This document shows, piece after piece, positions 1 to 64,000 of a stretch of 64,000 nucleotides of DNA (position 1 is its first letter; each line of letters opens with the position of its first letter). Origin of the DNA: Oxalobacteraceae bacterium OTU3CINTB1 (lineage in GTDB: Bacteria > Pseudomonadota > Gammaproteobacteria > Burkholderiales > Burkholderiaceae_D); contig CP099652.1 of assembly GCA_024123955.1 (NCBI GenBank), positions 5,022,001 through 5,086,000 on the forward strand. Direction: 5' to 3'. The notes under the pieces are model-generated. The model ran no database searches. It saw nothing but the letters and a program-made list of their open reading frames with translations, and was not told where the DNA came from. The position numbers and the translations under genes were made by a program.

Positions 1-68
1 CGCTACTAATCCGATTAAACCGCCGTTAAACCGCATTCAAAAACAACTACCAAATTAAGGGGAACACC

Positions 69-221
69 ATGGGCACCATCATTCTGATTATTCTGGTCCT
101 GGCACTGATCGGCGCGCTGCCGACCTGGCCGCACAGCCGCAACTGGGGCTACGCTCCGAGCGGTATCACCGGCTTGATCGTGCTGATCCTGCTGATCATG
201 CTGCTGACGGGCCGCTTGTAA
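69..221 (+). CDS. DUF3309 family small membrane protein
   Basis: This 50-residue protein is almost entirely hydrophobic. It has two predicted membrane segments (about residues 3-16 and 33-47) separated by a short loop with the motif LPTWPHSRNWGY. That loop and the length match the DUF3309 family, tiny inner-membrane proteins of unknown function common in Proteobacteria and often found with stress genes. The start is supported by AAGGGG about 6 nt upstream. A second gene follows 16 nt downstream on the same strand, so the two are probably co-transcribed. Its promoter would lie mostly outside the window. Family assignment is from recognition of the pattern; function is unknown. Confidence 0.85.
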   Translation: MGTIILIILVLALIGALPTWPHSRNWGYAPSGITGLIVLILLIMLLTGRL

Positions 222-237
222 GCACAAGGAGGACATC

Positions 238-573
238 ATGACGCGTTTCCATCACATTGCATGCGGCCTGGCGCTGGCTTGCGCGGCGCTGACTGCGCAA
301 GCGCAGGACAACACGCCGCCGCAGAACGTCCAGCTGCAACAGCAGGAAATCGCCAAGGGCGATCCGGCAAGATGGTACAAGGAAGACGCCACCAGCGCCG
401 AGCAGACCCGCACCTTGCGCAAGGAAATCGGCGCCGCGCTGGCCGAATCCACCAACGCCTGCAAGAAAGGCCCGGCCGGCGAACGCGATGCCTGCATCCG
501 CGAAGCGCGCGAAACCTACAAGCGCGACATGCGGAAGGTGCCGCAGGTTCTCGCAGAGAACAAACGGCAGTAA
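238..573 (+). CDS. hypothetical secreted protein
   Basis: A 111-residue protein with a clear Sec signal peptide (charged N-terminus, hydrophobic ALACAALTAQA core, likely cleavage after AQA near residue 22). The mature part is hydrophilic and charged, with no domain I recognise. It carries two cysteines (in NACKKGP and RDACIRE) spaced so that they could form a disulfide. A strong AGGAGG ribosome site precedes the ATG. It lies 16 nt after the DUF3309 gene, so they probably form one operon ending at the hairpin at 600-626. A periplasmic location is inferred; function is unknown. Confidence 0.75.
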   Translation: MTRFHHIACGLALACAALTAQAQDNTPPQNVQLQQQEIAKGDPARWYKEDATSAEQTRTLRKEIGAALAESTNACKKGPAGERDACIREARETYKRDMRKVPQVLAENKRQ

Positions 574-599
574 CCGTCGGGATGAAGTCGGTACAGAAA

Positions 600-626
600 G
601 CCGCCTGAGCGATCAGGCGGCTTTTT
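600..626 (+). terminator. rho-independent terminator
   Basis: A perfect 9-bp stem (GCCGCCTGA/TCAGGCGGC) with a 4-nt loop is followed by TTTTT. It sits 26 nt after the secreted protein gene. Its right arm overlaps the stop codon of the convergent patatin gene, so the last codons of that gene form part of the hairpin. Confidence 0.88.
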
Positions 627-1782
627 CACGTGCGCCGGCCGGCTTGGCGGCGGGCAGCGGCGGCAGTTCGTGCACGACCAGCGGCGTGTCTTCGGACACA
701 AAGGTCAGCCACCCTGCGGCCTCGACGGCACGCAGGCCGTCCTGGTAGCCCTGGTCCCAGCGCCACTCGGTCGAGCCCTTGGAAAAATTGATGTCCTTGG
801 CCGCCATATTCCAGTCCCGGCCCGCGTATTCGAGGCGCACCACGTGCAGGGTGGTGCCGCAGCCGAGCTCGGCCAGATCCTGCTCGCCCTGCTCCGTCTG
901 CGCATGCTCCGGCAACGCGGCGTACAGGCCGCGCAGCTTTTGCTGCAGCTTGTGGCGGGCGACATAATCGTCCAGATGGCGCTTGGAACGCGAAGCGAAG
1001 GTGACATCCTTCTGCCGCGTCTGCACCTCGTCCAGGGTGGTGGGTTCGCGGCCGTCGGCGCTCCACAGGTCGACCATGAAGCACAGGGTATCGACCGGCT
1101 GGGCGTCGTCCAGCACGGTCTCGAGCGGGGTGTTGGAGTACAGGCCGCCATCCCAATACAGCTCGCCATCGATGCGCACCGCCGGAAAGCCGGGCGGCAA
1201 GGCGCCGCTGGCGCGGATGTGGTCGGCGTTGATGTCGAGGTCGCGGTTGTCGAAGCTGCGCAGCGTGCCGCAGGTGACCTTGAGCGCGTTGACGGTCAGG
1301 CGCATGCCTTCGGGACCGTTGAGGTAATCGAAATCGATGAGGGAATTCAGTGTCTCGCCCAACTCGGCGGTATCGTAGAAGCTGGCTTCCTCGGGCGCGA
1401 CGGCCATGCCGGCGGCAAACGGGCTGAACAGTCGCGGCTTGAAAAAGCCCGGCACGCCGCGCAGCAAGGTATCCCAGGTTTGCAGAAAAATATTGGAGCG
1501 CCGCTGGGCATCGGCCACGCGGCGCATGTCGAAGGAGTCGCGGTGGGAAATGCCTTCCCAAAACTGGCGCAAGCGCGCCAGCCGGGTTTCGTGCGGGTTG
1601 CCGGCCAAAATGGCGGCGTTGATGGCACCGATCGAGGTGCCGACGATCCAGTCGGGCGCCAGGCCATGCTCGTGCAGTGCCTGGAACACGCCGGCCTGGT
1701 AGGCGCCCAACGCCCCGCCCCCTTGCAGCACCAGCACAATGCGCATGCCCGCAGGGTTGAGTTTGTTGGACGACGAACTCAA
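613..1782 (-). CDS. patatin-like phospholipase (DUF3734-type)
   Basis: A serine lipid acyl hydrolase of the patatin family. Visible are the oxyanion glycine loop GGGALG (residues 21-26), the nucleophile elbow GTSIG (Ser50) and the catalytic Asp in DGG (Asp211), giving the Ser-Asp dyad. The length of about 389 aa and the C-terminal region after residue 290 fit the DUF3734-containing bacterial patatins. No signal peptide is seen, so it is probably cytoplasmic or peripheral to the membrane. The longest frame begins at a TTG 4 nt after the upstream gene's stop. An internal ATG at 1746 (MRIVLVLQGG) is an equally plausible start. It is the last gene of a minus-strand run that includes YqjD/YqjE-like genes. 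The physiological lipid substrate is not evident. Confidence 0.9.
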   Translation of the reverse strand: MSSSSNKLNPAGMRIVLVLQGGGALGAYQAGVFQALHEHGLAPDWIVGTSIGAINAAILAGNPHETRLARLRQFWEGISHRDSFDMRRVADAQRRSNIFLQTWDTLLRGVPGFFKPRLFSPFAAGMAVAPEEASFYDTAELGETLNSLIDFDYLNGPEGMRLTVNALKVTCGTLRSFDNRDLDINADHIRASGALPPGFPAVRIDGELYWDGGLYSNTPLETVLDDAQPVDTLCFMVDLWSADGREPTTLDEVQTRQKDVTFASRSKRHLDDYVARHKLQQKLRGLYAALPEHAQTEQGEQDLAELGCGTTLHVVRLEYAGRDWNMAAKDINFSKGSTEWRWDQGYQDGLRAVEAAGWLTFVSEDTPLVVHELPPLPAAKPAGAREKAA

Positions 1783-1786
1783 GACA

Positions 1787-2146
1787 CTAGTCCGTGATGC
1801 GCTTGCGGCGCATCAGCCAGGCGGCGCCCAGCCCCAGCACCGCTACCACGCCAAGCGCCGGTTTGACCAGCTTCTTGCGGGCGATGAAGGACCCCACCGT
1901 CAGCGCGTACGGCATCAGCGCCTTGTAGTTAAAGCCGCTCATGCCACCCGGCTGCAGCAGGCCGCCGAGACGGGCTTGCGCCAGTCCGACGGCGTGGTCG
2001 ACCGCGCCATGAAACAGCGCATCCGGATGCAACGCGTTGGCCACCAGCGCCTTCGAGTGCACAACCTTGATGCGATACAACTCGCCTTCACGGATCAAAC
2101 GCTGTTTGTCAGCGTCGAATAACTTGCTTTCCGCGTCTTTTGTCAT
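1787..2146 (-). CDS. hypothetical protein in YqjD/YqjE operon
   Basis: A 119-residue protein with a hydrophilic N-terminal half and a C-terminal hydrophobic segment (about residues 95-112) followed by the basic tail RRKRI, like a tail-anchored inner-membrane protein. It sits 11 nt downstream of the holin-like gene with a GAGGAG ribosome site, in the position that yqjK occupies in enterobacterial yqjCDEK clusters. Sequence similarity to YqjK is not obvious, so only an analogous role is suggested. Confidence 0.7.
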   Translation of the reverse strand: MTKDAESKLFDADKQRLIREGELYRIKVVHSKALVANALHPDALFHGAVDHAVGLAQARLGGLLQPGGMSGFNYKALMPYALTVGSFIARKKLVKPALGVVAVLGLGAAWLMRRKRITD

Positions 2147-2157
2147 ATGCGCTCCTC

Positions 2158-2544
2158 TTACAACAGCATGTCGCGGTCGGATTTCAGTTCAGCCATGGTT
2201 GCGGGCATGCCCAGCTTGCCGCTGCGGATCAAACCGCGCGCGTACACCATGAGGCCGATAGCGAGCAGCAGGAAGACGCCGGTCATAATGGGCAGGATCG
2301 TCCAGCCCAGCGCATCCCACGCCAGATAAGCAATCGTGACAGTGGCGTAGGCGAGTGCGAAGCAACCCGCCACCACCGCCAGCGCGAAAGCCAGCACCAG
2401 ATGCATCAGGTGATTGCGCACCTGAGACAGTTCCAGCGCGGCCAGCTCCAGCCGCGTCAGCAGCAGGCCGATGCTGTTGCGGGCGATATTGCCCAGCGAC
2501 GCGATCAGGCCTGGCGGACGTGTCAACTCGTCAGCTTGCGCCAT
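2158..2544 (-). CDS. phage holin family / YqjE-like membrane protein
   Basis: A 128-residue protein with a short N-terminal amphipathic region and two strong membrane segments (roughly residues 50-75 and 82-105), matching the Actinobacterial-phage holin family PF07332 that includes E. coli YqjE. Despite the family name there is no phage context here. In enterobacteria YqjE is co-encoded with the ribosome-associated inner-membrane protein YqjD. It starts 3 nt after the DUF883 stop codon, which suggests translational coupling. Function is unknown; a role in the stationary-phase envelope is inferred from the neighbours. Confidence 0.82.
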   Translation of the reverse strand: MAQADELTRPPGLIASLGNIARNSIGLLLTRLELAALELSQVRNHLMHLVLAFALAVVAGCFALAYATVTIAYLAWDALGWTILPIMTGVFLLLAIGLMVYARGLIRSGKLGMPATMAELKSDRDMLL

Positions 2545-2547
2545 GGA

Positions 2548-2850
2548 TTACTTGCGGCCGATGATGACACCGATCAGCAGGCCCACGGCTGCCGCGCCGG
2601 CGATCGAACGCCATGGGTTTTCCTTGACGTAGACGTCGGCTTGCTTGGCAGCTTCCTTGCTGGCTGCCAGGGCGCTGATTTGCGCGTCGTGGGCTTTGGC
2701 CAGGGCGGTGTCCAGCGCGCGCATGCCGCGGCCGCGCAGTTCTTCAGCCTTCTCACCGGTCAGGGCGGTGGCGGCGGTAAACAATGCTTGCGCATCTTTG
2801 ACCAGAGTTTTCACGTCGTTATTCACGGTAGAGATATTTTGTTCCAGCAT
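2548..2850 (-). CDS. DUF883 family protein (YqjD/ElaB-like)
   Basis: A 100-residue protein made of a long predicted helix (residues 1-75) followed by the family signature VKENPWRSIAGAAAVGLLIGVIIG, a C-terminal membrane anchor ending in GRK. This is diagnostic of DUF883. E. coli YqjD and ElaB use this tail to sit in the inner membrane and bind stationary-phase ribosomes; the same role here is by homology. GGAGCT lies 7 nt before the ATG. First gene of a four-gene minus-strand run (DUF883, holin-like, hypothetical, patatin). Confidence 0.92.
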   Translation of the reverse strand: MLEQNISTVNNDVKTLVKDAQALFTAATALTGEKAEELRGRGMRALDTALAKAHDAQISALAASKEAAKQADVYVKENPWRSIAGAAAVGLLIGVIIGRK

Positions 2851-2913
2851 GATGGAGCTCCTATTATGGTTGTGAGGTGTGAAAACTTTACAGCAAAATC
2901 AAAATGTTAGTCG

Positions 2914-3450
2914 TTATTCAAGCAAATCGCGCATATCATCGGCGTGTTCTTCTTCCACGGCCATGATGCTGATCAAAAGATGACGCGTTGTCGGATCGGT
3001 ATCGCCGATCTGTTCGATCATCTGGCGGTACGATTCGATGGCCACGCGCTCGGCGATCAGGTTCGAGCGGATCATCGCTTGCACGTCTTCCGAAGCATCA
3101 TACTCGGCATGGCTACGGTCGAGCAATGTTGCCGGATTGAAATCAGGTTGGCCGTTCAGCTGAACGATACGCTCGGCCAGCGAGTCGGCATGCTCCTGCT
3201 CTTGCTGGGCGTGCTCGAGGAACTCGGCCTTGATCGGACCGTTCTGCAAACCGCTGACCGTGTAGTAGTGACGCTTGTAACGCAGCACGCAGACCAGTTC
3301 GGTCGCCAGCGCCTCGTTGAGCATCTTGATGACGGCGGTGCGGTCACCCTTGTAGCCGGCGGTTACCGGGCCGTCCTCGAGATTGCGGGCGGCGGCGCGG
3401 ATGGCTTCTCTATCGATGCCTGCCGGTTGGGTGGGGTTTGATTCAGCCAT
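2914..3450 (-). CDS. ferritin-like domain protein (bacterioferritin type)
   Basis: A 178-residue four-helix-bundle protein. Two diiron-type helix pairs are visible: Glu51, then EQEHAD (Glu84-His87), Glu134, then EEEHAD (Glu166-His169). This is the E...ExxH...E...ExxH arrangement of the ferritin/bacterioferritin superfamily. No signal peptide, so cytoplasmic. The likely role is iron oxidation and storage, or detoxification of peroxide; which of these cannot be told from sequence. It lacks the short length of classical Dps. AAGGAAAA precedes the ATG. A large hairpin separates it from the upstream OmpA gene, so it is probably transcribed on its own. Confidence 0.88.
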   Translation of the reverse strand: MAESNPTQPAGIDREAIRAAARNLEDGPVTAGYKGDRTAVIKMLNEALATELVCVLRYKRHYYTVSGLQNGPIKAEFLEHAQQEQEHADSLAERIVQLNGQPDFNPATLLDRSHAEYDASEDVQAMIRSNLIAERVAIESYRQMIEQIGDTDPTTRHLLISIMAVEEEHADDMRDLLE

Positions 3451-3490
3451 GATATTTTCCTTAAAATAAAGTACAGAAAGTCTTGCTAGC

Positions 3491-3542
3491 GGAGCCCTTC
3501 AGGCGTCACGCCAGAAATGTCCGGCGTGACGCCCGAGGCTCC
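3491..3542 (-). terminator. nested hairpin after ompA-like gene
   Basis: A perfect 11-bp inner stem (GGCGTCACGCC at 3502-3512 with its complement at 3523-3533) is flanked by a 6-bp outer stem (GGAGCC/GGCTCC). It lies 10 nt past the OmpA-family stop codon. No uridine tract follows on the minus strand, so it may be a transcript-stabilising or attenuating structure and not a classical terminator. Confidence 0.5.
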
Positions 3543-3552
3543 GGTTCCGCCA

Positions 3553-4461
3553 TTAACGGCGGTTGGCGATCGGCGCGCCGTTTTGCGACAGCACGATTTC
3601 AACGCGACGGTTCAGCTGGCGGCTGCCGGCATCGGAGTTGCTGGCGACCGGGAACGCTTCGCCGTAGCCACGGGTGGACACCTTGTCGGCTTTCACGCCC
3701 AGGCCGATCAGCGCGTTACGCACCGATTCGGCACGGCGCTGCGACAGTTGCATGTTGTGCGCCGACGAACCGGTGGAGTCGGTAAACCCTTCGATCAAAA
3801 CGGCGCTCTGTGGTTCCTGCAACAGCACATCGGCCATCTTTTGCGCGGTGCGCATGCCTTCGGCGCTGAGCTCGGCCTTGTCGACGTTGAACAGCACATC
3901 GCTCAGGGTGATCACCAGGCCGCGGTCGGTTTGCTTGGCTTGCAGGTCGGCCAGCTGCTGTTGCAGCGCGGCGCTCTTCGATTGCTCTTCGCGGGCGCTG
4001 GCGGTGGCCGCCTCGGCCTGGCGGCGGGCGGCGTCGGCGTCGGCCTTGGCTTGCTCGGCGCTCATCTTGGCCTTGTCGGCTTCCTGGGTGCGCTGCTGCA
4101 GGCGGATCTCGTCGCGCTGGCGGCCGGCGTTGGCAACATCGGACTCGGCTTGCTTGGATTTCGCCACTTCCTGGGCGACGGCAATCTTCTGCTTGGCCAG
4201 ATAAGCCAGCTTGTCGATCGCTTCGACGCTTTCCTTCTTGTCGGCGGCGGCGTTGGCGCGGTCCAGCGCGTCGGCGGCGGCCTTGAACTCGACCGGGGCG
4301 TTGGCCGCGACCGACGGATTGCTTTGCGCGGCCGAGAAATCGCCACGGGTCTGGTCGAGCAGGCTGGTGGTGGTCGGCGCGGAGCTGCAAGCTGCCAGCA
4401 TGATCGACATCGCCAGCACGGTAGGCATGACGCCCAGTTTTTTCAGGTTCAGTTGTTTCAT
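3553..4461 (-). CDS. OmpA-family lipoprotein with DUF4398 domain
   Basis: A 302-residue outer-membrane lipoprotein. Signal peptide with lipobox LAAC (Cys25), an N-terminal DUF4398-like helical region (about 35-110), a long Ala/Gln/Lys-rich coiled coil (110-175), then a C-terminal OmpA peptidoglycan-binding domain (about 180-295). The last carries the hallmarks GFTDSTGS, LSQRRAESV and RGYGE. It is expected to tether the outer membrane to the cell wall. A GAGGGA ribosome site is present. It begins 20 nt after the upstream DUF4398 lipoprotein gene, so both are probably one operon under the promoter near 4934. Confidence 0.93.
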   Translation of the reverse strand: MKQLNLKKLGVMPTVLAMSIMLAACSSAPTTTSLLDQTRGDFSAAQSNPSVAANAPVEFKAAADALDRANAAADKKESVEAIDKLAYLAKQKIAVAQEVAKSKQAESDVANAGRQRDEIRLQQRTQEADKAKMSAEQAKADADAARRQAEAATASAREEQSKSAALQQQLADLQAKQTDRGLVITLSDVLFNVDKAELSAEGMRTAQKMADVLLQEPQSAVLIEGFTDSTGSSAHNMQLSQRRAESVRNALIGLGVKADKVSTRGYGEAFPVASNSDAGSRQLNRRVEIVLSQNGAPIANRR

Positions 4462-4480
4462 GATGATTCCCTCGTCTCTA

Positions 4481-4870
4481 TTATTGGGTGGTGGTGCTAT
4501 TGCGGTTCAACTCTTCACGCAGCACGCGTATGCTTTGTTGCAGCTCGTCGGCAGCGGCGGTGGCCTTGGTCGAGTTAGCCTTGCTCTGCGCCAGCTGGGC
4601 GTCGGCCTGGGCCTGCGCCGCCAGATCCTGGGCGGCCTTGTAATCCTTGTTGGCCAGCGCCTGGTTGGCGCGCGCCATCTTTTCGCGTGCCGATTGCATT
4701 TCGGCCGGCGCCAGCTCGGCGGCGCCGGCGGAGGTGGCGTTGGCCACGGCGGCGCGCGAGACGGCGACGTCGGCGGTGGCCGGAGTTTTGTTGCTAGCGC
4801 AAGCGGTCAGGCCGAGCAGCACTGCGGCGCCGCAAATCATGGTCAATCTTTGGTGTAAGGTCGTCGTCAT
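4481..4870 (-). CDS. DUF4398 domain lipoprotein
   Basis: A 129-residue lipoprotein. Signal peptide with lipobox LTAC (Cys23), then an Ala/Gln/Lys-rich helical DUF4398 domain. A much longer frame runs upstream on this strand to 7195, but that part is antisense to the asmA-like gene. The real start is the ATG at 4870, preceded by AAGGAGAA and followed by a textbook signal peptide. First gene of an operon with the OmpA/DUF4398 protein; the two share the same helical domain and may work together at the outer membrane. A TGTRCG-N4-CGYACA-type palindrome lies 64 nt upstream. Confidence 0.9.
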   Translation of the reverse strand: MTTTLHQRLTMICGAAVLLGLTACASNKTPATADVAVSRAAVANATSAGAAELAPAEMQSAREKMARANQALANKDYKAAQDLAAQAQADAQLAQSKANSTKATAAADELQQSIRVLREELNRNSTTTQ

Positions 4871-4933
4871 TATTGTTCTCCTTGAAAGTTTGTGTGGACA
4901 GGTAACGTTATAGGCTGTTGCCTGCGGTGCTTC

Positions 4934-4949
4934 AGTACGCTGCCGCACA
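4934..4949. promoter_or_regulatory. putative Crp/Fnr-type operator
   Basis: AGTACG-CTGC-CGCACA, an imperfect copy of the palindrome TGTRCG-N4-CGYACA, lies between the divergent DUF4398 lipoprotein (start 4870) and asmA-like (start 5063) genes. Similar 16-mers occur at 7206, 12351, 13165 and 17531. Assignment to the regulator encoded at 11568-12317 is inferred. Confidence 0.55.
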
Positions 4950-5062
4950 TTGAACAAGGGGAGCCGCCCGGGCCGCCACACAGGGTGCGCCAGCGCACAA
5001 CCGGGCCGGCCTGCGTTGCTCAGGGTGTGTAAAATGCCATTACCAATAAGAAAGGCCAACCG

Positions 5063-7192
5063 ATGACCCCGCAGGACCAGAACCGCAGCGCCCCCGCCCC
5101 CGCCCCGGCCACTTCCGGCCCCCGCCGCCTCCCGAGCCGAACCCGGATTGCCATTGCCGTCGCCGGCGTGGTGGTGGCCGTTCCCGTGATCGCGGCCATC
5201 GTGCTGGCGACCTACGACTGGAACAAGGCGCGGCCCTGGCTCAACGACAAGATCAGCGAATCGATCGACCGCCCGTTCGAGATTCGCGGCGACCTGTCGC
5301 TGACCTGGCAACAGCAGGGACTGTCGGGCGCGGACCGCACCTGGCGCGACTACCTGCCACTGCCGCACCTGGTCGCGAAGGACGTCCACGTCGGCAATCC
5401 GGCCGGCATGCGGGCGCCGGCCGAAATGGCCAGCGTCGGCCAGTTCGCCTTCGGCGTCGAGCTGCTGCCGCTGCTGCAACACAAGATCGCCATTCCGGTG
5501 CTGCGCTTCGACAATCCCAGCGTGCTGCTGCAGCGCGACGCCGACGGCAAGAACAACTGGACCTTCAAGCAGGCCGACAAGCCGTCGCCGTGGAAGCTCG
5601 ACCTGCAGCGCGTGGTCTTCTCCAAAGGCGCGGTGCACTATATCGACGCCATGACGCATGTGGACGCCACCGCAGCGGTCGACACCATCAACGCCGATCG
5701 GACCTACGGCGTGTCGTGGAAGCTGAGCGGCAAGTGGAATAATCAAACCATCACCGGCAGCGGCAAGTCGGGCGCGGTGCTGTCGTTGCAGCAGCAGACG
5801 ATACCCTTCCCGCTGGCCGCCAGCCTGGACGTGGGCGGCACCCGCATCGCCGTCGAGGGCACCCTGACCAAGCCGACCGCGCTGACCGCGCTGGACATGC
5901 GCCTGAAGATTTCCGGCCCCAGCATGGCGCGCCTGTACGGCATCACCGGCGTGCTGCTGCCGGAGACGCCCGCTTTCGCCACCGAAGGGCATCTGACCGG
6001 CAACATCGGTGCCAACGCCAGCCACTGGATTTACGACAAATTTACCGGCCGTGTCGGCAACAGCGATATCCACGGCAAGCTCGACTACCGGTCCGGCCAG
6101 CCACGTCCGGTGTTGACGGGGGCCGTGGAATCGACGCTGCTGCAATTCTCCGACCTCGGGCCGCTGGTCGGCGCCGACTCCAACGCCAGCAAGCAGGCGC
6201 GCGGCGTCGAGGCCGTCCAGCCGGGCAACCGGGTGCTGCCGGTCGAGACCTTCAAGACCGAACGCTGGACCGCGCTCGACGCCGACGTCAGCTTCAAGGC
6301 CCAGCGCATCACGCGCGACGGCGGCCTGCCGATCCACAACCTCGACACCCTGATCCACATGAAGGATGGCGTGCTGTCGCTGACGCCGATGAACTTCGAC
6401 ATCGCCGGCGGCCGCTTCACCTCCAACATCATGCTCGACGGCAGCGGCAAGATCAATCCGAACGCCATCCGCGCCGAGCTCAAGGCCGGCGCGCGCAAGC
6501 TGCAGCTCAAGCAGCTGTTCCCCACCATCGACGGCATGCAGGCCACCGTCGGCCAGGTCAATGCGGACATATCGCTGTCGGCCACGGGCAACTCGGTGGC
6601 GGGCCTGCTGGGCTCGTCGAACGGCGAACTCAAAGGCGTAATCAACGAGGGCAGTGTCAGCAAGCTGCTGCTGGAGGAAATGGGACTCAACCTCGGCAAC
6701 GTCGTGCTGACCAAGCTGATCGGCGACAAGCAGGTCAAGCTCAACTGCATGGTGACCGACTTCAGCGTCACCAACGGCTTGATGCGCTCGCGCCTGTTCG
6801 TGGTCGACACGTCCGACGCCAAAATCGACGTCGCCGGCACCGTCAATCTCGAAAACGAAAAGCTGGACCTGACCTTGCGGCCGGACGCCAAGGGCGTGCG
6901 CGTGATTTCGCTGCGGGCGCCGATTTATGTGCGCGGCACCTTCAAGGACCCGGACGTCAGCATCGACAAGGGCGTGCTGGCGATGCGGGCCGGCGGTGCG
7001 CTGGCGCTGGCGGTGGTGGCGCCGATCGCGGCGATCCTGCCGCTGGTCAACGCCGGGCCGGGCGAGACGACCGGCTGCGAAGCCTTGCTGGCCCAGGGCG
7101 GCGGCAAGCCGGTGGCCCCGCCGCCGGGCCAGACCTTGCGGGAAAAGCCGGGCAAGAACGCGCAAAACGTCAAGCCGCAACCTAAAAGGTAA
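5063..7192 (+). CDS. AsmA family protein
   Basis: A 709-residue AsmA-family protein. One N-terminal transmembrane helix (about residues 30-52, IAIAVAGVVVAVPVIAAIVL) follows a Pro/Ala-rich cytoplasmic tail. The large periplasmic part starts with the conserved AsmA segment (FEIRGDLSLTW, residues 72-82). A C-terminal AsmA_2-like region around 550-640 includes GVINEGSVSKLLLEEMGLNLGN-type sequence. AsmA-like proteins are thought to form bridge-like channels for phospholipid transport between the membranes. Length is typical of the family. AAAGG lies 7 nt before the ATG. The end of the protein is a lysine-rich low-complexity tail. It diverges from the DUF4398/OmpA operon, so all may belong to an envelope-maintenance set. 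Confidence 0.92.
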   Translation: MTPQDQNRSAPAPAPATSGPRRLPSRTRIAIAVAGVVVAVPVIAAIVLATYDWNKARPWLNDKISESIDRPFEIRGDLSLTWQQQGLSGADRTWRDYLPLPHLVAKDVHVGNPAGMRAPAEMASVGQFAFGVELLPLLQHKIAIPVLRFDNPSVLLQRDADGKNNWTFKQADKPSPWKLDLQRVVFSKGAVHYIDAMTHVDATAAVDTINADRTYGVSWKLSGKWNNQTITGSGKSGAVLSLQQQTIPFPLAASLDVGGTRIAVEGTLTKPTALTALDMRLKISGPSMARLYGITGVLLPETPAFATEGHLTGNIGANASHWIYDKFTGRVGNSDIHGKLDYRSGQPRPVLTGAVESTLLQFSDLGPLVGADSNASKQARGVEAVQPGNRVLPVETFKTERWTALDADVSFKAQRITRDGGLPIHNLDTLIHMKDGVLSLTPMNFDIAGGRFTSNIMLDGSGKINPNAIRAELKAGARKLQLKQLFPTIDGMQATVGQVNADISLSATGNSVAGLLGSSNGELKGVINEGSVSKLLLEEMGLNLGNVVLTKLIGDKQVKLNCMVTDFSVTNGLMRSRLFVVDTSDAKIDVAGTVNLENEKLDLTLRPDAKGVRVISLRAPIYVRGTFKDPDVSIDKGVLAMRAGGALALAVVAPIAAILPLVNAGPGETTGCEALLAQGGGKPVAPPPGQTLREKPGKNAQNVKPQPKR

Positions 7193-7205
7193 CAAGGTGT
7201 TTCAA

Positions 7206-7221
7206 TGTGCGCTGTCGTACG
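7206..7221. promoter_or_regulatory. putative Crp/Fnr-type operator
   Basis: TGTGCG-CTGT-CGTACG matches TGTRCG-N4-CGYACA except for the last base. It lies 81 nt upstream of the glycine-zipper lipoprotein start at 7302 and directly after the asmA-like stop codon, as expected for an upstream regulatory site. Confidence 0.55.
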
Positions 7222-7301
7222 GAAATTGGTGACGCGGAGACGTACTCTGTAGTCATTGGAGCGGGCCAGACGCCGCGCCTTAACAGCGTAAGGAGAAAAT
7301 T

Positions 7302-7523
7302 ATGAACATCAAACGTATCGCATCGACTGCGGCAATTCTGGCCGCCACCCTGGGCCTGAGCGCTTGCGCCGGCATGTCTTCGCAAGATAAAAGCACGGCA
7401 GTGGGCGCCGGCGTCGGCGCGGTTGCCGGCTCGGTGCTGACCGGCGGCAGCGCGGTGGGCACGGTCGGCGGCGCGGCTGTCGGCGGCGTGATCGGTAACC
7501 AGGTCAACAAGCCACCGCGTTAA
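7302..7523 (+). CDS. glycine-zipper lipoprotein (OsmB-like)
   Basis: A 73-residue lipoprotein. Signal peptide with lipobox LSAC (Cys22) followed by a glycine-zipper segment (about 36-68) with repeated GxxxG spacings such as GAGVGAVAGSVLTGG and GGVIGNQ. The size and arrangement resemble the osmotically inducible lipoprotein OsmB. It probably forms a membrane-associated helical hairpin in the outer membrane. GGAG ribosome site (AAGGAGAAAATT) before the ATG. A strong terminator follows. The palindrome at 7206 suggests stress control. Confidence 0.88.
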   Translation: MNIKRIASTAAILAATLGLSACAGMSSQDKSTAVGAGVGAVAGSVLTGGSAVGTVGGAAVGGVIGNQVNKPPR

Positions 7524-7549
7524 TCGCCGACGTTTATACGCCGCAAATA

Positions 7550-7594
7550 AACCGCCCCGTTCAAGCCGAAGCCCGGCTTGAACGGGGCGGTTTT
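7550..7594 (+). terminator. rho-independent terminator
   Basis: An 18-bp perfect stem (7550-7567 with 7575-7592), 7-nt loop and TTTT tail, 26 nt downstream of the glycine-zipper lipoprotein gene. Confidence 0.92.
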
Positions 7595-7707
7595 GCATTC
7601 GCGCCGGCTTAATCCAATGAAGCAAAGGTTCTTACTAGATAGCTTTACAAGATGCCATAAGGAAATTATGTTAAGATAGTTGTTTTCTTTTAATTAAATT
7701 TTCAACA

Positions 7708-8703
7708 ATGCGCCTGAACTCATCTTTATTTTTGCTTTGCTTTTCAGCTTTAACGGCGTGCGGCGGCGGCGGCGGCGGCGGTAGCAACACCGCCGCATCG
7801 ACGCCTCAACCACCTGCCCCAACCGTACAATCCGGTAACATGATCTTCATCGGAGACAGGGGCAACCAGAAAATGGCTGCCATCGATACGCTGACGCCTG
7901 CGCCTGGCGCCTTGGCGGCGAAGGTATTTTCCACCAACGAAGCGTCCTGGTTCGATGCTGCGTTCGATAGCACTCGCAATGAACTTTATGTTGCTGCGTT
8001 CGACTACATCACCGTGTACGCCAATGCGAGCAAACTGGACGGGAATATTACCGCCTCCCGCACCATCACCCCGGCAATCAGTGGCTACAATAGTCTCAAG
8101 CGCGTGTTCCTTGACAAAGCCAATGACCGCCTCTACATCGGCTTCAAAGCACCGTTCAGTGGCGGCTTGGCCGTGTTTGAGCAGGCCAGCAAGCTCAACG
8201 GAACGGTGGCCCCTTCACGCATTATTTCGGGCAACATATCCATAGACAGTTGGACGCTGGACCTGAAGCGCAACCTGCTGTACACCAGCGCGACCGACAC
8301 CGCCGTGGCGGACGTGTATGTTTACGAGCACATCGACACCTTTAAGGGCGAGGCAACTTTCGCTCGCCGCATCAGCATGCCGAAGGTCGTAGAAAGGCTG
8401 TCCATCGACAGTAGCCGTGATCGGCTTTATATGGTCGCGGGCACGGGCGGCGCCATGATACTCGACGGTGCAAGCAAGGCGACCGGGACCTCTGCTGTCA
8501 CCACGCTCTCGCTACCGACCTCAAGCTACGCCAGCGCGGTGACAATCGATGCCGCAAATGACCGTTTTTACCTGGGCTTCAGCGCACAAGCCTTTGTCAT
8601 CAATGACGCAAGCAAACTGACCAACAGCAGCGGCGCGGCACAAGCGGTTGCCATCATGGGTCCGCCCAACACCACCATCTCCTATTTCGCCGTGGGCCAA
8701 TAG
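7708..8703 (+). CDS. putative beta-propeller lipoprotein
   Basis: A 331-residue lipoprotein: short signal peptide with lipobox LTAC (Cys18) and a Gly7 linker. The rest contains about five to six repeats of roughly 50 residues, each with the pattern D-x(3-4)-DRLY-x(8-12)-V-x(2-4)-ASKLxG (for example near residues 90, 134, 183, 233 and 280). Such repeats fold as a beta-propeller of the YncE/lactonase type. The protein could be a carbohydrate- or ligand-binding surface protein, but no catalytic motif is seen. The start has no recognisable Shine-Dalgarno sequence; the upstream 50 nt are very AT-rich and may carry the promoter. It is convergent with the pectate lyase gene. Confidence 0.75.
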   Translation: MRLNSSLFLLCFSALTACGGGGGGGSNTAASTPQPPAPTVQSGNMIFIGDRGNQKMAAIDTLTPAPGALAAKVFSTNEASWFDAAFDSTRNELYVAAFDYITVYANASKLDGNITASRTITPAISGYNSLKRVFLDKANDRLYIGFKAPFSGGLAVFEQASKLNGTVAPSRIISGNISIDSWTLDLKRNLLYTSATDTAVADVYVYEHIDTFKGEATFARRISMPKVVERLSIDSSRDRLYMVAGTGGAMILDGASKATGTSAVTTLSLPTSSYASAVTIDAANDRFYLGFSAQAFVINDASKLTNSSGAAQAVAIMGPPNTTISYFAVGQ

Positions 8704-8743
8704 ACGGCGTCGGCGCGGATGCCGGTCCGGTGCTGGCGCCGGA

Positions 8744-9964
8744 TTAGTATCCGACGGTGCTGGTGTAGGCGAACAGACTGGTGCCGTAGCTGCCGCCCCA
8801 CTCGTAACCGTAGCGGCGCTCGGCCTCGACATTCATGATGTCGTATTGCTTGCCGGTGCCGGGAGGGTTATCGGTCGGCAAGCGGCCGCTAAAGAAACCG
8901 GTGTCGGCGTTCAGATCGTAAAAGCGGTACCACGTGGTCGATCCCGCTTTGGCGATGAACGGCGAGGTGTTGGTCGCTTTGGAATTGGTCTTCTCATACG
9001 CCGTGTTCACCAGCTTGACCTGGCTGCTGTTGTACCAGGCGATCGCCGCTTTGGCCGACGCCGCAACGGCTGCCGATTGCGGGCGTGTCATCAGGAACGC
9101 CACGATCTGCGCGGACTCCTTGCCGCTCTTCGACGGCAACTCGTACGAACGGGCGCCGCGCGGCGCGAAGTTGACGGGATCGTGCTGCGCGCACCAGACC
9201 GTCTTGACGCCGTTCTGCACGATCTGCGCGTTGAGGATGTAACCCACCGCCAGGTTGAGCGCGTTCGTCATGCGGGTGCGCTGCGCCGAGGTGAAGAAGT
9301 CACCGGTGAACGGTGCTTTTTGCTTCACCGCGTGGTCCAGCAACACCAGCGCGCGCACCATGGCATTGTCGTTGAAGGTGACGTAGTTGGAATACGAAGT
9401 GCCGGTGCGCGCCGGATAGACCTGCGGCAGCCCGCCGGACGAATACTGCATGTTCAAGATGAAGTCCATCGCCTTGCGGGCGCTGTCGCGGTACGCGACT
9501 GTGCCGCTGCGCGCGTACACATCGCCCAGGAACATGATTTCCGTGACGGTGCCGTCATTGTCGATGGTGCCCAGTTCGACTCCATTGGCGCCGAACCATT
9601 CGGAGCGCGAAGCGGAGCCGTTCCACGGGGCGTTGTACCAGGCCGGCAACTTGTAGAAGCCGCCATGCGGCATCTGCCATGACACGATGTTGGTGGCCTT
9701 GGTCTTGTCGGCCGCCAGCGCGGCGTCACTGTTGCTGTTGGTGCTCAGCCAGCTTTTATAGCGCTCGATCTCTTTGTAGGCCGGGTTGCCGGTCTGGTTC
9801 AATATGGGGTCGGCGGCTGCGGCTGCCGCGCTGATACTCACCTCCGCTGCGGTGCTGATGGAGCTGGCGCCGGCGGACGCCGTGTCGGCGGAACCGCCGC
9901 CGCCGCAACCGGCGAGCGCAGCGCCGGCGACCAGAAGTGCTGCGAAATGTTTGTGAATAGCCAT
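8744..9964 (-). CDS. pectate lyase, PL10 family, lipoprotein
   Basis: A 406-residue secreted pectate lyase that cleaves polygalacturonate by beta-elimination. Lipobox LAGC (Cys20) and a Gly4 linker are followed by an (alpha/alpha) barrel with PL10 hallmarks: the segment YVTFNDNAMVRAL, the motif WCAQHDP and the downstream SYELPSKSG segment. The ATG at 9964 is chosen because AGGGAG lies 9 nt upstream and the signal peptide begins there; an upstream ATG at 9994 would add ten residues. The lipobox suggests surface or periplasmic anchoring. No other pectin genes are adjacent. A perfect 18-bp palindrome about 105 nt upstream may be its operator. Confidence 0.92.
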   Translation of the reverse strand: MAIHKHFAALLVAGAALAGCGGGGSADTASAGASSISTAAEVSISAAAAAADPILNQTGNPAYKEIERYKSWLSTNSNSDAALAADKTKATNIVSWQMPHGGFYKLPAWYNAPWNGSASRSEWFGANGVELGTIDNDGTVTEIMFLGDVYARSGTVAYRDSARKAMDFILNMQYSSGGLPQVYPARTGTSYSNYVTFNDNAMVRALVLLDHAVKQKAPFTGDFFTSAQRTRMTNALNLAVGYILNAQIVQNGVKTVWCAQHDPVNFAPRGARSYELPSKSGKESAQIVAFLMTRPQSAAVAASAKAAIAWYNSSQVKLVNTAYEKTNSKATNTSPFIAKAGSTTWYRFYDLNADTGFFSGRLPTDNPPGTGKQYDIMNVEAERRYGYEWGGSYGTSLFAYTSTVGY

Positions 9965-10067
9965 GTGTGTCATCTCCCTTAGAGTTATTGTCAAAGACTT
10001 GGTACTGCGAGTCGATGCTAACTGTAATGAATCTCATTTACATGACCAAATACATACACTTGAGGAA

Positions 10068-10085
10068 TAGTCAACATGTTGACTA
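10068..10085. promoter_or_regulatory. 18-bp perfect palindrome upstream of pectate lyase
   Basis: TAGTCAACATGTTGACTA is a perfect 18-bp dyad in the AT-rich spacer before the pectate lyase gene. Its form resembles operators of GntR/FCD-type or IclR-type regulators of uronate catabolism. The protein that would bind it is not in the window. Confidence 0.5.
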
Positions 10086-10137
10086 ATTGCAACCCGGAAA
10101 GAAGACTGCACAGAGCAATACGCTGGGCGCTACAGTT

Positions 10138-10575
10138 TTAATCTGTCCAATCACGTAGTATTTGGACCAAATCTTGTTTTGTGGCGCGCTTGGCCTTCAA
10201 CATATTTGTAAGCTCCTCTTTGCTGACGGGGTATTCCGCCAGCAGCTTGGGTAATTCATCGCTGTCTATTGTGCGCAGCCAAATAGGATCAATGCCGCTC
10301 CCATCGGTAGGTACCGACTTGAACTCACCTTTAAAATGGAAATAGACGTGGTAGGTGCTATGCCCCTCAGCCCAGCTCTTATCGTAGTAAAGTACCGTTC
10401 CTGTCGGCAGAAGCGAGTAGCTGTTTTGTTTTTCACCCTCAATGAGAAGCGGCTCCTCCAGGCGAAATGCTTTTTTATCACTCGTATGAATAACTCCTTT
10501 TTCTGAAAGAAAAAATCCGAAAACTGCGGCAACGATTGCAACAAAAAAAAACTGAATCGGAGACGGAATTTTCAT
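10138..10575 (-). CDS. hypothetical membrane-anchored protein beside VgrG fragment
   Basis: A 145-residue protein with one N-terminal membrane helix (about residues 7-23) and a hydrophilic periplasmic domain rich in charged and aromatic residues. It belongs to no family I recognise. Its DNA is clearly more AT-rich than the flanking genes. It overlaps the 3' end of the truncated vgrG frame. Only a weak ribosome site (AAAGG) precedes the ATG. A single-pass exported domain next to VgrG would fit a T6SS immunity or accessory protein, but this is inference from position only. Confidence 0.6.
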   Translation of the reverse strand: MKIPSPIQFFFVAIVAAVFGFFLSEKGVIHTSDKKAFRLEEPLLIEGEKQNSYSLLPTGTVLYYDKSWAEGHSTYHVYFHFKGEFKSVPTDGSGIDPIWLRTIDSDELPKLLAEYPVSKEELTNMLKAKRATKQDLVQILRDWTD

Positions 10576-11383
10576 TGCAGGCCTTTGCCATAGATTGCCA
10601 TTCTCTTGCCTTGGTCGCGCGGCCAGACGCGTTCTCACCAGCCCAGGAGGTGATCGTGTCGCGCTGCTCGGTGCCGGCGTCGCGGTGGTAGCGGATGGTG
10701 CCGGCGACGTTCTGGCGCAGGCTGTCGGCGCTATTGAAAAGCACCAGCGTGTGCGTCGGCACCTGGCCATTGGCCTCGGCCCGCACGTACCAGCCGATGC
10801 CGCTGCGCTTGAGCAGGCGCCGGATGAACGCGGCGTCCGATTCGTTGTGCTGCATGGTGAATTCGCGCTTGGGGTATTGCTGCAGATGGAAGGCCTCGTC
10901 CACTTCGTCCATGAAGCAGACACCGAGCGTGGAGCTTTTTTGCCGCCATTCCTGGAGAATCTGCCGCACGATCTCCACTTCATCCATCTGGCGGAACACG
11001 CGCGTGTTGATGCGCTTTTCCAGGATCGCCAGGGCGTCCCGCAGCACAAGCTGGTAGCTGGCCGAGCCGCCGTCGCTGTCGCCGGAGCTGGCTTCGGTGA
11101 CGATGCCGCAGACGCTGCGCAAATCTCCCTGGTCGGTGACGAATTGGAGTGCGGCCGGCACCGCGATCAGCTGCTTCAATGGCAGCGTGGCGTTGGACGA
11201 GACGCACAGCACCCGGTAGTCGATGCCGCCGCACGACGTCTCGGTGCCGAACACGCGCTGCGGCAGTAGCATGTCGTCGTTGACGCCACCCGGCAGATCG
11301 AGCTTGAGCCGGATCGGCCTGTTGAAGGTGACCAGCTCCTTGGGCATGCTCATGAAGCTGAAAAAATCTTTATCGCGTTCCAC
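10478..11383 (-). CDS. truncated VgrG (type VI secretion spike) N-terminal fragment
   Basis: The first 245 or so residues match the VgrG/Vgr N-terminal region, which forms the gp27-like base of the T6SS/phage spike. Visible features are a beta-rich domain, the typical segment YQLVLRDALAILEKR, then QYPKREFTMQHNESDAAFIRRLLKRSGIGWY-like sequence. A full VgrG is usually 600-900 aa. Here homology stops after ITSW and the frame runs into unrelated sequence, ending at residue 301. The gp5-like needle is therefore missing. A GTG start is supported by GAGGAG upstream. The break joins it to AT-rich cargo DNA, which suggests a recombinational deletion. Likely non-functional as a spike. Confidence 0.8.
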   Translation of the reverse strand: MERDKDFFSFMSMPKELVTFNRPIRLKLDLPGGVNDDMLLPQRVFGTETSCGGIDYRVLCVSSNATLPLKQLIAVPAALQFVTDQGDLRSVCGIVTEASSGDSDGGSASYQLVLRDALAILEKRINTRVFRQMDEVEIVRQILQEWRQKSSTLGVCFMDEVDEAFHLQQYPKREFTMQHNESDAAFIRRLLKRSGIGWYVRAEANGQVPTHTLVLFNSADSLRQNVAGTIRYHRDAGTEQRDTITSWAGENASGRATKAREWQSMAKACNENSVSDSVFFCCNRCRSFRIFSFRKRSYSYE

Positions 11384-11567
11384 GGTTGCTCCTCAACATC
11401 CATCGCAGACCGCGCGGCACCGATGCCTCTTAGGAACGGTGGGGCCGCGCGGCATATCGATCATGGCATGCCGTGGAGATAATATTTTGAGCTATAGTAA
11501 GGTCAACATAACTTGCTAGATGGAGTACTTGAGGAAATCGCTTTACCGAATGCCTTGTCCCGTATCG

Positions 11568-12317
11568 CTACAAGAAAACGTTGCCCATGCCGATGGCGCC
11601 GTCGTCCTTGACCAGCTCGTAGCAGCGGCACGATACCGCTTCCAGCCCGGCCGAATCGAGGATCTCGATATTGCCCCGGCTGTAGGAAATCAGTTTCTGG
11701 TTTTGCAGCGCACTGGCGGCCTTGGTCACGCCGACGCGGCGCACGCCCAGCGCATGCGCCAGGAACTCGTGCGTGAGATGGAATTTTTCCGATTGCAACC
11801 GGTCGCGTGTGATCAGCAGCGACCGCGCCAGACGCGCCTCCAGCACATGGAAGCGGCTGCACACGGCGATCTGGATCGCCTGCGCCAGCAAGGTGTCCGT
11901 GTAGCGGTACAGCAACCGCTGCAGCGCCTCCATGCGCGTGAACTCGGCGGCGAACTCGGCCGCATCGATGCGGGTGGCGCGGCCGGCGCGCTGCACCACC
12001 GCGCGCACCTGCGCCATTTCGTGACCAAGCACCACCGAGGCACCAATCATGCCTTCGCGGCCGACGGCGCCCACTTCAAGCGTCATGCGGCCCTCGGCCA
12101 CGGCAAGCAGCGAGATCAGACTGTCGATGGGAAAATAGATATAACGGATGCTCTGGCCGGGTTCGTATAACACGTCGCCGACTTCGACTCTGACGGGTTC
12201 GCTGAGCCTGGCGAGCTGGCCTTGTTCTTCCTCTGGCAAGCTCGACAGTAAGCGATTGACCGCCGGTCGTGGCTGGCTCCTGTCTTCTTCGGATAGGTGT
12301 GAGAGATGGGTATGCAT
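11568..12317 (-). CDS. Crp/Fnr family transcriptional regulator
   Basis: A DNA-binding regulator of the Crp/Fnr superfamily, about 249 aa. N-terminal cyclic-nucleotide-binding-like beta barrel (about 40-130), a dimerisation helix, then a C-terminal Crp-type winged helix containing LTHEFLAHALGVRRVGVTKA as the recognition region. No FNR-type cysteine cluster is seen, so it probably does not sense oxygen through Fe-S. The frame is open far upstream (to 12986), but that part is antisense to the neighbour. ATG codons at 12347 and 12317 are possible starts. I prefer 12317 because a palindromic operator-like site begins 4 nt upstream of 12347. Neither has a good ribosome site. Divergent from the glycine-zipper gene at 12453. 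Confidence 0.85.
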   Translation of the reverse strand: MHTHLSHLSEEDRSQPRPAVNRLLSSLPEEEQGQLARLSEPVRVEVGDVLYEPGQSIRYIYFPIDSLISLLAVAEGRMTLEVGAVGREGMIGASVVLGHEMAQVRAVVQRAGRATRIDAAEFAAEFTRMEALQRLLYRYTDTLLAQAIQIAVCSRFHVLEARLARSLLITRDRLQSEKFHLTHEFLAHALGVRRVGVTKAASALQNQKLISYSRGNIEILDSAGLEAVSCRCYELVKDDGAIGMGNVFL

Positions 12318-12350
12318 GAATTGAGCGTAAGGGTAATCATTTACCATGTA

Positions 12351-12366
12351 TGTACGCTGACGCACG
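12351..12366. promoter_or_regulatory. putative Crp/Fnr-type operator (autoregulation)
   Basis: TGTACG-CTGA-CGCACG matches TGTRCG-N4-CGYACA in all but the last base. It lies directly upstream of the Crp/Fnr gene and 87 nt upstream of the divergent glycine-zipper gene, so it could serve both. Confidence 0.6.
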
Positions 12367-12452
12367 GAAGCTAAACATGTCCTATAGGAAAATTCCGCGC
12401 GTACGATCACTGCATGCGAACACGCGTACCAACACGAAAAAAGGACACAATC

Positions 12453-13127
12453 ATGACTACTCCGAACACCCCGACCAAACAGACTTTGCACCCGCTGATG
12501 ATCATCGCCGCCGTCGCGGTGGTGCTGTTCTGCGGTGTCGGCACCGCCGCCATCATGGGCTGGCTGCCGACCTCCAACGCCAATGGCAGCGTGCCCGGCG
12601 CGGCGCCGATGCCGGGCCAGTTGGCATCGGTGCCGCCGGCGGAGCAGCAGCCCGCCCCGGCCTATAACAACGGCGCTAACAACGGCAACAGTCTCGCGGC
12701 CAACAACAATGCCGGGCGCAATGCCGACAACAACGCCTCGGGCCGCGACCAGGACCGCGCGCCGGAACCGGAAGTCAAACAAGCGGCAGTGTGCAAGAGC
12801 TGCGGCGTGGTCGAGTCGGTACGCTCGATCGAACACCGCCCGCAAGGTAGCGGCGTCGGCGCGGCGGGCGGCGCCATCCTTGGCGGCCTGCTGGGCAACC
12901 AGGTCGGCGGCGGCCATGGCCGCCAACTGGCGACGGTCGCGGGTGCCGTGGGCGGCGCGGTGGCCGGCAACCAGGTCGAAACCCATATGAAGACCACGCG
13001 CACCTGGCGCATCGTGGTTCGCATGGACAACGGCACCACCCGCACGTTCAACCAGTCGGCGCAGCCGGCCTGGGGCTCGGGCGACGCCGTGCGTGTGGTG
13101 AACGGACAGTTACGCTCGGCCAATTGA
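12453..13127 (+). CDS. glycine-zipper 2TM domain membrane protein
   Basis: A 224-residue protein with an N-terminal membrane helix (about 15-36), an Asn/Pro/Ala-rich linker (45-105), a CxxC pair (CKSC, about 112-115), and a glycine-zipper 2TM domain (about 130-180, GAAGGAILGGLLGNQVGGG and AGAVGGAVAGNQ). A C-terminal RIVVRMDNGTTRTF-containing strand region follows. This is the arrangement of the Rickettsia 17-kDa antigen/SlyB-like family of envelope proteins. AAGGA lies 7 nt before the chosen ATG; a longer frame start at 12414 lacks that support. Probably induced by the divergent Crp/Fnr regulator. Confidence 0.87.
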   Translation: MTTPNTPTKQTLHPLMIIAAVAVVLFCGVGTAAIMGWLPTSNANGSVPGAAPMPGQLASVPPAEQQPAPAYNNGANNGNSLAANNNAGRNADNNASGRDQDRAPEPEVKQAAVCKSCGVVESVRSIEHRPQGSGVGAAGGAILGGLLGNQVGGGHGRQLATVAGAVGGAVAGNQVETHMKTTRTWRIVVRMDNGTTRTFNQSAQPAWGSGDAVRVVNGQLRSAN

Positions 13128-13164
13128 TACCGACAGTAAAATTATTGGGCGGAAATCGCTGTTA

Positions 13165-13180
13165 CGTACGGCACCGTACA
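13165..13180. promoter_or_regulatory. putative Crp/Fnr-type operator
   Basis: CGTACG-GCAC-CGTACA matches TGTRCG-N4-CGYACA except for the first base. It lies 110 nt upstream of the lmo0937-family gene. Confidence 0.55.
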
Positions 13181-13290
13181 GAAGCTTAAGCTGGTTTTAA
13201 AGATAATAGATTCCAAGATACGAACAAACAGTTCGACATCGCATTCGATGCCCACAGTGGACGTCGCAATAACAACCTTAGGAGAGAATC

Positions 13291-13437
13291 ATGCTCTATA
13301 CCATCGCTGTAGTTCTGCTTATCCTGTGGCTGCTGGGCCTGGTCACTTCGTACACCATTGGCGGCTTCATCCACGTACTGCTGGTCGTTGCGATCATCAT
13401 GGTGCTGCTGCGCCTGATTAGTGGACGCGGCGTGTAG
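13291..13437 (+). CDS. lmo0937 family small membrane protein
   Basis: A 48-residue protein with two membrane segments (about 3-17 and 27-43) around a short SYTIGG turn. This matches the lmo0937/DUF5670 family of two-pass micro-proteins, which are often induced by general stress and have unknown function. GGAGAG lies 6 nt before the ATG. A hairpin terminator follows 22 nt after the stop, so it is monocistronic. Confidence 0.88.
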   Translation: MLYTIAVVLLILWLLGLVTSYTIGGFIHVLLVVAIIMVLLRLISGRGV

Positions 13438-13459
13438 CACACCGCGACCTGATCGAAGC

Positions 13460-13493
13460 GGCGCCCCACCCTCGCGGTGGTGCGCCGTTTTTT
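13460..13493 (+). terminator. rho-independent terminator
   Basis: An 11-bp stem with one mismatch (GGCGCCCCACC/GGTGGTGCGCC) and a 5-nt loop, followed by GTTTTTTC, downstream of the lmo0937-family gene. Confidence 0.8.
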
Positions 13494-13530
13494 CGTTTAT
13501 GCTGTGCGCTGCCTTTTCCATGGAGTGACT

Positions 13531-14064
13531 ATGAAACGTTTTTTGATCGCGCTGGCCATGCTGCACATGGCTGCGGCGCAGGCGCAAACCATCAAGCCAG
13601 GCTTGTGGGAACTGAATAACACGGTCAAGACCGGCGATATACAAACCGACGCCGCCATCCAGATGGCGATGCAACAGTTGGCCAACATGCCGCCGGCGCA
13701 ACGCGCGCAGATGGAAGCGATGCTGGCGCAGAACGGCGTGTCGGTGCCCAAGGTGGGCGGCGACGGCAGCATGACGGTGACCGCGTGCGTGACGCCGGAG
13801 ATGGCGGCCAAGAAAGAACTGCCGCTGAACCAGAAGGGGAATTGCACCTCGAAGACGGTGCCGGCGGCGGGCGGGCTGGACGTGTCGTTCAGCTGCACCA
13901 ATCCGACCTCCAGCGGCCAGGGCCAGATCCGCTTCAGCGACGACAGCCATTACACGATGATTATGGATGTCAACACCGAGGCGACCGGCGCGCCGCAGAA
14001 GGTCAAGGTCAATTCGACCGGACGCTGGGTGGGCGCCAGCTGCCCGGCCAAGCCGAAGGGCTAA
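13531..14064 (+). CDS. DUF3617 domain-containing periplasmic protein
   Basis: A 177-residue secreted protein. Signal peptide (MKRFLIALAMLHMAAAQA) followed directly by IKPGLWELNNTVKTG, the opening motif of the DUF3617 family. Four cysteines in the C-terminal half (near residues 88, 109, 122 and 173) probably form disulfides, typical of the family. Function is unknown. The ATG at 13531 has GGAGTG upstream and gives a proper signal peptide; the open frame extends 54 nt further upstream. Convergent with the class IV aminotransferase gene. Confidence 0.88.
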   Translation: MKRFLIALAMLHMAAAQAQTIKPGLWELNNTVKTGDIQTDAAIQMAMQQLANMPPAQRAQMEAMLAQNGVSVPKVGGDGSMTVTACVTPEMAAKKELPLNQKGNCTSKTVPAAGGLDVSFSCTNPTSSGQGQIRFSDDSHYTMIMDVNTEATGAPQKVKVNSTGRWVGASCPAKPKG

Positions 14065-14070
14065 AAGCGC

Positions 14071-14907
14071 TTAGTGACTGTCCGAGAACGCCATGTAGCG
14101 CTCGCGCGCCAGGGTGGCGATCGGACCAACCGCCAGATCGCGTGTTTCATAGCGGATGCACGGCATGACCTTGCCGTAGTTGCCGGTGTTGAAGATCTCG
14201 ACCGCGCTTTCCAATTCCTCCGGCGCCACCGCCCGCTGCTCGACCATGATGCCCTCCTCCGCCAGCAGCGCGATCACGCGCGCACGGGTGATGCCGGACA
14301 AGAAAGTGCCGTTGGCGGCCGGCGTCACCACCTTGGCGTCCGGCGTAACGAAGAACAGGTTGGCCGACGCGAACTCGGCCACTTTGCCGGTGCTGTCGCA
14401 GACGACGGCGTTGTCGAAGCCGCGCTTTTGCGCTTCGCGGATGGCCTTGGCGGTATTGACGTATAGCGAAGACGCCTTGGCGTCGGTCGGCGCCATCAAG
14501 GCGTCCGGACGCAGCTGCGCCGACAGGCAGGCGGAAAAACCGGTAAAGGCCGGCATCGGCGCGTCAAACAGGGTCAGCGCGAACGCGCTCTTCTCGGGAA
14601 TGGGCACCAGGAAACCGTCGGTGCCGAACACCAGCGGGCGGACGTAAAGCTCGGCGTCGGCCGGGAACTTCGCCACGCCTTCGCGCACCAATTTTTCCAT
14701 TTCATCGACGCTCAACGGACAAGCCAGCCCCACGCGCTCGGCCGAGGTGATGACGCGCTGCAAGTGCAGCCGCAAGTCCGGCAGATGGCCGCGTATGGCG
14801 CGCGCGCCATCGAATACGGACGAGCCAAGCCATACGCTGTGGTCCATCGCGCCAAACAGTGGAGTGTTGCCCTCGGCCCATTCGCCGTTGAAGTAAGTCA
14901 GATGCAT
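14071..14907 (-). CDS. class IV aminotransferase (branched-chain aminotransferase-like)
   Basis: A 278-residue fold-type IV PLP enzyme of the BCAT/D-amino-acid aminotransferase/ADC lyase superfamily. The PLP lysine is Lys144 in TDAKASS. The downstream block with GKVAEFASANLFFV and FLSGITRARVIALL corresponds to the conserved signature of family IV enzymes. Length is a little short for IlvE (about 309 aa) and close to the shorter BCAT-like proteins, so the substrate could be branched-chain amino acids or another amino donor. Cytoplasmic. Monocistronic, convergent with the DUF3617 gene. Confidence 0.87.
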   Translation of the reverse strand: MHLTYFNGEWAEGNTPLFGAMDHSVWLGSSVFDGARAIRGHLPDLRLHLQRVITSAERVGLACPLSVDEMEKLVREGVAKFPADAELYVRPLVFGTDGFLVPIPEKSAFALTLFDAPMPAFTGFSACLSAQLRPDALMAPTDAKASSLYVNTAKAIREAQKRGFDNAVVCDSTGKVAEFASANLFFVTPDAKVVTPAANGTFLSGITRARVIALLAEEGIMVEQRAVAPEELESAVEIFNTGNYGKVMPCIRYETRDLAVGPIATLARERYMAFSDSH

Positions 14908-14985
14908 GCTTGTTCCGAATTCAGAAAAACAAGCAATTTATCACGTTTGGGCAGGCAACCTTAAATGCAGCATGGAACGGGCCGC

Positions 14986-16110
14986 TCAGAACGCATGGCG
15001 CATGCCGACGTTGAAGGCCTTGTCGCCGCGCCCCTGGCTGGTGGCGTTGCCGACGGTATAGGCGCCGCCGTTGCGGTTCTTGATGCGGGCCAGCGAGGCG
15101 TAGAAATCGGTGCGCTTGGACAGCGCGTAGCTGGCGCCGATGGCGATCTGGTCGGCGTCGCGGTCGAGCATGGTGCGGTCGTCCTTGCGGATGAACGAGG
15201 CCAGCAGAGTGGTCGCGCCCATCGGCACGGCAACGCCGAACAGCGCGTCGCGGCTCTTGTCGGTAGGCAAGGTCTGGGCGACCGCGCCGTAAGGATTGGA
15301 CATGTCCCAGTGCGAACTGCCCTCGCCACGGCTCTGGCCGTATGCGGCGTAGCCGACGAAGCGGCCGAAGTCGATGTTGGCGGCCACCAGGGTGTTGCGC
15401 GCCGACTGGTCGACCGCCGGCGTGGTGCCGGTGGCGTCGAGCAGGTTGTCCTTGCGCTGGTGCGTGATGCCGATCTTGATCGGTCCCTTGTCGTAGCCCA
15501 GGCTGCCGCCGTATGCGCGGTTGACCTTGCTGTTGAACGGCGATTCGCCAAAGCTGTACTGGACTGCGCCGATCAGGCCGCTGCGGGCGCGTTTGGTCTT
15601 GTACTTGACGGTGTTGTCATAGCGTTTGGTGGTGTAGCCCACCAGGTTGGACGCCGCACCCGCCATGCCGCCATGGAAGGGATCGGCCACATTGGTCAAG
15701 GTTTCGTAGACCAGGTTGTATTGACGGCCCATGGTCACCAGTCCCATCGGCCCGTCGATGCCGACATAGGCCTGGCGGTTGAACAGCTTGCCGTTTTGTT
15801 CCAACGCGCCGGTGTCGTTCAGCACGCCGGCTTCGAGCGTGTACACGGCCGAGGTGCCGCCGCCAAGCTGCTCGCGGCCACGTACGCCGAGCCGGGAGCC
15901 GGAAGCGATGCCGCTGTCGACCTTGGTACGGGCGCAATCGGTCTTGCAACCCTGTTCCACGACAACACCAGCGTCCAGCAACCCGTAGACCTCGGCGGAG
16001 GACGACTCTTGCGCTCCCGCGGCCAGCGGCGCGATCAGGGACAGCGCGGTAACGAGAAGGTTCGGTTTCATGATGAGCAGGGAACTTGAGTGAATTGTTA
16101 AGTTCATCAT
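14986..16110 (-). CDS. Gram-negative porin (Porin_4 type)
   Basis: A trimeric outer-membrane general porin, 16-stranded by family. A signal peptide ends around LAAGAQ. The mature protein begins SSAEVYGLLDAGVVVEQG, the typical betaproteobacterial start SSVTLYGxxDxG. It shows GLGTVxxGRQ-like sequence (MGLVTMGRQYNLVYE) and ends GMRHAF with the required C-terminal Phe. Two cysteines in loop 1 (CKTDC) are common in this group. Two starts are possible: the ATG at 16110, with AAGGG upstream, or the ATG at 16071, which gives a more standard 21-residue signal peptide. Monocistronic. Confidence 0.9.
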   Translation of the reverse strand: MMNLTIHSSSLLIMKPNLLVTALSLIAPLAAGAQESSSAEVYGLLDAGVVVEQGCKTDCARTKVDSGIASGSRLGVRGREQLGGGTSAVYTLEAGVLNDTGALEQNGKLFNRQAYVGIDGPMGLVTMGRQYNLVYETLTNVADPFHGGMAGAASNLVGYTTKRYDNTVKYKTKRARSGLIGAVQYSFGESPFNSKVNRAYGGSLGYDKGPIKIGITHQRKDNLLDATGTTPAVDQSARNTLVAANIDFGRFVGYAAYGQSRGEGSSHWDMSNPYGAVAQTLPTDKSRDALFGVAVPMGATTLLASFIRKDDRTMLDRDADQIAIGASYALSKRTDFYASLARIKNRNGGAYTVGNATSQGRGDKAFNVGMRHAF

Positions 16111-16211
16111 AGGTCGCCCTTCGCCACCGCTCTGTGCGGCTTAACACGTTTACGTCAAATTCTTCGTGACTTGGTTTATAGTGGGATTTCATTATGTGAA
16201 AGGCAGACGCC

Positions 16212-17501
16212 ATGCATGTTGAATACGCCAGCAAACGTTGCTCCCCCGATCAGGCCCTGGAACTGCTGAGGAATGGCGACACCGTCATCGTGCCGACCGG
16301 CGCCGGCGAGCCTCCCTCGCTGCTGCACGCGCTGTCGGCCAGGCGCACCAGCTTCCAGGACATCAGGGTGGCGCAGATCCTAGCCATGCGTAAATATGCC
16401 TATTTCGACTGCGACACGGTCAACCATGTGCGCCACGTCGCGCTGTTCTTCGGCGGCGCCTCGCGCTCGGCGGGACAAGCCGGCTGGGCCGATTTCATCC
16501 CCGCCTACTTTTCCGAGCTCCCCGGCCTGATCCAGCGCGACCTGATCCCGGCCGACGTGGTGTTTTCGATGGCCTCGCCGATGGACGAGCATGGCAACTT
16601 CGCGCTCAGCCTGGCGGCCGACTACACGATGGCGGCGGTCCGCAAGGCCCGCGTGGTGGTGCTGGAGGTCAATCCGAACGTGCCGGTGGCAAATGGCGAA
16701 TGCATCGTGCACCTGTCGCAAGTCACGGCCATCGTCGAAAGCGACGAGCCGGTGATCGAGGTCGGGCTGCCGGCCATCGGCGCCGTGCAGGAGGCCATCG
16801 GCAGGCACGTGGCCGCCATGATCGAGGACGGCTCGACCTTGCAGATCGGCTATGGCGGCATTCCGGACGCGGTGGTCCAGCAGCTGACCTCCAAGCGCGA
16901 CCTCGGCGTGCACACCGAGATGATCGGCGACGGCATCCTCAAGCTGGTCGAATGCGGCGCGGTCAACAACAGCCGCAAGACCTTCATGCCGGGCAAGATG
17001 GTGGCGACTTTCGCGCTGGGCTCGCGCAAGCTGTACGACTTCATGCACCAGAACCCGATGCTGGAGATGCATCCGGTCAGCTTCACCAACGATCCCTACC
17101 TGGCCGGTCAGAACGACAAACTGGTGGCCATCAACGCCAGCCTGCAGGTCGATTTGCTGGGGCAATGCGGTTCGGAGAGCCTGGCCCACCTGCCCTATTC
17201 CGGCACTGGCGGCCAGGTCGACTTCGTGCGCGCGGCCAACCGCTCGAACGGCGGCAAGGCCTTCATCGTGCTGCCGTCGACCGCCAGGGAAGGCGCGATC
17301 TCGCGCATCGTGCCGACGCTCACGCCCGGCACCCATGTCACCACGGGCAAGAACGACGTCAACTACGTGGTCACCGAATACGGCGTGGCCCAGTTGCGCG
17401 GCAAATCGGCGCACCAGCGGGCCGAGGCGCTGATCGCCATCGCCCATCCGGACTTCCGCGCCGAGCTGCGCGACGCGGCCAAACGAATCTTGCTATGCTG
17501 A
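16212..17501 (+). CDS. acetyl-CoA hydrolase/CoA-transferase family protein
   Basis: A 429-residue member of the acetyl-CoA hydrolase/4-hydroxybutyrate CoA-transferase family (two AcetylCoA_hydro domains). N-terminal VIVPTGAGEP is a nucleotide-loop-like region. The middle segment GVHTEMIGDGILKLVE carries the probable catalytic Glu, and GTGGQVDFVRAA followed by VTEYGVAQLRGKS is typical of the C-terminal domain. It should move CoA between acetyl-CoA or succinyl-CoA and a short organic acid; the substrate is not clear. No companion pathway gene is adjacent, and the porin gene is divergent. No strong ribosome site is visible at the ATG. Confidence 0.88.
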   Translation: MHVEYASKRCSPDQALELLRNGDTVIVPTGAGEPPSLLHALSARRTSFQDIRVAQILAMRKYAYFDCDTVNHVRHVALFFGGASRSAGQAGWADFIPAYFSELPGLIQRDLIPADVVFSMASPMDEHGNFALSLAADYTMAAVRKARVVVLEVNPNVPVANGECIVHLSQVTAIVESDEPVIEVGLPAIGAVQEAIGRHVAAMIEDGSTLQIGYGGIPDAVVQQLTSKRDLGVHTEMIGDGILKLVECGAVNNSRKTFMPGKMVATFALGSRKLYDFMHQNPMLEMHPVSFTNDPYLAGQNDKLVAINASLQVDLLGQCGSESLAHLPYSGTGGQVDFVRAANRSNGGKAFIVLPSTAREGAISRIVPTLTPGTHVTTGKNDVNYVVTEYGVAQLRGKSAHQRAEALIAIAHPDFRAELRDAAKRILLC

Positions 17502-17530
17502 GCAGGGGAATTTCCTGACAGATAGAAATA

Positions 17531-17546
17531 TGTACGGCAGCGTACA
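17531..17546. promoter_or_regulatory. putative Crp/Fnr-type operator (perfect palindrome)
   Basis: TGTACG-GCAG-CGTACA is the best copy of the recurring palindrome, with perfect 6-bp arms. It lies upstream of the 'site-specific recombinase'-family gene. It would sit only 10 nt before an alternative ATG at 17556, which favours the ATG at 17613. Confidence 0.6.
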
Positions 17547-17612
17547 TACTGGGTAATGCTGACTGCATATACTGCGTTTTTTAGTCAAAACTGCGGTCAT
17601 TCCGCCCTGTGC

Positions 17613-19763
17613 ATGCTCGAAATATTACAACGTATAGACGCGGAAAGCACGGACATCGGCCTCATGGTCGAGCTGTTCGATACACTGCGTCCCCAGCGCC
17701 CCGGCGATGGCGTCCGCGCCACCGCCAACGTGCGCACGCTCGCCCAATTGTTGAAAGGCAGTCCCGCGCATGCGCTCGCGTTGCGCGGCTACGCATGCAG
17801 TCTGCTGTCCAGCCGTCGCCACTCCAGCCTGTACACCGAGATCGGCGTACTGTCGAACGATGGCTTTTTCACCGAACTCAAACGCCGCATCGCCTTTCGC
17901 ATCCTGCCGCCGGCGCTGGGCAACGAGTACCTGAGCGAAGCGCTCGACCAGGTGATCTACAAGCGCACCGACCGCCTCTGGATCAGCGCCGTGCCGGCCG
18001 CCGACTGGCTGGCGTTGGTCGACGTGGTCTGCAATCCGCCCGACCGGCGCGAAGCCAGCCGTGGCGACGCCACTACCCGCTGCACCCCCAACCTGATGCT
18101 GCCGGGCTTGCTCGAAGCGATACGCACGCTGTCCTACCGCATCTGCGCGATCGGCCTGGAACCGAAGCTGACCAATTTCCACACCGAGATGGAGACCTAC
18201 GAATCGCCCTTCATGGGCCAGAATTTCGAGGTCAACGCCTATCTGGACAACTACCAGCGCAACCTGGCCGGCGAGGACGTCGAGGTCGAGGACGCCCGCC
18301 ACCTGCTGGTGATGCTGGACCAGTGCGACGTGGTGGTCGGCAAGATCCGCAAGAAAGCGCTACACCAGGGCACCAGCATCGCGCTGACCTACCTGTTGGT
18401 GGCGCTCACGCAAAGCATCGCCCGGCTGCGCAAGCTGCTGTTCCTGGTTGACGTCAGCGGCGAACTGAAGGCCGAAGCCATCGCGCCGGCCGCGCTGCTG
18501 ATCGCACCGGCCGAGCTGCAAGCGCAACATCCGCAACCGGTCGGGCAGCAAGGTCCGCCGAGTCCGCGCCGCGCGGCCGCCGTCGGCCTGGCGCTGGAAC
18601 TGGTCGATGCCCACAACAACAAATACGCCGTCAGCGATCTGCTGCGCGACAATATCGACCTGTTGGCGCGCAACGTCACCGAGAACGCCAGCCACACCGG
18701 CGAGCACTATGTGGCCGACCACCGCAAGGAACTCGGCGGCATGTTCCTGTCGTCGGCCGGCGCCGGCGTCGTCATCGGCTTCATGGCGCTGTTCAAGATC
18801 CTGATGTCCTACCTGCGCGCCGCGCCGCTGGTCGAGACGTTCTTGTTCAGCATGAACTATTCGCTCGGCTTCATGTTCATCCACGTGCTGCATTTCACGG
18901 TCGCCACCAAGCAGCCGGCGATGACGGCCTCGCGCATTGCCGCCGGCCTGCACAGCCGGGACGGCCGCAACATCGATATCGAAAGCATGGCCGAGCTATG
19001 CAACAAGGTCATCCGCACGCAGAACATGGCGGTGCTGGGCAACCTCGCCACCGCGATCCCGACCGCGTGGCTGATCGCCATGGCCTGGCCCTACCTGACC
19101 GGCCACCATCTGGTCACGCCCGGAAAAGCCATGCACCTGCTGGCCGACATCGATCCCTTCGGCGGTCCGGCGCTGGTGTATGCCGCCATCGCCGGCGTCT
19201 GCCTGTTCGTGGCCGGCCTGATCTCGGGCTACTACGACAACAAGGCGCTCTACACGCGCTGGGCGCAGCGCATCGCGCAATTGCGCGGCCTGCGCTGGCT
19301 GCTGGGCCGGGAACGCCTGGACCGCTTCGGCGTCTACATGGAAAACAACCTCGGCGGCCTGATGGGGAATTTTTTCTTCGGCATCCTGCTCGGCGTCATG
19401 CCGCTGCTGGGCTTCCTGCTCGGCATGCCGCTCGACATCCGCCACGTGACGTTCTCGTCGGCCAACTTCGCCACCGCCATGGTCGGGCTCGACTATAACG
19501 TCAGCTGGCAGCTTGTGGTCACCTCGGTGGCCGGTTTCGTGCTGATCGGCACGGTGAATCTGCTGGTCAGCTTTGGACTGGCGTTGTGGGTGGCGCTGCG
19601 CTCGCGCCAGGTACGTTTCAAGCACGGCTGGCAGCTGATGAAGGTGCTGGGCCGCAGGTTTATACAAGGGCCGATCGCGTTCTTTTTCGGCTCGTCAGCA
19701 GAAGAGGCGGCGCCGCTGGCGTTGTCCGATGAATCGAAATCACCCCTAAAGGCAAACCGATGA
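17613..19763 (+). CDS. 'site-specific recombinase' family membrane protein (PF10136-like)
   Basis: A protein of about 716 aa matching the family named SpecificRecomb in databases, on the basis of an old neisserial annotation. The N-terminal half is soluble and helical. The C-terminal half has several hydrophobic membrane segments (for example around 390-430, 470-500, 515-545, 585-620 and 640-670). No tyrosine or serine recombinase catalytic motif can be seen, so the recombinase name is doubtful and a membrane function is more likely. The ATG at 17613 (MLEILQRIDAES) is preferred to 17556 because of the operator at 17531; neither has a Shine-Dalgarno sequence. Its TGA overlaps the ATG of the phospholipase D gene (ATGA). 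Confidence 0.82.
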   Translation: MLEILQRIDAESTDIGLMVELFDTLRPQRPGDGVRATANVRTLAQLLKGSPAHALALRGYACSLLSSRRHSSLYTEIGVLSNDGFFTELKRRIAFRILPPALGNEYLSEALDQVIYKRTDRLWISAVPAADWLALVDVVCNPPDRREASRGDATTRCTPNLMLPGLLEAIRTLSYRICAIGLEPKLTNFHTEMETYESPFMGQNFEVNAYLDNYQRNLAGEDVEVEDARHLLVMLDQCDVVVGKIRKKALHQGTSIALTYLLVALTQSIARLRKLLFLVDVSGELKAEAIAPAALLIAPAELQAQHPQPVGQQGPPSPRRAAAVGLALELVDAHNNKYAVSDLLRDNIDLLARNVTENASHTGEHYVADHRKELGGMFLSSAGAGVVIGFMALFKILMSYLRAAPLVETFLFSMNYSLGFMFIHVLHFTVATKQPAMTASRIAAGLHSRDGRNIDIESMAELCNKVIRTQNMAVLGNLATAIPTAWLIAMAWPYLTGHHLVTPGKAMHLLADIDPFGGPALVYAAIAGVCLFVAGLISGYYDNKALYTRWAQRIAQLRGLRWLLGRERLDRFGVYMENNLGGLMGNFFFGILLGVMPLLGFLLGMPLDIRHVTFSSANFATAMVGLDYNVSWQLVVTSVAGFVLIGTVNLLVSFGLALWVALRSRQVRFKHGWQLMKVLGRRFIQGPIAFFFGSSAEEAAPLALSDESKSPLKANR

Positions 19764-21157
19764 AATCCTCAAGCATGCGTATCTGGCTTCCCATGTTCCT
19801 GATGTGCTGGGGCTTGCTGGGCGCATGCGCCTCGCTGCCCGATGTTGCCGCCATGGGCGACAAGCTCGAACCGGCGGCGGCCACGCCCACCGTCAAGGGC
19901 AAGAACGGCGACCTCGGCACGGCGCGCACCAAGGCGCTGCTGGCCAAGCGCTGGCCCAAGGGCTCGCTCGACCTGAAGCAGCAGGCGGTGCTCGAGGAAG
20001 CGGCCACCGGCGTGCCGCTGATCGACGGCAACAAGGTCACCCTGCTGTTCGACGGTCCGCAAACGATGGGCGAAATGCTCAAGGCCATCAACGGCGCGAA
20101 GAACAACATCAACCTGGAAACCTACATCTTCGACCAGGACGAACTCGGCATGCAGTTCGCCGACGCGCTGATCGCCAAGCGCCAATCGGGCGTGGTGGTC
20201 AACATCCTGTACGACAGCGTCGGCACCATCGGCGTGCCGGCCGAGTTCTTCGACCGCATGCGCAAGGCCGGCGTCAACCTGCTCGAATACAACCCCGTCA
20301 ATCCGGCCAAGGTCAAGGGCGACGACTGGAAAGTAAACAACCGCGACCACCGCAAGGTCTTGATCGTCGACGGCAAGACCGCCTTCACCGGCGGCATCAA
20401 CATCAGCGCCGACTACTCCAAGGGCTCGCTGTTCCGCTCCAGCGCCAAGCAGACCAAGCAGAAGGAAGACGTCGGCTGGCGCGACACCCACATCAAGCTC
20501 GAAGGGCCGGCGGTGCACGCATTCCAGTGGTTGTTCGTGCGCCAGTGGGCCACGCAGGACCGCACCGACCTGCCCGAGGCGGAGTACTTCCCGCAACAGG
20601 TGATCGCCGGCGACAAGGTGGTGCGCGTGCTCGCGAGCGATCCGGGCGGACAGTTTGAAATCTTCAAGGCTTACAGCCTGGCGATCCAGGAAGCGAAGAA
20701 GAGCATCCACCTGACGTCGGCATATTTCGTACCGGACCGCCAGACGATCGACGCGCTGATCGCCGCCGCCAAGCGCGGCGTGGACGTCAAGATCGTGTTG
20801 CCGGGGGTATCGGACAGCGGACTGGTATTCCACGCTAGCCACGCGCTGTATGACGAGTTGCTATCGAACGGCATCAAGATCTACCACCTCAAGCTGGCCG
20901 TACTGCACGCCAAGACCGCCGTCATCGACGGCACCTGGTCGACGGTGGGCTCGACCAACATCGACACGCGCAGCTTCCTGCACAACAGCGAGCTCAATGT
21001 GGTGGTGCTGGGCGCTGCGTTCGGCAACGAAATGGAAAAGGCGTTCCAGGAAGACATGCGCGACTCGAAGCAGATCACGCTGGCGGACTGGCGCAACCGG
21101 CCGCTGACGGACCGCATGAAGGAATGGGCCGCGCGGATGATGAACTACTGGCTGTAA
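19760..21157 (+). CDS. phospholipase D family protein (cardiolipin synthase-like)
   Basis: A 465-residue lipoprotein with two HKD motifs: HRKVLIVDGK at about residue 196 and HAKTAVIDG at about 384, each followed by a Gly/Ser-Asn element (GGIN, GSTNID). This is the PLD superfamily transphosphatidylase arrangement of cardiolipin synthases. The signal peptide has a lipobox (GLLGAC, Cys23), unusual for a Cls, which is normally inner-membrane anchored by helices. It may therefore act in the periplasm or outer membrane as a phospholipid transferase. The start overlaps the upstream stop by 4 nt, so translation is coupled and the two proteins probably cooperate. Confidence 0.92.
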   Translation: MKSSSMRIWLPMFLMCWGLLGACASLPDVAAMGDKLEPAAATPTVKGKNGDLGTARTKALLAKRWPKGSLDLKQQAVLEEAATGVPLIDGNKVTLLFDGPQTMGEMLKAINGAKNNINLETYIFDQDELGMQFADALIAKRQSGVVVNILYDSVGTIGVPAEFFDRMRKAGVNLLEYNPVNPAKVKGDDWKVNNRDHRKVLIVDGKTAFTGGINISADYSKGSLFRSSAKQTKQKEDVGWRDTHIKLEGPAVHAFQWLFVRQWATQDRTDLPEAEYFPQQVIAGDKVVRVLASDPGGQFEIFKAYSLAIQEAKKSIHLTSAYFVPDRQTIDALIAAAKRGVDVKIVLPGVSDSGLVFHASHALYDELLSNGIKIYHLKLAVLHAKTAVIDGTWSTVGSTNIDTRSFLHNSELNVVVLGAAFGNEMEKAFQEDMRDSKQITLADWRNRPLTDRMKEWAARMMNYWL

Positions 21158-21160
21158 ACT

Positions 21161-21240
21161 CCGGGGTCAGGTCCACCAATTCTACACGGGCTCATCTATC
21201 ATCGGATGGGCTCGTGTAGAAATGGTGGACCTGACCCCGG
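21161..21240. repeat. 80-bp inverted-repeat element (REP/BIME-like)
   Basis: Two 36-nt arms (21161-21196 and 21205-21240) pair with three mismatches around an 8-nt loop. The outer ends read CCGGGGTCAGGTCCACCA. Such GGGGTCAGGTCC palindromes resemble REP-type elements mobilised by RAYT transposases. It fills the space between two convergent genes and could act as a bidirectional terminator. Confidence 0.8.
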
Positions 21241-21269
21241 ATTGGTATCATGACCCCGGATTGGTATCA
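21232..21269. repeat. tandem 19-bp direct repeat supplying a stop codon
   Basis: TGACCCCGGATTGGTATCA occurs twice head to tail (21232-21250 and 21251-21269). The first copy overlaps the right arm of the inverted-repeat element. The last three bases of the second copy (TCA) form the stop codon of the metallophosphoesterase gene on the minus strand. Confidence 0.85.
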
Positions 21270-22085
21270 AGCCTTTGCGGCCAGGTGCCACGCTTCACCG
21301 ATGCGCTGGAAGCACTCGGTCATCACGCGCTCGAAACTGCCGGTGCCGTCGACCCAACTATAGCGGTCCACCTCGATCCGCTCCGCATCCACACGGATCA
21401 CATTGAATGAATTCGATTCCCCGCGGCCGCGCGTGGACGTGGCCGTGCCGGCCTGCACCACCAGCGCGGCGTATCCGCTGAGCTTGTAGCGCTTTTCGCT
21501 GTTGCCCGCGTGGCTCGCATGCAAATGCCCCGCCAGCAGCAGATCCACACCGCATTCGGAAAACGCCCGCATCGCCATCGGTGCGCGGTCGACCAGGTCG
21601 TCCTTGTCGAACGTCTCGGGCAAATCGAACGGATGGTGCGTGACGATGATGCGCGTAAGGTTGGGATTGACCGCACTCATGCGCTGGCGCATCTGCGCCA
21701 CCTGCTCATCGTTGATACGCCCGTCCTTGAACGTCAACGAACGCGCGGTATTGATGCCGAGGATGGCGATCTCGTCGTCGATATACTCCGGCGCCAGATC
21801 CAGGGTCACGTAGCGCGTGTACTTGCGCAGCGGCGTGAGGAACCGCGTGGCGACGTTGTACAAGGGGATGTCGTGATTGCCCGGCACCACGATCTGCGGC
21901 CCCGGCAAGGTGTCGAGGAAGGCGCGCGCGGCCTTGAACTCCTCGGTCTTGGCGCGCTGCGTCAGGTCGCCGGAGACGACCACCACATCGGGCGCCAGCC
22001 TGGCGGTCAGTTCCTGCAGCGGCGCCAGCAAGGCGTGGTCGACCCTGCCAAAATGCAGGTCCGACAAATGGACGATAGTTCGCAT
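21267..22085 (-). CDS. metallophosphoesterase (CpdA/Icc-like)
   Basis: A 272-residue calcineurin-type phosphoesterase. The dimetal motifs are complete: DLH (Asp9, His11), GD (Asp40), GNHD (about 69-72), THHP and GHLH. The arrangement with a single domain and no signal peptide resembles CpdA/Icc cyclic-nucleotide phosphodiesterases and related enzymes; the substrate cannot be fixed from sequence. It starts 10 nt after the lipid kinase stop, so it is the third gene of a minus-strand operon with PAP2 and lipid kinase. Its stop codon lies inside a repeat element, so the C-terminus may have been changed by insertion. Confidence 0.9.
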   Translation of the reverse strand: MRTIVHLSDLHFGRVDHALLAPLQELTARLAPDVVVVSGDLTQRAKTEEFKAARAFLDTLPGPQIVVPGNHDIPLYNVATRFLTPLRKYTRYVTLDLAPEYIDDEIAILGINTARSLTFKDGRINDEQVAQMRQRMSAVNPNLTRIIVTHHPFDLPETFDKDDLVDRAPMAMRAFSECGVDLLLAGHLHASHAGNSEKRYKLSGYAALVVQAGTATSTRGRGESNSFNVIRVDAERIEVDRYSWVDGTGSFERVMTECFQRIGEAWHLAAKA

Positions 22086-22095
22086 GCTTCCCCTC

Positions 22096-22995
22096 CTACG
22101 TGGCCGGCACGACAGGGACGATCACGTTCAGTGCCTTGGCCCTGGAACGATAGCATAATGGCGGAGTCATCACGGTCACTTCACCGTCCGTGGCGACGCG
22201 TATTTGGCGGTGGCGCGTTTCGATCACCAGATCGCTGGACGAAAGCACGTCGAAATCCTTGGCCTCCGACAGCCGCCCGAACAAGGCGTGGATGGCGTAG
22301 CGAAGCAGGCCCAGCCTTGTGGGCTTTTGCGCGACGTACAAATACATCTTGCCGCTATCGAGCCGTTCGCGTTCGCCCATGGTCAGGCCTTGCATGTATT
22401 CGTTGTTGCCGATGAAGACGAACGGCGTGCGGCGCAAGTGCTCGCTGCCGTTGATCTTGAGCCGCACACTCATGAACGGAAAACGCCGCGCCGAGACGAA
22501 CACGGCGCGCGCGAACGCGTGCCACTTGCTGCGCCCCAGATGCTTTTGCTGCTTTTCACGGTCGCGCACGATGTCGGGGTAGATGCCGAGGCTGGAGTTG
22601 TTGAGGAAGATGCGGCCGTTGACCTCGCCAACGTCGACCTGCGCCAGCACGCCATGCACCGCATTGGCGACCGCCTCGTCGAGGTCCAGCGGGATGTTCA
22701 AATCCTTGGCGAAGTGATTCAAGGTGCCGAGCGGCAGCACTCCCAGGCGGGTCTGGCTGCCCACCAGCGCGGACGCGACCGCGTTGATGGTGCCGTCGCC
22801 GCCACCGGCCACGACGACCGGGGCGCCGTCGGACACGGCGCGCCTCGCGCGGGCGATCATTTCCTCGCCGCTTTTGGCCAATGTGATATCCGCCTCGGCG
22901 CCCTGCGCGCGGAATTTTTCCGCCAGCGCGGCGGACCAGCCGCCGCAGTAGCCTTGTCCGGCGCTGGCGTTGACGATGACTACAATACTGTTCAG
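22096..22995 (-). CDS. diacylglycerol/lipid kinase (YegS/DagK type), CTG start
   Basis: A lipid kinase of about 299 aa. The DAGK catalytic domain begins IVVIVNASAGQG (residues 4-15), followed by the ATP-binding GGGDGT motif (64-69) and GTLNHFAKDLNIP, all typical of YegS/BmrU-type kinases. No ATG, GTG or TTG exists at the right place in this frame. The only codon that fits the domain start is CTG at 22995, preceded by GGGGGA and overlapping the TGA of the PAP2 gene as CTGA, like the common ATGA coupling. The kinase is likely to phosphorylate diacylglycerol or a related lipid, with the PAP2 enzyme doing the reverse reaction. Confidence 0.85.
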   Translation of the reverse strand: MNSIVVIVNASAGQGYCGGWSAALAEKFRAQGAEADITLAKSGEEMIARARRAVSDGAPVVVAGGGDGTINAVASALVGSQTRLGVLPLGTLNHFAKDLNIPLDLDEAVANAVHGVLAQVDVGEVNGRIFLNNSSLGIYPDIVRDREKQQKHLGRSKWHAFARAVFVSARRFPFMSVRLKINGSEHLRRTPFVFIGNNEYMQGLTMGERERLDSGKMYLYVAQKPTRLGLLRYAIHALFGRLSEAKDFDVLSSSDLVIETRHRQIRVATDGEVTVMTPPLCYRSRAKALNVIVPVVPAT

Positions 22996-23633
22996 AGCAT
23001 TCCCCCGGAATTGTTCGATAAGCTTTTCGCCTCGCGCCGGCGGCGCAGCGTGGAGATCCCCGTAATGCAAATCGTCAGCCACGCCGCGCTGCCCGCCATG
23101 CCGGCAAGCACGTCGCTCAGATAGTGTGCGCCGAGATAGACGCGACTGAAGGCCACCAACAGTATCATCACTGTACAGGCCGCGGCTGTGCCTAAACGCA
23201 CACTCCAGCCCTTGCGGGCGATCATCACATAGCACGCAACCAAGCCGTAGAACAGGGTCGCGGCCGACGCGTGCCCGCTGGGGAAGCTGTACGTCGCCAA
23301 TGTGACCAGGGGTTCCTCGAACACGGGACGGCTGCGCTGGAAGGTGACCTTGAGCAGCACGTTCAGCAGCATGCCGCAGGGTACGCTGAGCACCAGCGCC
23401 CAGATCCAATAAATCTGGCCCCGCTTCCACAAAAAGTAGCCGAACGCGGACGCCATCAGGATCACGCCCGGCATCGTGTGGACAGTCGTTATCGCCATCA
23501 TGATGCTGGTCATCGGCTCGAAATGGTTGGCGTTGAACCAGTTGGCGATGTGCAGGTCGAGGACGGTGATCTCTTCCTGCCCCATGACCTCGGACGCCAG
23601 GTGGCCGAAAATGGAGACGGCGAACACCATCAA
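22992..23633 (-). CDS. PAP2-family membrane phosphatase (N-terminus probably longer)
   Basis: A type 2 phosphatidic acid phosphatase. Conserved motifs are KVTFQRSRP (residues 95-103), PSGH (118-121) and SRVYLGAHYLSDV (163-175), among several membrane helices. Likely substrates are phosphatidate or undecaprenyl pyrophosphate. The listed start is a TTG directly before an ATG without a ribosome site. The frame stays open for 28 more codons upstream and encodes RLSPEGEFGLHLTVGVLL, which belongs to the conserved first helix of this family. The only start supported by a ribosome site (GGGAG, 6 nt) is ATT at 23717, giving 241 aa. First gene of an operon with the lipid kinase and metallophosphoesterase. 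Confidence 0.87.
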   Translation of the reverse strand: MMVFAVSIFGHLASEVMGQEEITVLDLHIANWFNANHFEPMTSIMMAITTVHTMPGVILMASAFGYFLWKRGQIYWIWALVLSVPCGMLLNVLLKVTFQRSRPVFEEPLVTLATYSFPSGHASAATLFYGLVACYVMIARKGWSVRLGTAAACTVMILLVAFSRVYLGAHYLSDVLAGMAGSAAWLTICITGISTLRRRREAKSLSNNSGGML

Positions 23634-23778
23634 AAGAACGCCAACGGTCAGGTGCAGGCCGAACTCGCCCTCTGGCGACAGTCTTGCCTCGATGAAACGC
23701 TTGGATTTGCTGAAAATTTGGTGCTCCCGGATAGGTGGCCGTTGAAGTTGGCGGAAAAACTACGAAACAACGAATTTA

Positions 23779-23813
23779 CTGTTTATTTACACAGTACCTG
23801 TTTATTCATACAG
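23779..23813. promoter_or_regulatory. two tandem LexA boxes
   Basis: CTGTTTATTTACACAG (23779-23794) and CTGTTTATTCATACAG (23798-23813) both fit the LexA consensus CTGT-N8-ACAG perfectly. They start 19 bp apart, on nearly the same helix face. They lie 55-89 nt upstream of the 74-aa gene, in an AT-rich promoter region that is also upstream of the divergent PAP2 operon. Confidence 0.88.
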
Positions 23814-23867
23814 TACTTATGCTATTCTGAACTCCTCGTTAAACGCTTCTCCCAAAAGGAAAATGTC

Positions 23868-24092
23868 ATGACAACAGTTAATAACAGCTTCAGCTCCCGC
23901 TTCGGCCTGGAATATATGCCTACTTCCTTCCTGGTCCGCATGGGCAAACGCGAATTGCTGGTTTGCCGTGATTTCCGTAAGCGCTACTACGCGGTCAATC
24001 CTGTCATCGAATGCGACACCGGCGTGCAAGCCGGTCACCTTGAGGTTCTGCTGTGCCGCCGCTGGCTGTTGATCCTGTCGAAGGCGCACTAA
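23868..24092 (+). CDS. SOS-regulated small hypothetical protein
   Basis: A 74-residue basic protein with no recognised domain. It contains the segment RMGKRELLVCRDFRKRYYAVNP and ends in the hydrophobic, arginine-flanked stretch LEVLLCRRWLLILSKAH, which could be a membrane-associating amphipathic helix. Three cysteines are present. AAGGAAAA lies 6 nt before the ATG. Two perfect LexA boxes immediately upstream indicate repression by LexA and induction by DNA damage. Small SOS proteins of this kind (SulA, SidA, YneA) often inhibit cell division, but no similarity to them is visible, so any such role is speculation. Monocistronic. Confidence 0.75.
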   Translation: MTTVNNSFSSRFGLEYMPTSFLVRMGKRELLVCRDFRKRYYAVNPVIECDTGVQAGHLEVLLCRRWLLILSKAH

Positions 24093-24404
24093 TGGTTGCC
24101 GGTGCCAGCTGCCCTATCCAGTCGCAAGACAGGCCGGCCGATGCCGCGACCTCGCTCGCGCTCCTCACCTGGATCTGGCAGCTGGCGAGCCGTCATCAGA
24201 CAGATGCATCTTGCCGCAGCCCCGCCGTCGAACGCGCCCAACCAGCTGTTGAGGCGCAGTTCAATGACAAGCAACATTGCACGCCATGAAGCTATGTTAA
24301 GGGGTTTTGCTATCACTGCAAGTGTGCGCGCTGTTGCTTTAATGACTTTTTAAGCGAATTTTTAAGTCCTGCCACGCCTGCGGAGATACACGGCATTACG
24401 CTTA
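24093..24404. other. intergenic region without recognised gene
   Basis: 312 nt between the SOS gene and the convergent LysR gene. Short open frames exist on both strands but none has a ribosome site, a coding-like composition or a recognisable product. No hairpin with a T-tract is obvious. Confidence 0.5.
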
Positions 24405-25304
24405 TCACGCTTTTTCACACTGGGCGCGCAGAAAATCCCGCAGTTGCAGCACCGTCGGCGTGATCTGCGAGCGGTGCATGCACAGCATATTCAAAGGCGT
24501 CGGCTCCCCCAGCACGTCCGGCATCAGGATGTGCAGGCGCCCGCTACGGATGTCGTCGCGCAGATCGAGCCGCGATTTGTAGGCCACGCCAAGTCCCGCC
24601 ACCGCCCAGCGCCGCACCAAGTCGGCGTCGTCGGCGCTGCGGTTGCCGTTGACGTGGATAGCCATCGCTTCGCTGTCGGCATGCGCGTAAAAACTCCAGC
24701 GGTCATGGATCACATCCTCCAGCATGAAGCGCAGGCAGTTGTGCCGCGCCAGATCCTTTAGCTCGGTCAGCCTGCCATGCTGCTTGATGTAGTCGGGCGA
24801 GGCCACCAGCACGCGACGGTTGTCCGGCGCCAGCGGCAGCGCGATCAGACTGGAATCCTCCTGCCGGCCGTATCGGATGGCGATGTCGACCGGCTGCCGG
24901 TACATGTCCGAGACCCTGTCGCTGATGCTGAGCTGAAAGCTCACTTTGGGATACTGCGCCTGGAACTGGTCCAGCCAGCCGACCAGCATATTGCGCCCCA
25001 GATCCGACGGCATCGAAATCTTCAGCGTCCCGCCCAGGCTCTCCTGCCCCTGGATCAGTGCGTCGTGGCCATCCTTCAACAACCGCAGCGCTTCGCGCGC
25101 GTGCCGCAGATAGTGCTCGCCCTCCTCCGTCAGCCGCAGCGAGCGCGTGGTGCGGGCGAACAGACGCAGGCCGAGCTCCCGCTCAAGTCGCTTTACCCCC
25201 GCGCTGGCCAGCGCCGGAGAAATCTCCAGTTCGCGCGCCGCCGCCGACAAGCTGCCACGGTCGGCGGTGCGGACAAAAACAGTCAAATCATCAAGTCGCA
25301 GCAT
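24405..25304 (-). CDS. LysR family transcriptional regulator
   Basis: A 299-residue LysR-type regulator. The N-terminal winged helix (residues 1-60) contains the recognition region SLSAAARELEISPALASAGVKRLE. The C-terminal effector domain (about 88-295) includes GTLKISMPSDLGRN and DIAIRYGRQEDSSL, close to the CrgA/AaeR-like branch that often controls oxidoreductases. The ATG at 25304 is preceded by GAGGAAA; the open frame continues 27 codons further without support. It is transcribed away from the oxidoreductase gene at 25401, the usual arrangement of a LysR regulator and its target. Confidence 0.92.
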   Translation of the reverse strand: MLRLDDLTVFVRTADRGSLSAAARELEISPALASAGVKRLERELGLRLFARTTRSLRLTEEGEHYLRHAREALRLLKDGHDALIQGQESLGGTLKISMPSDLGRNMLVGWLDQFQAQYPKVSFQLSISDRVSDMYRQPVDIAIRYGRQEDSSLIALPLAPDNRRVLVASPDYIKQHGRLTELKDLARHNCLRFMLEDVIHDRWSFYAHADSEAMAIHVNGNRSADDADLVRRWAVAGLGVAYKSRLDLRDDIRSGRLHILMPDVLGEPTPLNMLCMHRSQITPTVLQLRDFLRAQCEKA

Positions 25305-25400
25305 TTTCCTCGTTTTTTTGAAAGTGTTTCGCTGAGGCGCCCCTTTTTCCGTGCCACGAAATAAATGATGATACTCCCATACCATTTATAGGAGAAGTTC

Positions 25401-26414
25401 ATGAAAGCCGTTGCCTACCGCAAGCCCCTCCCCATCGACGATGCCGATGCGCTGATCGACATCGAGCTGCCAACGCCGCTAGCCCAGGGCCGCGACCTGC
25501 TGGTCGAAGTCAAAGCAATTTCGGTCAATCCGGTCGACGTCAAGATTCGCGCCAACGTGGCGCCGGCAGAAGGCGAGGACAAGGTCATCGGCTGGGACGC
25601 GGCCGGCGTGGTCAAGGCGGTCGGTCCGGACGTCACATTGTTCAAGCCGGGCGACGAAGTTTGGTACGCCGGCGACCTGACCCGTGCGGGCACCAACAGC
25701 GAACTGCATCTGGTGGACGAGCGCATCGTCGGCCACAAGCCGAAGAATATCGATTTCGCCCAGGCTGCCGCGCTGCCGCTGACCGCGATCACCGCGTGGG
25801 AGTTGCTGTTCGACCGTCTGGAAGTGAGCCGGGACAAAGGCGTGCAAGGACAATCGCTGCTGGTGACCGGCGCGGCGGGCGGCGTCGGTTCGATCCTGGT
25901 GCAGCTGGCGCGCCAGTTGACGGGCCTGACGATCATCGGCACCGCCTCGCGTCCGGACACGGCTGCCTGGGTAAAGGAGTTGGGCGCCCACCATGTGATC
26001 GACCACAGCAAGCCGTTGAACGAAGAAATCGCCCGTCTTGGCCTGCCACCGGTGACCTATGTCGCCAGCCTGACCCACACCGACGACCATTGGGCCGCGA
26101 TCGTCGAAGTTCTGGCGCCGCAAGGCAAGGTCGCGGTGATCGACGACCCGGCCGCGATCGACGTGCGCCTGCTCAAGCGCAAGAGCGCCTCGTTGCATTG
26201 GGAGTTCATGTTCGCTCGCTCGATGTTCAACACGGCCGACATCCAGAAGCAGCATGAACTGCTGAACGATGTGTCCAAGCTGGTCGACACCGGCGTCCTC
26301 AAAACGACCTTGGCGGAACGTTTCGGCACGATCAATGCCGCCAACCTGAAGCGGGCGCACGCCCTGCTCGCGAGCAATCGCGCCAAGGGCAAGATCGTGC
26401 TGGAAGGGTTTTAA
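25401..26414 (+). CDS. zinc-binding alcohol dehydrogenase family oxidoreductase
   Basis: A 337-residue medium-chain dehydrogenase/reductase. N-terminal GroES-like domain (VEVKAISVNPVDVKIR at 34-49, IGWDAAGVVKAVGPDV at about 62-77) and a Rossmann domain with the loop GAAGGVGSILVQLA near residue 157. The catalytic and structural zinc cysteines of true alcohol dehydrogenases are missing, so it is more like a zinc-free quinone oxidoreductase or enone reductase (the adh_fam_1 subgroup). NADPH use is likely. AGGAGAAG ribosome site. Probably regulated by the divergent LysR. Confidence 0.9.
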   Translation: MKAVAYRKPLPIDDADALIDIELPTPLAQGRDLLVEVKAISVNPVDVKIRANVAPAEGEDKVIGWDAAGVVKAVGPDVTLFKPGDEVWYAGDLTRAGTNSELHLVDERIVGHKPKNIDFAQAAALPLTAITAWELLFDRLEVSRDKGVQGQSLLVTGAAGGVGSILVQLARQLTGLTIIGTASRPDTAAWVKELGAHHVIDHSKPLNEEIARLGLPPVTYVASLTHTDDHWAAIVEVLAPQGKVAVIDDPAAIDVRLLKRKSASLHWEFMFARSMFNTADIQKQHELLNDVSKLVDTGVLKTTLAERFGTINAANLKRAHALLASNRAKGKIVLEGF

Positions 26415-26427
26415 AGGGCTTTCACAC

Positions 26428-26964
26428 TCAAGACACGTACCCGGCCGCCGCACGCTCCCGCTCGTGCGTCTGCTGGGCCCGCAAAACGGCTAGCACCGCG
26501 GTGTCATGCGCCACCAGCGCTTCCTGCATGGTGCTGGCCGATACGCAAGACGTCTCCAGCACTTGCAGGAAAATGGCCTGGCGGCGTTTCAGTCCCTGCG
26601 ACTGGTAGCCGAGCTGCTCGAACATGCGGCCGACGTCGATGCAATAGCCGCGCAGTTCCCACATCGTCTTCTTGGTCACTTCTATATCGTCGCGCATGCT
26701 GTGATCGACATCGATCAATTCCAGCTGCGCCGGCCCTTCCTTGCCGAAGTCGCGTATCGTCGGCAGCCACTGCTCGAACTTGCCGGCGATGCGGCGGATG
26801 CGGACGATTTTCTGGTCCAGCGTGCGGCAGTAGTGCCAGCACAGCCAGCATACGGGCAAGCGCGCCACGAAACGGGGCAGGCCGACCGTGTTCAAGGTGT
26901 TCTCGAGTTTTTTAACGGCGGCGATCAAGCGCCGCGTGCTGTCACCGATAGGCAGTGGGGGCAT
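26428..26964 (-). CDS. hypothetical protein
   Basis: A 178-residue mainly helical protein with no membrane segment or signal peptide. A cluster of Cys and Trp (PVCWLCWHYCRTLDQK, about 57-72) could bind metal. I do not recognise a family. The start has a good AGGAG site. It lies 14 nt past the convergent oxidoreductase gene and is monocistronic. A shadow frame on the opposite strand is not supported. Confidence 0.7.
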   Translation of the reverse strand: MPPLPIGDSTRRLIAAVKKLENTLNTVGLPRFVARLPVCWLCWHYCRTLDQKIVRIRRIAGKFEQWLPTIRDFGKEGPAQLELIDVDHSMRDDIEVTKKTMWELRGYCIDVGRMFEQLGYQSQGLKRRQAIFLQVLETSCVSASTMQEALVAHDTAVLAVLRAQQTHERERAAAGYVS

Positions 26965-27048
26965 AATGGAGCTCCTGTGTTGGTTCAGGAGCTACATTAG
27001 CTGCCGCATCGGACCACGCATTTGATGCGGCTTAAAGAGCGCGCAGAT

Positions 27049-28248
27049 TTATTCCATCATTTTGCGCAACATGGCTTTGATGCCACGCAATCCTTGGCGT
27101 ATGCGCGCCTCGTTTTCAATCAAGGCGAAGCGAACATATTCATCGCCGTAGTCGCCGAAGCCGATGCCCGGCGACACGCACACCTTGGCCTCGGCCAGCA
27201 GCAACTTGGAGAACTCCAGCGAACCGAGGTGGCGGTAGGCTTCCGGTATGCGCGCCCAGATATACATCGACGCCTTCGGCTTGTCGACCGGCCAGCCCGC
27301 TTCGCACAGTCCTTTGTGCAGGACATCGCGGCGGCTCTGGTACATCGCGCAGATCTCGCTGACGCTGCTCTGGTCGCCTTCGAGCGCGGCGATCGCGGCC
27401 ACCTGCACCGGCGTGAAGCTGCCGTAGTCGTGGTAGCTCTTGATGCGCGCCAGCGCCGCCACCAGTTCCTTGTTACCGACCATGAAGCCGATGCGCCAGC
27501 CGGCCATGTTGTAGCTCTTCGACATGGTGAAAAACTCCACCGCCACGTCGCGCGCGCCCGGCACTTGCATGATCGACGGCGCTTTCCAGCCGTCGAAGGT
27601 GATGTCGGCGTAGGCCAGGTCGTGCACCACCAGGATGTCGTGCTGCTTGGCCAGCGCCACCACCCGTTCGAAAAACTCCAGCTCCACGCACTGCGCGGTC
27701 GGGTTCGACGGGAAGCCGAGAATCATCATCTTCGGCTTCGGGTAGCTTTCGCGCACCGCGCGTTCCAGTTCGTCAAAGAAGTCGACGCCGGGCGTCATGC
27801 GCACCGAGCGGATGTTGGCGCCGGCGATGACCGCGCCCCAGATGTGGATCGGATAGCTCGGGTTCGGCACAAGCACGGTGTCGCCGGCGTCCAGGGTGGC
27901 CAGCATCAGGTGCGCAAGGCCCTCCTTGGAACCGATCGTGACGATCGCTTCCGAGTCCGGATCGAAGTCGACCTCGTAGCGGGTCTTGTACCACTTGGTG
28001 ATCGCGCGCCGCAGCCTCGGGATGCCTTTGGAGGCGGAGTAGCCGTGCGTGTCGGGACGGCGGACGGTGTCGACCAGCTTGTCGACGATGTGCGACGGCG
28101 TGGCGCCGTCGGGATTGCCCATCGACATATCGATGATGTCTTCGCCGCGACGGCGCGCCGCCAGCTTGAGCTCGGCGGTGACATTGAAAACGTAGGGAGG
28201 CAGGCGATCGATGCGCGAAAATCTGCGCGGAGTTTGGGTGTCAGTCAT
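27049..28248 (-). CDS. alaC: AlaC-like class I/II aminotransferase
   Basis: A 399-residue fold-type I PLP aminotransferase. [14 protein letters not shown] near residue 240 holds the PLP lysine and the conserved [23 protein letters not shown] and [10 protein letters not shown] give the N-terminal blocks typical of AlaC/YfdZ alanine aminotransferases, which make alanine from pyruvate and glutamate. Many homologues in betaproteobacteria sit next to homoserine dehydrogenase and threonine synthase; that context is absent just upstream here. The ATG at 28248 fits the family N-terminus; a longer frame to 28314 is not supported. A perfect palindrome lies 41 nt upstream. The symbol is by family similarity only. 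Confidence 0.85.
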
Positions 28249-28288
28249 GGAGATCTCACGTAAGCGCCCGGAACCGTCCGAGCGACGT

Positions 28289-28306
28289 CGATGCAATGTT
28301 GCATCG
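28289..28306. promoter_or_regulatory. palindrome upstream of alaC-like gene
   Basis: CGATGCAA-TG-TTGCATCG is a perfect 8-bp dyad with a 2-bp centre, 41 nt upstream of the aminotransferase start. A dimeric repressor or activator could bind here; no cognate regulator is identified. Confidence 0.4.
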
Positions 28307-28370
28307 GGATCCATACTAGCCCATCAGTTCAGATGTTGGCAAGCGCCTTGGCAAGCACGCTGGCAACGAC

Positions 28371-28688
28371 TCATGCGGGCGACTGGTTTTTCTCGTCGCT
28401 GAACCATTCGAACAGGATCAGGCCGATGATCGACGCGATCGGAAAGCCGCACAGCGCGATCACCACCCACAAGGCGGGCGAGCGGCCCAGGCGTTTGGCG
28501 GCGACGCCGACAAAAATCAGGTGCAGGATGGCGCTGACCGCGATGCCGAGTCCAGCCAGGATCATCAGGGGAACCGAGCTCGTCGTGTACTTGCTGAGCG
28601 GCGGCAAAAACGACGCGATGCAGCCGATCCAGACGACCAGCGTGACGGCGGCGGCGGCGATGGGTTGTTGGGCGCGGGCGACTTGCAT
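28371..28688 (-). CDS. hypothetical inner-membrane protein
   Basis: A 105-residue protein with three predicted membrane helices (about 11-29, 39-60 and 70-90) and a short charged tail (FSDEKNQSPA). No family recognised. The ATG at 28688 is chosen because AGGAGG lies 6 nt upstream; longer frames start further upstream without such a site. It is monocistronic between two minus-strand genes. Confidence 0.7.
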   Translation of the reverse strand: MQVARAQQPIAAAAVTLVVWIGCIASFLPPLSKYTTSSVPLMILAGLGIAVSAILHLIFVGVAAKRLGRSPALWVVIALCGFPIASIIGLILFEWFSDEKNQSPA

Positions 28689-28742
28689 GGCTCCTCCTGG
28701 ATGAAGCGACCATGCTGCCACGATCTAGCATGAAAAGCAACG

Positions 28743-29045
28743 CTATCGGTAAGGTGGCATCTGGATGATGATTGGCGCCGGCGTCTGCGGAGGTGTTGGC
28801 GGTACTTTAGGCACCGCGTTGTTCATCACAAACGTCATGACCGTGACAGCCGCAACACTCATGCCAACCGCCATGCCGACGATCCATTTGACCAGCGTAG
28901 CGCTAAGCTCGGCAAGATCAGCTTTAGTCGCCATTTGCTCCAAACGTGCCTCAATTTTTGCAAGCCGTTCGCGCGTCTCGATGGCAAACTCTTCAAGCTT
29001 GTCGAGTCTGCTTTCTATCTTTGCCAGTCTGAGGTCGAGGTCCAT
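28743..29045 (-). CDS. coiled-coil/TM protein, paralogue of 59763-60116
   Basis: A 100-residue protein: an N-terminal coiled coil (residues 1-50, repeating RLxKLE/RLAKIE heptads) and one membrane helix (about 54-74) followed by a Pro-rich periplasmic tail. The segment KWIVGMAVGMSVAAVTVMTFV-NNAVPKV is nearly repeated in the gene at 59763-60116 of this window. The 14 nt before and over the start codon (ATGGTYGTATGGAC) are also conserved between the two. The layout resembles small DUF1640/coiled-coil membrane proteins. Function unknown. Confidence 0.7.
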   Translation of the reverse strand: MDLDLRLAKIESRLDKLEEFAIETRERLAKIEARLEQMATKADLAELSATLVKWIVGMAVGMSVAAVTVMTFVMNNAVPKVPPTPPQTPAPIIIQMPPYR

Positions 29046-29097
29046 ACGACCATGGTAGGCTTACGCTGCGGCCTCTGGCAAGCTGAGCCAATTTGAG

Positions 29098-29952
29098 TTA
29101 TCTCAACGTGGTCAACGCCGACGCCATCACGATGGCGGCGATCGCCAGCCACTGCGTCACCGTCAGATGTTCGCCGAGCAGCAGCATGCCCGCCAAGGCG
29201 CTGAGCGCCGGCGCCGCGCTGCTGAACATGCTGAACGTGCGCGACGACAGATTGCGCATCGACAGCATCTCCAAGGTGTACGGCAACGCGCTGGACATCA
29301 CGGCGATCGCCAGGCCGATCGCCATGTACGACGGCGTCAACAACACGGAACCCGAGTACCACGCGCCGACCGGCAAGATGAACAGCGACGCGGCCGTCAT
29401 GCCCCACGCCACCGACTGTCCGCCATGCATGACCGAGACGCGCTTGCCGAACACGATGTACAGCGCCCAGCACACCGCGGCACCAGCCGCGTAGGCGACG
29501 CCGACCGGATTGAGTTGATCGACATGGCCGTGGATCGGCAGCAGAAAGTACAAGCCGGCCACCGCCAGCGCGATCGCTACCACATCGCGCGGCCGGCGCG
29601 ACGACAGCACCGCCACCGTCAAGGGACCCGCCACCTCGATCGCCACCGCAATCCCCAGCGGTATCAGATTGAACGAACGGTAAATCATCAGGTTCATCAA
29701 CCCGATCACGCTGCCGTAGACGGCGACATTGCAGGCCTGCGGCCACGTCAACGGCGTGCGCCACGGCCGGAACACGGCCATCATCAGCAACGCGGCGAAG
29801 CCCACGCGGTAAGCCGTCACACCCTCGACACCGATCAGCGGAAACAAATGCTTGGCGACGGCCGCGCCAACATTGAGCGACAGCTGGCTGCACAGCAGCG
29901 CGAAGCCGGCCAGCAGCGCGCCGCCGCCAACGTGGGATTTGTCAGCGGTCAT
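29098..29952 (-). CDS. EamA/DMT transporter, RhtA-like exporter
   Basis: A 284-residue inner-membrane protein with ten hydrophobic helices in two EamA repeats. The second repeat has SSALPYTLEMLSMRNLSSRTF and ALAGMLLLGE, close to the threonine/homoserine exporter RhtA. It would export small amino acids or related metabolites using the proton gradient. Its ATG follows immediately after the TAG of the DUF748 gene with no gap, which suggests translational coupling, although a functional link between them is not obvious. Confidence 0.87.
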   Translation of the reverse strand: MTADKSHVGGGALLAGFALLCSQLSLNVGAAVAKHLFPLIGVEGVTAYRVGFAALLMMAVFRPWRTPLTWPQACNVAVYGSVIGLMNLMIYRSFNLIPLGIAVAIEVAGPLTVAVLSSRRPRDVVAIALAVAGLYFLLPIHGHVDQLNPVGVAYAAGAAVCWALYIVFGKRVSVMHGGQSVAWGMTAASLFILPVGAWYSGSVLLTPSYMAIGLAIAVMSSALPYTLEMLSMRNLSSRTFSMFSSAAPALSALAGMLLLGEHLTVTQWLAIAAIVMASALTTLR

Positions 29953-32900
29953 CTATTTCGCGGCCAATCCCAGCTTGAGCGCGACCGGCTTGCCGATGGC
30001 GGCATCGGTCTTCTCCGGCGCGCCCGCCTGTATTGCGGCGGTGTTGACGCCCGCCTCTTTCAGCGCCGCCACGATTGCGGCGGCGCGCTTGGCCCCCAGC
30101 TCCAGCAGGGCGCCGTCCGGCAACGGCTGGCTTTGCTCCAGGCGTTCCTGTAATTTACCGTAGAAGGCGCTGGCGTCGGCCACCTGCGGTTCGCCCTGCA
30201 CGATCTTGCCCAGCCGCTGCAATACCGGCAGCTTCTTCTGCGCCACAGCATCGGCACCCTTGGCCTCGTCGTCTACGGCAGCAGCCGCCGGCTTGGCGGC
30301 GGCTGCGCCCTCGGCCGCCTTTTTCTGCTTATCCAGCTCGGCAGCCCCGAAGCGTTCGGCATACAGGTCGCGCAAGGCGCCGCGCACTTTGCGCTGGCCG
30401 ATATCGAGCGGCCCTGGCTGTTCGTCCGGCGCCAGTTTGATTTCCGCCCGCGTCACCACCAGGCGGCGCACCGCCTGCATGCGCAGCGCGGCGCCATCGG
30501 CCGTCTCGTTGTATTGTCCCGGCACCGACAGCTTCAACTGCGGTTTGCTCGCCAAAATCTTTGCCACCTGGCGCAGCTTCTCGCGCTCGGGCGGCAACAC
30601 GGTGTCGCTGCCGGCATCGAAGTCGACAGCGTCCAGCTTGTCGCCGCTGACGCCGAACAGATTGCCCAACGCGCGGAACGGCGACAGCGCGACCTTGCTC
30701 AATACGTTGCCGATGGCTTTCCATACCAACGCGCCGTAGCTGAATTGCGGATCGTTCATATTGCCCGACACGGGCACGCCCAGGTCGATGCGGCCGTTGC
30801 TGTCCTTGAGGATGGCCAGTGCCAGCTCCAGCGGCAGCTTGATCGCGTCCGGACTGTCGATGCGTTCGCCCAAGGTCAGGTTGTCGAGCACGATCTGATT
30901 GTTGCCTTCCAGCTGGCTGTTGCGCACCTTGTACTGCAGGTCGAGCGAGATTTTCCCCTGCGCGATCTTGTAGCCGGCAAACTTCATCGAGTACGGCGAC
31001 GCCGACACCATGTCGACGTTCTTGAACACGACATTGACGTCGGTGTTGTCCGCCGGGACGAACGGATTCAACTGCCCGCGGATGCGCGCCAAGCCGAAAT
31101 CGTCGACGCGGCCGTCGAGCTCGATCTGACTGCGCGCGTCGGCCTTCGACGACAGGCCGGTGATCAGACCGCTGAGCTCATAAATCTTGGCGCCGAACTG
31201 CGGACGCAGGCTCAAATCGGTGAAGTCCAGCTTGGCGTTCTGGAAGCGCACACGGCGGATGCGCATCGGGAACGGCTCGCTGACGGCGGGCGCGGACGAC
31301 GCGGACGACGGCGTCGCCGCGACCGGTGCCGGTTCGGACTTTTTCACCAGCAGCCGCTGCGCATTCAAGCTGCGATCGTCCTCGATGATCAGGATCGCGT
31401 TCGGCTCGATTACGCGCAACTCGGCGACATCCAGCAGATTCGGCGACACGCTCAGCGCCAGCTTGTCGGCGCGCACCGACTTCCAGCGCGCGAAGTGGTC
31501 GTTGTCTTCTTCGTCAAGCACCAGCTGGGCGACCTCAAACGAACCATCGTAGCGCACGGCGGGATTGGCCCTGCTGCCACCGGCGCCGGTACGCAGGCGG
31601 CCCTCCCCGGAAACGCTGCCGTCGGCCAGCTTGAGCTTGACGTACTTGCTCAGCAACGGCTGCACCGGCGCCAGCGCCAGCCTGGTCAGCTTCAGCTCGG
31701 CATCGACGGCGCCGGTGGCCGGGACCACCCTGCCCTTCGCCGTCAGTTGTCCGCCTTCCCGCAAGCCTACGCCGCCTTCAAACGCCAGCGGTTTTTTCAG
31801 GTCGCTGCCGACGTCGGCGAGCTTCAGATTGAAGTCCTGAAGATTGGCTTTGATGCCGGTGCTCGCGTCGGCATAGACCGCGCCGAATTTGCTCAGCTCG
31901 ACAGTCTTGACGGAGGCAGTCCAGGCGCCCTCACCTGATTTGACAGCCGCCGATGACGCGGCCGGGGTTGCGCCCGAGCCTGCGCCCGGCAAACGGTCGA
32001 GGAACAGGAACCGGCCGGCGCTGTCGCGCGACAGGTCCAGCACGCCGCCGTCGGCGTAAAGGCGTCCCAGGCTGAGACGGCGCGCGGCCAGATCGAGCGC
32101 GCCGTCCTCGAAGCCCAGCCGAGCCAGCTTCAACGGCGTCATCGCACCGCCGACCAGCGCCAGATTGTCCATCGAGAACGCGGCATCGTCGATGGTCAGT
32201 TTGAGACCCTGCGCGGCGGTTTCCAGCTGCAATTGCAACTTCAGCTTCAGTTTGTCGGTGCTGATCTTGAGCGCGGGGCTGGCGGTTTCGTCGAGCGCGC
32301 TGACGGCGATGTCGTCCAGGCCGATCTGCTTGAAGCGCACCTTCCAGCCGCTCTCTTCCTTCGGCGCCGGCTTTTCAGGCGCAGGGGCCGTCGTCCCAGC
32401 GGAAGCGGACGCCGGCACCATCAAATTCGCCAGGTCGATCCGGCCTTGCGCATCGCGCCGCAGCGCCAATGCGCCGCCCTTCAAATCCAGCCCGCCGACC
32501 TCCACCGAACGTTTATTCAGATCGACACCGACGCCGCTGACCGCCAGCGACTTCAGCTTGACGAACGGGGCAGCCCCGCCGGCATGCTGGATCGCCAGAT
32601 CGTTCAACGCCAGGCTGGCGCCGATCAGACTAGCGTCCAGCTTGCCGTCCTTGTAGGCGAATTGATAGGGCAACTTGGCCGACAGCCGGCCGTCGCCGAC
32701 GACCACCCGCATGAACGACTTCAGATACGTCGACATGCCCGGCAACGCGACATTCTCCAGCGACAGCACGCCGCTGCCGCCGATTGGATTGAGCGCGGCC
32801 GCGCCCTTCCAGCGCAGCTTGCCGCCCAGGCCGGCGTCGGCGCTCAAGGTGTAGTTGCCGTTCTCATCCGGCAGCGTGCTCAGATGGTTCAGCTCGAAAG

Positions 32901-33411
32901 CGATGGGGGTGAACGTGTCGTTGTAGCCGGCATGGCGGTCGTGCATCTCCACCTTGCCTTGCTCGAGCGCGAAATGTTCGACGATCAGGCGCGGCATGCC
33001 GCTGTCGCTGTCGTCCTTCTTGCGCTTGTCCAGCGTCTCCATCAATTGCGCGATGTTGAACTTGCCGTCGGGCGAAATGGCCAGCTGCAGCGACGGCGCG
33101 GTGACGCGGATCTCGGCCAGACTCCACGCACGGCGCACGAGAGAACGCCACTGCATCTCCACCGCCAGCGCGCCGACGCCGAACAGCGGCGCGCCGTTGG
33201 CCTCGGTCAGGCGCACATCCTTCGCTTCCAGGCGCAAGGTGAATGGATTGAAACTGACGTCGCCGATGCTGGCTTTACGCTCCAACTCGGCTTCGACAAA
33301 TTGTGGAATCTGACGCTTGATTAACCACGGCAACGCCCAGCCGCCCGCCAACGCATACACCCCCACCGCGCCGGCCACGCCCAAGCCCCACCGTCTCCAT
33401 CGTATCGTCAT
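29953..33411 (-). CDS. DUF748 domain-containing (AsmA-like) envelope protein
   Basis: A protein of about 1152 aa. It has an N-terminal transmembrane helix (about 8-30, WGLGVAGAVGVYALAGGWALPWL) and IPQFVEAELERKASIGDVSFNPFTLRLEAKDV, the hallmark DUF748 opening. A very long beta-rich periplasmic region follows, then RMQAVRRLVVTRAEI near residue 990 and an Ala/Lys-rich tail. DUF748 proteins belong to the AsmA-like/TamB superfamily of bridge-like lipid transfer proteins between membranes. The ATG at 33411 is used; a TTG three codons upstream with GGGAA before it is an alternative. It heads a two-gene operon with the RhtA-like exporter. Confidence 0.9.
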   Translation of the reverse strand: MTIRWRRWGLGVAGAVGVYALAGGWALPWLIKRQIPQFVEAELERKASIGDVSFNPFTLRLEAKDVRLTEANGAPLFGVGALAVEMQWRSLVRRAWSLAEIRVTAPSLQLAISPDGKFNIAQLMETLDKRKKDDSDSGMPRLIVEHFALEQGKVEMHDRHAGYNDTFTPIAFELNHLSTLPDENGNYTLSADAGLGGKLRWKGAAALNPIGGSGVLSLENVALPGMSTYLKSFMRVVVGDGRLSAKLPYQFAYKDGKLDASLIGASLALNDLAIQHAGGAAPFVKLKSLAVSGVGVDLNKRSVEVGGLDLKGGALALRRDAQGRIDLANLMVPASASAGTTAPAPEKPAPKEESGWKVRFKQIGLDDIAVSALDETASPALKISTDKLKLKLQLQLETAAQGLKLTIDDAAFSMDNLALVGGAMTPLKLARLGFEDGALDLAARRLSLGRLYADGGVLDLSRDSAGRFLFLDRLPGAGSGATPAASSAAVKSGEGAWTASVKTVELSKFGAVYADASTGIKANLQDFNLKLADVGSDLKKPLAFEGGVGLREGGQLTAKGRVVPATGAVDAELKLTRLALAPVQPLLSKYVKLKLADGSVSGEGRLRTGAGGSRANPAVRYDGSFEVAQLVLDEEDNDHFARWKSVRADKLALSVSPNLLDVAELRVIEPNAILIIEDDRSLNAQRLLVKKSEPAPVAATPSSASSAPAVSEPFPMRIRRVRFQNAKLDFTDLSLRPQFGAKIYELSGLITGLSSKADARSQIELDGRVDDFGLARIRGQLNPFVPADNTDVNVVFKNVDMVSASPYSMKFAGYKIAQGKISLDLQYKVRNSQLEGNNQIVLDNLTLGERIDSPDAIKLPLELALAILKDSNGRIDLGVPVSGNMNDPQFSYGALVWKAIGNVLSKVALSPFRALGNLFGVSGDKLDAVDFDAGSDTVLPPEREKLRQVAKILASKPQLKLSVPGQYNETADGAALRMQAVRRLVVTRAEIKLAPDEQPGPLDIGQRKVRGALRDLYAERFGAAELDKQKKAAEGAAAAKPAAAAVDDEAKGADAVAQKKLPVLQRLGKIVQGEPQVADASAFYGKLQERLEQSQPLPDGALLELGAKRAAAIVAALKEAGVNTAAIQAGAPEKTDAAIGKPVALKLGLAAK

Positions 33412-33554
33412 CGCCCGCAAAACTGGTTCCCATAATCTGTGTTCAGCAGGTAACAGTATAGCAAGTGCACAGCTTACTTACTACCAGCCCAGCCCGACGC
33501 CGATGGGGTGCGTTTTGCCTTACACTATTGGACTTTCCCGACCATCGGACATCC

Positions 33555-34706
33555 ATGCAAGCGCAACTCGACCCGTTTCACGCCGTCGGCATCAGCCGCC
33601 TCGCCCACGCCTTGAAGGCGCAGGGGCGCTCGATCATCCACATGGAATTCGGCCAGCCGTCGACCGGCGCGCCGAAGGCGGCCATCGCAAAGGCCCATCA
33701 GGTGCTCGACGCCGACAACATGGGCTATTGGGAAAGCACTCCGCTGAAGGAGCGCCTGGCGCGCTTCTATGAAGAGCGCTACGGCATCAAAGTCGATGCC
33801 AGCCGCTTCGTCATGACGTGCGGCGCCTCGCCGGCGCTGGTGCTGGCGTTGAACTCGCTGTTCTCGCCGGGCGACCGCATCGCGCTGGCGCGGCCCGGCT
33901 ACGTCGCCTACCGCAACACGCTCAAGGCGCTGCACATGGAGCCGGTGGAAATCGCCTGCGGCGCCGAGGTCCGCTTCCAGCTCACCGCCGCCGCGCTGGA
34001 GGCGATCGAACCGGCCCCGGCCGGCGTGATCATCGCCAGCCCGGCCAATCCGACCGGCACCATCATCGCCGCCGACGAGCTGGAGGCCATCGCCAGGGTG
34101 TGCCAGGCGCGCGGCATCCGCATCATCTCGGACGAGATCTATCACGGCCTGAGCTACGTGGAACCGGCGCAAACCATCCTGGCCTACGCGCCGGACGCGC
34201 TGGTCGTCAGCAGCTTCTCCAAATACTTCAGCATGGCCGGCTGGCGCCTGGGCTGGCTGCTGGTGCCGGCCGAACACATCGACCGCACCTGGACCTACTG
34301 CGGCAATATGTTCCTGACGGCGCCGTCGCTGAGCCAGCACGCGGCGCTAGCCGCCTTCGACGCGCTCGACGAGCTCGAAGGCCACTTGACGGTGTACAAG
34401 GAGAACCGCCGCCTGCTGCTGGACGCGTTGCCGGGACTGGGCCTGAACGCCATCGCGCCGCCGGACGGCGCGTTCTACATCTACGCCAGCATCGCGCACT
34501 TGACCGACGACAGCCTGGACTTTTGCAAGCGTTTGCTCAACGACACGGGCGTGGCGACAGCGCCGGGGATCGATTTCGATCCGGTCGAAGGCAAGCGTTT
34601 CATCCGCTTCAGCTTTGCGGTATCGACGCAGGAAATCGCCGAGGCCATCCGCCGCATGCAGCCATGGTTCGCCGCCCAGGCCGGTGCGATGGTGGCCGGC
34701 CAGTGA
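33555..34706 (+). CDS. class I/II pyridoxal-phosphate aminotransferase
   Basis: A 383-residue fold-type I aminotransferase. It shows ASPANPTGTII (about 170-180), DEIYHGLSY with the conserved Asp/Tyr pair (about 198-206), and SSFSKYFSMAGWRLGW with the PLP lysine near residue 222. The C-terminal RFIRFSFAVSTQEI block carries the substrate carboxylate Arg. Closest in feel to AspC/alanine-type subfamily I-gamma enzymes; the substrate is uncertain. The start was set at the ATG where homology begins; the longer open frame from 33465 runs over the promoter. Divergent from the DUF748 operon. Confidence 0.88.
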   Translation: MQAQLDPFHAVGISRLAHALKAQGRSIIHMEFGQPSTGAPKAAIAKAHQVLDADNMGYWESTPLKERLARFYEERYGIKVDASRFVMTCGASPALVLALNSLFSPGDRIALARPGYVAYRNTLKALHMEPVEIACGAEVRFQLTAAALEAIEPAPAGVIIASPANPTGTIIAADELEAIARVCQARGIRIISDEIYHGLSYVEPAQTILAYAPDALVVSSFSKYFSMAGWRLGWLLVPAEHIDRTWTYCGNMFLTAPSLSQHAALAAFDALDELEGHLTVYKENRRLLLDALPGLGLNAIAPPDGAFYIYASIAHLTDDSLDFCKRLLNDTGVATAPGIDFDPVEGKRFIRFSFAVSTQEIAEAIRRMQPWFAAQAGAMVAGQ

Positions 34707-34729
34707 TTCAGTAGCTGCGGCCTTAGCGG

Positions 34730-34945
34730 CTAGTGTTCAGGCATTCCGCGCAGGAATTCGATATCGGACACGGCACGCGACCATGCCGCGTCCGGATCGA
34801 GCGCGGGGGTGTTGTGGATATCGAGTTGAATGTCTTTCAGCACTCAGCCGTCCAGGGAAATCCGGTAGCGCAGCGCCGTGTATTCGACGTCATAGGTGTT
34901 TTTCAACCCTTGCTGACGGGTGTAGGTGTCGTGGGAAGCGGGCAT
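34730..34945 (-). pseudogene. small gene interrupted by in-frame TGA
   Basis: A 71-codon frame with a perfect AAGGAGG ribosome site 5 nt before the ATG, interrupted by one TGA at codon 34 (34844-34846). The frame stays open after it and continues in coding-like style to a TAG at 34730, with no shift. The first half includes YDVEYTALRYRISLDG and the second VLKDIQLDIHNTPALDP. A CGA-to-TGA nonsense change would explain it. I do not recognise the family. If the first part is translated alone it gives a 33-aa peptide. Confidence 0.6.
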
Positions 34946-35119
34946 GATGTCCTCCTTACGAAAGTGAGGAAAAGGATAGCACGAAGCGATTCAGCGTGTA
35001 CTTGCCGCATGACAAGCGCAGCGGGCTGCTTGGTCGATGTGCGCGGCGGTAAGGTGTCGTGGCGACTTGCGCATTTCCGGTATCGTAAGGCTTACCACTG
35101 AAGACAATCAGGAGACCCT

Positions 35120-35524
35120 ATGCTGACCGGACAATGTTTTTGCGGCGCCGTCCGCTACGAAACCGCCGAGCGCATCCGCAACCAGGCGCTATGCCATTGC
35201 ACCATCTGCCGCCGCACCACCGGCGCGCCGGCGGTGGCGTGGTTCACGGTGGCGACAGATGACTTCCGCATCACCGCCGGCCAGGCCTCCAGCTTCCGCT
35301 CGTCGTCGCACGCCACGCGAACATTCTGCCCGCATTGCGGCACCCAGCTCACGTTTGCCGACGACGACAGTCCCGACGAGATCGACATCACCACAAGCAG
35401 CTTGCATACGCCCGAAAAAGCGCTGCCACAGAGTGAGATTTTCGTCGCCGATGCGCTGCACTGGCCCGATGATTTGCCGCGCTATCAGCAAAGCAGGACA
35501 ACGCCCGCCCCTGGAGTAAGCTAG
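35120..35524 (+). CDS. GFA (glutathione-dependent formaldehyde-activating)-domain protein
   Basis: A 134-residue Mss4-like fold protein of the GFA/CENP-V family. Zinc ligands are visible as CFCGAVRY (CxC, about 6-8), CHCTICR (CxCxxC, about 25-30) and FCPHCGT (CxxC, about 74-77). These domains bind zinc and sometimes glutathione; most members have no proven enzymatic role. GGAGA ribosome site. It is convergent with the phytase-like gene, and the two stop codons share the palindromic bases CTAG, overlapping by 4 nt. Confidence 0.9.
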   Translation: MLTGQCFCGAVRYETAERIRNQALCHCTICRRTTGAPAVAWFTVATDDFRITAGQASSFRSSSHATRTFCPHCGTQLTFADDDSPDEIDITTSSLHTPEKALPQSEIFVADALHWPDDLPRYQQSRTTPAPGVS

Positions 35525-36684
35525 AACTCTTTGCCAGGCAGTACTTCAAAGGCCAGCAGCTGCGTCACCTCGTCGGCGCTAAAGTTATCGTCTGAGATCA
35601 GCACCAGACTGCGGTGGCCGTTGGCCAGCATTGGCCCCCAGCTCATACCCTCCAGGTTGTCGACCTTGTCCAACCCTGCGCGATTAAAATCCATCAACAG
35701 GTGTTTCTTAAGTGGCGCGTACGCGGCGCCGTCCAGCGTTGGATAAGCTGCGATATCCGTGGCGCCATGCAAGTCAACCAGATACAGACGGATGAAAAAC
35801 GCGAAGCGCCCCGCCGCGTCCTGCACGCCCGAGCGCTCCAACGCCAGCAGATAGCGGCTATCGGCCACCAGCATCTCGGACACGCCGTTGTCACCAAAGC
35901 GCCCCGGCGCCGGACGCCCTTGCACGCGATCGACCGGATAGGCGTATTGCGCCAACACCTTGCCGTAGCGGTCGAACCGGGTGAAACGGCTCACCGCGCC
36001 GCGCTCCGGGCTGGCCAGCGCGCCGTCCTGATACAGCGGCGCCTCCATGCCCACCCACAGCGACTGGCCATCCGGCGCGAACGCCAGCGCCTCGATACTC
36101 AGATTGCCACGTGGCCCGGCCGTTTTGTCACGCGCGGCCTTGAACATGTCCGGCAACGGCAGCGACGAGCGGTAGCCGCCCTCTCCGCCGGACTGCTTGA
36201 CGAACGGCCCCGCCGCCAAAGCGTCGCTGCCTTCGCTGGCATACCAGATGCTGTCGCCCTGTGGATCGAAGCGGATCGCCTCGATATCCGCCACCTCGCC
36301 GCCACGCGACCCAGCGTCCTTCAACGCCGGATAAACACTGCCGTCGATTTGCTGGAACGTGTGCACGGACTCCAGCTTGATCGCTCTGAACCCGCGTGCA
36401 TCGTAATCAAGCCGCGCGGTGTAGAACCGCGCTGGCCCCAGCTCGGAGCGGTCGTCGCTGGCTGCGATCCAGGTGCCGCTACGGGAGTCATAGTCGATGC
36501 TCGACAGACCGCCCACCAGCGTACCCTGGAACACCAGCCGGTGCGGAATACGCTGCTCGCCGATGAAACGCAGCCCCGCGACCGGCTGCGCGTCCCTCAA
36601 CTGCAGCGCCGCGCACCCGCCAAGCAAAGCGCCCGCGCATACCACCGCGATGACAGCGCGCGTCAACACGGCCGTTCCGCCCAT
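35521..36684 (-). CDS. phytase-like esterase lipoprotein (PF13449-like)
   Basis: A 387-residue lipoprotein. Lipobox LLGGC (Cys24), then a beta-propeller-like domain of the 'esterase-like activity of phytase' family. Typical segments are VGGLSSIDYDSRSGTWIAASDD (opening blade), DIEAIRFD, NLSIEALAFAPDGQSLWVGME and KVDNLEGMSWGP. Members are proposed phosphoesterases at the cell surface or periplasm. Its ATG overlaps the TGA of the TonB receptor (TGATG), so translation is coupled and the two products probably act on the same ligand. The lipobox and the coupling both suggest outer-membrane or periplasmic action. Confidence 0.88.
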   Translation of the reverse strand: MGGTAVLTRAVIAVVCAGALLGGCAALQLRDAQPVAGLRFIGEQRIPHRLVFQGTLVGGLSSIDYDSRSGTWIAASDDRSELGPARFYTARLDYDARGFRAIKLESVHTFQQIDGSVYPALKDAGSRGGEVADIEAIRFDPQGDSIWYASEGSDALAAGPFVKQSGGEGGYRSSLPLPDMFKAARDKTAGPRGNLSIEALAFAPDGQSLWVGMEAPLYQDGALASPERGAVSRFTRFDRYGKVLAQYAYPVDRVQGRPAPGRFGDNGVSEMLVADSRYLLALERSGVQDAAGRFAFFIRLYLVDLHGATDIAAYPTLDGAAYAPLKKHLLMDFNRAGLDKVDNLEGMSWGPMLANGHRSLVLISDDNFSADEVTQLLAFEVLPGKEF

Positions 36685-39158
36685 CAGAAGCGCACCCGCA
36701 TCGAAGCGTACAAGGTGCGCGGGCTGCCGAGGAAATAGCGCCCCGTGGTGAGCGGATTGGAACTCGACAGCTCGGCGCCGACGCCGCCCAGATAGTGGCG
36801 ATCGAACAGGTTGTCGATGTTGAGCGCGAACTCGGTGCGGCTGCCATAGCCAAACAGGCTGCCGCGCGGCTTGTAGGTGAAGTTGAGGCCAACCAGCGTG
36901 TAGGCCGGCATGTACTGGCGTTGATACACCGCAGGTCCGCCGGCGATGACGGTGTTGGTCACCGTGCCGTAGGTGCCGGCCGCCTCGCCCACATAGTGCG
37001 CGTTGGCCGTCAGGCGCCATTCCGGCGTGGGCTTCCAGGTCGCTTCGGCGAAGGCGCTGCGACGCGGTGCGCCCAGCACGGGATCACCCGACTTGATGCC
37101 TTCGGCCGGCGTGTCGCTCGAATAGTGGGCGTCGTTGTACGAGGCGTTGGCGTACAACTCGTAGGCCGTCCCAATGGCCCGCAATGTCAGCTCCACGCCC
37201 TCCGAACTTATGCCGCCCTGGTTGGCGAACGTGGTGGTGGCGTCGCGCGAGAAGATGTCGCCATTCGGATTGCCGTTTTGGATCGAGATGCGGTCGCGGT
37301 AGGCGATCTTGTACGCGCTCAGCGCGGCGCCGTAGCCGTTGTCGCTGGTCCAGCGCACGCCGACATCCTTGTTGACCGAGGTTTCCGGCTTGATGCCGTT
37401 CTTGGAATCGACCGCCGCCGTCCCCTCGAACACGCTGTCGGGTATCGCGCTGAAGTTTTTGGAGCCGCTGGCGAAGACTTCCCAGTCGTCGTTCACGCGA
37501 TACAACGCCGCCAGTTTCGGCAGCAGTTTCGAACTAACCTTCAGCGACCGCGTGCCACTGAATTCGACCGGCGACGAGTAATCCTCCTTGAAGCGCTGAT
37601 AGGTCGCGCCAAGGTCCAGCAGCAGCCGGTCGTCCATCAGGCTGACCTTGTCCTGCGCATAAACCATCGCGGTGTCGGACGAATAGTGGCGGTCCTGGGT
37701 GATCGAATAGAGCGCGCTTTCCTCGAAGGCGCCGCTGACTTTCGGATCGGTGACAGCGAACCAGTTGCGGTCCTTGTCACGCTTGGTGCGCTCGATCCAT
37801 CCGCCGATACGAATGCGCTGGTGCTCGCCCAGGGTATCTGCGATCTCCGCCAAGGCTCCCTTGCGGTCGATGGCGTTGTCGCTGCGGCGCGTGCTGGCTT
37901 CGCGCGCGCCCCATTGGCTGACCGGATTCATCGCATACCTGGCTGCCGCCGGGCACCCGGCAGACGACAGCGCCGCGCTGCTGGAGCCGGCGGGTATCGT
38001 CACGGCACCGACCGGGATCAAGGCGCCGTTGGCGTCGCGCCGGTATTGGTTCTGATAGCACTCCTGGACCGTGGCTGTCGGCCTGGCGCCCGCTGCGACT
38101 GCGCTGTACACCTGGCCGTTGGCCGGCAACTGCACGTAGGGCACATAGAACCAGCCGTTGCCCTCCTGCTTGTGCCAGTAGGGCTTAACGGTGAGTTTTC
38201 CGCTCTGGCCGAAACGCTGGGTCCAGTCGACATGTGCCAGGATATCCTCGCTGTTGATGCCGCGCGTGCCGCGATAATTCTGGTCGATGGCGGGATTGCC
38301 GGTCCAGTGGTCGGTCAGGCCGTCGGTGGTCGGATTGCCATAGAAGGTGGCCTTGTACAACTTGGACGATTCGGCCAGCAGCGCCACCGCGTCGTAGTCG
38401 TTGTCGCTGAATTTATTGTAGCTGACGGTCCCGCGCAGGCTCGAGCCGCCGCCCAGGTCCTGCAGCACGCGCAGGTCGGCGTGACGGCGGCTGTTGCGGC
38501 CCGACTCGTCGCCCGGCCAGGTGCGCACATATTCATGCGAGTAGTCCAGGTAGGCGCTGGTGCCGGCCGCTGATTTGCCGGTGTCGACGCGCACGAAACC
38601 GCGACGGTAGCCGAAGCTGCCGGTCGCCAGTTCGATCTCCCCGCCGCGCTCCTTGGACGGATCGCGCGTTTTGAAGTCGATGTAGCCGCCCAGCGCCTGG
38701 TTCGAGGGCGTGCCAAGGTCGCCGGCCGTTTGCGAGGCGTCGACGCGTATCAGGTTGGCCGGGTCCAGCAAACGGTTCGGCATCGTGCCGCCGTTCGACA
38801 ACGTCGAGCCATTGGGAATACCGTCGATCGAGATGCCGATCTGCTCCTTGTTAAAGCCGCGCATCGACAAACGCATCGAGAAGCTGCCCGTCAGCGCGTC
38901 GCTGGAGCTCACCTGCATGCCCGGCACCCTCGCCAGCAGTTTCAGCGGATCGAGACCGGCCGGCTGCTCGGCGATCACCGCCAGATCGATCACGCTGTTG
39001 GCGCGCGCCTCGCCCTTGCCCAGGGCCTGGCCGGTGACCTGCACCACCGCCGGCGCCACCTCCCCGGCCGCTTCCGTGGCCGGCTGCTGCGCCTGCGCCA
39101 CCCCCAACTGCATCACCGCCGCAGATCCGGCAGCGAACATCCCTAGTCGTGCATACAT
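36684..39158 (-). CDS. TonB-dependent receptor
   Basis: An 824-residue outer-membrane active transporter. A signal peptide (cleavage near VAQAQ) leads to the plug domain (about 50-170, with LLARVPGMQVSSSD and LSMRGFNKEQIGISIDGIPNG) and a 22-strand barrel ending RTLYASMRVRF with the terminal Phe. The SMRGF-type plug resembles receptors for siderophores and other small ligands. GGGGAA lies before the ATG. Two GntR-type operator sequences lie upstream (39260, 39346) between it and the gntR gene. The coupled phytase-like lipoprotein suggests a phosphorylated or ester ligand. Confidence 0.9.
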   Translation of the reverse strand: MYARLGMFAAGSAAVMQLGVAQAQQPATEAAGEVAPAVVQVTGQALGKGEARANSVIDLAVIAEQPAGLDPLKLLARVPGMQVSSSDALTGSFSMRLSMRGFNKEQIGISIDGIPNGSTLSNGGTMPNRLLDPANLIRVDASQTAGDLGTPSNQALGGYIDFKTRDPSKERGGEIELATGSFGYRRGFVRVDTGKSAAGTSAYLDYSHEYVRTWPGDESGRNSRRHADLRVLQDLGGGSSLRGTVSYNKFSDNDYDAVALLAESSKLYKATFYGNPTTDGLTDHWTGNPAIDQNYRGTRGINSEDILAHVDWTQRFGQSGKLTVKPYWHKQEGNGWFYVPYVQLPANGQVYSAVAAGARPTATVQECYQNQYRRDANGALIPVGAVTIPAGSSSAALSSAGCPAAARYAMNPVSQWGAREASTRRSDNAIDRKGALAEIADTLGEHQRIRIGGWIERTKRDKDRNWFAVTDPKVSGAFEESALYSITQDRHYSSDTAMVYAQDKVSLMDDRLLLDLGATYQRFKEDYSSPVEFSGTRSLKVSSKLLPKLAALYRVNDDWEVFASGSKNFSAIPDSVFEGTAAVDSKNGIKPETSVNKDVGVRWTSDNGYGAALSAYKIAYRDRISIQNGNPNGDIFSRDATTTFANQGGISSEGVELTLRAIGTAYELYANASYNDAHYSSDTPAEGIKSGDPVLGAPRRSAFAEATWKPTPEWRLTANAHYVGEAAGTYGTVTNTVIAGGPAVYQRQYMPAYTLVGLNFTYKPRGSLFGYGSRTEFALNIDNLFDRHYLGGVGAELSSSNPLTTGRYFLGSPRTLYASMRVRF

Positions 39159-39259
39159 CGAATTCCCCTATTTGTGGTTTGAGCGCCATGCGACAACGGC
39201 GAATTGTTGTGTCGGACCGCCTGTCTCCGGCCGTCTCGTTCAATTTAAGAGGATGTTAT

Positions 39260-39275
39260 AGTGGTTCGTACCACT
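39260..39275. promoter_or_regulatory. GntR-type operator
   Basis: AGTGGT-TCGT-ACCACT, perfect 6-bp arms around a 4-bp centre, 102 nt upstream of the TonB receptor. The form is close to NagR/DasR-type operators of UTRA GntR regulators. It lies in the 314-nt divergent spacer 39159-39472, which holds no gene. Confidence 0.72.
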
Positions 39276-39345
39276 TTGCAATATAAATAAAAGCCTAAGT
39301 TGCATGAATCCTTTATAAATAAGCTCCAACGATCGTAGTTAGGAT

Positions 39346-39361
39346 ACAGGTTCGTACCACT
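39346..39361. promoter_or_regulatory. GntR-type operator (one degenerate arm)
   Basis: ACAGGT-TCGT-ACCACT, same centre and right arm as the site at 39260. It lies 112 nt upstream of the gntR gene, consistent with autoregulation. Confidence 0.6.
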
Positions 39362-39472
39362 GTCACAAAATTGTCATAATCCAGGCGATTCTTTACATGC
39401 TTTCACCGGGCCGCAAACCATTTGGTTACAATACGCTTCCATCCATCATTCACTCCACAGCAGGTACATTGA

Positions 39473-40237
39473 ATGCGATCACGAACCACCGACACTTCCG
39501 CCACTGCCACCACCAAGGCCGCGCCGCTATACCAGCAGTTGGCGGAAACCTTGAAGCAGCTGATGGCGTCGGGGAAAATCGGTGCCCGCGAGCCGATGCC
39601 TGCCGAGCGTGACCTCGCGATCACTTATCAGGTCAGCCGCGACACTGTGCGCAAGGCGATTCGCCTGCTCGAGGAACAGGGCCTGCTTTATAGCGATCAT
39701 GGACGCGGCACCTTCGCCGCGCCCGAGTCGGTGCGCCAGATGTCGCGCTTCCTGGACAGCTTCACCGACGACACCATCAAACGCGGCGGCGTGCCGGGTC
39801 AGACCATCCTGGCGATGGAAACGGTGGCGGCCAATATGGCGGTGGCCAGCCTGCTGCACATGCAGCCGGACGAGCCACTGCTGCGCATCAAACGCGTGCG
39901 TCTGATGGACGGCAAACCGATCGGGCTGCAGGAATCGTTTTTACGATTACCGGCCGGTGCAAGGCTGGAGCAAAAGGAGTTGGAACAAGTCGGCTCGCTG
40001 TACCGCATCCTGATCGACAAGTTTGGCATCAAGCCGTCCGAGAGCCTGGAGAGCGTGGGGGCGGTGGCCGCCCACGCCGACGACGCGGCGCTGCTCGGCG
40101 TGCAGGCCGGCACCCCGCTGCTGCTGTGCGAGCGCGTGATGCTGTCCGACCGGCGCGAACCGGTCGAATACTGCGAGATGAAGTACGTACCGCCCTACCG
40201 CTACAAGACTCGCATCAGCAAGGGTAGCGCCTCCTGA
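39473..40237 (+). CDS. GntR family regulator with UTRA domain
   Basis: A 254-residue HutC/FarR-type GntR regulator. Winged helix about 15-85 (LAITYQVSRDTVRKAIRLLE and GLLYSDHGRGTF), then a UTRA ligand domain about 105-248 (EPLLRIKRVRLMDGKPIGLQES, ILIDKFGI). It is flanked by transport and catabolic genes and by four AGGT/ACCA-type palindromes. It is therefore the likely local repressor of both TonB receptor operons and of the nucleoside hydrolase operon, released by a nucleoside, base or sugar phosphate. It is convergent with the permease gene, 3 nt between stop codons. No strong ribosome site is visible at the start. Confidence 0.92.
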   Translation: MRSRTTDTSATATTKAAPLYQQLAETLKQLMASGKIGAREPMPAERDLAITYQVSRDTVRKAIRLLEEQGLLYSDHGRGTFAAPESVRQMSRFLDSFTDDTIKRGGVPGQTILAMETVAANMAVASLLHMQPDEPLLRIKRVRLMDGKPIGLQESFLRLPAGARLEQKELEQVGSLYRILIDKFGIKPSESLESVGAVAAHADDAALLGVQAGTPLLLCERVMLSDRREPVEYCEMKYVPPYRYKTRISKGSAS

Positions 40238-40240
40238 CGT

Positions 40241-41581
40241 TCAGGCGATGGCGCCGCGCAGCATCAGGTACAGCACGAACACCGCATCCAGCCCAAGCAC
40301 CATGGCGCCGGGCCAACGACGCTGCGCGACCAGCATCAACGTGTAGACGAAGCAGCCCAGCGCCAGCGCCACCATCAAGTCGGCGCAGCAGGCGGTGACC
40401 AGCAACATCAGCAACGGCGGCAGATAGTTCTCCGGCGTGCTCGTATCGAGGTCGCGCAGGCCGTCGAGCATGCACAGTCCCACCATCACCAGCACCGGCG
40501 CGGTGGCGCAGGCCGGAATCGCCGTCAGCAGCGGACCGAAAAACAGCGCCAGCCCGAATAACGCGGCCACCACCACGCCACTCAAACCCGTGCGCGCACC
40601 TGCCTCCACCCCCGCCACCGACTCGACGAAAGCGGTGACGGTGGAGGTGCCGGCGGCCGCGCCGATCACGCTGCCCAGGGCGTCGGAGGCGAAGGCCGCC
40701 CGCGCGCTCGGCAAGTCGCCGTTGGGCTTTAACAGCCCGGCGCTGCGGATCACGCCGAACATGGTGGCGGTGCCGGAGAAAAATTCGATCAGCAGGAAAT
40801 ACAACGTCACTGGCAGCAGCAACATGAAGTGCGAGAAAAATCCACGGAAGTCGAGCGCGAACAGCAGCTCGCCGGTGAAGACCGGCACGCCGAACCAGTG
40901 CTCCGGCAACCGGGTCAACGGGCGCCCTTCCGCGTCGGCGACAAACAGGCCCACAGCGCTCACCACCAGCATCGTCATCAGGAAAGCGCCCGGCACGCGC
41001 CGCACCAGCAGCATGGCCGTGAACAGGATGCCGCCCAGCGTGAGCCACGCGGCGCCGTTGTGCAGCCGCGAGAACGCCACCAGGGAGCCGGCGTCGCTCA
41101 CCAGCAGGTCGCCGCTGCGCAACCCGAGCCAGGCGATGAACACGCCGATCGAGCACTGCATGCCGAGTTTGACGGGCTCCGGAAAGGCCGCCACGATGCG
41201 CGCCCGCCATTTGGTCAGCGACAGCAGCAAAAACACCAGCGCGTTGAGCAGCACCATCGCCAGGCCGGTCTGCCACGGCACGCCCATTTGCCCGACCACC
41301 ACTTGGGCGAACACGATATTGGTGCCCATGCCCGGCGCCAGCGCGATCGGCAGGTTGGCCCACAAGGCCATCACCAGCGTGGCCGCCATGGCCGACACGA
41401 TGGTTGCCAAAAACAGGCCGTTGCGGTCCATGCCGGCGGCGGCCAATATCAACGGGTTGACGACCACGATGTAACTCATGGCGGCAAAAGTGGTGCAGCC
41501 GGCGATGGCCTCGCGCGCCGGTGTGGTGCCGCGCGCGCTGAGCTGGAAGAAGCGGTCGGCCCATGCGGCGGCGATGTGCAT
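40241..41581 (-). CDS. NCS2 purine permease, AzgA-like
   Basis: A 446-residue inner-membrane symporter with about 12-14 hydrophobic segments. AzgA-subfamily motifs are TTFAAMSYIVVVNPLIL (about 25-41), ALAPGMGTNIVFA (about 79-91) and GTSTVTAFVESVAGVEAGARTGLS (about 308-331). AzgA proteins import hypoxanthine, guanine or adenine with protons. The ATG at 41581 has AAGGAAG at good distance; an ATG at 41614 would overlap the kinase gene. Third gene of an operon with the TonB receptor at 44822 and the PfkB kinase. It supplies the purine base half of a nucleoside uptake route. Confidence 0.9.
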   Translation of the reverse strand: MHIAAAWADRFFQLSARGTTPAREAIAGCTTFAAMSYIVVVNPLILAAAGMDRNGLFLATIVSAMAATLVMALWANLPIALAPGMGTNIVFAQVVVGQMGVPWQTGLAMVLLNALVFLLLSLTKWRARIVAAFPEPVKLGMQCSIGVFIAWLGLRSGDLLVSDAGSLVAFSRLHNGAAWLTLGGILFTAMLLVRRVPGAFLMTMLVVSAVGLFVADAEGRPLTRLPEHWFGVPVFTGELLFALDFRGFFSHFMLLLPVTLYFLLIEFFSGTATMFGVIRSAGLLKPNGDLPSARAAFASDALGSVIGAAAGTSTVTAFVESVAGVEAGARTGLSGVVVAALFGLALFFGPLLTAIPACATAPVLVMVGLCMLDGLRDLDTSTPENYLPPLLMLLVTACCADLMVALALGCFVYTLMLVAQRRWPGAMVLGLDAVFVLYLMLRGAIA

Positions 41582-41606
41582 ACGGCTTCCTTGGGTGGTT
41601 GCCGGG

Positions 41607-42548
41607 TTATGCATGATCGAGCAGTGCCTGGATTTGTGCGTGCGTCGGCAGCGCGGAGCGGGCGCCGGTGGCGGTGACGGCGATGCTGCCGGCGGCGCAT
41701 GCATAGCGCAGCGCTTTCGCCGGCGCCTGCCCTTCAAGCAGCGCAGCCAGAAAGGCGCCGTTGAAGCTGTCCCCGGCGCCGGTGGCGTCAACCACACGGG
41801 CCGGGAAAGCCTGCTGCGCGATGGCCAGTTCCGGATCGCGCGCCGACAGCATGGCGCCACGCGTGCCGCACGTCACCACCAGCATGCGGGGTCCGTGCGA
41901 CAGCAGGCCGGCCATGCCGGCGGCATCCGGCTCGGCGCCGATGACGGTGCGGTAGGTGCTGTCGTTCATGAACACGAGATCGGCCATGGACAGCAAACGA
42001 TGCAGTTCATTGAGGCAGGCCACCATCGCCGCCTCAATGTCGATCGCCAGCGGCACACCCGCCGCGCGCGCCAGGTGGTGCAACCGCTCGAACTCCGGCA
42101 GGTTGTAGGGCATCGCATACAGCAGACGGCATTGCGCCAGCGCCGCCGCGCAGGTCTCCTCGTGCAAGGTCGGTCCCGGCATCGGCGAGTACACCAGCGC
42201 CTTCTCGCCGCTCGCCTCGATGAGGATCAAAGCCGTCGGCGAGGTCACCCCGGGCACCACCCGCACATGGTCGAGCGCGACGCCGAAGCGTTCGAACTCG
42301 CGGCCCAGGAACGCGCCCTCCGCATCGCCGGCGATACGGCCATAGGCCATTGTCGGCCGTCCCAGCAGGCTGGCCGCGCAGGCCACATTGGCGACCGTGC
42401 CACCGGCGAAAGGCGGCAGCCGCCGGCCAAGCACCTTCTGGTCTGCCGTCGGCGCCCGTTCGACCGTGAAGGCCAAATCGATATTGGGATCGCCGAAGGC
42501 CAGCAGGTCGAAGCGGCGGCCGTCTGGAAAACTGAATAGATCACGCAT
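41607..42548 (-). CDS. PfkB family sugar/nucleoside kinase
   Basis: A 313-residue ribokinase-fold kinase. The N-terminal GDPNIDLAF and GGTVANVACAASLLG blocks and the C-terminal signature DATGAGDSFNGAFLAAL (catalytic Asp in GAGD, about residue 246) are complete. It could phosphorylate ribose released by the nucleoside hydrolase, or a nucleoside directly. The ATG at 42548 is chosen because GGGA is 8-9 nt upstream; another ATG at 42554 is too close. Middle gene of the TonB receptor-kinase-permease operon (gaps of 27 and 25 nt). Confidence 0.9.
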   Translation of the reverse strand: MRDLFSFPDGRRFDLLAFGDPNIDLAFTVERAPTADQKVLGRRLPPFAGGTVANVACAASLLGRPTMAYGRIAGDAEGAFLGREFERFGVALDHVRVVPGVTSPTALILIEASGEKALVYSPMPGPTLHEETCAAALAQCRLLYAMPYNLPEFERLHHLARAAGVPLAIDIEAAMVACLNELHRLLSMADLVFMNDSTYRTVIGAEPDAAGMAGLLSHGPRMLVVTCGTRGAMLSARDPELAIAQQAFPARVVDATGAGDSFNGAFLAALLEGQAPAKALRYACAAGSIAVTATGARSALPTHAQIQALLDHA

Positions 42549-42575
42549 GCACATATCCCTGAAAGACCGTTCCGT

Positions 42576-44822
42576 TCAAAAGCGCCGGCTAAATTGCGCA
42601 CCGAAGATACGCGGGTTGGAATCGTTGACAAAGCCGGTCAGATTATTGAAGTCGATACCCCCCACCAGTTGCACGCGGTTGGTGATATTGCGGCCGAACA
42701 GCGCCACCTCGTTGCGGTCATTGTCCCATTTGTACCCGAGCCGCAATCCCCCTGTCAACAAGGGCTTGCCGGTGAATTCGGCCGAACGGTACAAGGTGAA
42801 GTTGACGGCGCTGCGATACACCCAGTCCGTGTAGACGTAGAACTCGCCGTTGGCGACCGGATAGGTGTACTTCAGCGAGGTGTTCGCGCTCCAGCGCGGA
42901 GCCTGCGGCAGCGGATTGCCGTCGATCAGAACCAGGGTCGAACCGCCTTTGACAATAGTGGGATTGAGCACCGTACAGGCGGCGCACGCGCCCACCGTCA
43001 AGCCGGCGTCCTTGATCCTGGTGTGGTTGTAGCTGCCGCCGAAACTCCACAACAGGTTTTCGCCGAGATAGGCGTCGAGGTCCAGCTCCGCGCCACGGCC
43101 GGCGCTGCGCTCGGCGTTCAGCAGAATCGCGGAGTTGGACGTACCGCCGACGGCCGTCAGTTGCAGGTCCTTGACAGTGTAGCTGTAAATGTCGAAGCTC
43201 AGACGCGCGCGCCGCTGCAACAAGTCCGTCTTAAAGCCCACCTCATAGGAGGTGATGGTTTCCGGCCCCGCCACCGACATCGGATTGAACGTGGCCGCCG
43301 GCTGAATGGTGGCACCCCGGAAGCCGGTGGCGACGCGGGCGTACAGGTTGGCCGCCTCGGTGAGCTTGTACACGCCACTCATATCCCAGTTGACCTTGGA
43401 AACGCCTGTGCTGGTGGCCAGGCCGGCCGACGCGTCGATGTCGGAGCCGCCACCGGGCTTGTTGTTCGGCTCCGTGGCCAGATCCTTGTTGTCGCGCGTA
43501 TAGCGCACGCCCGCGCGCAAGTTGACGCGCGGCGCGACGTCGTAGTTGGCCGATCCGAATACGGCGTAAGCATCGTTTTTTTGGTGCGAACGGATGTCCG
43601 ATGTGAGCACGCCGCCGCCCAGGGTGTCGTAGCTGTAGCTGTCGATCTGGTAGCGCTCATCGAAGTAGAACAAGCCGGCCTGCCATTTGAGCGCCTGCCC
43701 CGCATCGGACTCCAGCCGCAACTCCTGGGTGAACTGATGATGGCCCTTGGTGCCGTCGGCGGATTCCACAACGAACGGAATGAAGCCTGGACCCGACGGC
43801 GGCGCATAGACCGCGCCGTAACCGCCATCGACATCGCCGCGACTGAACACGCGCACGGTTTCGTAGCCGGTTACCGAATGCAGGGTGACGCCGTCCAGGC
43901 GCCACTTCAGGCGCAGGTTGCCGCCATAGTTTTTGAGGTACTGGCCGTTCTGTCCATCGGTGGCGACGCTACCGACGTCGAAGCCCGGCACCAGCGCGTC
44001 GCTGCCCTTATGGATGATATTGGCGCGGAACAGCGAAGCGCTGCCGTTCATCGTGCGTTGGTGCACATTGGCCAGCGCCTCGAAGCCGCCGCTCGGCTTG
44101 TACAGCAACTGGGCGCGCACGGCGGTGTCGTTGTAGCCGCCATACTGGTCCGACGTGTCCTGGCGCGAATTGCCGATCCAGTCGTCGCGGTGCTGGCCGA
44201 GCAGCGACACCCGCGCCGCCCAGTCACCGCCCAACGGCAGATTCAGTGCGCCTTCAATGCTGGAGGTGTTGTGGCTGGCGCCGGACAAGGTGAGATAGCC
44301 ACCCGGCGATTGCGACGGCCGCACCGAATCGAATTTAACCACGCCAGCCGGCGTATTGCGGCCGAACAGGGAACCCTGCGGCCCGCGCAGCACCTCGATG
44401 CGCTCAAGGTCGAACGCCGGAAAGCCCTTCAGCACGGCGCTCTCCTGCACCACGTCGTCGTAGATCAACGAAACAGGCTGCGACGCGTTTTGGTGAAAAT
44501 CGACGTTGCCATAGCCGCGCAGATAAAAGCGCGGGAACCCACGGCCGAACGAGGATTCCACTTGCAGGCTGGGCGCGCGGCCCGCCAGCATCTGCATATC
44601 CTGCCCGCCAGAGTTGAGCGCGTTCAGCGTCTCCTCGCCGATGATGGTCGCCGAGACGGGGACATTGCGCACATTCTCCGCGCGCCGCTCGGCGCTTACT
44701 GTCACGGTCTGCAACTGGCCGGCGCTTGCCGCCGCCTCTTGCGCCCGCGCAGCGGCCGGCAACGCCGCCACCACGAAGGCCACACCGACCATGGCCGCCC
44801 CTTCAATTTTCAGCATCCGCAT
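42576..44822 (-). CDS. TonB-dependent receptor
   Basis: A 748-residue outer-membrane transporter. Signal peptide to about residue 28 (ARAQ), plug domain with VPVSATIIGEETLNALN and LRGPQGSLFGRNTPAGVVKF (about 150-170), and barrel containing NLYARVATGFRG, ending FGAQFSRRF. The plug and barrel style belongs to the large receptor group often linked to small organic nutrients in nutrient-limited proteobacteria. GGGAGG lies 7 nt before the ATG. It opens an operon with the PfkB kinase and AzgA permease. GntR-type operators lie upstream at 44877 and 44972, so it is probably induced by its own substrate. Confidence 0.9.
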   Translation of the reverse strand: MRMLKIEGAAMVGVAFVVAALPAAARAQEAAASAGQLQTVTVSAERRAENVRNVPVSATIIGEETLNALNSGGQDMQMLAGRAPSLQVESSFGRGFPRFYLRGYGNVDFHQNASQPVSLIYDDVVQESAVLKGFPAFDLERIEVLRGPQGSLFGRNTPAGVVKFDSVRPSQSPGGYLTLSGASHNTSSIEGALNLPLGGDWAARVSLLGQHRDDWIGNSRQDTSDQYGGYNDTAVRAQLLYKPSGGFEALANVHQRTMNGSASLFRANIIHKGSDALVPGFDVGSVATDGQNGQYLKNYGGNLRLKWRLDGVTLHSVTGYETVRVFSRGDVDGGYGAVYAPPSGPGFIPFVVESADGTKGHHQFTQELRLESDAGQALKWQAGLFYFDERYQIDSYSYDTLGGGVLTSDIRSHQKNDAYAVFGSANYDVAPRVNLRAGVRYTRDNKDLATEPNNKPGGGSDIDASAGLATSTGVSKVNWDMSGVYKLTEAANLYARVATGFRGATIQPAATFNPMSVAGPETITSYEVGFKTDLLQRRARLSFDIYSYTVKDLQLTAVGGTSNSAILLNAERSAGRGAELDLDAYLGENLLWSFGGSYNHTRIKDAGLTVGACAACTVLNPTIVKGGSTLVLIDGNPLPQAPRWSANTSLKYTYPVANGEFYVYTDWVYRSAVNFTLYRSAEFTGKPLLTGGLRLGYKWDNDRNEVALFGRNITNRVQLVGGIDFNNLTGFVNDSNPRIFGAQFSRRF

Positions 44823-44876
44823 ACACGTTCCTCCCGCTTTGATTTGATTAGCTTTTATGTCCGTCGTAAATTTTAT

Positions 44877-44892
44877 AGTGGTACGGACCTCA
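44877..44892. promoter_or_regulatory. GntR-type operator
   Basis: AGTGGT-ACGG-ACCTCA, left arm perfect and right arm with two changes relative to AGTGGT-NCGN-ACCACT. It lies 54 nt upstream of the TonB receptor start. Confidence 0.6.
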
Positions 44893-44971
44893 TTTTGATT
44901 TATTTTTTTATTTGTCGTATTTTTTGCGTTTACGGCGCATTAAGGTTGAATTTTCCCCACATCGATGAAAT

Positions 44972-44987
44972 AATGGTACGTACCACT
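44972..44987. promoter_or_regulatory. GntR-type operator
   Basis: AATGGT-ACGT-ACCACT, one mismatch from the consensus arms. It ends 16 nt before the TIM-barrel gene, where a repressor would block transcription or elongation. Confidence 0.65.
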
Positions 44988-45003
44988 AAATACCTGGACC
45001 AAC

Positions 45004-45669
45004 ATGACAACCGCTTACACGCCACCTGCCTACATCACCTTCACCGGCATCGACCGCGCCGATCTTCTGCCGGGCATGCTCGCGCTCTCGGCGCGCTACC
45101 CGATCGAATGGGGTGTGCTGCTCGACGTCGCGCAGGAGGGATCGCCACTGTTCCCCTACGCCGGCGTGCGCCGCGTTCTGCAAAGCGCGCCGCTGCGCCT
45201 GTCCGCACACGTCTGCGGCGCCGCCGCGCGCAGCATCGTCGAAACCGGCGAGGCCGCGATCGAGCTGGCCGGTTTTTCGCGGGTTCAGATCAACCATGGG
45301 CGCGCGGGCAGCAGTGACGTCGAAATCCGTAACAGCGCCATCTTCGGCGCCCGGCAAGGCGTGCGGGCCGCGTTGCAATGCCAGGGCGACTTCCCGTCCG
45401 ACATGCGGGTTGATTGGCTGTATGACGTCTCGTTCGGGACCGGCGTGCGGCCAACCACCTGGCCGGCGGCAAAGGCGGGCCTGCCGTTCTGCGGCTACTC
45501 GGGAGGACTGGGTCCGGACACGGTGCGGGACACTCTGCTAAAGTTCCAGATCGCCGCCAGCGCCGGCTACTGGATAGACATGGAATCCGGCGTGCGCACG
45601 GAGAACCGCTTCGACCTGGCAAAATGCGAAGCGGTGTGCCGGCTCGTGTTCGATGAACCTGGCATGTAA
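45004..45669 (+). CDS. TIM-barrel protein related to phosphoribosylanthranilate isomerase
   Basis: A 221-residue protein with the feel of a (beta/alpha)8 barrel: YITFTGIDRADLLPGML, EWGVLLD, LSAHVCGAAARSIVE, VQINHGRAG, PFCGYSGGLGPDTV and YWIDMESGVRTENRFD. The last two blocks resemble the phosphate-binding and C-terminal loops of TrpF-like proteins (GGLGPDNV, DxxSGVE). It does not sit with trp genes, so tryptophan synthesis is unlikely. In this locus it might isomerise a ribosyl or phosphoribosyl compound. First gene of a plus-strand pair with the nucleoside hydrolase and directly behind a GntR operator. Function not known. Confidence 0.7.
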   Translation: MTTAYTPPAYITFTGIDRADLLPGMLALSARYPIEWGVLLDVAQEGSPLFPYAGVRRVLQSAPLRLSAHVCGAAARSIVETGEAAIELAGFSRVQINHGRAGSSDVEIRNSAIFGARQGVRAALQCQGDFPSDMRVDWLYDVSFGTGVRPTTWPAAKAGLPFCGYSGGLGPDTVRDTLLKFQIAASAGYWIDMESGVRTENRFDLAKCEAVCRLVFDEPGM

Positions 45670-45703
45670 TCCCTCGATCCACAACCGTCAACTGGAGAGC
45701 ATA

Positions 45704-46843
45704 GTGCGGCGAACAATCATGATCATGGCCTGCGCGCTGACGCTAATCTTCACGCAGCACGCCCTGGCGGCAGCGACCGCCGTCCCCAAGGTCATTATCG
45801 ACAGCGATTTCGGCACCCTCAACGACGACGGCCAGCTGCTTGCCATCGCCGCCCAACTCCAGGCGCGCGGCCGCATCGAGGTACTCGGCCTGACGGTGGT
45901 CTCGGGGAACAAGTGGCTACGCCAGGAAGTGGGCGACGCACTGAAAGCCGTCGAACGCCTGGGCATCGAAAAGCAGGTCGGCGTCTACGCCGGCGCCAAC
46001 CTCGCGCTGTCGCACGACCTGGCCACTATCCGCGAGGAGCAGCGACTGCACCCGGGCGGCGACGGCTACCTCGGCGCTTGGAACTGGCCGGAGCCAAAAT
46101 CCGACACCGACGTCAAGGCGCCGCCCGACGGCCCCGCGCGACACGCCAAGGTACGCGACCAACACGCCGCCGACTTCATCGCTGACAGCGTGCGGCGTTA
46201 CCCGGGACAGGTCACGATACTGGCCATTGGACCGCTGACCAACATCGCGCTGGCCGTGCGGCGCCACCCGGACATCGTGCCGCTGATCGGCCAGATCATC
46301 TACATGGGCGGCGCCTTCGACGTCGCCGGCAACACCACCGCGAAGGCGGAGTTCAACTGGTGGTTCGACCCGGAAGCCGCGCACGAAGTCTTGCGGCTAC
46401 CGCTGCGCCACGTGATATTCCCGCTCGACGTCACCGACACCGTCCAAATCGACAAGCAGGTCTACGACCGCGTCGTCAACGGCGCGGCCAGGGACGGCAT
46501 CATCGCCAAACTATTCAAGCAGCTCAACGGCTACGGCTACGACGGCAAAAACGGCTTCGAGACAAATCCCGCCTACCGCACCGACGTCTGGGACACGCTC
46601 ACCCTCGCCTACCTGGTCGACCCGGCGTACGCCACGCGCTCCGTACGGCGCTGGGTCGACGTGGACACGACGGTTGGCGCCAACAACGGACGCTCGATCG
46701 GGTATGCGACGGCGCAGCCGGGGCTGCAACCTGCGACGGTGGTGCAGCGCTTAGACAACCGGCGCTTCTTCGATTTTTATGTGGATGGGCTGACAGCACC
46801 GGTTCCGGTATCCGCCGACGCGGCGCGGGGCAAAGCCGATTAA
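45704..46843 (+). CDS. periplasmic nucleoside hydrolase
   Basis: A 379-residue inosine/uridine-type nucleoside hydrolase that splits ribonucleosides to base and ribose. Calcium ligands appear in IIDSDFGTLNDDG (Asp33, Asp35, Asp41, Asp42). ILAIGPLTNIALAV, YMGGAF and FNWWFDPEAA are conserved family blocks. The GTG at 45704 is chosen because GGAGA lies 5-6 nt upstream and it produces a proper signal peptide (RRTIMIMACALTLIFTQHALAA). The frame extends further to 45653, but that would bury the signal. A secreted nucleoside hydrolase fits cleavage in the periplasm before base import by the AzgA permease. Confidence 0.88.
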   Translation: MRRTIMIMACALTLIFTQHALAAATAVPKVIIDSDFGTLNDDGQLLAIAAQLQARGRIEVLGLTVVSGNKWLRQEVGDALKAVERLGIEKQVGVYAGANLALSHDLATIREEQRLHPGGDGYLGAWNWPEPKSDTDVKAPPDGPARHAKVRDQHAADFIADSVRRYPGQVTILAIGPLTNIALAVRRHPDIVPLIGQIIYMGGAFDVAGNTTAKAEFNWWFDPEAAHEVLRLPLRHVIFPLDVTDTVQIDKQVYDRVVNGAARDGIIAKLFKQLNGYGYDGKNGFETNPAYRTDVWDTLTLAYLVDPAYATRSVRRWVDVDTTVGANNGRSIGYATAQPGLQPATVVQRLDNRRFFDFYVDGLTAPVPVSADAARGKAD

Positions 46844-46932
46844 GGAGCGCGAAATTTAGCCTGACCTTTGGCGACTATCGGCACTATGATTGCTATACTT
46901 GCAAGTAGCACAGCCAACCAAAGGGAAGCCCC

Positions 46933-47241
46933 ATGCTCCAACTTAGACCGACCTGTGAACATTGCGATAAATCCCTGCCGCCGCAAGCTGTGGACGCCCG
47001 GATCTGCAGCTACGAGTGCACCTTCTGCGCCGACTGCGTCGAGAACGTCGTCTCCAACGTCTGCCCCAACTGCGGCGGCGGTTTCACGCCAAGGCCGATC
47101 AGGCCATCGAAGAACTGGAAGAACAATAATTACCTGGGTAACGATCCGGCCAGGACCGAGATCAAGCACAAGCCGGTGGATGCGGCCACGCACGCCGCCT
47201 TCGCCGCTGAAATAAAAGCCATCCCGCCCGAGCAGCGATAA
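46933..47241 (+). CDS. DUF1272 domain-containing protein
   Basis: A 102-residue small zinc-ribbon-like protein. It begins LRPTCEHCDKSLPP, then SYECTFCADC and CPNCGGG: four CxxC pairs typical of DUF1272, which binds zinc and has unknown function. The C-terminal 40 residues are charged and variable. GGGAAG lies about 7 nt before the ATG. Monocistronic. It is convergent with the HD/LuxR gene; as sequenced the two frames overlap by 80 nt, which is an effect of the frameshift in that gene. Confidence 0.88.
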   Translation: MLQLRPTCEHCDKSLPPQAVDARICSYECTFCADCVENVVSNVCPNCGGGFTPRPIRPSKNWKNNNYLGNDPARTEIKHKPVDAATHAAFAAEIKAIPPEQR

Positions 47242-48712
47242 GCCCTGCGCTCCGGATGCTCACTCGGCGTGGATCAAGCCGAGGGTCAGCCCTTTGAGCG
47301 TGGCGGCGGTCCGGGTTGAACATTCGAGTTTGCGTAAAAATGCTCTCGACATGGGTGCCCACCGTGGAGGGGCTGATCTGCAGCTCGCGCGCCGCCTCCT
47401 TGTTGCTTTCCCCGAGACTGAGCCGGCGCAGCACCGCGATCTCCCGCTCCGATAACAGTTTCTTGCGGGGCCCGGCCGGTTCTCCCGCCTCGACGCTGGT
47501 TCCGTCGGCGGCCGCGATCACGAAGTTCACGGCCTGCATATCGAATCTCCCGGCGACCGCGTCCGCCGACAGGATACGCGCCGCCTCCTGAGGCGCGCAT
47601 GCGGCGCGCCATGGACGCGGCATGCACAACGCCGCATATGCCGCTGCGGCGGCCAGTATCCGTTGCGGCATGTTGAGCGAATCGGCATCGAGGTCGCGGT
47701 AATAGCCGCTGCCGTCAAGCCGCTCGTAGACGTGGGAAGCGAGCGCCGCCTCCGCCCGCAGCGACTGAATCTGCACGCCCGCACGCGCCGTCCAGTACGG
47801 CACCAGACGCACCTTTTCCCAGTCCGCCATGCCGAGCTTGCCGGCGCGCTCCCACACGATGTTCGGCACCGCCGCGCGGCCGACGCCGTGGATGAGCGCC
47901 GCGCGGCCCAGACAGCGCTGCTGGGACGGCGACAGGCCGGCCAGTGCGCCCGCGCGTTCGGCAAGGTCGGCCACGCGGCGCGAGTAGCCCAGCAACCACG
48001 GCAATTTCAGCTCGATCGTATCGGCCACGATGGTCAGGGAAACCGGTTCGGCCAGCGCCGGAATCTCGGTCGGACACGCAGGCGCGTCGACCTCCTCCAG
48101 CCACGCCTCGGCATGCGCCGCCAGCAGGCGCACCAGGTCCGCCGGATACTTTTTGTCGGCGCGCGTGGCGATCAGCCGCAGCGCCTCGTCCACACCACGG
48201 GCGCGCGTCAGAAGCTCCAGATCCCCCGCCAGATTGGCGTGGTACACCAAGCGCGGAATCTGCGGCGCACACAGTCGATCAGGTATGCCGCCGCCGTCAT
48301 AGTGCTCCCAGAAGCGGCGCAGTCCGATCTCCACCTCCTGCGGCAAGCCCATCACCTGTGCGATCGCGCCCGACACCTCGCAATGGATGCGCGCGAGCGG
48401 CTCCACGCTGGTAAAGGTCATTCGATTCTCGGGCGGGAGGGTCCCCAGCAGCATCGCGTCGCGCCCCGCGACATCGTCGCCGAGCAGCGCGGAGAAGCCG
48501 CTGGCGTTGGCCGTGCATCCCGACCAGCGCAGCAAGGTCACTAGCCGCACGTGGCCGCACGCCCCCGACTCGGCGCCGTCGGCCAGCGCCAGCCGCTCGG
48601 CCAGATGGGCCGAGCGGATCGATTGGTTGGTCGGCTGGCCCATGCTCAAGTCGCCGACCATGGCCAGCAGTTGGACGGCTTCCTCGACGGTGACGGTGTG
48701 GTCTTGTTGCAT
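47162..48712 (-). CDS. HD-GYP-like domain protein with C-terminal LuxR HTH, frameshifted
   Basis: As sequenced this frame encodes 516 aa. Residues 10-400 carry two degenerate HD-GYP-like regions: FWEHYDGGGIP around 133 and RAALIHGVGRAAVP around 270, then HVYERLDGSGYY near 330. A LuxR HTH follows (LSEREIAVLRRLSLGESNKEAA, about 425-450). The conserved HD pair is replaced by HG in the second region, so phosphodiesterase activity is doubtful and a sensor role is more likely. After VESIF the frame leaves the LuxR consensus. Deleting one base of the A5 run at 47336-47340 restores RKLECSTRTAATLKGL and ends at 47260. The frame as read then runs into the convergent DUF1272 gene. No clear ribosome site. 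Confidence 0.82.
   Translation of the reverse strand: MQQDHTVTVEEAVQLLAMVGDLSMGQPTNQSIRSAHLAERLALADGAESGACGHVRLVTLLRWSGCTANASGFSALLGDDVAGRDAMLLGTLPPENRMTFTSVEPLARIHCEVSGAIAQVMGLPQEVEIGLRRFWEHYDGGGIPDRLCAPQIPRLVYHANLAGDLELLTRARGVDEALRLIATRADKKYPADLVRLLAAHAEAWLEEVDAPACPTEIPALAEPVSLTIVADTIELKLPWLLGYSRRVADLAERAGALAGLSPSQQRCLGRAALIHGVGRAAVPNIVWERAGKLGMADWEKVRLVPYWTARAGVQIQSLRAEAALASHVYERLDGSGYYRDLDADSLNMPQRILAAAAAYAALCMPRPWRAACAPQEAARILSADAVAGRFDMQAVNFVIAAADGTSVEAGEPAGPRKKLLSEREIAVLRRLSLGESNKEAARELQISPSTVGTHVESIFTQTRMFNPDRRHAQRADPRLDPRRVSIRSAGLIAARAGWLLFQRRRRRAWPHPPACA
47336..47340 (-). other. homopolymer frameshift site in HD/LuxR gene
   Basis: An A5 run (T5 on the coding strand). Removing one base puts the LuxR recognition-helix end back in frame and moves the stop from 47162 to 47260, which also removes the overlap with the convergent gene. 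It may be a sequencing error, a real mutation or a slippage site. Confidence 0.75.
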
Positions 48713-48757
48713 TTTTGTACTGTAGAGGAAAACCCTGTCCGGGGCAATCAGCTGCGT

Positions 48758-49537
48758 TTAAACGGTCGGCGTGGTCCCGCCATCGATGACGAATTCGGCG
48801 CCATGGACCGACGCCGCCAGCGGCGACAGCAGAAACGCCACCAGCTCCGCGACCTCGTTCGGCCTGCCGGGACGGCCGATCGGAATGCCGCCAAGGGACG
48901 CCATGAGTTCCTCCCGCGCCGCGTCCTCGCTGCCTTGCCTGTGCGTCGCCATCCGGCTGATCAAAGCTTGCGCAGCGCTCGTTTCAATAAAGCCGGGCGA
49001 GACGCTATTGACGCGAATCCCGCGCGGCCCGAATTCGTTGGCTAGCGATTTGCTGTAGTTGGCAAGGGCGGCCTTGGCGGCGGCGTACGCCACGGTCGAT
49101 TCGAACAGCGGCAGCCGCCGCTGGATCGAGGTGATGTGGACGATGCCGCCAGCGCCCCGCTCCAGCATGGCCGGCAGGAAGGCGCGGTCGAGCCGCACCG
49201 CCGCCATCAGGTTGACCTGGAGCGCCGCGTCCCACATGGCGTCGGTCAGCGCCAGCGCGCCGCCGCTCGGCGCGGACGAGCCACCCACATTGTTCACGAG
49301 GAAATCGAGGTGGCCGAACTCGCGCTGGACGGCGTCGGCGACGTACGCGGCCCCTTCGGCACTCGATACGTCCGCTTCAAGGTAACGAACCCCGGCCAGC
49401 GGCTCCTGTGGCAAGTGGCGTGCGGGGGCGATGACTGTCGCGCCCTCCTCCACCAGTTTGCGAACGATGGCCTCGCCCATCCCCCTTGTGCCGCCGGTGA
49501 CAAGTGCGTGCTTGCCTTCGAAGAGATAGCGGCTCAT
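48758..49537 (-). CDS. SDR family oxidoreductase
   Basis: A 259-residue short-chain dehydrogenase/reductase. Cofactor loop TGGTRGMG (about 14-21), NNVGG (about 83-87), catalytic Ser in HITSIQ (about 136) and YAAAK (Tyr about 150, Lys 154), and PGFIET after the active site. The basic residue in the loop suggests NADP(H). The start overlaps the stop of the SnoaL-like gene by 4 nt (ATGA), so the two are translated together. Substrate unknown. Both are divergent from a LysR gene that probably controls them. Confidence 0.9.
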   Translation of the reverse strand: MSRYLFEGKHALVTGGTRGMGEAIVRKLVEEGATVIAPARHLPQEPLAGVRYLEADVSSAEGAAYVADAVQREFGHLDFLVNNVGGSSAPSGGALALTDAMWDAALQVNLMAAVRLDRAFLPAMLERGAGGIVHITSIQRRLPLFESTVAYAAAKAALANYSKSLANEFGPRGIRVNSVSPGFIETSAAQALISRMATHRQGSEDAAREELMASLGGIPIGRPGRPNEVAELVAFLLSPLAASVHGAEFVIDGGTTPTV

Positions 49538-49860
49538 GGCTTGACCTCCAGCGACTGGATGCTGCCGGCGCGCAACTGGAAATCGAAGTTCAACGCGACC
49601 GGGCTGCCCGGGAAGCTGCCGCAGACGGTCGTTCGCAGAATGTGGCGGCCATCGGCTTCCTCCAGGTCGATCGGTTCTATCGTCGCGCTGTATTTTTCGC
49701 CGGATTCGGCCACCCACGCGACGATTTCTTCGCGGCCCCGATGCGTGTGGCCTTCGTCATGGACGGTGGCGTCCTCGTGGAAACACGCGGCGGCCCGTTG
49801 CGTATCCTGCGCATTGGCGGCCTCGACGTACTCGGTGATGGGTTGGGGTAGTTTGTTCAT
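49534..49860 (-). CDS. nuclear transport factor 2 (SnoaL-like) family protein
   Basis: A 108-residue small alpha/beta cone-fold protein. The N-terminal helix ITEYVEAANAQDTQRAAACFHEDATVHDEG is the standard SnoaL-like opening, followed by HRGREEIVAWV. Such proteins bind or modify small hydrophobic molecules (isomerase, cyclase or hydratase). It is coupled to the SDR gene downstream, so both may act on the same metabolite. A GGAGAA ribosome site precedes the ATG. Confidence 0.88.
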   Translation of the reverse strand: MNKLPQPITEYVEAANAQDTQRAAACFHEDATVHDEGHTHRGREEIVAWVAESGEKYSATIEPIDLEEADGRHILRTTVCGSFPGSPVALNFDFQLRAGSIQSLEVKP

Positions 49861-49963
49861 GTCATTCTCCTAAAGGTGTGAAGCCAGTGTATATTCGGGC
49901 ATCATGAAGAAAAAGGAGGCCAATGGACATGCGCTATGAACCAACGGTTCGAAATAGGCCGCT

Positions 49964-50884
49964 ATGAGTTCGCTTGATTTGATTCGACTGTTCCTAGCGG
50001 TGGCGGAGGATCGCAGCTTCACGCAGGCGGCCAGACGGCTGAACATCACGCCGACGGCGGTGAGCAAAGGTGTACGCGCGCTCGAGAAAAAGCACGGCGT
50101 GCCGCTGTTCGTCAGAACGACCCGCAGCGTGTCGCTGACGGATGCCGGAGGAGGCCTGCTGGCCGCGCTCAAGCCGGCGGTCGGGCAGATCGACGAGGCG
50201 TTCGACGAGTTGTCGCGGTTCCAGAGCCGCCCGTCCGGCCATTTGCGCCTGACCGCGCCGCGCGCCTTCGGATTTCTCGTCGCCCGCTTCCTGGTGCCGC
50301 GCATGCGCGCCGCCTACCCCGACATCACGTTCGATTTGTCGCTCGACGACGGCTTGGTGGACCTGGTGACGGCGGGCTATGACGCCGGCATCCGGCTGGG
50401 ACAGGCGATCGCGCAGGACATGGTGGCCATTAAGCTGAGCCGGCCGCTAACGTGGTCGATTGTGTCGGCGCCGGGCTACTTCGAGCGCTCCGGCATCCCG
50501 CAGCGGCCACGCGACCTGCTGGCGCATCAAACGCTGCGGTATCGCTTCTCCACCTCCAGCCGCCTGCCGCCGTGGCGCCTGGCCGGCGACGACGGCGAAC
50601 TGCTGCTCGACACCGACGCCGCGCTGACCGCCAACGATACGCAAATGCTTGCCGAGTGGGCACGCCAGGGCATGGGGATCGCCTACCTGCCCGACCTTGA
50701 AATCGACGAGGACGTGCGGCGCGGCCGCCTGGTGCGGGTACTGACGGAGTTCGTGCCGGATACATCCGGACTGTTCCTCTATTTCCCCATGCGCACCCAG
50801 AACCAGCCGAAGATGCGCGCGCTGATCGAGCAGGTGGCCCGGCTTGCCGACGAAGGCGCGCTGGATGTCAGCTGCGCCCGCTAG
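49964..50884 (+). CDS. LysR family transcriptional regulator
   Basis: A 306-residue LysR regulator. HTH at 1-60 (SFTQAARRLNITPTAVSKGVRALEKKHGVPLFVRTTR) and effector domain about 90-295 (GHLRLTAPRAFGFLVARFL, DAGIRLGQ). It is of the CrgA-like group that often regulates an adjacent oxidoreductase. The ATG lies about 100 nt from the divergent SnoaL/SDR operon, a standard LysR arrangement. A downstream hydrolase gene on the opposite strand converges with it after 15 nt. Confidence 0.91.
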   Translation: MSSLDLIRLFLAVAEDRSFTQAARRLNITPTAVSKGVRALEKKHGVPLFVRTTRSVSLTDAGGGLLAALKPAVGQIDEAFDELSRFQSRPSGHLRLTAPRAFGFLVARFLVPRMRAAYPDITFDLSLDDGLVDLVTAGYDAGIRLGQAIAQDMVAIKLSRPLTWSIVSAPGYFERSGIPQRPRDLLAHQTLRYRFSTSSRLPPWRLAGDDGELLLDTDAALTANDTQMLAEWARQGMGIAYLPDLEIDEDVRRGRLVRVLTEFVPDTSGLFLYFPMRTQNQPKMRALIEQVARLADEGALDVSCAR

Positions 50885-50899
50885 CCGCCGGCGGCCTGC

Positions 50900-51679
50900 T
50901 TACTTGGTCGCCGCGACGGCATCGAGAATCACCTTTGCTACCTCGGCCGGACGCGACTGCTGTGGCACGTGGCTGGCCGCCAGTTCGGTGGTCTTGGCGC
51001 CGATCTTCTTGGCCATCGCGTGCTGCAAGCCCGGATCGATCATGCGGTCGCGTGCGCTGACGATGAACCACGACGGCTTGCTCGTCCAGGCGGCGGCGGT
51101 GACCTTGTCGGCGAACGCCTTGGCCTGGATCGGGCCTTGGGTCGAGGTCATGATGGCGGCCTGGGCCGGCGTCACATCTTGGGCGAAGTCTTCGCGCATC
51201 GCCGCTTCCGGCAGGCTCAGGAAGCCTTCGCCGTCGGCGACGAAGCGCTTGGTGCCAGGGGCTGCGGGGTAGCCCTCGCCGGTCTCGGCGGTCGACTTGC
51301 CGGCGTCGGGCGCAAAGGCGGCGACGTACACCAGGCTGCGCACCTTGTCGTGCTGGCCAGCGTCGGTAATCACGGTTCCACCCCACGAATGGCCCACCAG
51401 CACCACCTTGCCCGGCTGGGCAGCGATCACGCGGCGCGTTGCGGCGACGTCGTCGGCCAGCGATGTCAGCGGATTCTGCACGGCGGTGACTTTGATGCCT
51501 TTGGCCTGCAGCAGCGGGATCACCTTGGCCCAGTCGGAACCGTCGGCGAAGGCGCCGTGCACAATGACGACGGAGGGCTTGGCGTTGGCATCGGTGGCGG
51601 CCGCGCTGACTTGCGGGGCGATCGTTGCGAAGGCGGTGGCGATGGCGAGCAGGCGCAGCGAGGTTTTGATGGTGGTCAT
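50900..51679 (-). CDS. secreted alpha/beta hydrolase
   Basis: A 259-residue alpha/beta hydrolase with a signal peptide (cleavage around VSAAA, residue 27). VIVHGAFADGSDW forms the oxyanion region, GHSWGG carries the nucleophilic Ser (about 98), and Asp and His near the end (SARDRMIDP, ELAASHVPQQ) complete the triad. This subgroup (FADGSDWAKVIP) resembles plant-type methylesterase/hydroxynitrile lyase-like bacterial hydrolases. Substrate unknown. GGAGAA ribosome site (9 nt). Monocistronic. Confidence 0.88.
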   Translation of the reverse strand: MTTIKTSLRLLAIATAFATIAPQVSAAATDANAKPSVVIVHGAFADGSDWAKVIPLLQAKGIKVTAVQNPLTSLADDVAATRRVIAAQPGKVVLVGHSWGGTVITDAGQHDKVRSLVYVAAFAPDAGKSTAETGEGYPAAPGTKRFVADGEGFLSLPEAAMREDFAQDVTPAQAAIMTSTQGPIQAKAFADKVTAAAWTSKPSWFIVSARDRMIDPGLQHAMAKKIGAKTTELAASHVPQQSRPAEVAKVILDAVAATK

Positions 51680-51822
51680 GGCGTTCTCCGTTTGGTTTGT
51701 TGGGTAAGTGAAACCAGTGTAGGGAGAATGTTGGCCAGGCGGTATCGGGTGAATGGCCTATGCCGGCGTTTCACCGTCGCTTGCATCGGCGGATGCCATA
51801 TTAAGGCGTGACGCCACCCATC

Positions 51823-52113
51823 TCAGAGCAGATCCTTCAATCGCTCGATGAGTTCCTCGATCTTCTTCAGAATGTGCTCGACTTCTTCCCGTCCATCAGG
51901 GGAAATGTGCTCGTCATCCAACCGGCTTTCGACTGTAGCTTGAAATGCAGCAAGTCGATCGATATCCTCTTTTATTTCTTGCTCGTGATGTTCGCGGATG
52001 TAATCCTTGATGTCGATCTGATGATCTTTGGTCACGCCCGAGATGCCCAGGGCTGCCTTCGCCGCCTCTTCCCACTCATCCAGTTTTTCAGTAATGTCAT
52101 CCAAGAGATTCAT
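51823..52113 (-). CDS. hypothetical helical protein, second gene of AbiGi-like pair
   Basis: A 96-residue acidic, entirely helical protein with repeated charged heptads (EEVEHILKKIEELIERLKDLL at the end). No family recognised. It starts 25 nt after the stop of the AbiGi-like gene and AAGGAA precedes the ATG, so the two are probably co-transcribed. A small acidic helical partner fits an antitoxin or chaperone role, but that is inference only. Confidence 0.65.
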   Translation of the reverse strand: MNLLDDITEKLDEWEEAAKAALGISGVTKDHQIDIKDYIREHHEQEIKEDIDRLAAFQATVESRLDDEHISPDGREEVEHILKKIEELIERLKDLL

Positions 52114-52138
52114 GGTATTCCTTTAGCTGCAAAAGATA

Positions 52139-52879
52139 TTAGACCACCGAATATTTCAAGTCGACGCGCTGACGCATCTCGATCAATTTGGACGCATACC
52201 ATTTCATGGGCCGCAGCGGATCGACGAAACGTACGTTCGGCAACAAATTTTCGAAATGCCCTATTTCGTCGTGCGGGCACAGGCCCACGAACAAATCGCC
52301 GTCGTCAAATGACACCCCCCCTTTGTCGTGGGGCTGCCGCCACTCGCGCTCCCAGCGGAAATCGACTCGCCCTTGGGGCGCATTGGCGGCATACGGCGAC
52401 TGGATTTTTTGACCGAACACCGACAACAGCGGCAGCAACTTCGCCGCCGCCGCCCCGTGCGTGGAAGTCAGGCTGAACAGCGCTTGTGCGACGTCATTCT
52501 TGTCGCCGGTTTCGTTGTTCAGATACATAACGGGCGACACGCTCTTTTTGAGCAAATTATTCTTCAGGAAGACCAGCCCATAAGGCTCCAGATTGATTTG
52601 CCGGTAGTTTATGTCGAGCAGGCAGTGGATTTCATCGAGCGGTGTTTCGGTGAAGCAGGTTGCGCCAAAATACTTCCGGCGATCTCCCTCGGGCATGTTG
52701 ACGGTATGGCCGCCGTAGCGAATATCACTCACCTCCGCGCGGCCCGGTTTAACCATCTTCTCGCTAATAATTTTTTCCAATATCAGCCTCGCGGACGAGT
52801 CGCCGCTTTTCTTCGTCATGTGCACGAGAAATGGCGAGATGTCCCCACGGAAAAGCAAAATATCGTCGATCTTACGCAT
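52139..52879 (-). CDS. AbiGi-like (abortive infection) protein
   Basis: A 246-residue soluble protein. The start FLVHMTKK, the block FTETPLDEIHCLLD, then YGLVFLKNNLLKKSVSPVMYLNN, and later RWEREWRQP resemble the AbiGi/DUF2971-like families linked to phage abortive infection. In those families a His-Thr near the start, a central 'YG(I/L)' strand and a Trp-Glu-(x)-Glu-Trp-Arg element recur. The gene is noticeably more AT-rich than its surroundings, which suggests horizontal transfer. It is the first of two genes on the minus strand. The family link is by motif memory only and needs a profile search. Confidence 0.6.
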   Translation of the reverse strand: MRKIDDILLFRGDISPFLVHMTKKSGDSSARLILEKIISEKMVKPGRAEVSDIRYGGHTVNMPEGDRRKYFGATCFTETPLDEIHCLLDINYRQINLEPYGLVFLKNNLLKKSVSPVMYLNNETGDKNDVAQALFSLTSTHGAAAAKLLPLLSVFGQKIQSPYAANAPQGRVDFRWEREWRQPHDKGGVSFDDGDLFVGLCPHDEIGHFENLLPNVRFVDPLRPMKWYASKLIEMRQRVDLKYSVV

Positions 52880-52967
52880 GGCATCCCGCTCTGTTGGCCG
52901 ATGTGGAAACTATACAGATATCAGCACGACAGAAACTCTCCAATTTCCACAGCGCTCCCAAAAGTCA

Positions 52968-54131
52968 TCAGGCCCGAGGCGGGAGCAATCTGAACGTGGC
53001 GCGCACCTCGGCAACAAAATCGGCCGGCCGTTCCATCGCCGCGAAATGTCCGCCCTGCTCCAGTTCGCTGAAATGGACCAGGTCGGCGAACCGGCGTTCG
53101 GCCCAGCGCCGCGATAATCGCAATTGCTCGCCCGGGAACATGCTGATCCCGGCCGGCGTTTGCATCGGAACGTTCGGCATTCCGCCGCGCTGCATGGACT
53201 GCATGCCTTCCCAGTACAGGCGAGCCGCGCTGGCGCCGGTGTTCGGCAGCCAGTACAGCATGATGTCATCGATCATCTTGTCCAACTGGAAGACGCTCTC
53301 GGCGTTGCCATCGCTGTCGGAGACGTCCTGGAACAGCGCGTAGATCCACGCCGCGAGTCCCACCGGCGAATCGGCCAAGGCGAAGCCGACCGACTGCGGC
53401 CTTGTGCTCTGCAGCTTGTAATAGCCCGAGAATTGCTGCTCGTAACGCGAGGCGTCGGCGAGCATCTTCTGCTCGTCCGGCGTCGCCTGCGCCCGTTCCG
53501 TTTCGGTGGGCTGGAACATCACCATGTTCAAATGAATGCCGACCAAACCCGGTGGCGCCTTGTAGCCCAACGTGGTCGTGACGGCTGCGCCCCAGTCGCC
53601 ACCCTGCGCGGCCCAGCGGTCGTAGCCGAGGCGGCGCATCAATTCGATCCAAGCGTCGGCGGTGCGGTTGATGTCCCAGCCTGTGCTCGTCGGCTTGTCG
53701 GAAAAACCGAAACCCGGCAGCGACGGGATGATGACGTGGAAAGCGTCGGCCGCTTGTCCGCCGTGCGCCACCGGATCGGTCAACGGGCCGATCACATCGC
53801 GGAACTCCAGCACCGAACCGGGCCAGCCGTGCGTCAGCAACAGCGGCATGGCGTTCGGTTCCGGCGAACGCACATGGAGAAAGTGGATGTTCAAGCCGTC
53901 GATCTCGGTACGGAACTGGCCGAAGTCGTTCAATAAGGCCTCGCAGCGGCGCCAGTCGTAACCGTCCTGCCAGCGCGCGACCAATGCCTGGAGCTTGGCA
54001 AGGCGCGGCCCCTGGCTGTTGTCGGCGACGGTTTCGGCGTCCGGCCAGCGGGTGGCGGCGAGACGGCGGCGAAGGTCGTCGAGCTCGGCCTCAGGGATCG
54101 CCAGGTGAAAAGGATGGATGGCTGCGGACAT
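52968..54131 (-). CDS. epoxide hydrolase family protein
   Basis: A 387-residue alpha/beta hydrolase with an N-terminal EHN extension (residues 1-110, IPEAELDDLRRRLAATRWP). The catalytic domain has HGWPGS (oxyanion), GGDWG (nucleophilic Asp, about 177) and a C-terminal HFAAMERPADF with the catalytic His. These enzymes open epoxides by attack of the Asp to give diols; physiological substrate unknown. GAGGAATC lies before the ATG, and a longer open frame upstream is not supported. It is divergent from a TetR gene with a palindrome between them, so TetR probably represses it. Confidence 0.9.
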   Translation of the reverse strand: MSAAIHPFHLAIPEAELDDLRRRLAATRWPDAETVADNSQGPRLAKLQALVARWQDGYDWRRCEALLNDFGQFRTEIDGLNIHFLHVRSPEPNAMPLLLTHGWPGSVLEFRDVIGPLTDPVAHGGQAADAFHVIIPSLPGFGFSDKPTSTGWDINRTADAWIELMRRLGYDRWAAQGGDWGAAVTTTLGYKAPPGLVGIHLNMVMFQPTETERAQATPDEQKMLADASRYEQQFSGYYKLQSTRPQSVGFALADSPVGLAAWIYALFQDVSDSDGNAESVFQLDKMIDDIMLYWLPNTGASAARLYWEGMQSMQRGGMPNVPMQTPAGISMFPGEQLRLSRRWAERRFADLVHFSELEQGGHFAAMERPADFVAEVRATFRLLPPRA

Positions 54132-54183
54132 GATGATTCCTCGTTGTGCTACGCTGCCGATCAGCGCAAGCGGGGTGGATGGA

Positions 54184-54211
54184 TTAAACTGAACTGACAA
54201 GTCTAGTTTAA
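54184..54211. promoter_or_regulatory. palindromic operator candidate between epoxide hydrolase and tetR
   Basis: TTAAACT and AGTTTAA arms separated by 14 nt, in the divergent promoter region. The centre ACTGACAAGT is itself a partial dyad. Position and symmetry fit a TetR-type operator. Confidence 0.45.
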
Positions 54212-54253
54212 CAGCTTGTTTCAATATTTGTATAGTTGGTTGTACTGAAAAGG

Positions 54254-54907
54254 ATGGGCGTGGAAGAGGAAGTACAAGAAAAACGCGGGCGCGGCGGGCG
54301 GCCGCCGGCCGGTCGTGAGGGCGATGTTGAGCAACGGTTACTGGCTGCTGCGACGAAATTGTTCCTGGAACGGGGCTACGAAGGCACCAGTTGCGACCAG
54401 GTCGCCCTGGATGCGCGCGCCGGCAAGGCGAGCATCTACTCCCGCTTCGCCAACAAACAGGCGCTGTTCTCGGCGGTCGTCGACAACATGCTGGCGCGCT
54501 CGTTCGCGCAGGATGATGTCGAGATGGAGATGCCATTGCGCGAACGCTTGGCGGCAGTGGGCCTGCGCGTGTTGGCCGATGCGCTGCACCCGGATGCGGT
54601 GGCGTTATTGCGGCTGGTAGTGGCGGAGCTGCCGCGATTCGCCAATGGCGGGTTGCACGCCGACCAGCTTGTCTGGCGGGCGGGCGTGCGGCGGGTGGCG
54701 ACAGCGATCGCTTTGGGGCAGCCTGACCGGGTCGACGACGCCATCGGCGCGGCCGAATATTTCATCGACATCGCGGTGATGCCTGCGGTGATGCGAGCCA
54801 TGTTGGGCGAGTCGACGGAGCAACTACAGGCGTCTGGGCCGAAGCGAATTTCCGACGCTGTCGTGTCGCTGGCGGCTAACGGCTGGTTGGAAGGCTGGGG
54901 CAGGTAG
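54254..54907 (+). CDS. TetR/AcrR family transcriptional regulator
   Basis: A TetR-type repressor of about 217 aa. N-terminal HTH (about 27-75: LLAAATKLFLERGYEGTSCDQVALDARAGKASIYSRF) with the conserved YxRF, then a TetR_C ligand domain. The very N-terminal Arg/Gly-rich segment is normal for this group. The first possible start is a TTG at 54236; the ATG at 54254 or a GTG at 54260 (AAAAGG 7 nt upstream) are more likely. Divergent from the epoxide hydrolase. Confidence 0.9.
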   Translation: MGVEEEVQEKRGRGGRPPAGREGDVEQRLLAAATKLFLERGYEGTSCDQVALDARAGKASIYSRFANKQALFSAVVDNMLARSFAQDDVEMEMPLRERLAAVGLRVLADALHPDAVALLRLVVAELPRFANGGLHADQLVWRAGVRRVATAIALGQPDRVDDAIGAAEYFIDIAVMPAVMRAMLGESTEQLQASGPKRISDAVVSLAANGWLEGWGR

Positions 54908-54958
54908 GGCGGATCTGCGGAGCCGCTTGATGTACAAGTCCGCAGCCTGGTATTTGAG

Positions 54959-55945
54959 CTAAATGCTCCCGCGTCCCCTTTCATGCGCGCGTACTTTTAT
55001 CATCTCGAAATCCTTTGGCGGTTGGTGCAAATCGAGCCGGCGTCCTGCCTTGACGACCTGGCTTGGGATATCGTGACCGATCAGCCCGGGCAGGCGTTTC
55101 GAGGCGGCGATCAGCGCCTGAAGATCGATACCGGTGTCATATTTCATCAGCTGCAAAGCGTGGACGATATCTTCCGTACACACATTACCCGAGGCGCCAG
55201 GCGCGTAGGGACAGCCACCAATACCGCCCAGTGAGGCGTCGAAACGGTCCGCCCCAGCGTCAATCCCGGCGAGCACATTTGCCAACCCCATGCCGCGGGT
55301 ATTGTGAAAATGAAGGCTGAGTGCAATGCGAGGCCATGTCGCGCGAAAGCGCCGCGTGAGCGATGCCACCTGGCTTGGGTAAGCCATGCCGGTCGTGTCG
55401 CACAACGTGATACCCGTAGCGCCGGCCTCGCCCACAAAGCGCGCGCACCAGTCCATCACGACGTCCTCGGCCACCTCACCCTCGATAGGGCAACCAAAAG
55501 CACAGGACAGCGAGATATTGACGGCCAATGAGGCTGTCCTGGCGAGGCCTGCAACTTCGCTCAAGGCCGCAAACGACTGTTCCCGCGTCATCCTAAGATT
55601 CGACAGGTTGTGGCTTTCACTGGCCGACATGACGAGATTGAGTTCATCGACACTACTTTCGATGGCGCGCTCCGCGCCGCGCACGTTCGGCACCAGCGCG
55701 CTGTAAATCACGCCATGGACCCGCTCGATTCCCAGCATCACCTGCTGCGCGTCGCCCAGTGCGGGAATGGCTTTCGGTGACACGAACGCGGTGACTTCGA
55801 TCTTGGCCATCCCGGTGCGGGAAAGGCTGTTGACCAGCGCGATTTTCTCGTCCGTGGGTACGAACACCGCTTCCGCTTGCAAACCGTCGCGTGTACCCAC
55901 TTCCTGCAGGTAGATGCGGCGCCCTGCGCCGTTCCAGGCGCTCAT
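54959..55945 (-). CDS. hydroxymethylglutaryl-CoA lyase family protein
   Basis: A 328-residue DRE-TIM metallolyase. It has QEVGTRDGLQ (catalytic Arg/Asp, about 14-23), LHFHNTRGMGLANV (metal-binding His pair) and GGCPYAPGASGN (catalytic Cys, about 250). It should cleave HMG-CoA or a similar 3-hydroxy-3-methyl-acyl-CoA to acetyl-CoA and a keto acid. The start overlaps the stop of the CoA transferase by 4 nt (ATGA), so both are translated together. Third gene of the MFS, CoA-transferase, lyase cluster. Confidence 0.92.
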   Translation of the reverse strand: MSAWNGAGRRIYLQEVGTRDGLQAEAVFVPTDEKIALVNSLSRTGMAKIEVTAFVSPKAIPALGDAQQVMLGIERVHGVIYSALVPNVRGAERAIESSVDELNLVMSASESHNLSNLRMTREQSFAALSEVAGLARTASLAVNISLSCAFGCPIEGEVAEDVVMDWCARFVGEAGATGITLCDTTGMAYPSQVASLTRRFRATWPRIALSLHFHNTRGMGLANVLAGIDAGADRFDASLGGIGGCPYAPGASGNVCTEDIVHALQLMKYDTGIDLQALIAASKRLPGLIGHDIPSQVVKAGRRLDLHQPPKDFEMIKVRAHERGRGSI

Positions 55946-57153
55946 GCCACCACTCCTTTGCCGCGCAAGACGGCGACATCCTGCTCGGTCAATCCAAGTT
56001 CCTGGAGTACGGCGTCGGTGTCCTCGCCGAGCCGCGGCGCCGCCGAGCGCACGCTTCCCGGCGTGCCGAGCAACTTGGGGACGATGCCCGGCACCTCAAG
56101 CTCATAACCGTCGCGCGTCGTCTGGGAAAGGATCATGTCGCGGGCGCGGTAGTGCGGATCCTCGGCAATATCCCTGGCGTCGTAGACTTTACCCGCCGGC
56201 ACGCCAGCCTGCCCGAGCACGGCGAGCACGTCGGCGACCAAGCGCGTTGCCGTCCACGCACCAATGGCCGCATCGAGTTCGGCGACCCGGGCGACACGGC
56301 CGGCGTTGTTGGCCAGCGCCGGGTCGTCGGCCAGGTCGGCGCGGCCTATTTCGTGCATCAGACGCTTGAAGATGCTGTCGCCGTTGCCGGCGATGAGCAC
56401 AAAGCCATCGCCGCAGCGATAGGCATTCGACGGTGCAATGCCAGGCAGGGCACTACCTGCCGCTTCACGCGTCACGCCGAAGGCACTGTATTCCGGAATC
56501 AGGCTCTCCATCACGTTGAACACCGCCTCATGCAAGGCCACGTCGATCACCTGCCCCATGCCGCCATTGACCTTGCGATGGTACAGCGCGGTCAGTATGC
56601 CGATGGTGCCGTGGAGCGCCGCAAGCGTGTCACCGATGGAGATGCCGCAGCGTACCGGAACCCGATCCGGTTCCCCGGTCAGGTGGCGCAGCCCGCCGAG
56701 GGCTTCCCCGATGGCGCCGAAGCCGGGCAAATCACGGTAAGGACCGGTCTGGCCGTAGCCGGAAATGCGCAGCATGACAAGGCCCGGATTGAGCGCGGAC
56801 AACGCTTCCCAGCCCATGCCCCAGGCCTCCAGCGTACCGGGCCGGAAATTTTCAATCAGCACATCGGCTTCGGCAATTAACTTGCGAGCGATGTCCTGGC
56901 CTTCGGCGCTGCGCAAGTCGAGCGCAACCGAACGTTTATTACGCGATTGAACCTGCCACCATACCGACGTGCCCTCCTTGATCATGCGCCAGTTACGCAG
57001 TGGATCGCCAGCGCCGGGCGCCTCGATCTTGATCACGTCGGCGCCAAATTCGCCCAGCGTCTTGCCGGCGAACGGGCCGGCGATCAACTGCCCCATTTCA
57101 ATCACGCGAACCCCTCGCAACGCACCCGCAGGGATAGCTAGTTCTTTATTCAT
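55942..57153 (-). CDS. CaiB/BaiF family III CoA-transferase
   Basis: A 403-residue family III CoA-transferase. N-terminal GVRVIEMGQLIAGPFAGKTLGEFGADVIKIE and NKRSVALDLR are classic. The catalytic Asp is in RCGISIGDTLAAL at about residue 175. It moves CoA from a donor such as succinyl-CoA to an organic acid and so activates the substrate of the next enzyme. GAGAGG ribosome site. Coupled to the lyase gene, 52 nt after the MFS gene (with a weak GC-rich hairpin between at 57182-57195). Confidence 0.92.
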   Translation of the reverse strand: MNKELAIPAGALRGVRVIEMGQLIAGPFAGKTLGEFGADVIKIEAPGAGDPLRNWRMIKEGTSVWWQVQSRNKRSVALDLRSAEGQDIARKLIAEADVLIENFRPGTLEAWGMGWEALSALNPGLVMLRISGYGQTGPYRDLPGFGAIGEALGGLRHLTGEPDRVPVRCGISIGDTLAALHGTIGILTALYHRKVNGGMGQVIDVALHEAVFNVMESLIPEYSAFGVTREAAGSALPGIAPSNAYRCGDGFVLIAGNGDSIFKRLMHEIGRADLADDPALANNAGRVARVAELDAAIGAWTATRLVADVLAVLGQAGVPAGKVYDARDIAEDPHYRARDMILSQTTRDGYELEVPGIVPKLLGTPGSVRSAAPRLGEDTDAVLQELGLTEQDVAVLRGKGVVA

Positions 57154-57204
57154 GACAGACCTCTCATCCTATTTGTGAAAAGGCGCCGCGGCGCCCGCAG
57201 TGGT

Positions 57205-58557
57205 TCAGGCAGTGCGCCGGTCCAGCGGCGCTTCCTTTTCGCGCAGTTTTTCGGGCAATGCAAACATCAACACGGCCACGCAGGCAAGACACAGGCAGCC
57301 GATCACGTACAAGGCGGGCGTGGTACTGCCGGTGACGTCCTTGATCCGGCCCACAAGCACCGGACTGACAATGCCGCCCAGTTGGCCCAGGGTATTGATC
57401 AACGCGATACCGCCTGCCGCGCCGACGCCGGTCACGATTTTCGGCGGCAGCGCCCAGAAAGCCGGGATTGATGCAATCACACCCGCTCCCATGACCGCCA
57501 GCGAGACAATCAACCAGCCGGTGTGCTTGTCGAAGATGCCGGCGCTGAAAAAACCGCCTGCCGCGAGCAGCATCAGGCCAATGACAAATTTGCGCCGTTC
57601 GCCGGAACCGTCCGACATGCGACCGACCACCACCATGGTGATCGCACCGCAGAGATACGGGATCGCCGTCAGCAAGCCGATGGTCGTCGGGTTGGTAATG
57701 CCAGAGGTGCGAATCAAATGCGGCGCCCAAAAATTGAGTCCGTAGGAACTCATCTGAATCAGGAAGTACACCAGGCCGAGAGTCAAAAACCCCGGGGTTT
57801 TCAACGCGCCGAGCAATGAATGGCCATGGCCGCCGATCGAGCGGTTCTGTTCGGCGATGCGCGCCGACAGCACTGTCTGCTCCTCACGGGTAAGCCAGCC
57901 AGCATCCTCGATCCGGTCCTTCAACACCCTGAAAACCAGATAGCCGAGAAACACGCACGGAATGCCGCCGACCAGGAACAACCAGTGCCAGCCGCGCATC
58001 GCCAGCAAACCATCCATATGCGACAGCACCAGCCCTGCGGCGGGCGCACCAAGCAAGCCGGCGAAAGCCGATGCAAGGAACAGCGTCGAGGTGATGCGGC
58101 CGCGGTAGGCGGATGGAAACCAGAGCGTCAGGTAGTACAGCACGCCTGGCGCAAAGCCAGCCTCCATCGCGCCGATCAGGAAGCGCAATACATAAAATTG
58201 CCACTCGGCGTCGACAAACGCCATCAGTGCGGTGGCGATCCCCCACGACACCATGATCCGGGCAATCCAGCGCCTGGCCCCGACCTTGTAGAGCATCAGA
58301 TTGCTGGGCACCTCAAACAGGACATAGCCGACCACGAACAGGCCGGCGCCGAAACCGTAAGCGGTATCGCTCAGGCCGAGATCGGTTTGCAGTGCGAACT
58401 TGGCAAAGCTGACGTTGATGCGATCGAAAAAGGCGAACAGGTAGCAAACCATGATGAGCGGCATGATGTGCCAGGCCACCTTGCGCACGATGCGCGCCTC
58501 CTCGATTGCCGAGGAGGAAACCGCTGATCCAATGGGAATAGTTGATGACTTCGACAT
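57205..58557 (-). CDS. MFS transporter (ACS-type organic acid symporter)
   Basis: A 450-residue major facilitator protein with 12 membrane helices. The opening LIMVCYLFAFFDRINVSFAKFALQTDLGLSDTAYGFGAG is the hallmark of the anion:cation symporter (ACS) family, which takes up carboxylates such as tartrate, phthalate or hexuronates. AGGAGA ribosome site. First gene of a cluster with CoA-transferase and lyase; it probably imports the free acid that they degrade. A LysR gene lies 193 nt upstream on the same strand. Confidence 0.92.
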   Translation of the reverse strand: MSKSSTIPIGSAVSSSAIEEARIVRKVAWHIMPLIMVCYLFAFFDRINVSFAKFALQTDLGLSDTAYGFGAGLFVVGYVLFEVPSNLMLYKVGARRWIARIMVSWGIATALMAFVDAEWQFYVLRFLIGAMEAGFAPGVLYYLTLWFPSAYRGRITSTLFLASAFAGLLGAPAAGLVLSHMDGLLAMRGWHWLFLVGGIPCVFLGYLVFRVLKDRIEDAGWLTREEQTVLSARIAEQNRSIGGHGHSLLGALKTPGFLTLGLVYFLIQMSSYGLNFWAPHLIRTSGITNPTTIGLLTAIPYLCGAITMVVVGRMSDGSGERRKFVIGLMLLAAGGFFSAGIFDKHTGWLIVSLAVMGAGVIASIPAFWALPPKIVTGVGAAGGIALINTLGQLGGIVSPVLVGRIKDVTGSTTPALYVIGCLCLACVAVLMFALPEKLREKEAPLDRRTA

Positions 58558-58697
58558 GCGTGTCTCCTGCTGATGAGTGTCTTAGCGACCGCACCTGTAT
58601 GTCCAGGTGTCGGCGCCACGTTGTGACATGCGCTCTTCATGGCGCATAGGGGCATTCTGTTCCCCTTTTTTTGTTCGCAGAAGCCAAAAGGAAAGAA

Positions 58698-58726
58698 GCC
58701 AGCTTTCGCGAACCGCGAAAGCTGGC
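58698..58726 (-). terminator. rho-independent terminator of LysR gene
   Basis: A 13-bp perfect stem (GCCAGCTTTCGCG/CGCGAAAGCTGGC) with a 3-nt loop, followed on the minus strand by TTCTTTCCTTTT. It lies 24 nt downstream of the LysR stop codon and separates it from the MFS gene. Confidence 0.82.
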
Positions 58727-58749
58727 CGGGATAGCGCATGCCGATGGGT

Positions 58750-59655
58750 TTATGCGGGCATGGTCGCCAGCGCGAGGTGGTCGAGCAGCAGCCGCACGTG
58801 ACGTGACACCGCCTTGGGATTGCGCAGGCCAATCAACAAACTGCGCTCGGCCCAAGGATCGCTCAACGAAATTTGCCGCAGATTGAGCGACCCGATCAGT
58901 TCTTTGACCGCTTCGGCCGGCAACACCGCGATGCCCATCCCGGCTGCCACCATTTTGCACATCGCATCAAAGCTGCGCACCCGGATGCGCAGCTTGAGTT
59001 TGCGTCCAAGTACCTCGGTTTCCTCTTGCAATCGCCGCGCGAGGGAAGTGCCTTCGGAAAGGCTAACGAAGTCGTACTCCAGTACCTCGTTGAAGCTAAG
59101 CGAGGGCTGGTGGGCCAAGACGTGCCACTCGGGCACGACCAGCACCAGGCGATCCTTTTTGTAATTGACCAGGTGCAGACCAAACGCTGGCGTCCGGTCC
59201 GCAAAAATACCAAGGTCTGCCCGGCCATCGATGACCGCCATGACGATTTCGCTGCTGTCTTTCTCTTCGAATTCGATCCTGATTCCAGGATTGGCGGATG
59301 TAAAGGCTGCAAGGTCGTTGGGTAAAAACTGCGTCACGGCGGAGGTATTCGCCCACAAGCGCACGACGCCGACCAGGCCGGAGGCGTAATCCGACAGATC
59401 GGCCGCCAGCGAGTCGACATCTCGCAATATGAGTTGCGCATGGCGATAGAGCGCCTGCCCGGCAGCGGTCAGAATAACGCCGCGTGAATGTCGTTCAAGG
59501 AGGGCCGTACCGGTCATCGCCTCCAGGTCGGACATGCGTTTGCTTGCCGCGCCGACGGCAAGGTTAGCCAGCGCGCCACCTTTGCTAATGCTGCCAGTGC
59601 GCGCAACGTGGGAGAACAAGGACAAGGAGACCAGGTCGAGGCGGTGGAGGTTCAT
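58750..59655 (-). CDS. LysR family transcriptional regulator
   Basis: A 301-residue LysR-type regulator. N-terminal HTH (GSISKGGALANLAVGAASKRMSDLEAMTG, about 16-44; LLERHSRGV) and an effector domain including GVVRLWANTSAVTQFLPNDL and GRADLGIF. It is read in the same direction as the MFS/CoA-transferase/lyase genes, separated by a terminator, so it is transcribed separately but is the obvious candidate regulator of the cluster. The ATG has only a weak ribosome site. Confidence 0.9.
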   Translation of the reverse strand: MNLHRLDLVSLSLFSHVARTGSISKGGALANLAVGAASKRMSDLEAMTGTALLERHSRGVILTAAGQALYRHAQLILRDVDSLAADLSDYASGLVGVVRLWANTSAVTQFLPNDLAAFTSANPGIRIEFEEKDSSEIVMAVIDGRADLGIFADRTPAFGLHLVNYKKDRLVLVVPEWHVLAHQPSLSFNEVLEYDFVSLSEGTSLARRLQEETEVLGRKLKLRIRVRSFDAMCKMVAAGMGIAVLPAEAVKELIGSLNLRQISLSDPWAERSLLIGLRNPKAVSRHVRLLLDHLALATMPA

Positions 59656-59762
59656 CGGGTGTCGACTTCTTTCGTCCAGATCGTCCTCTGATTGGAATTT
59701 GTGCCGGTCATTTCTACCAAAAGGTTAAGAGACCTCCCGATAATAGGCGAAATCAATTACTT

Positions 59763-60116
59763 TTAGTGAACTGCGGGGCCGACGATCGGCGCTGTTTGCG
59801 ACAATGCGGCTGCGTGCACCTTCGGGACTGCGTTGTTGAGGACGAAGGTCATAATTGTGATCGTCACTGCGGCAACCCCGACTACCGTGCCAACAATCCA
59901 CTTGGTCATATCCGCGAAGCCTTTTTGTACTTCTCCACGTAGTTCGGCAAACTTGACATCAACCCCAGAGAACTGGACATTCACCTCAGCAAACTGGGCG
60001 TCAACACCTGAGAACTTTCCATCAATCCTGACTTCCAAGGTCGCGATACGACCATCCATCTTGGTGTCGACGGTTCCAAGTCTTGCGTCCAGTATTTCTT
60101 TGCTGACGGCGTCCAT
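59763..60116 (-). CDS. coiled-coil/TM protein, paralogue of 28743-29045
   Basis: A 117-residue protein. Repeated short motifs (KMDGRIATLEVRIDGKFSGVDAQFAEVNVQFSGVDVKFAEL) form a coiled coil over residues 15-70. A membrane helix (about 75-97, KWIVGTVVGVAAVTITIMTFV) and NNAVPKV follow, as in the protein at 28743-29045. The ATG at 60116 is chosen because the sequence around it (ATGGTYGTATGGAC) is shared with that paralogue; a longer frame to 60227 exists. Unknown function. Confidence 0.7.
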   Translation of the reverse strand: MDAVSKEILDARLGTVDTKMDGRIATLEVRIDGKFSGVDAQFAEVNVQFSGVDVKFAELRGEVQKGFADMTKWIVGTVVGVAAVTITIMTFVLNNAVPKVHAAALSQTAPIVGPAVH

Positions 60117-60243
60117 ACAACCATGATCGAACGGTTCATCACCCGTGTCAAGCGCCGCAGGCCCCGCTTTGATGTAGCGCACGAGCGCCAGTCGCGAATC
60201 GATAAATGGGGGAAATGACCGCATCACTTTTCGAGAAACAGCA

Positions 60244-60270
60244 ACAAAAAAAACCGGCCTCGGCCGGTTT
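60244..60270 (-). terminator. rho-independent terminator after tRNA-Ser
   Basis: A 9-bp stem AAACCGGCC/GGCCGGTTT with a T-tract on the minus strand, 12 nt after the tRNA 3' end. Confidence 0.85.
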
Positions 60271-60281
60271 GATTTATTTTT

Positions 60282-60371
60282 TGGCGGAAGCGGTGAGATT
60301 CGAACTCACGAACGGCTCACACCGTCGGCAGTTTTCAAGACTGCTGCCTTCAACCACTCGGCCACGCTTCC
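60282..60371 (-). tRNA. tRNA-Ser (anticodon UGA)
   Basis: A 90-nt class II tRNA. The acceptor stem starts GGAAGCG and pairs with CGCTTCC, followed by encoded GCCA at the 3' end. The anticodon loop CTTGAAA gives anticodon TGA between the arms GCAGT and ACTGC. A long variable arm and the T loop TTCGAATC are present. It reads serine codons UCA and, by wobble, others. A terminator follows directly. Confidence 0.95.
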
Positions 60372-60442
60372 TATGGGGCAGCATTATACAGAATTCAACC
60401 CATCCATGGGCAAATCGCGCTTTGCCGCACCCTGGACAAGCA

Positions 60443-62527
60443 TCAAGCAGCCCTGCTGGCCTGCCCCGGCGTCCAGTTCTCGCGCAGCGCCAGCTCGAAC
60501 GCCGCAGCCTCCAGCGGCTGCGAGAACAGATACCCCTGCACCTCGTCACAGCCGGAATTCTTCAAAAACGCCAACTGCTCCACCGTTTCCACACCCTCGG
60601 CGATCACCTTGTGTTTCAGCTGCTGCGCGATACTGATAATCGTATTCGCAATCGCGCAATCGTTCGCGTCGCTCGGTATGCCGATCGTAAACGACCGGTC
60701 GATCTTCAGGGTGTCGATCGGGAACCGCTTCAGATACGACAGACTCGAATACCCGGTCCCGAAATCGTCCAGCGACAACGTCACGCCCAGCGCGGTGATC
60801 CGGTCCATGATGCCGATCACGCGGTCGATGTTGTGCATCAGCGTGCTCTCGGTGATCTCCAGTTCCAGCCACGACGGCTCCAGCCCGTACCGGTTGAGCG
60901 TATCCATCACCCGCCCCGGCAGCGAAGCCGTAAACTCGCGCGCCGAGACGTTGACCGCCAGCCGGATCGGCGGCAAGCCGGCATCCTTCCACAATTTCGC
61001 CTGCGAACAGGCCGCCTCCAGCACCCACTCGCCGACCTGCACCACCAGCCCGGTCGCCTCGGCCAGCGGGATGAACTCGGCCGGCGGAACCAGGCCGCGC
61101 TGCGGATGGCGCCAGCGCACCAGCGCCTCGGCGCCGATGATCTTGCCGGTATCGATGGAGAACTTGGGCTGGTAGTGCAGCAGCAGCTCGCCGTTGCCGA
61201 GCGCGTAGCGCAGCCCGGTTTCGATGCGCATGCGCTCCTGCATGCCCTGGTTCATGTCCTGGCTGTAGAAGGCGACGTGGTCGCCGTTGACGCCGCCCTC
61301 CTGCTTGGCGCGGTACATGGCGATGTCGGCCAGCCGCAGCAGGGTTTCGGCGTCATCGCCATCTTGCGGATAAACGCTGATGCCGATGCTGCCGCCGACC
61401 CGCAAATCGTGGCCGTCGATCATGATCGGGCTGTTGAGCGTGGCCAGCAGCTTTTGCGCGACCATGCTTGCTTCAAAGTGCTGGCCGAGGTCGAACAGGC
61501 CGATGGCGAATTCGTCGCCGCCCAGCCGCGCCACCAGGTCCTGGTCGCGCAGCACCGTGCGGAAGCGGCGCGCCACTTCGCACAGCAACGCGTCGCCGAC
61601 CTTGCGCCCGAGCGTGTCGTTGATCATCTTGAAGCGGTTGAGGTCGATGAACAGGACGCAGCCTTGCAGCTTGCCGCGCTGCGCCACCATCAGCGCCTGG
61701 TCGACCAGCTTGGTCAGCAGGGTGCGGTTCGGCAGGTTGGTCAGCGCGTCGTAGTACGCGAGGTGGTGGATGCGCTCTTCGGCCAGCTTGCGCTCGGTGA
61801 TGTCGGTGAGGTAGGCGATCAGGCCCATCGATCGCTTGTTGAAGTCGCACAGCGGCGACAGCGAGAGGCTGGCCCAGAACACCTCGCCCGATTTTTTCTT
61901 GCGCCGCACTTCCATCAGCCGCCCGCCCTGCTCCAGGAACGGATCGTGGGCGTCGATGTCTTCCTCGTCGTACAGGAACAGGATGTTGCGCCCCACCGCT
62001 TCCACCGAGGTGTAGCCGAACAGCCGCTCCGCGCCCTTGTTCCAGCTGAGGATGAAGCCGTTCATGTCCATCGTCACCACCGATTCGTGGATGTGGTCGA
62101 GGATCTGCGCCTGGTGCTGCAGTTGCGATTCGACCTGCACGTAGGCGTGGGTGCTGCGCTGCGCCAGCGAGTGCACTTGCAGCACGCTGCCGGCCAGGGT
62201 GGCGAGGCTGGCCAGGTGCTGGCGGTCGGCGTCGCTGTAGCCGAGCCGTCCGGAGACGATGAAGCGGCCGAAATACCGGTCCTCGAACCAGATGTCCTGC
62301 GTCAGGCTGGGGACGGCGGCGTCGTTGGCGGCGACGATTTCTTCCACCGGCGGCGCGACCAGCAGCGAGACGGCGTCGGCCGGCAGGTATTCGCCCAGCG
62401 GGCTGTTGGTGACGCTGCGCACGATCCGCCCCAGTTCCTCGGCCATGGCGCTGCCGCGCAGGCGCAGCACGGCGTCGCAGACGGCGGCGCTGTGGTTGAG
62501 GAAGTCGGAGACGGGATGGTCGGCCAT
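60443..62527 (-). CDS. PAS-GGDEF-EAL cyclic-di-GMP signalling protein
   Basis: A 694-residue protein. Residues 1-135 form a GAF-like or regulatory N-terminal region. A PAS domain lies at about 145-250 ([29 protein letters not shown]). GGDEF at about 265-425 has intact active-site [11 protein letters not shown] and [11 protein letters not shown] at about 430-680 has EALVRW and [13 protein letters not shown]. Both catalytic signatures are present, so it could make and degrade c-di-GMP, with the PAS domain as sensor. No membrane segment is seen, so cytoplasmic. It begins 3 nt after the HDOD gene stop, indicating coupling. Confidence 0.93.
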
Positions 62528-62530
62528 GGC

Positions 62531-63697
62531 TTACAGATTCCTGCTGACCTGGATGGCCCAGTGGTACGCCTGCAGTTGCGCTTGCCAGTAGGTGTCGGCG
62601 CCGATGCCGGCCTTGTCGAGCGCGGCGCGGTCGTGGCGTTCGACCAGGCTGAGCAGTTCGCCCAGCGGGCCGCCGCGGTCCAGCAGCGCCATGACGACAT
62701 CCAAGTCCAGGCTGAGCGCGGCGACGATTTCCGTCATCGACATGCCCAGCAGCACATCGAGCAGCGAGAACACGCCGGCGACAAAGGCCATGTCCTGCTG
62801 GTCGCGGTCCCAGCCGAGCGATTTGCTGAGCGCTTCCATGTGGGCCGCGCGCACCGCCGCCAGCGGCAGCAGCGGATTGGCCAGGCCGTCGTCCTGCTGC
62901 CGCGCGTAGAGCAGCAATTGCAGCCAGCGTTGCAGCTGGCGCCGCCCCAGCACGTTGATCGCCTGGCCGAAACTGTGGATCGGCGAACTGAGCGCGAAGG
63001 CGGCCGAGTTGACCAGTTTTAACAGGTGGTAGGACAGCGCCGGGTCTTGCTTGAGCAGCACTTCGAGCTCGCGCGAATCGGCGTCGCGCGCCAGCATGCC
63101 GAGCAGCGCCAGCAGACGCTTGCGCGAGGTGCCGTCGCCGGCGCTCTCTTGCGACGGGTGCAGCGCGTAGTCGCCGCTGAACCAGTGGAAGCCGGCGTGC
63201 GCGCATTCGGCGATGCGCAGCTCGCTGTGCATATTGGCGGCGAGGTGCGGACCGGGCTGGCCGATCAACGCGATCACCGGCGGCAACGCGATCGAGGCGT
63301 CCACCATCAACGCCGTGGCGCCGCACAAGGTGGCGGTGGAGCCGGCGGTGACGCCTTCGATCATGATGCGGTAGCCGGCGTCGGCGATGGCGGCGAGTTT
63401 CTTTTGCACCGGCACGTCGGCGCAGGGCGCCGCCGGCACGCGCAGGATCACGCGGCTGGACGGCAAGGTCGAGAGTTGTGACAGTTCCAGCGAGGCCGGA
63501 TCGGGCACCGGCACGATGCAGTCGAGCGGCGCCAGCGCGGCGAAGGCGTCGGGGGTTCTGAACAAGGTCAGCGTGGACTGGAAGGCGTCGCCCGCGTCGG
63601 CGGACAATTCGAAACTCAGCGCCACCCACTCGTTGCGAGCGTTGGACACCGCTTGGAATTCCACCAGGGGGAACGGACTAGTATCTGGCGCGGACAT
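62531..63697 (-). CDS. HDOD domain-containing protein
   Basis: A 388-residue protein with an N-terminal degenerate EAL-like region (about 1-170, low conservation) and a C-terminal HDOD domain (about 195-380): LLKQDPALSYHLLKLVNSAAFALSSPIHSFGQAINVLGRRQLQRWLQLLL is the family core. This YuxH-type arrangement is common beside GGDEF/EAL genes. HDOD proteins act in signalling without clear enzyme activity. The ATG at 63697 has GAGAAA upstream. It is the first gene of the pair with the PAS-GGDEF-EAL protein. Confidence 0.88.
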   Translation of the reverse strand: MSAPDTSPFPLVEFQAVSNARNEWVALSFELSADAGDAFQSTLTLFRTPDAFAALAPLDCIVPVPDPASLELSQLSTLPSSRVILRVPAAPCADVPVQKKLAAIADAGYRIMIEGVTAGSTATLCGATALMVDASIALPPVIALIGQPGPHLAANMHSELRIAECAHAGFHWFSGDYALHPSQESAGDGTSRKRLLALLGMLARDADSRELEVLLKQDPALSYHLLKLVNSAAFALSSPIHSFGQAINVLGRRQLQRWLQLLLYARQQDDGLANPLLPLAAVRAAHMEALSKSLGWDRDQQDMAFVAGVFSLLDVLLGMSMTEIVAALSLDLDVVMALLDRGGPLGELLSLVERHDRAALDKAGIGADTYWQAQLQAYHWAIQVSRNL

Positions 63698-63958
63698 CAA
63701 TTTCTCATCGAAGGTGGTGCGCGCAGCGATCGTTCAACAATGACGGGGCAAGCAAATACCATGGGGCAGTAGAGTAATTTGCAATATGACCAGTATCGGA
63801 ACAACTGACTGCACACAAAAACATTTTTCTTTTTACACAATTGCAATTTTCTAAGCACTTAGAATATATCAGATATTGCCGGACAAACACGGAATATTAG
63901 AAATTGCTCAACAGTATTAGAGCATCGACTCGATTTTGTTGCATCCAAACAAAGAATC
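63698..63958. other. AT-rich intergenic region
   Basis: About 260 nt of unusually AT-rich DNA upstream of the HDOD gene, which should hold its promoter and possibly that of a gene beginning near 63959. No coding frame, repeat or operator is convincing. Confidence 0.5.
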
Positions 63959-64000
63959 ATGGTGAAAGTGATGTCATTGCGCGTGCTGGACGGCGAAACG
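63959..64000 (+). CDS. possible start of a gene cut by the window end
   Basis: An ATG at 63959, with a second in-frame ATG at 63971, opens a frame (MVKVMSLRVLDGET) that runs to the window edge. Base composition shifts back to GC-rich here. The ribosome site is weak. It is too short to assign. Confidence 0.3.
   Translation, partial: MVKVMSLRVLDGET

Follow-up and report, generated by a model that had tools for sequence, protein, structure and literature searches.

Bacteria differ in how they halt division, mutate, and survive after DNA damage, and it is in their lineage-specific SOS genes that these differences lie. The Escherichia coli protein DinI is under LexA control, modulates RecA, and has an alpha/beta fold. 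The Oxalobacteraceae, with which this study deals, are bacteria of soil and water. Among SOS-induced division inhibitors, the YneA/SidA/SosA-type proteins are described, in the accessible part of one report, as membrane proteins, the Gram-positive ones being commonly encoded next to lexA (PMC6851548). In Betaproteobacteria with several chromosomes (Burkholderiaceae/Comamonadaceae), the hypothetical genes hypA and hypB are predicted to be LexA-regulated, according to the accessible part of another report (PMC3323433), and in the corresponding part of a third the Oxalobacteraceae are named only for another regulator (PMC7739468). On the gene analysed here, which encodes a protein of 74 amino acids, no paper was found among open-licence papers, as judged from titles and the first lines of abstracts; its family is unnamed and is without a family model in the databases searched. 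We propose that this gene is very likely under SOS (LexA) control, with induction by DNA damage predicted from its promoter, and that it represents an undescribed SOS gene family, putatively part of the core SOS regulon in most of the Oxalobacteraceae sampled.

The window, that is, the whole 64-kb stretch of DNA analysed, covers positions 5,022,001-5,086,000 of a 6.87-Mb single-contig genome. On its forward strand, a distal LexA box (CTGTTTATTTACACAG, 23779..23794) and a proximal LexA box (CTGTTTATTCATACAG, 23798..23813) match CTGT-N8-ACAG exactly, with a start-to-start spacing of 19 bp, and these are the only two exact sites in the window. Since shuffled versions of the window contain a mean of 0.43 exact sites, with at least two somewhere in 8 of 100 shuffles, the pair is notable by its spacing and place, not by its number. 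The proximal box overlaps the putative -35 region, and 6 nt past it lies an extended -10 element, TG-C-TATTCT (23820..23828, forward strand), conserved as TGnTAnnnT in homologues; a consensus promoter scan pointed to another candidate site (TTTACA-17-TACAGT from 23786). A ribosome-binding site read from the sequence (AAAAGGAAAA, 23854..23863, forward strand) precedes the gene itself (23868..24092, forward strand, stop included), which runs from the ATG at 23868 to the TAA at 24090-24092 and is assigned on its open reading frame, homologues, and purifying selection; an AAGGA-like site was also seen by eye ahead of the ATG in many homologues. Both the pair of CTGT-N8-ACAG sites 19 bp apart and the 74-aa gene with a ribosome site of its own, as claimed by an earlier sequence-only reading of this DNA, were confirmed at these positions. 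The gene appears to stand alone; downstream of it, the first likely gene encodes a LysR-type regulator according to its translation and lies on the opposite strand.

A scan of the whole genome returned 26 sites with exact CTGT-N8-ACAG, compared with 18 when the pattern was reversed as a control, and a lone exact box is therefore weak evidence. Several of the 26 sites lie within genes or far from starts and look like chance occurrences, and the meaningful subset is formed by the AT-rich ones adjoining gene starts. In this genome the motif is found upstream of lexA, recA, dinB (DNA polymerase IV), and imuA, as well as upstream of dnaE2 (error-prone polymerase) and polB (DNA polymerase II), the open reading frames of the last two being cut by the locus end, and before a repair-linked radical-SAM gene, two SRAP genes, and one FAN1-type VRR-NUC gene. 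These genes make up a classical SOS set, and it is this company of lexA, recA, dinB, imuA, dnaE2, polB, and the others that identifies the motif as the LexA box here. The box of the 74-aa gene has the same form as the boxes in the promoters of lexA and recA in this organism; lexA carries two boxes, 17 bp apart, and close pairs among the 26 sites occur only at lexA and at the 74-aa gene. LexA is encoded in this genome (TIGR00498 match), and 224 of the 245 family genomes have a match to the LexA DNA-binding domain; gene-bearing genomes without a LexA-domain match include G017, G044, and G091, which are weak evidence either way because their assemblies are fragmented (400-680 contigs). Separately, one exact box in a very AT-rich stretch (L100, G000:C1:5109698, local GC 0.30) lies 33 nt before a gene that, named from its translation, is UbiD-like and would be an unusual candidate for SOS control.

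Homologues of the 74-aa protein were detected in 167 of 245 sampled family genomes and in 23 of 44 genera, usually with one copy per genome. The named relatives among the family genomes are Oxalobacteraceae, the named homologue loci belonging to Duganella, Rugamonas, Pseudoduganella, Janthinobacterium, and Massilia, together with unnamed bins; Noviherbaspirillum is also represented among the protein matches listed (the best 120 of 160, 617, and 334 proteins). Among the relatives listed, the nearest one with a name is Duganella sp. 1411, with 100% protein identity. When 200 genomes of the order were searched with profile A1, six matched, five of them inside the family and one as a marginal partial match. 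The wider profile A2 matched 12 of 399 order genomes, all 12 inside the family, and two of 274 class genomes, namely the organism's own genome and one marginal partial match. The matches outside the family (G433 and G602) were treated as chance, as they are partial, have an E value of about 9e-4, and in one case contain an internal stop. The profile searches of sampled order and class genomes thus gave no clear relative outside the family, although a very distant one could have been missed because at most 21 (class) and 14 (order) candidates per genome were scored with A2. Within the samples searched, this supports the earlier suggestion that the gene is lineage-specific.

The decisive evidence for these predicted LexA boxes is their conservation. 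The upstream regions of 125 homologue loci were reduced to 105 distinct ones by removing duplicates according to the last 120 nt. An exact box is present in 102 of the 105 regions, lying no more than 130 nt from the start codon in 101 of them and at -182 in one more (L148), while two regions (L125 and L114) have one-mismatch boxes only and one, that of a prophage-associated copy (L154), has no box. Two boxes, with one mismatch allowed, occur in 73 of the 105 regions, and the spacing of these 73 neighbouring pairs is 19 bp in 62 and 18 bp in 8. The eight middle bases of the box vary, with three or four different bases at every position. Across the 125 loci, 194 exact boxes were counted in 16,250 bp of upstream sequence, compared with 7 in the 584,303 bp making up the remainder of the same loci, which corresponds to 11.9 versus 0.012 boxes per kb, or a roughly 1000-fold difference, in a comparison that counts near-duplicate loci and leaves the background composition unmatched. 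As compiled by eye, 22 of the 23 gene-bearing genera include one or more genomes with an exact box, and the 23rd (g14) has a one-mismatch box. The sequence-only reading had proposed SOS control and had named homologues lacking the boxes as the observation that would speak against it; the opposite was found, and the exact box in 102 of 105 distinct regions strongly supports the proposal.

The promoter behind the box is conserved as well. TGnTAnnnT follows an exact box at a distance of 3-9 nt in 98 of 101 distinct regions, at exactly 6 nt in 95 of them, compared with a rate of 2.1% in shuffled tails; the regions with an exact box and no such element are L126, L128, and L141. Because the extended -10 element sits 6 nt behind the box, LexA should cover the -35 region, and a -35 region within the operator box is the classical arrangement for repression. 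Of the 245 family genomes, 131 contain a composite pattern of box and promoter (box-T..TT.TG.TA), and all but one of the 131, thus 130, are gene-bearing according to lists compared by eye; the reversed control of the pattern gave one match. The exact composite pattern is absent from 37 of the 167 gene-bearing genomes, and in at least three genomes (G014, G165, and G185) the listed match lies on a different contig from the gene, so the pattern is a good but imperfect mark of the 74-aa gene. It matched one family genome without the gene (G105, where the box is GC-rich) and, in a sample of 80 order genomes, one from another family (G301); inspection by eye downstream of the pattern in G105 and G301 revealed nothing of interest that could be a non-homologous replacement.

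The 74-aa protein is, to judge from its coding sequences, under purifying selection, with pN of 0.05-0.21 versus pS of 0.40-0.67 in 10 pairs. Conservation, measured by column entropies, is highest at residues 34-45 (RDFRKRYYAVNP), a segment of the general form RDFRKRYYxVNP. The protein has a mass of about 8.6 kDa and belongs to a basic family: among 81 of the 82 distinct proteins, one has a pI below 7. No membrane segment was found in the same 81 proteins, in which the 19-residue Kyte-Doolittle window reaches at most 1.39 and never 1.6. An AlphaFold model built from 134 more diverse sequences, with the divergent copy L154 left out, is all-beta (mean pLDDT 75) and ends in a predicted pair of C-terminal beta strands; a first model, built from 27 close sequences, was helical and was discarded (mean pLDDT 52). 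The basic character noted earlier is shared by the homologues, and the hydrophobic, arginine-flanked C-terminus that had been described is better read as this predicted strand pair. No convincing match was obtained in Pfam, NCBIfam, PHROG, or PDB families, nor any similarity to E. coli SulA, DinI, or RecX, which agrees with the initial impression that the protein matches no SOS effector. A structure search with this moderate-confidence model against PDB and viral models returned nothing at E <= 0.001; the best viral match was a protein of Erwinia phage Rebecca (E 0.054, probability 0.99), accompanied by other small phage proteins.

Neighbouring genes, read by eye in 21 loci, differ among genera. 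A PAP2/lipid kinase/phosphoesterase set is often the divergent neighbour in the Duganella-Massilia-Janthinobacterium group, and in other genera the neighbours differ and the LexA box stays with the 74-aa gene. The two gene-bearing g13 genomes sampled (loci L130 and L199) have dinB as the divergent neighbour, with one LexA box in the intergenic region; in L199, dinB and an ada gene directly downstream of the 74-aa gene were assigned by family models, and in L130, dinB and an ada-like gene lying further downstream were recognized from their translations. This arrangement is a small DNA-repair cluster. Of the five genomes examined in genus g15, three (G054, G112, and G096) carry two diverged copies with an exact LexA box in front of each (two-copy loci L151-L153 and L137-L139), G077 has one boxed copy, and G014 has one boxed copy in addition to the unboxed L154. 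The latter, a divergent homologue of 66 aa (L206:7658-7855, reverse strand), lies without a LexA box in a prophage-like stretch, near a gene for the anti-repressor Ant (phrog_130) and a recombinase-like open reading frame. An overlapping open reading frame (7852-8088) upstream of this homologue contains a similar 'IRVGRLEF' stretch. As for the PAP2 gene of the window, which is on the reverse strand, ATC is found at 23730-23732, where relative L036 has a probable ATG start, and no in-frame ATG, GTG, or TTG precedes the TTG at 23633, so a rare or changed start is possible.

Several explanations of the boxes and of the protein were weighed against one another. The high background of exact motifs in the genome, 26 against 18 in the reversed control, would be compatible with chance boxes or with an unexpressed open reading frame, and yet this explanation is very unlikely because the box, the promoter spacing, and the protein are all conserved across the gene-bearing genera. 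Alternatively, the boxes could serve mainly the divergent PAP2/lipid kinase operon, with the small gene as a passenger; the PAP2 gene of the window does code away from the boxes, its probable start lying about 47 nt from the distal one. We consider this very unlikely, as the boxes and the extended -10 element stay with the small gene beside other neighbours, including a divergent dinB, and the -10 element is oriented towards the small gene. The sequence-only reading suggested that the PAP2 operon could share the boxes, and it may do so. A gene found nearly always behind the damage switch is very probably an overlooked part of the DNA-damage response, and the explanations that remain concern what its product does. 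It might be an SOS-induced toxic or growth-arrest protein, perhaps derived from a mobile element, for which the tandem boxes, the location of the divergent G014 homologue near the Ant and recombinase-like genes, and weak matches to PHROG at E <= 1 (the strongest, to phrog_4140 with E 0.0023, in one member of 50) could be cited. A toxic or growth-arrest role of this kind seems unlikely, however, since strong residue conservation and the usual single copy per genome fit a host function better, the protein has no hydrophobic helix, and the window protein matched none of 50,697 phage records (E limit 1) and none of 72,556 plasmid records (E limit 0.01), nor did scanning viral contigs with one peptide pattern yield a confirmed homologue.

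As the main rival, it is also conceivable, though doubtful, that the 74-aa protein is an SOS division inhibitor that blocks septation by acting on FtsZ or a later division protein, an example that the sequence-only reading had put forward. Tandem close boxes over an extended -10 element suggest a product that is off in normal growth, and none of the 25 genomes of the organism's own genus (25/25) has a match to PF03846 (SulA). Such matches occur in 23 of the 245 family genomes, and the three whose open reading frames were scanned are ImuA, scoring below the SulA cut-offs. As all three proved to be ImuA, the idea of a mutual exclusion between SulA, in family genera without the 74-aa gene, and the 74-aa gene was dropped. 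SulA is also said, in the accessible part of the literature source, to be poorly conserved outside Enterobacteriaceae, with unrelated proteins doing the same job elsewhere (PMC6851548). Against an inhibitor of division stand the missing similarity to SulA, the absence of a transmembrane segment, the position of the gene far from lexA in this genome, and the neighbourhood, in which no division gene was seen by eye in 21 loci. The charge of the protein, the conservation of its Arg/Tyr segment, and the presence of dinB and ada next to the gene in one genus point instead to a soluble factor on DNA or DNA-bound proteins, and we regard an action on DNA or nucleoprotein as a reasonable if tentative proposal, with the molecular target predicted. 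The weight beyond these two roles goes to others.

Under this proposal of a soluble factor acting on DNA or nucleoprotein, LexA would occupy the box (two boxes here) in the absence of damage, cover the -35 region of the extended -10 promoter, and keep the gene off, whereas RecA filaments would trigger LexA cleavage and so switch it on. The product would be soluble and basic, with a mass of about 8.6 kDa and a largely beta-sheet structure, and its working surface is probably the RDFRKRYYxVNP segment together with the C-terminal hairpin. Its putative target would be DNA or a DNA-bound partner, such as the RecA filament or the replisome, and its effect may be to help or restrain repair or replication during damage. 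In most of the genomes sampled from this environmental family, a conserved promoter predicted to be under LexA control thus stands before a gene as yet unnamed, and the 74-aa gene offers a ready test case of how the cell is controlled by an SOS response that has no recognisable SulA.

Compared with known systems, the 74-aa family resembles hypA and hypB in consisting of lineage-specific hypothetical proteins with predicted LexA boxes, but differs in distribution from that stated in the accessible part of the source (PMC3323433), its profiles having matched no clear relative among the genomes sampled from the order's other families; the two are set apart here by distribution, not by sequence. 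Like E. coli DinI (81 aa), the 74-aa protein is small and predicted to be damage-inducible, but it has no Pfam match to DinI (hhalign probability 0.2), nor to RecX (hhalign probability 0.1). With SulA, the E. coli SOS division inhibitor (PF03846), it would share LexA control and a cytosolic location, as far as these are given for SulA in the accessible part of the source (PMC6851548), whereas it differs in length (74 versus 169 residues), in its predicted all-beta fold, and in sequence (hhalign probability 0.1, no Pfam match). It is similar to SosA (77 aa), YneA, and SidA in being small, predicted to be SOS-induced, and unrelated to SulA, to the extent that these are described in the same part (PMC6851548), and, unlike them, it has no membrane segment and is not encoded near lexA. 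It is possible, although we hold it only loosely, that the family forms a new class of SOS effectors, soluble and built of beta sheet, which constitute an Oxalobacteraceae damage checkpoint and stand in for SulA or the membrane inhibitors, acting through a conserved Arg/Tyr loop on the replisome, the RecA filament, or the divisome, one genus having a further paralogue under SOS control.
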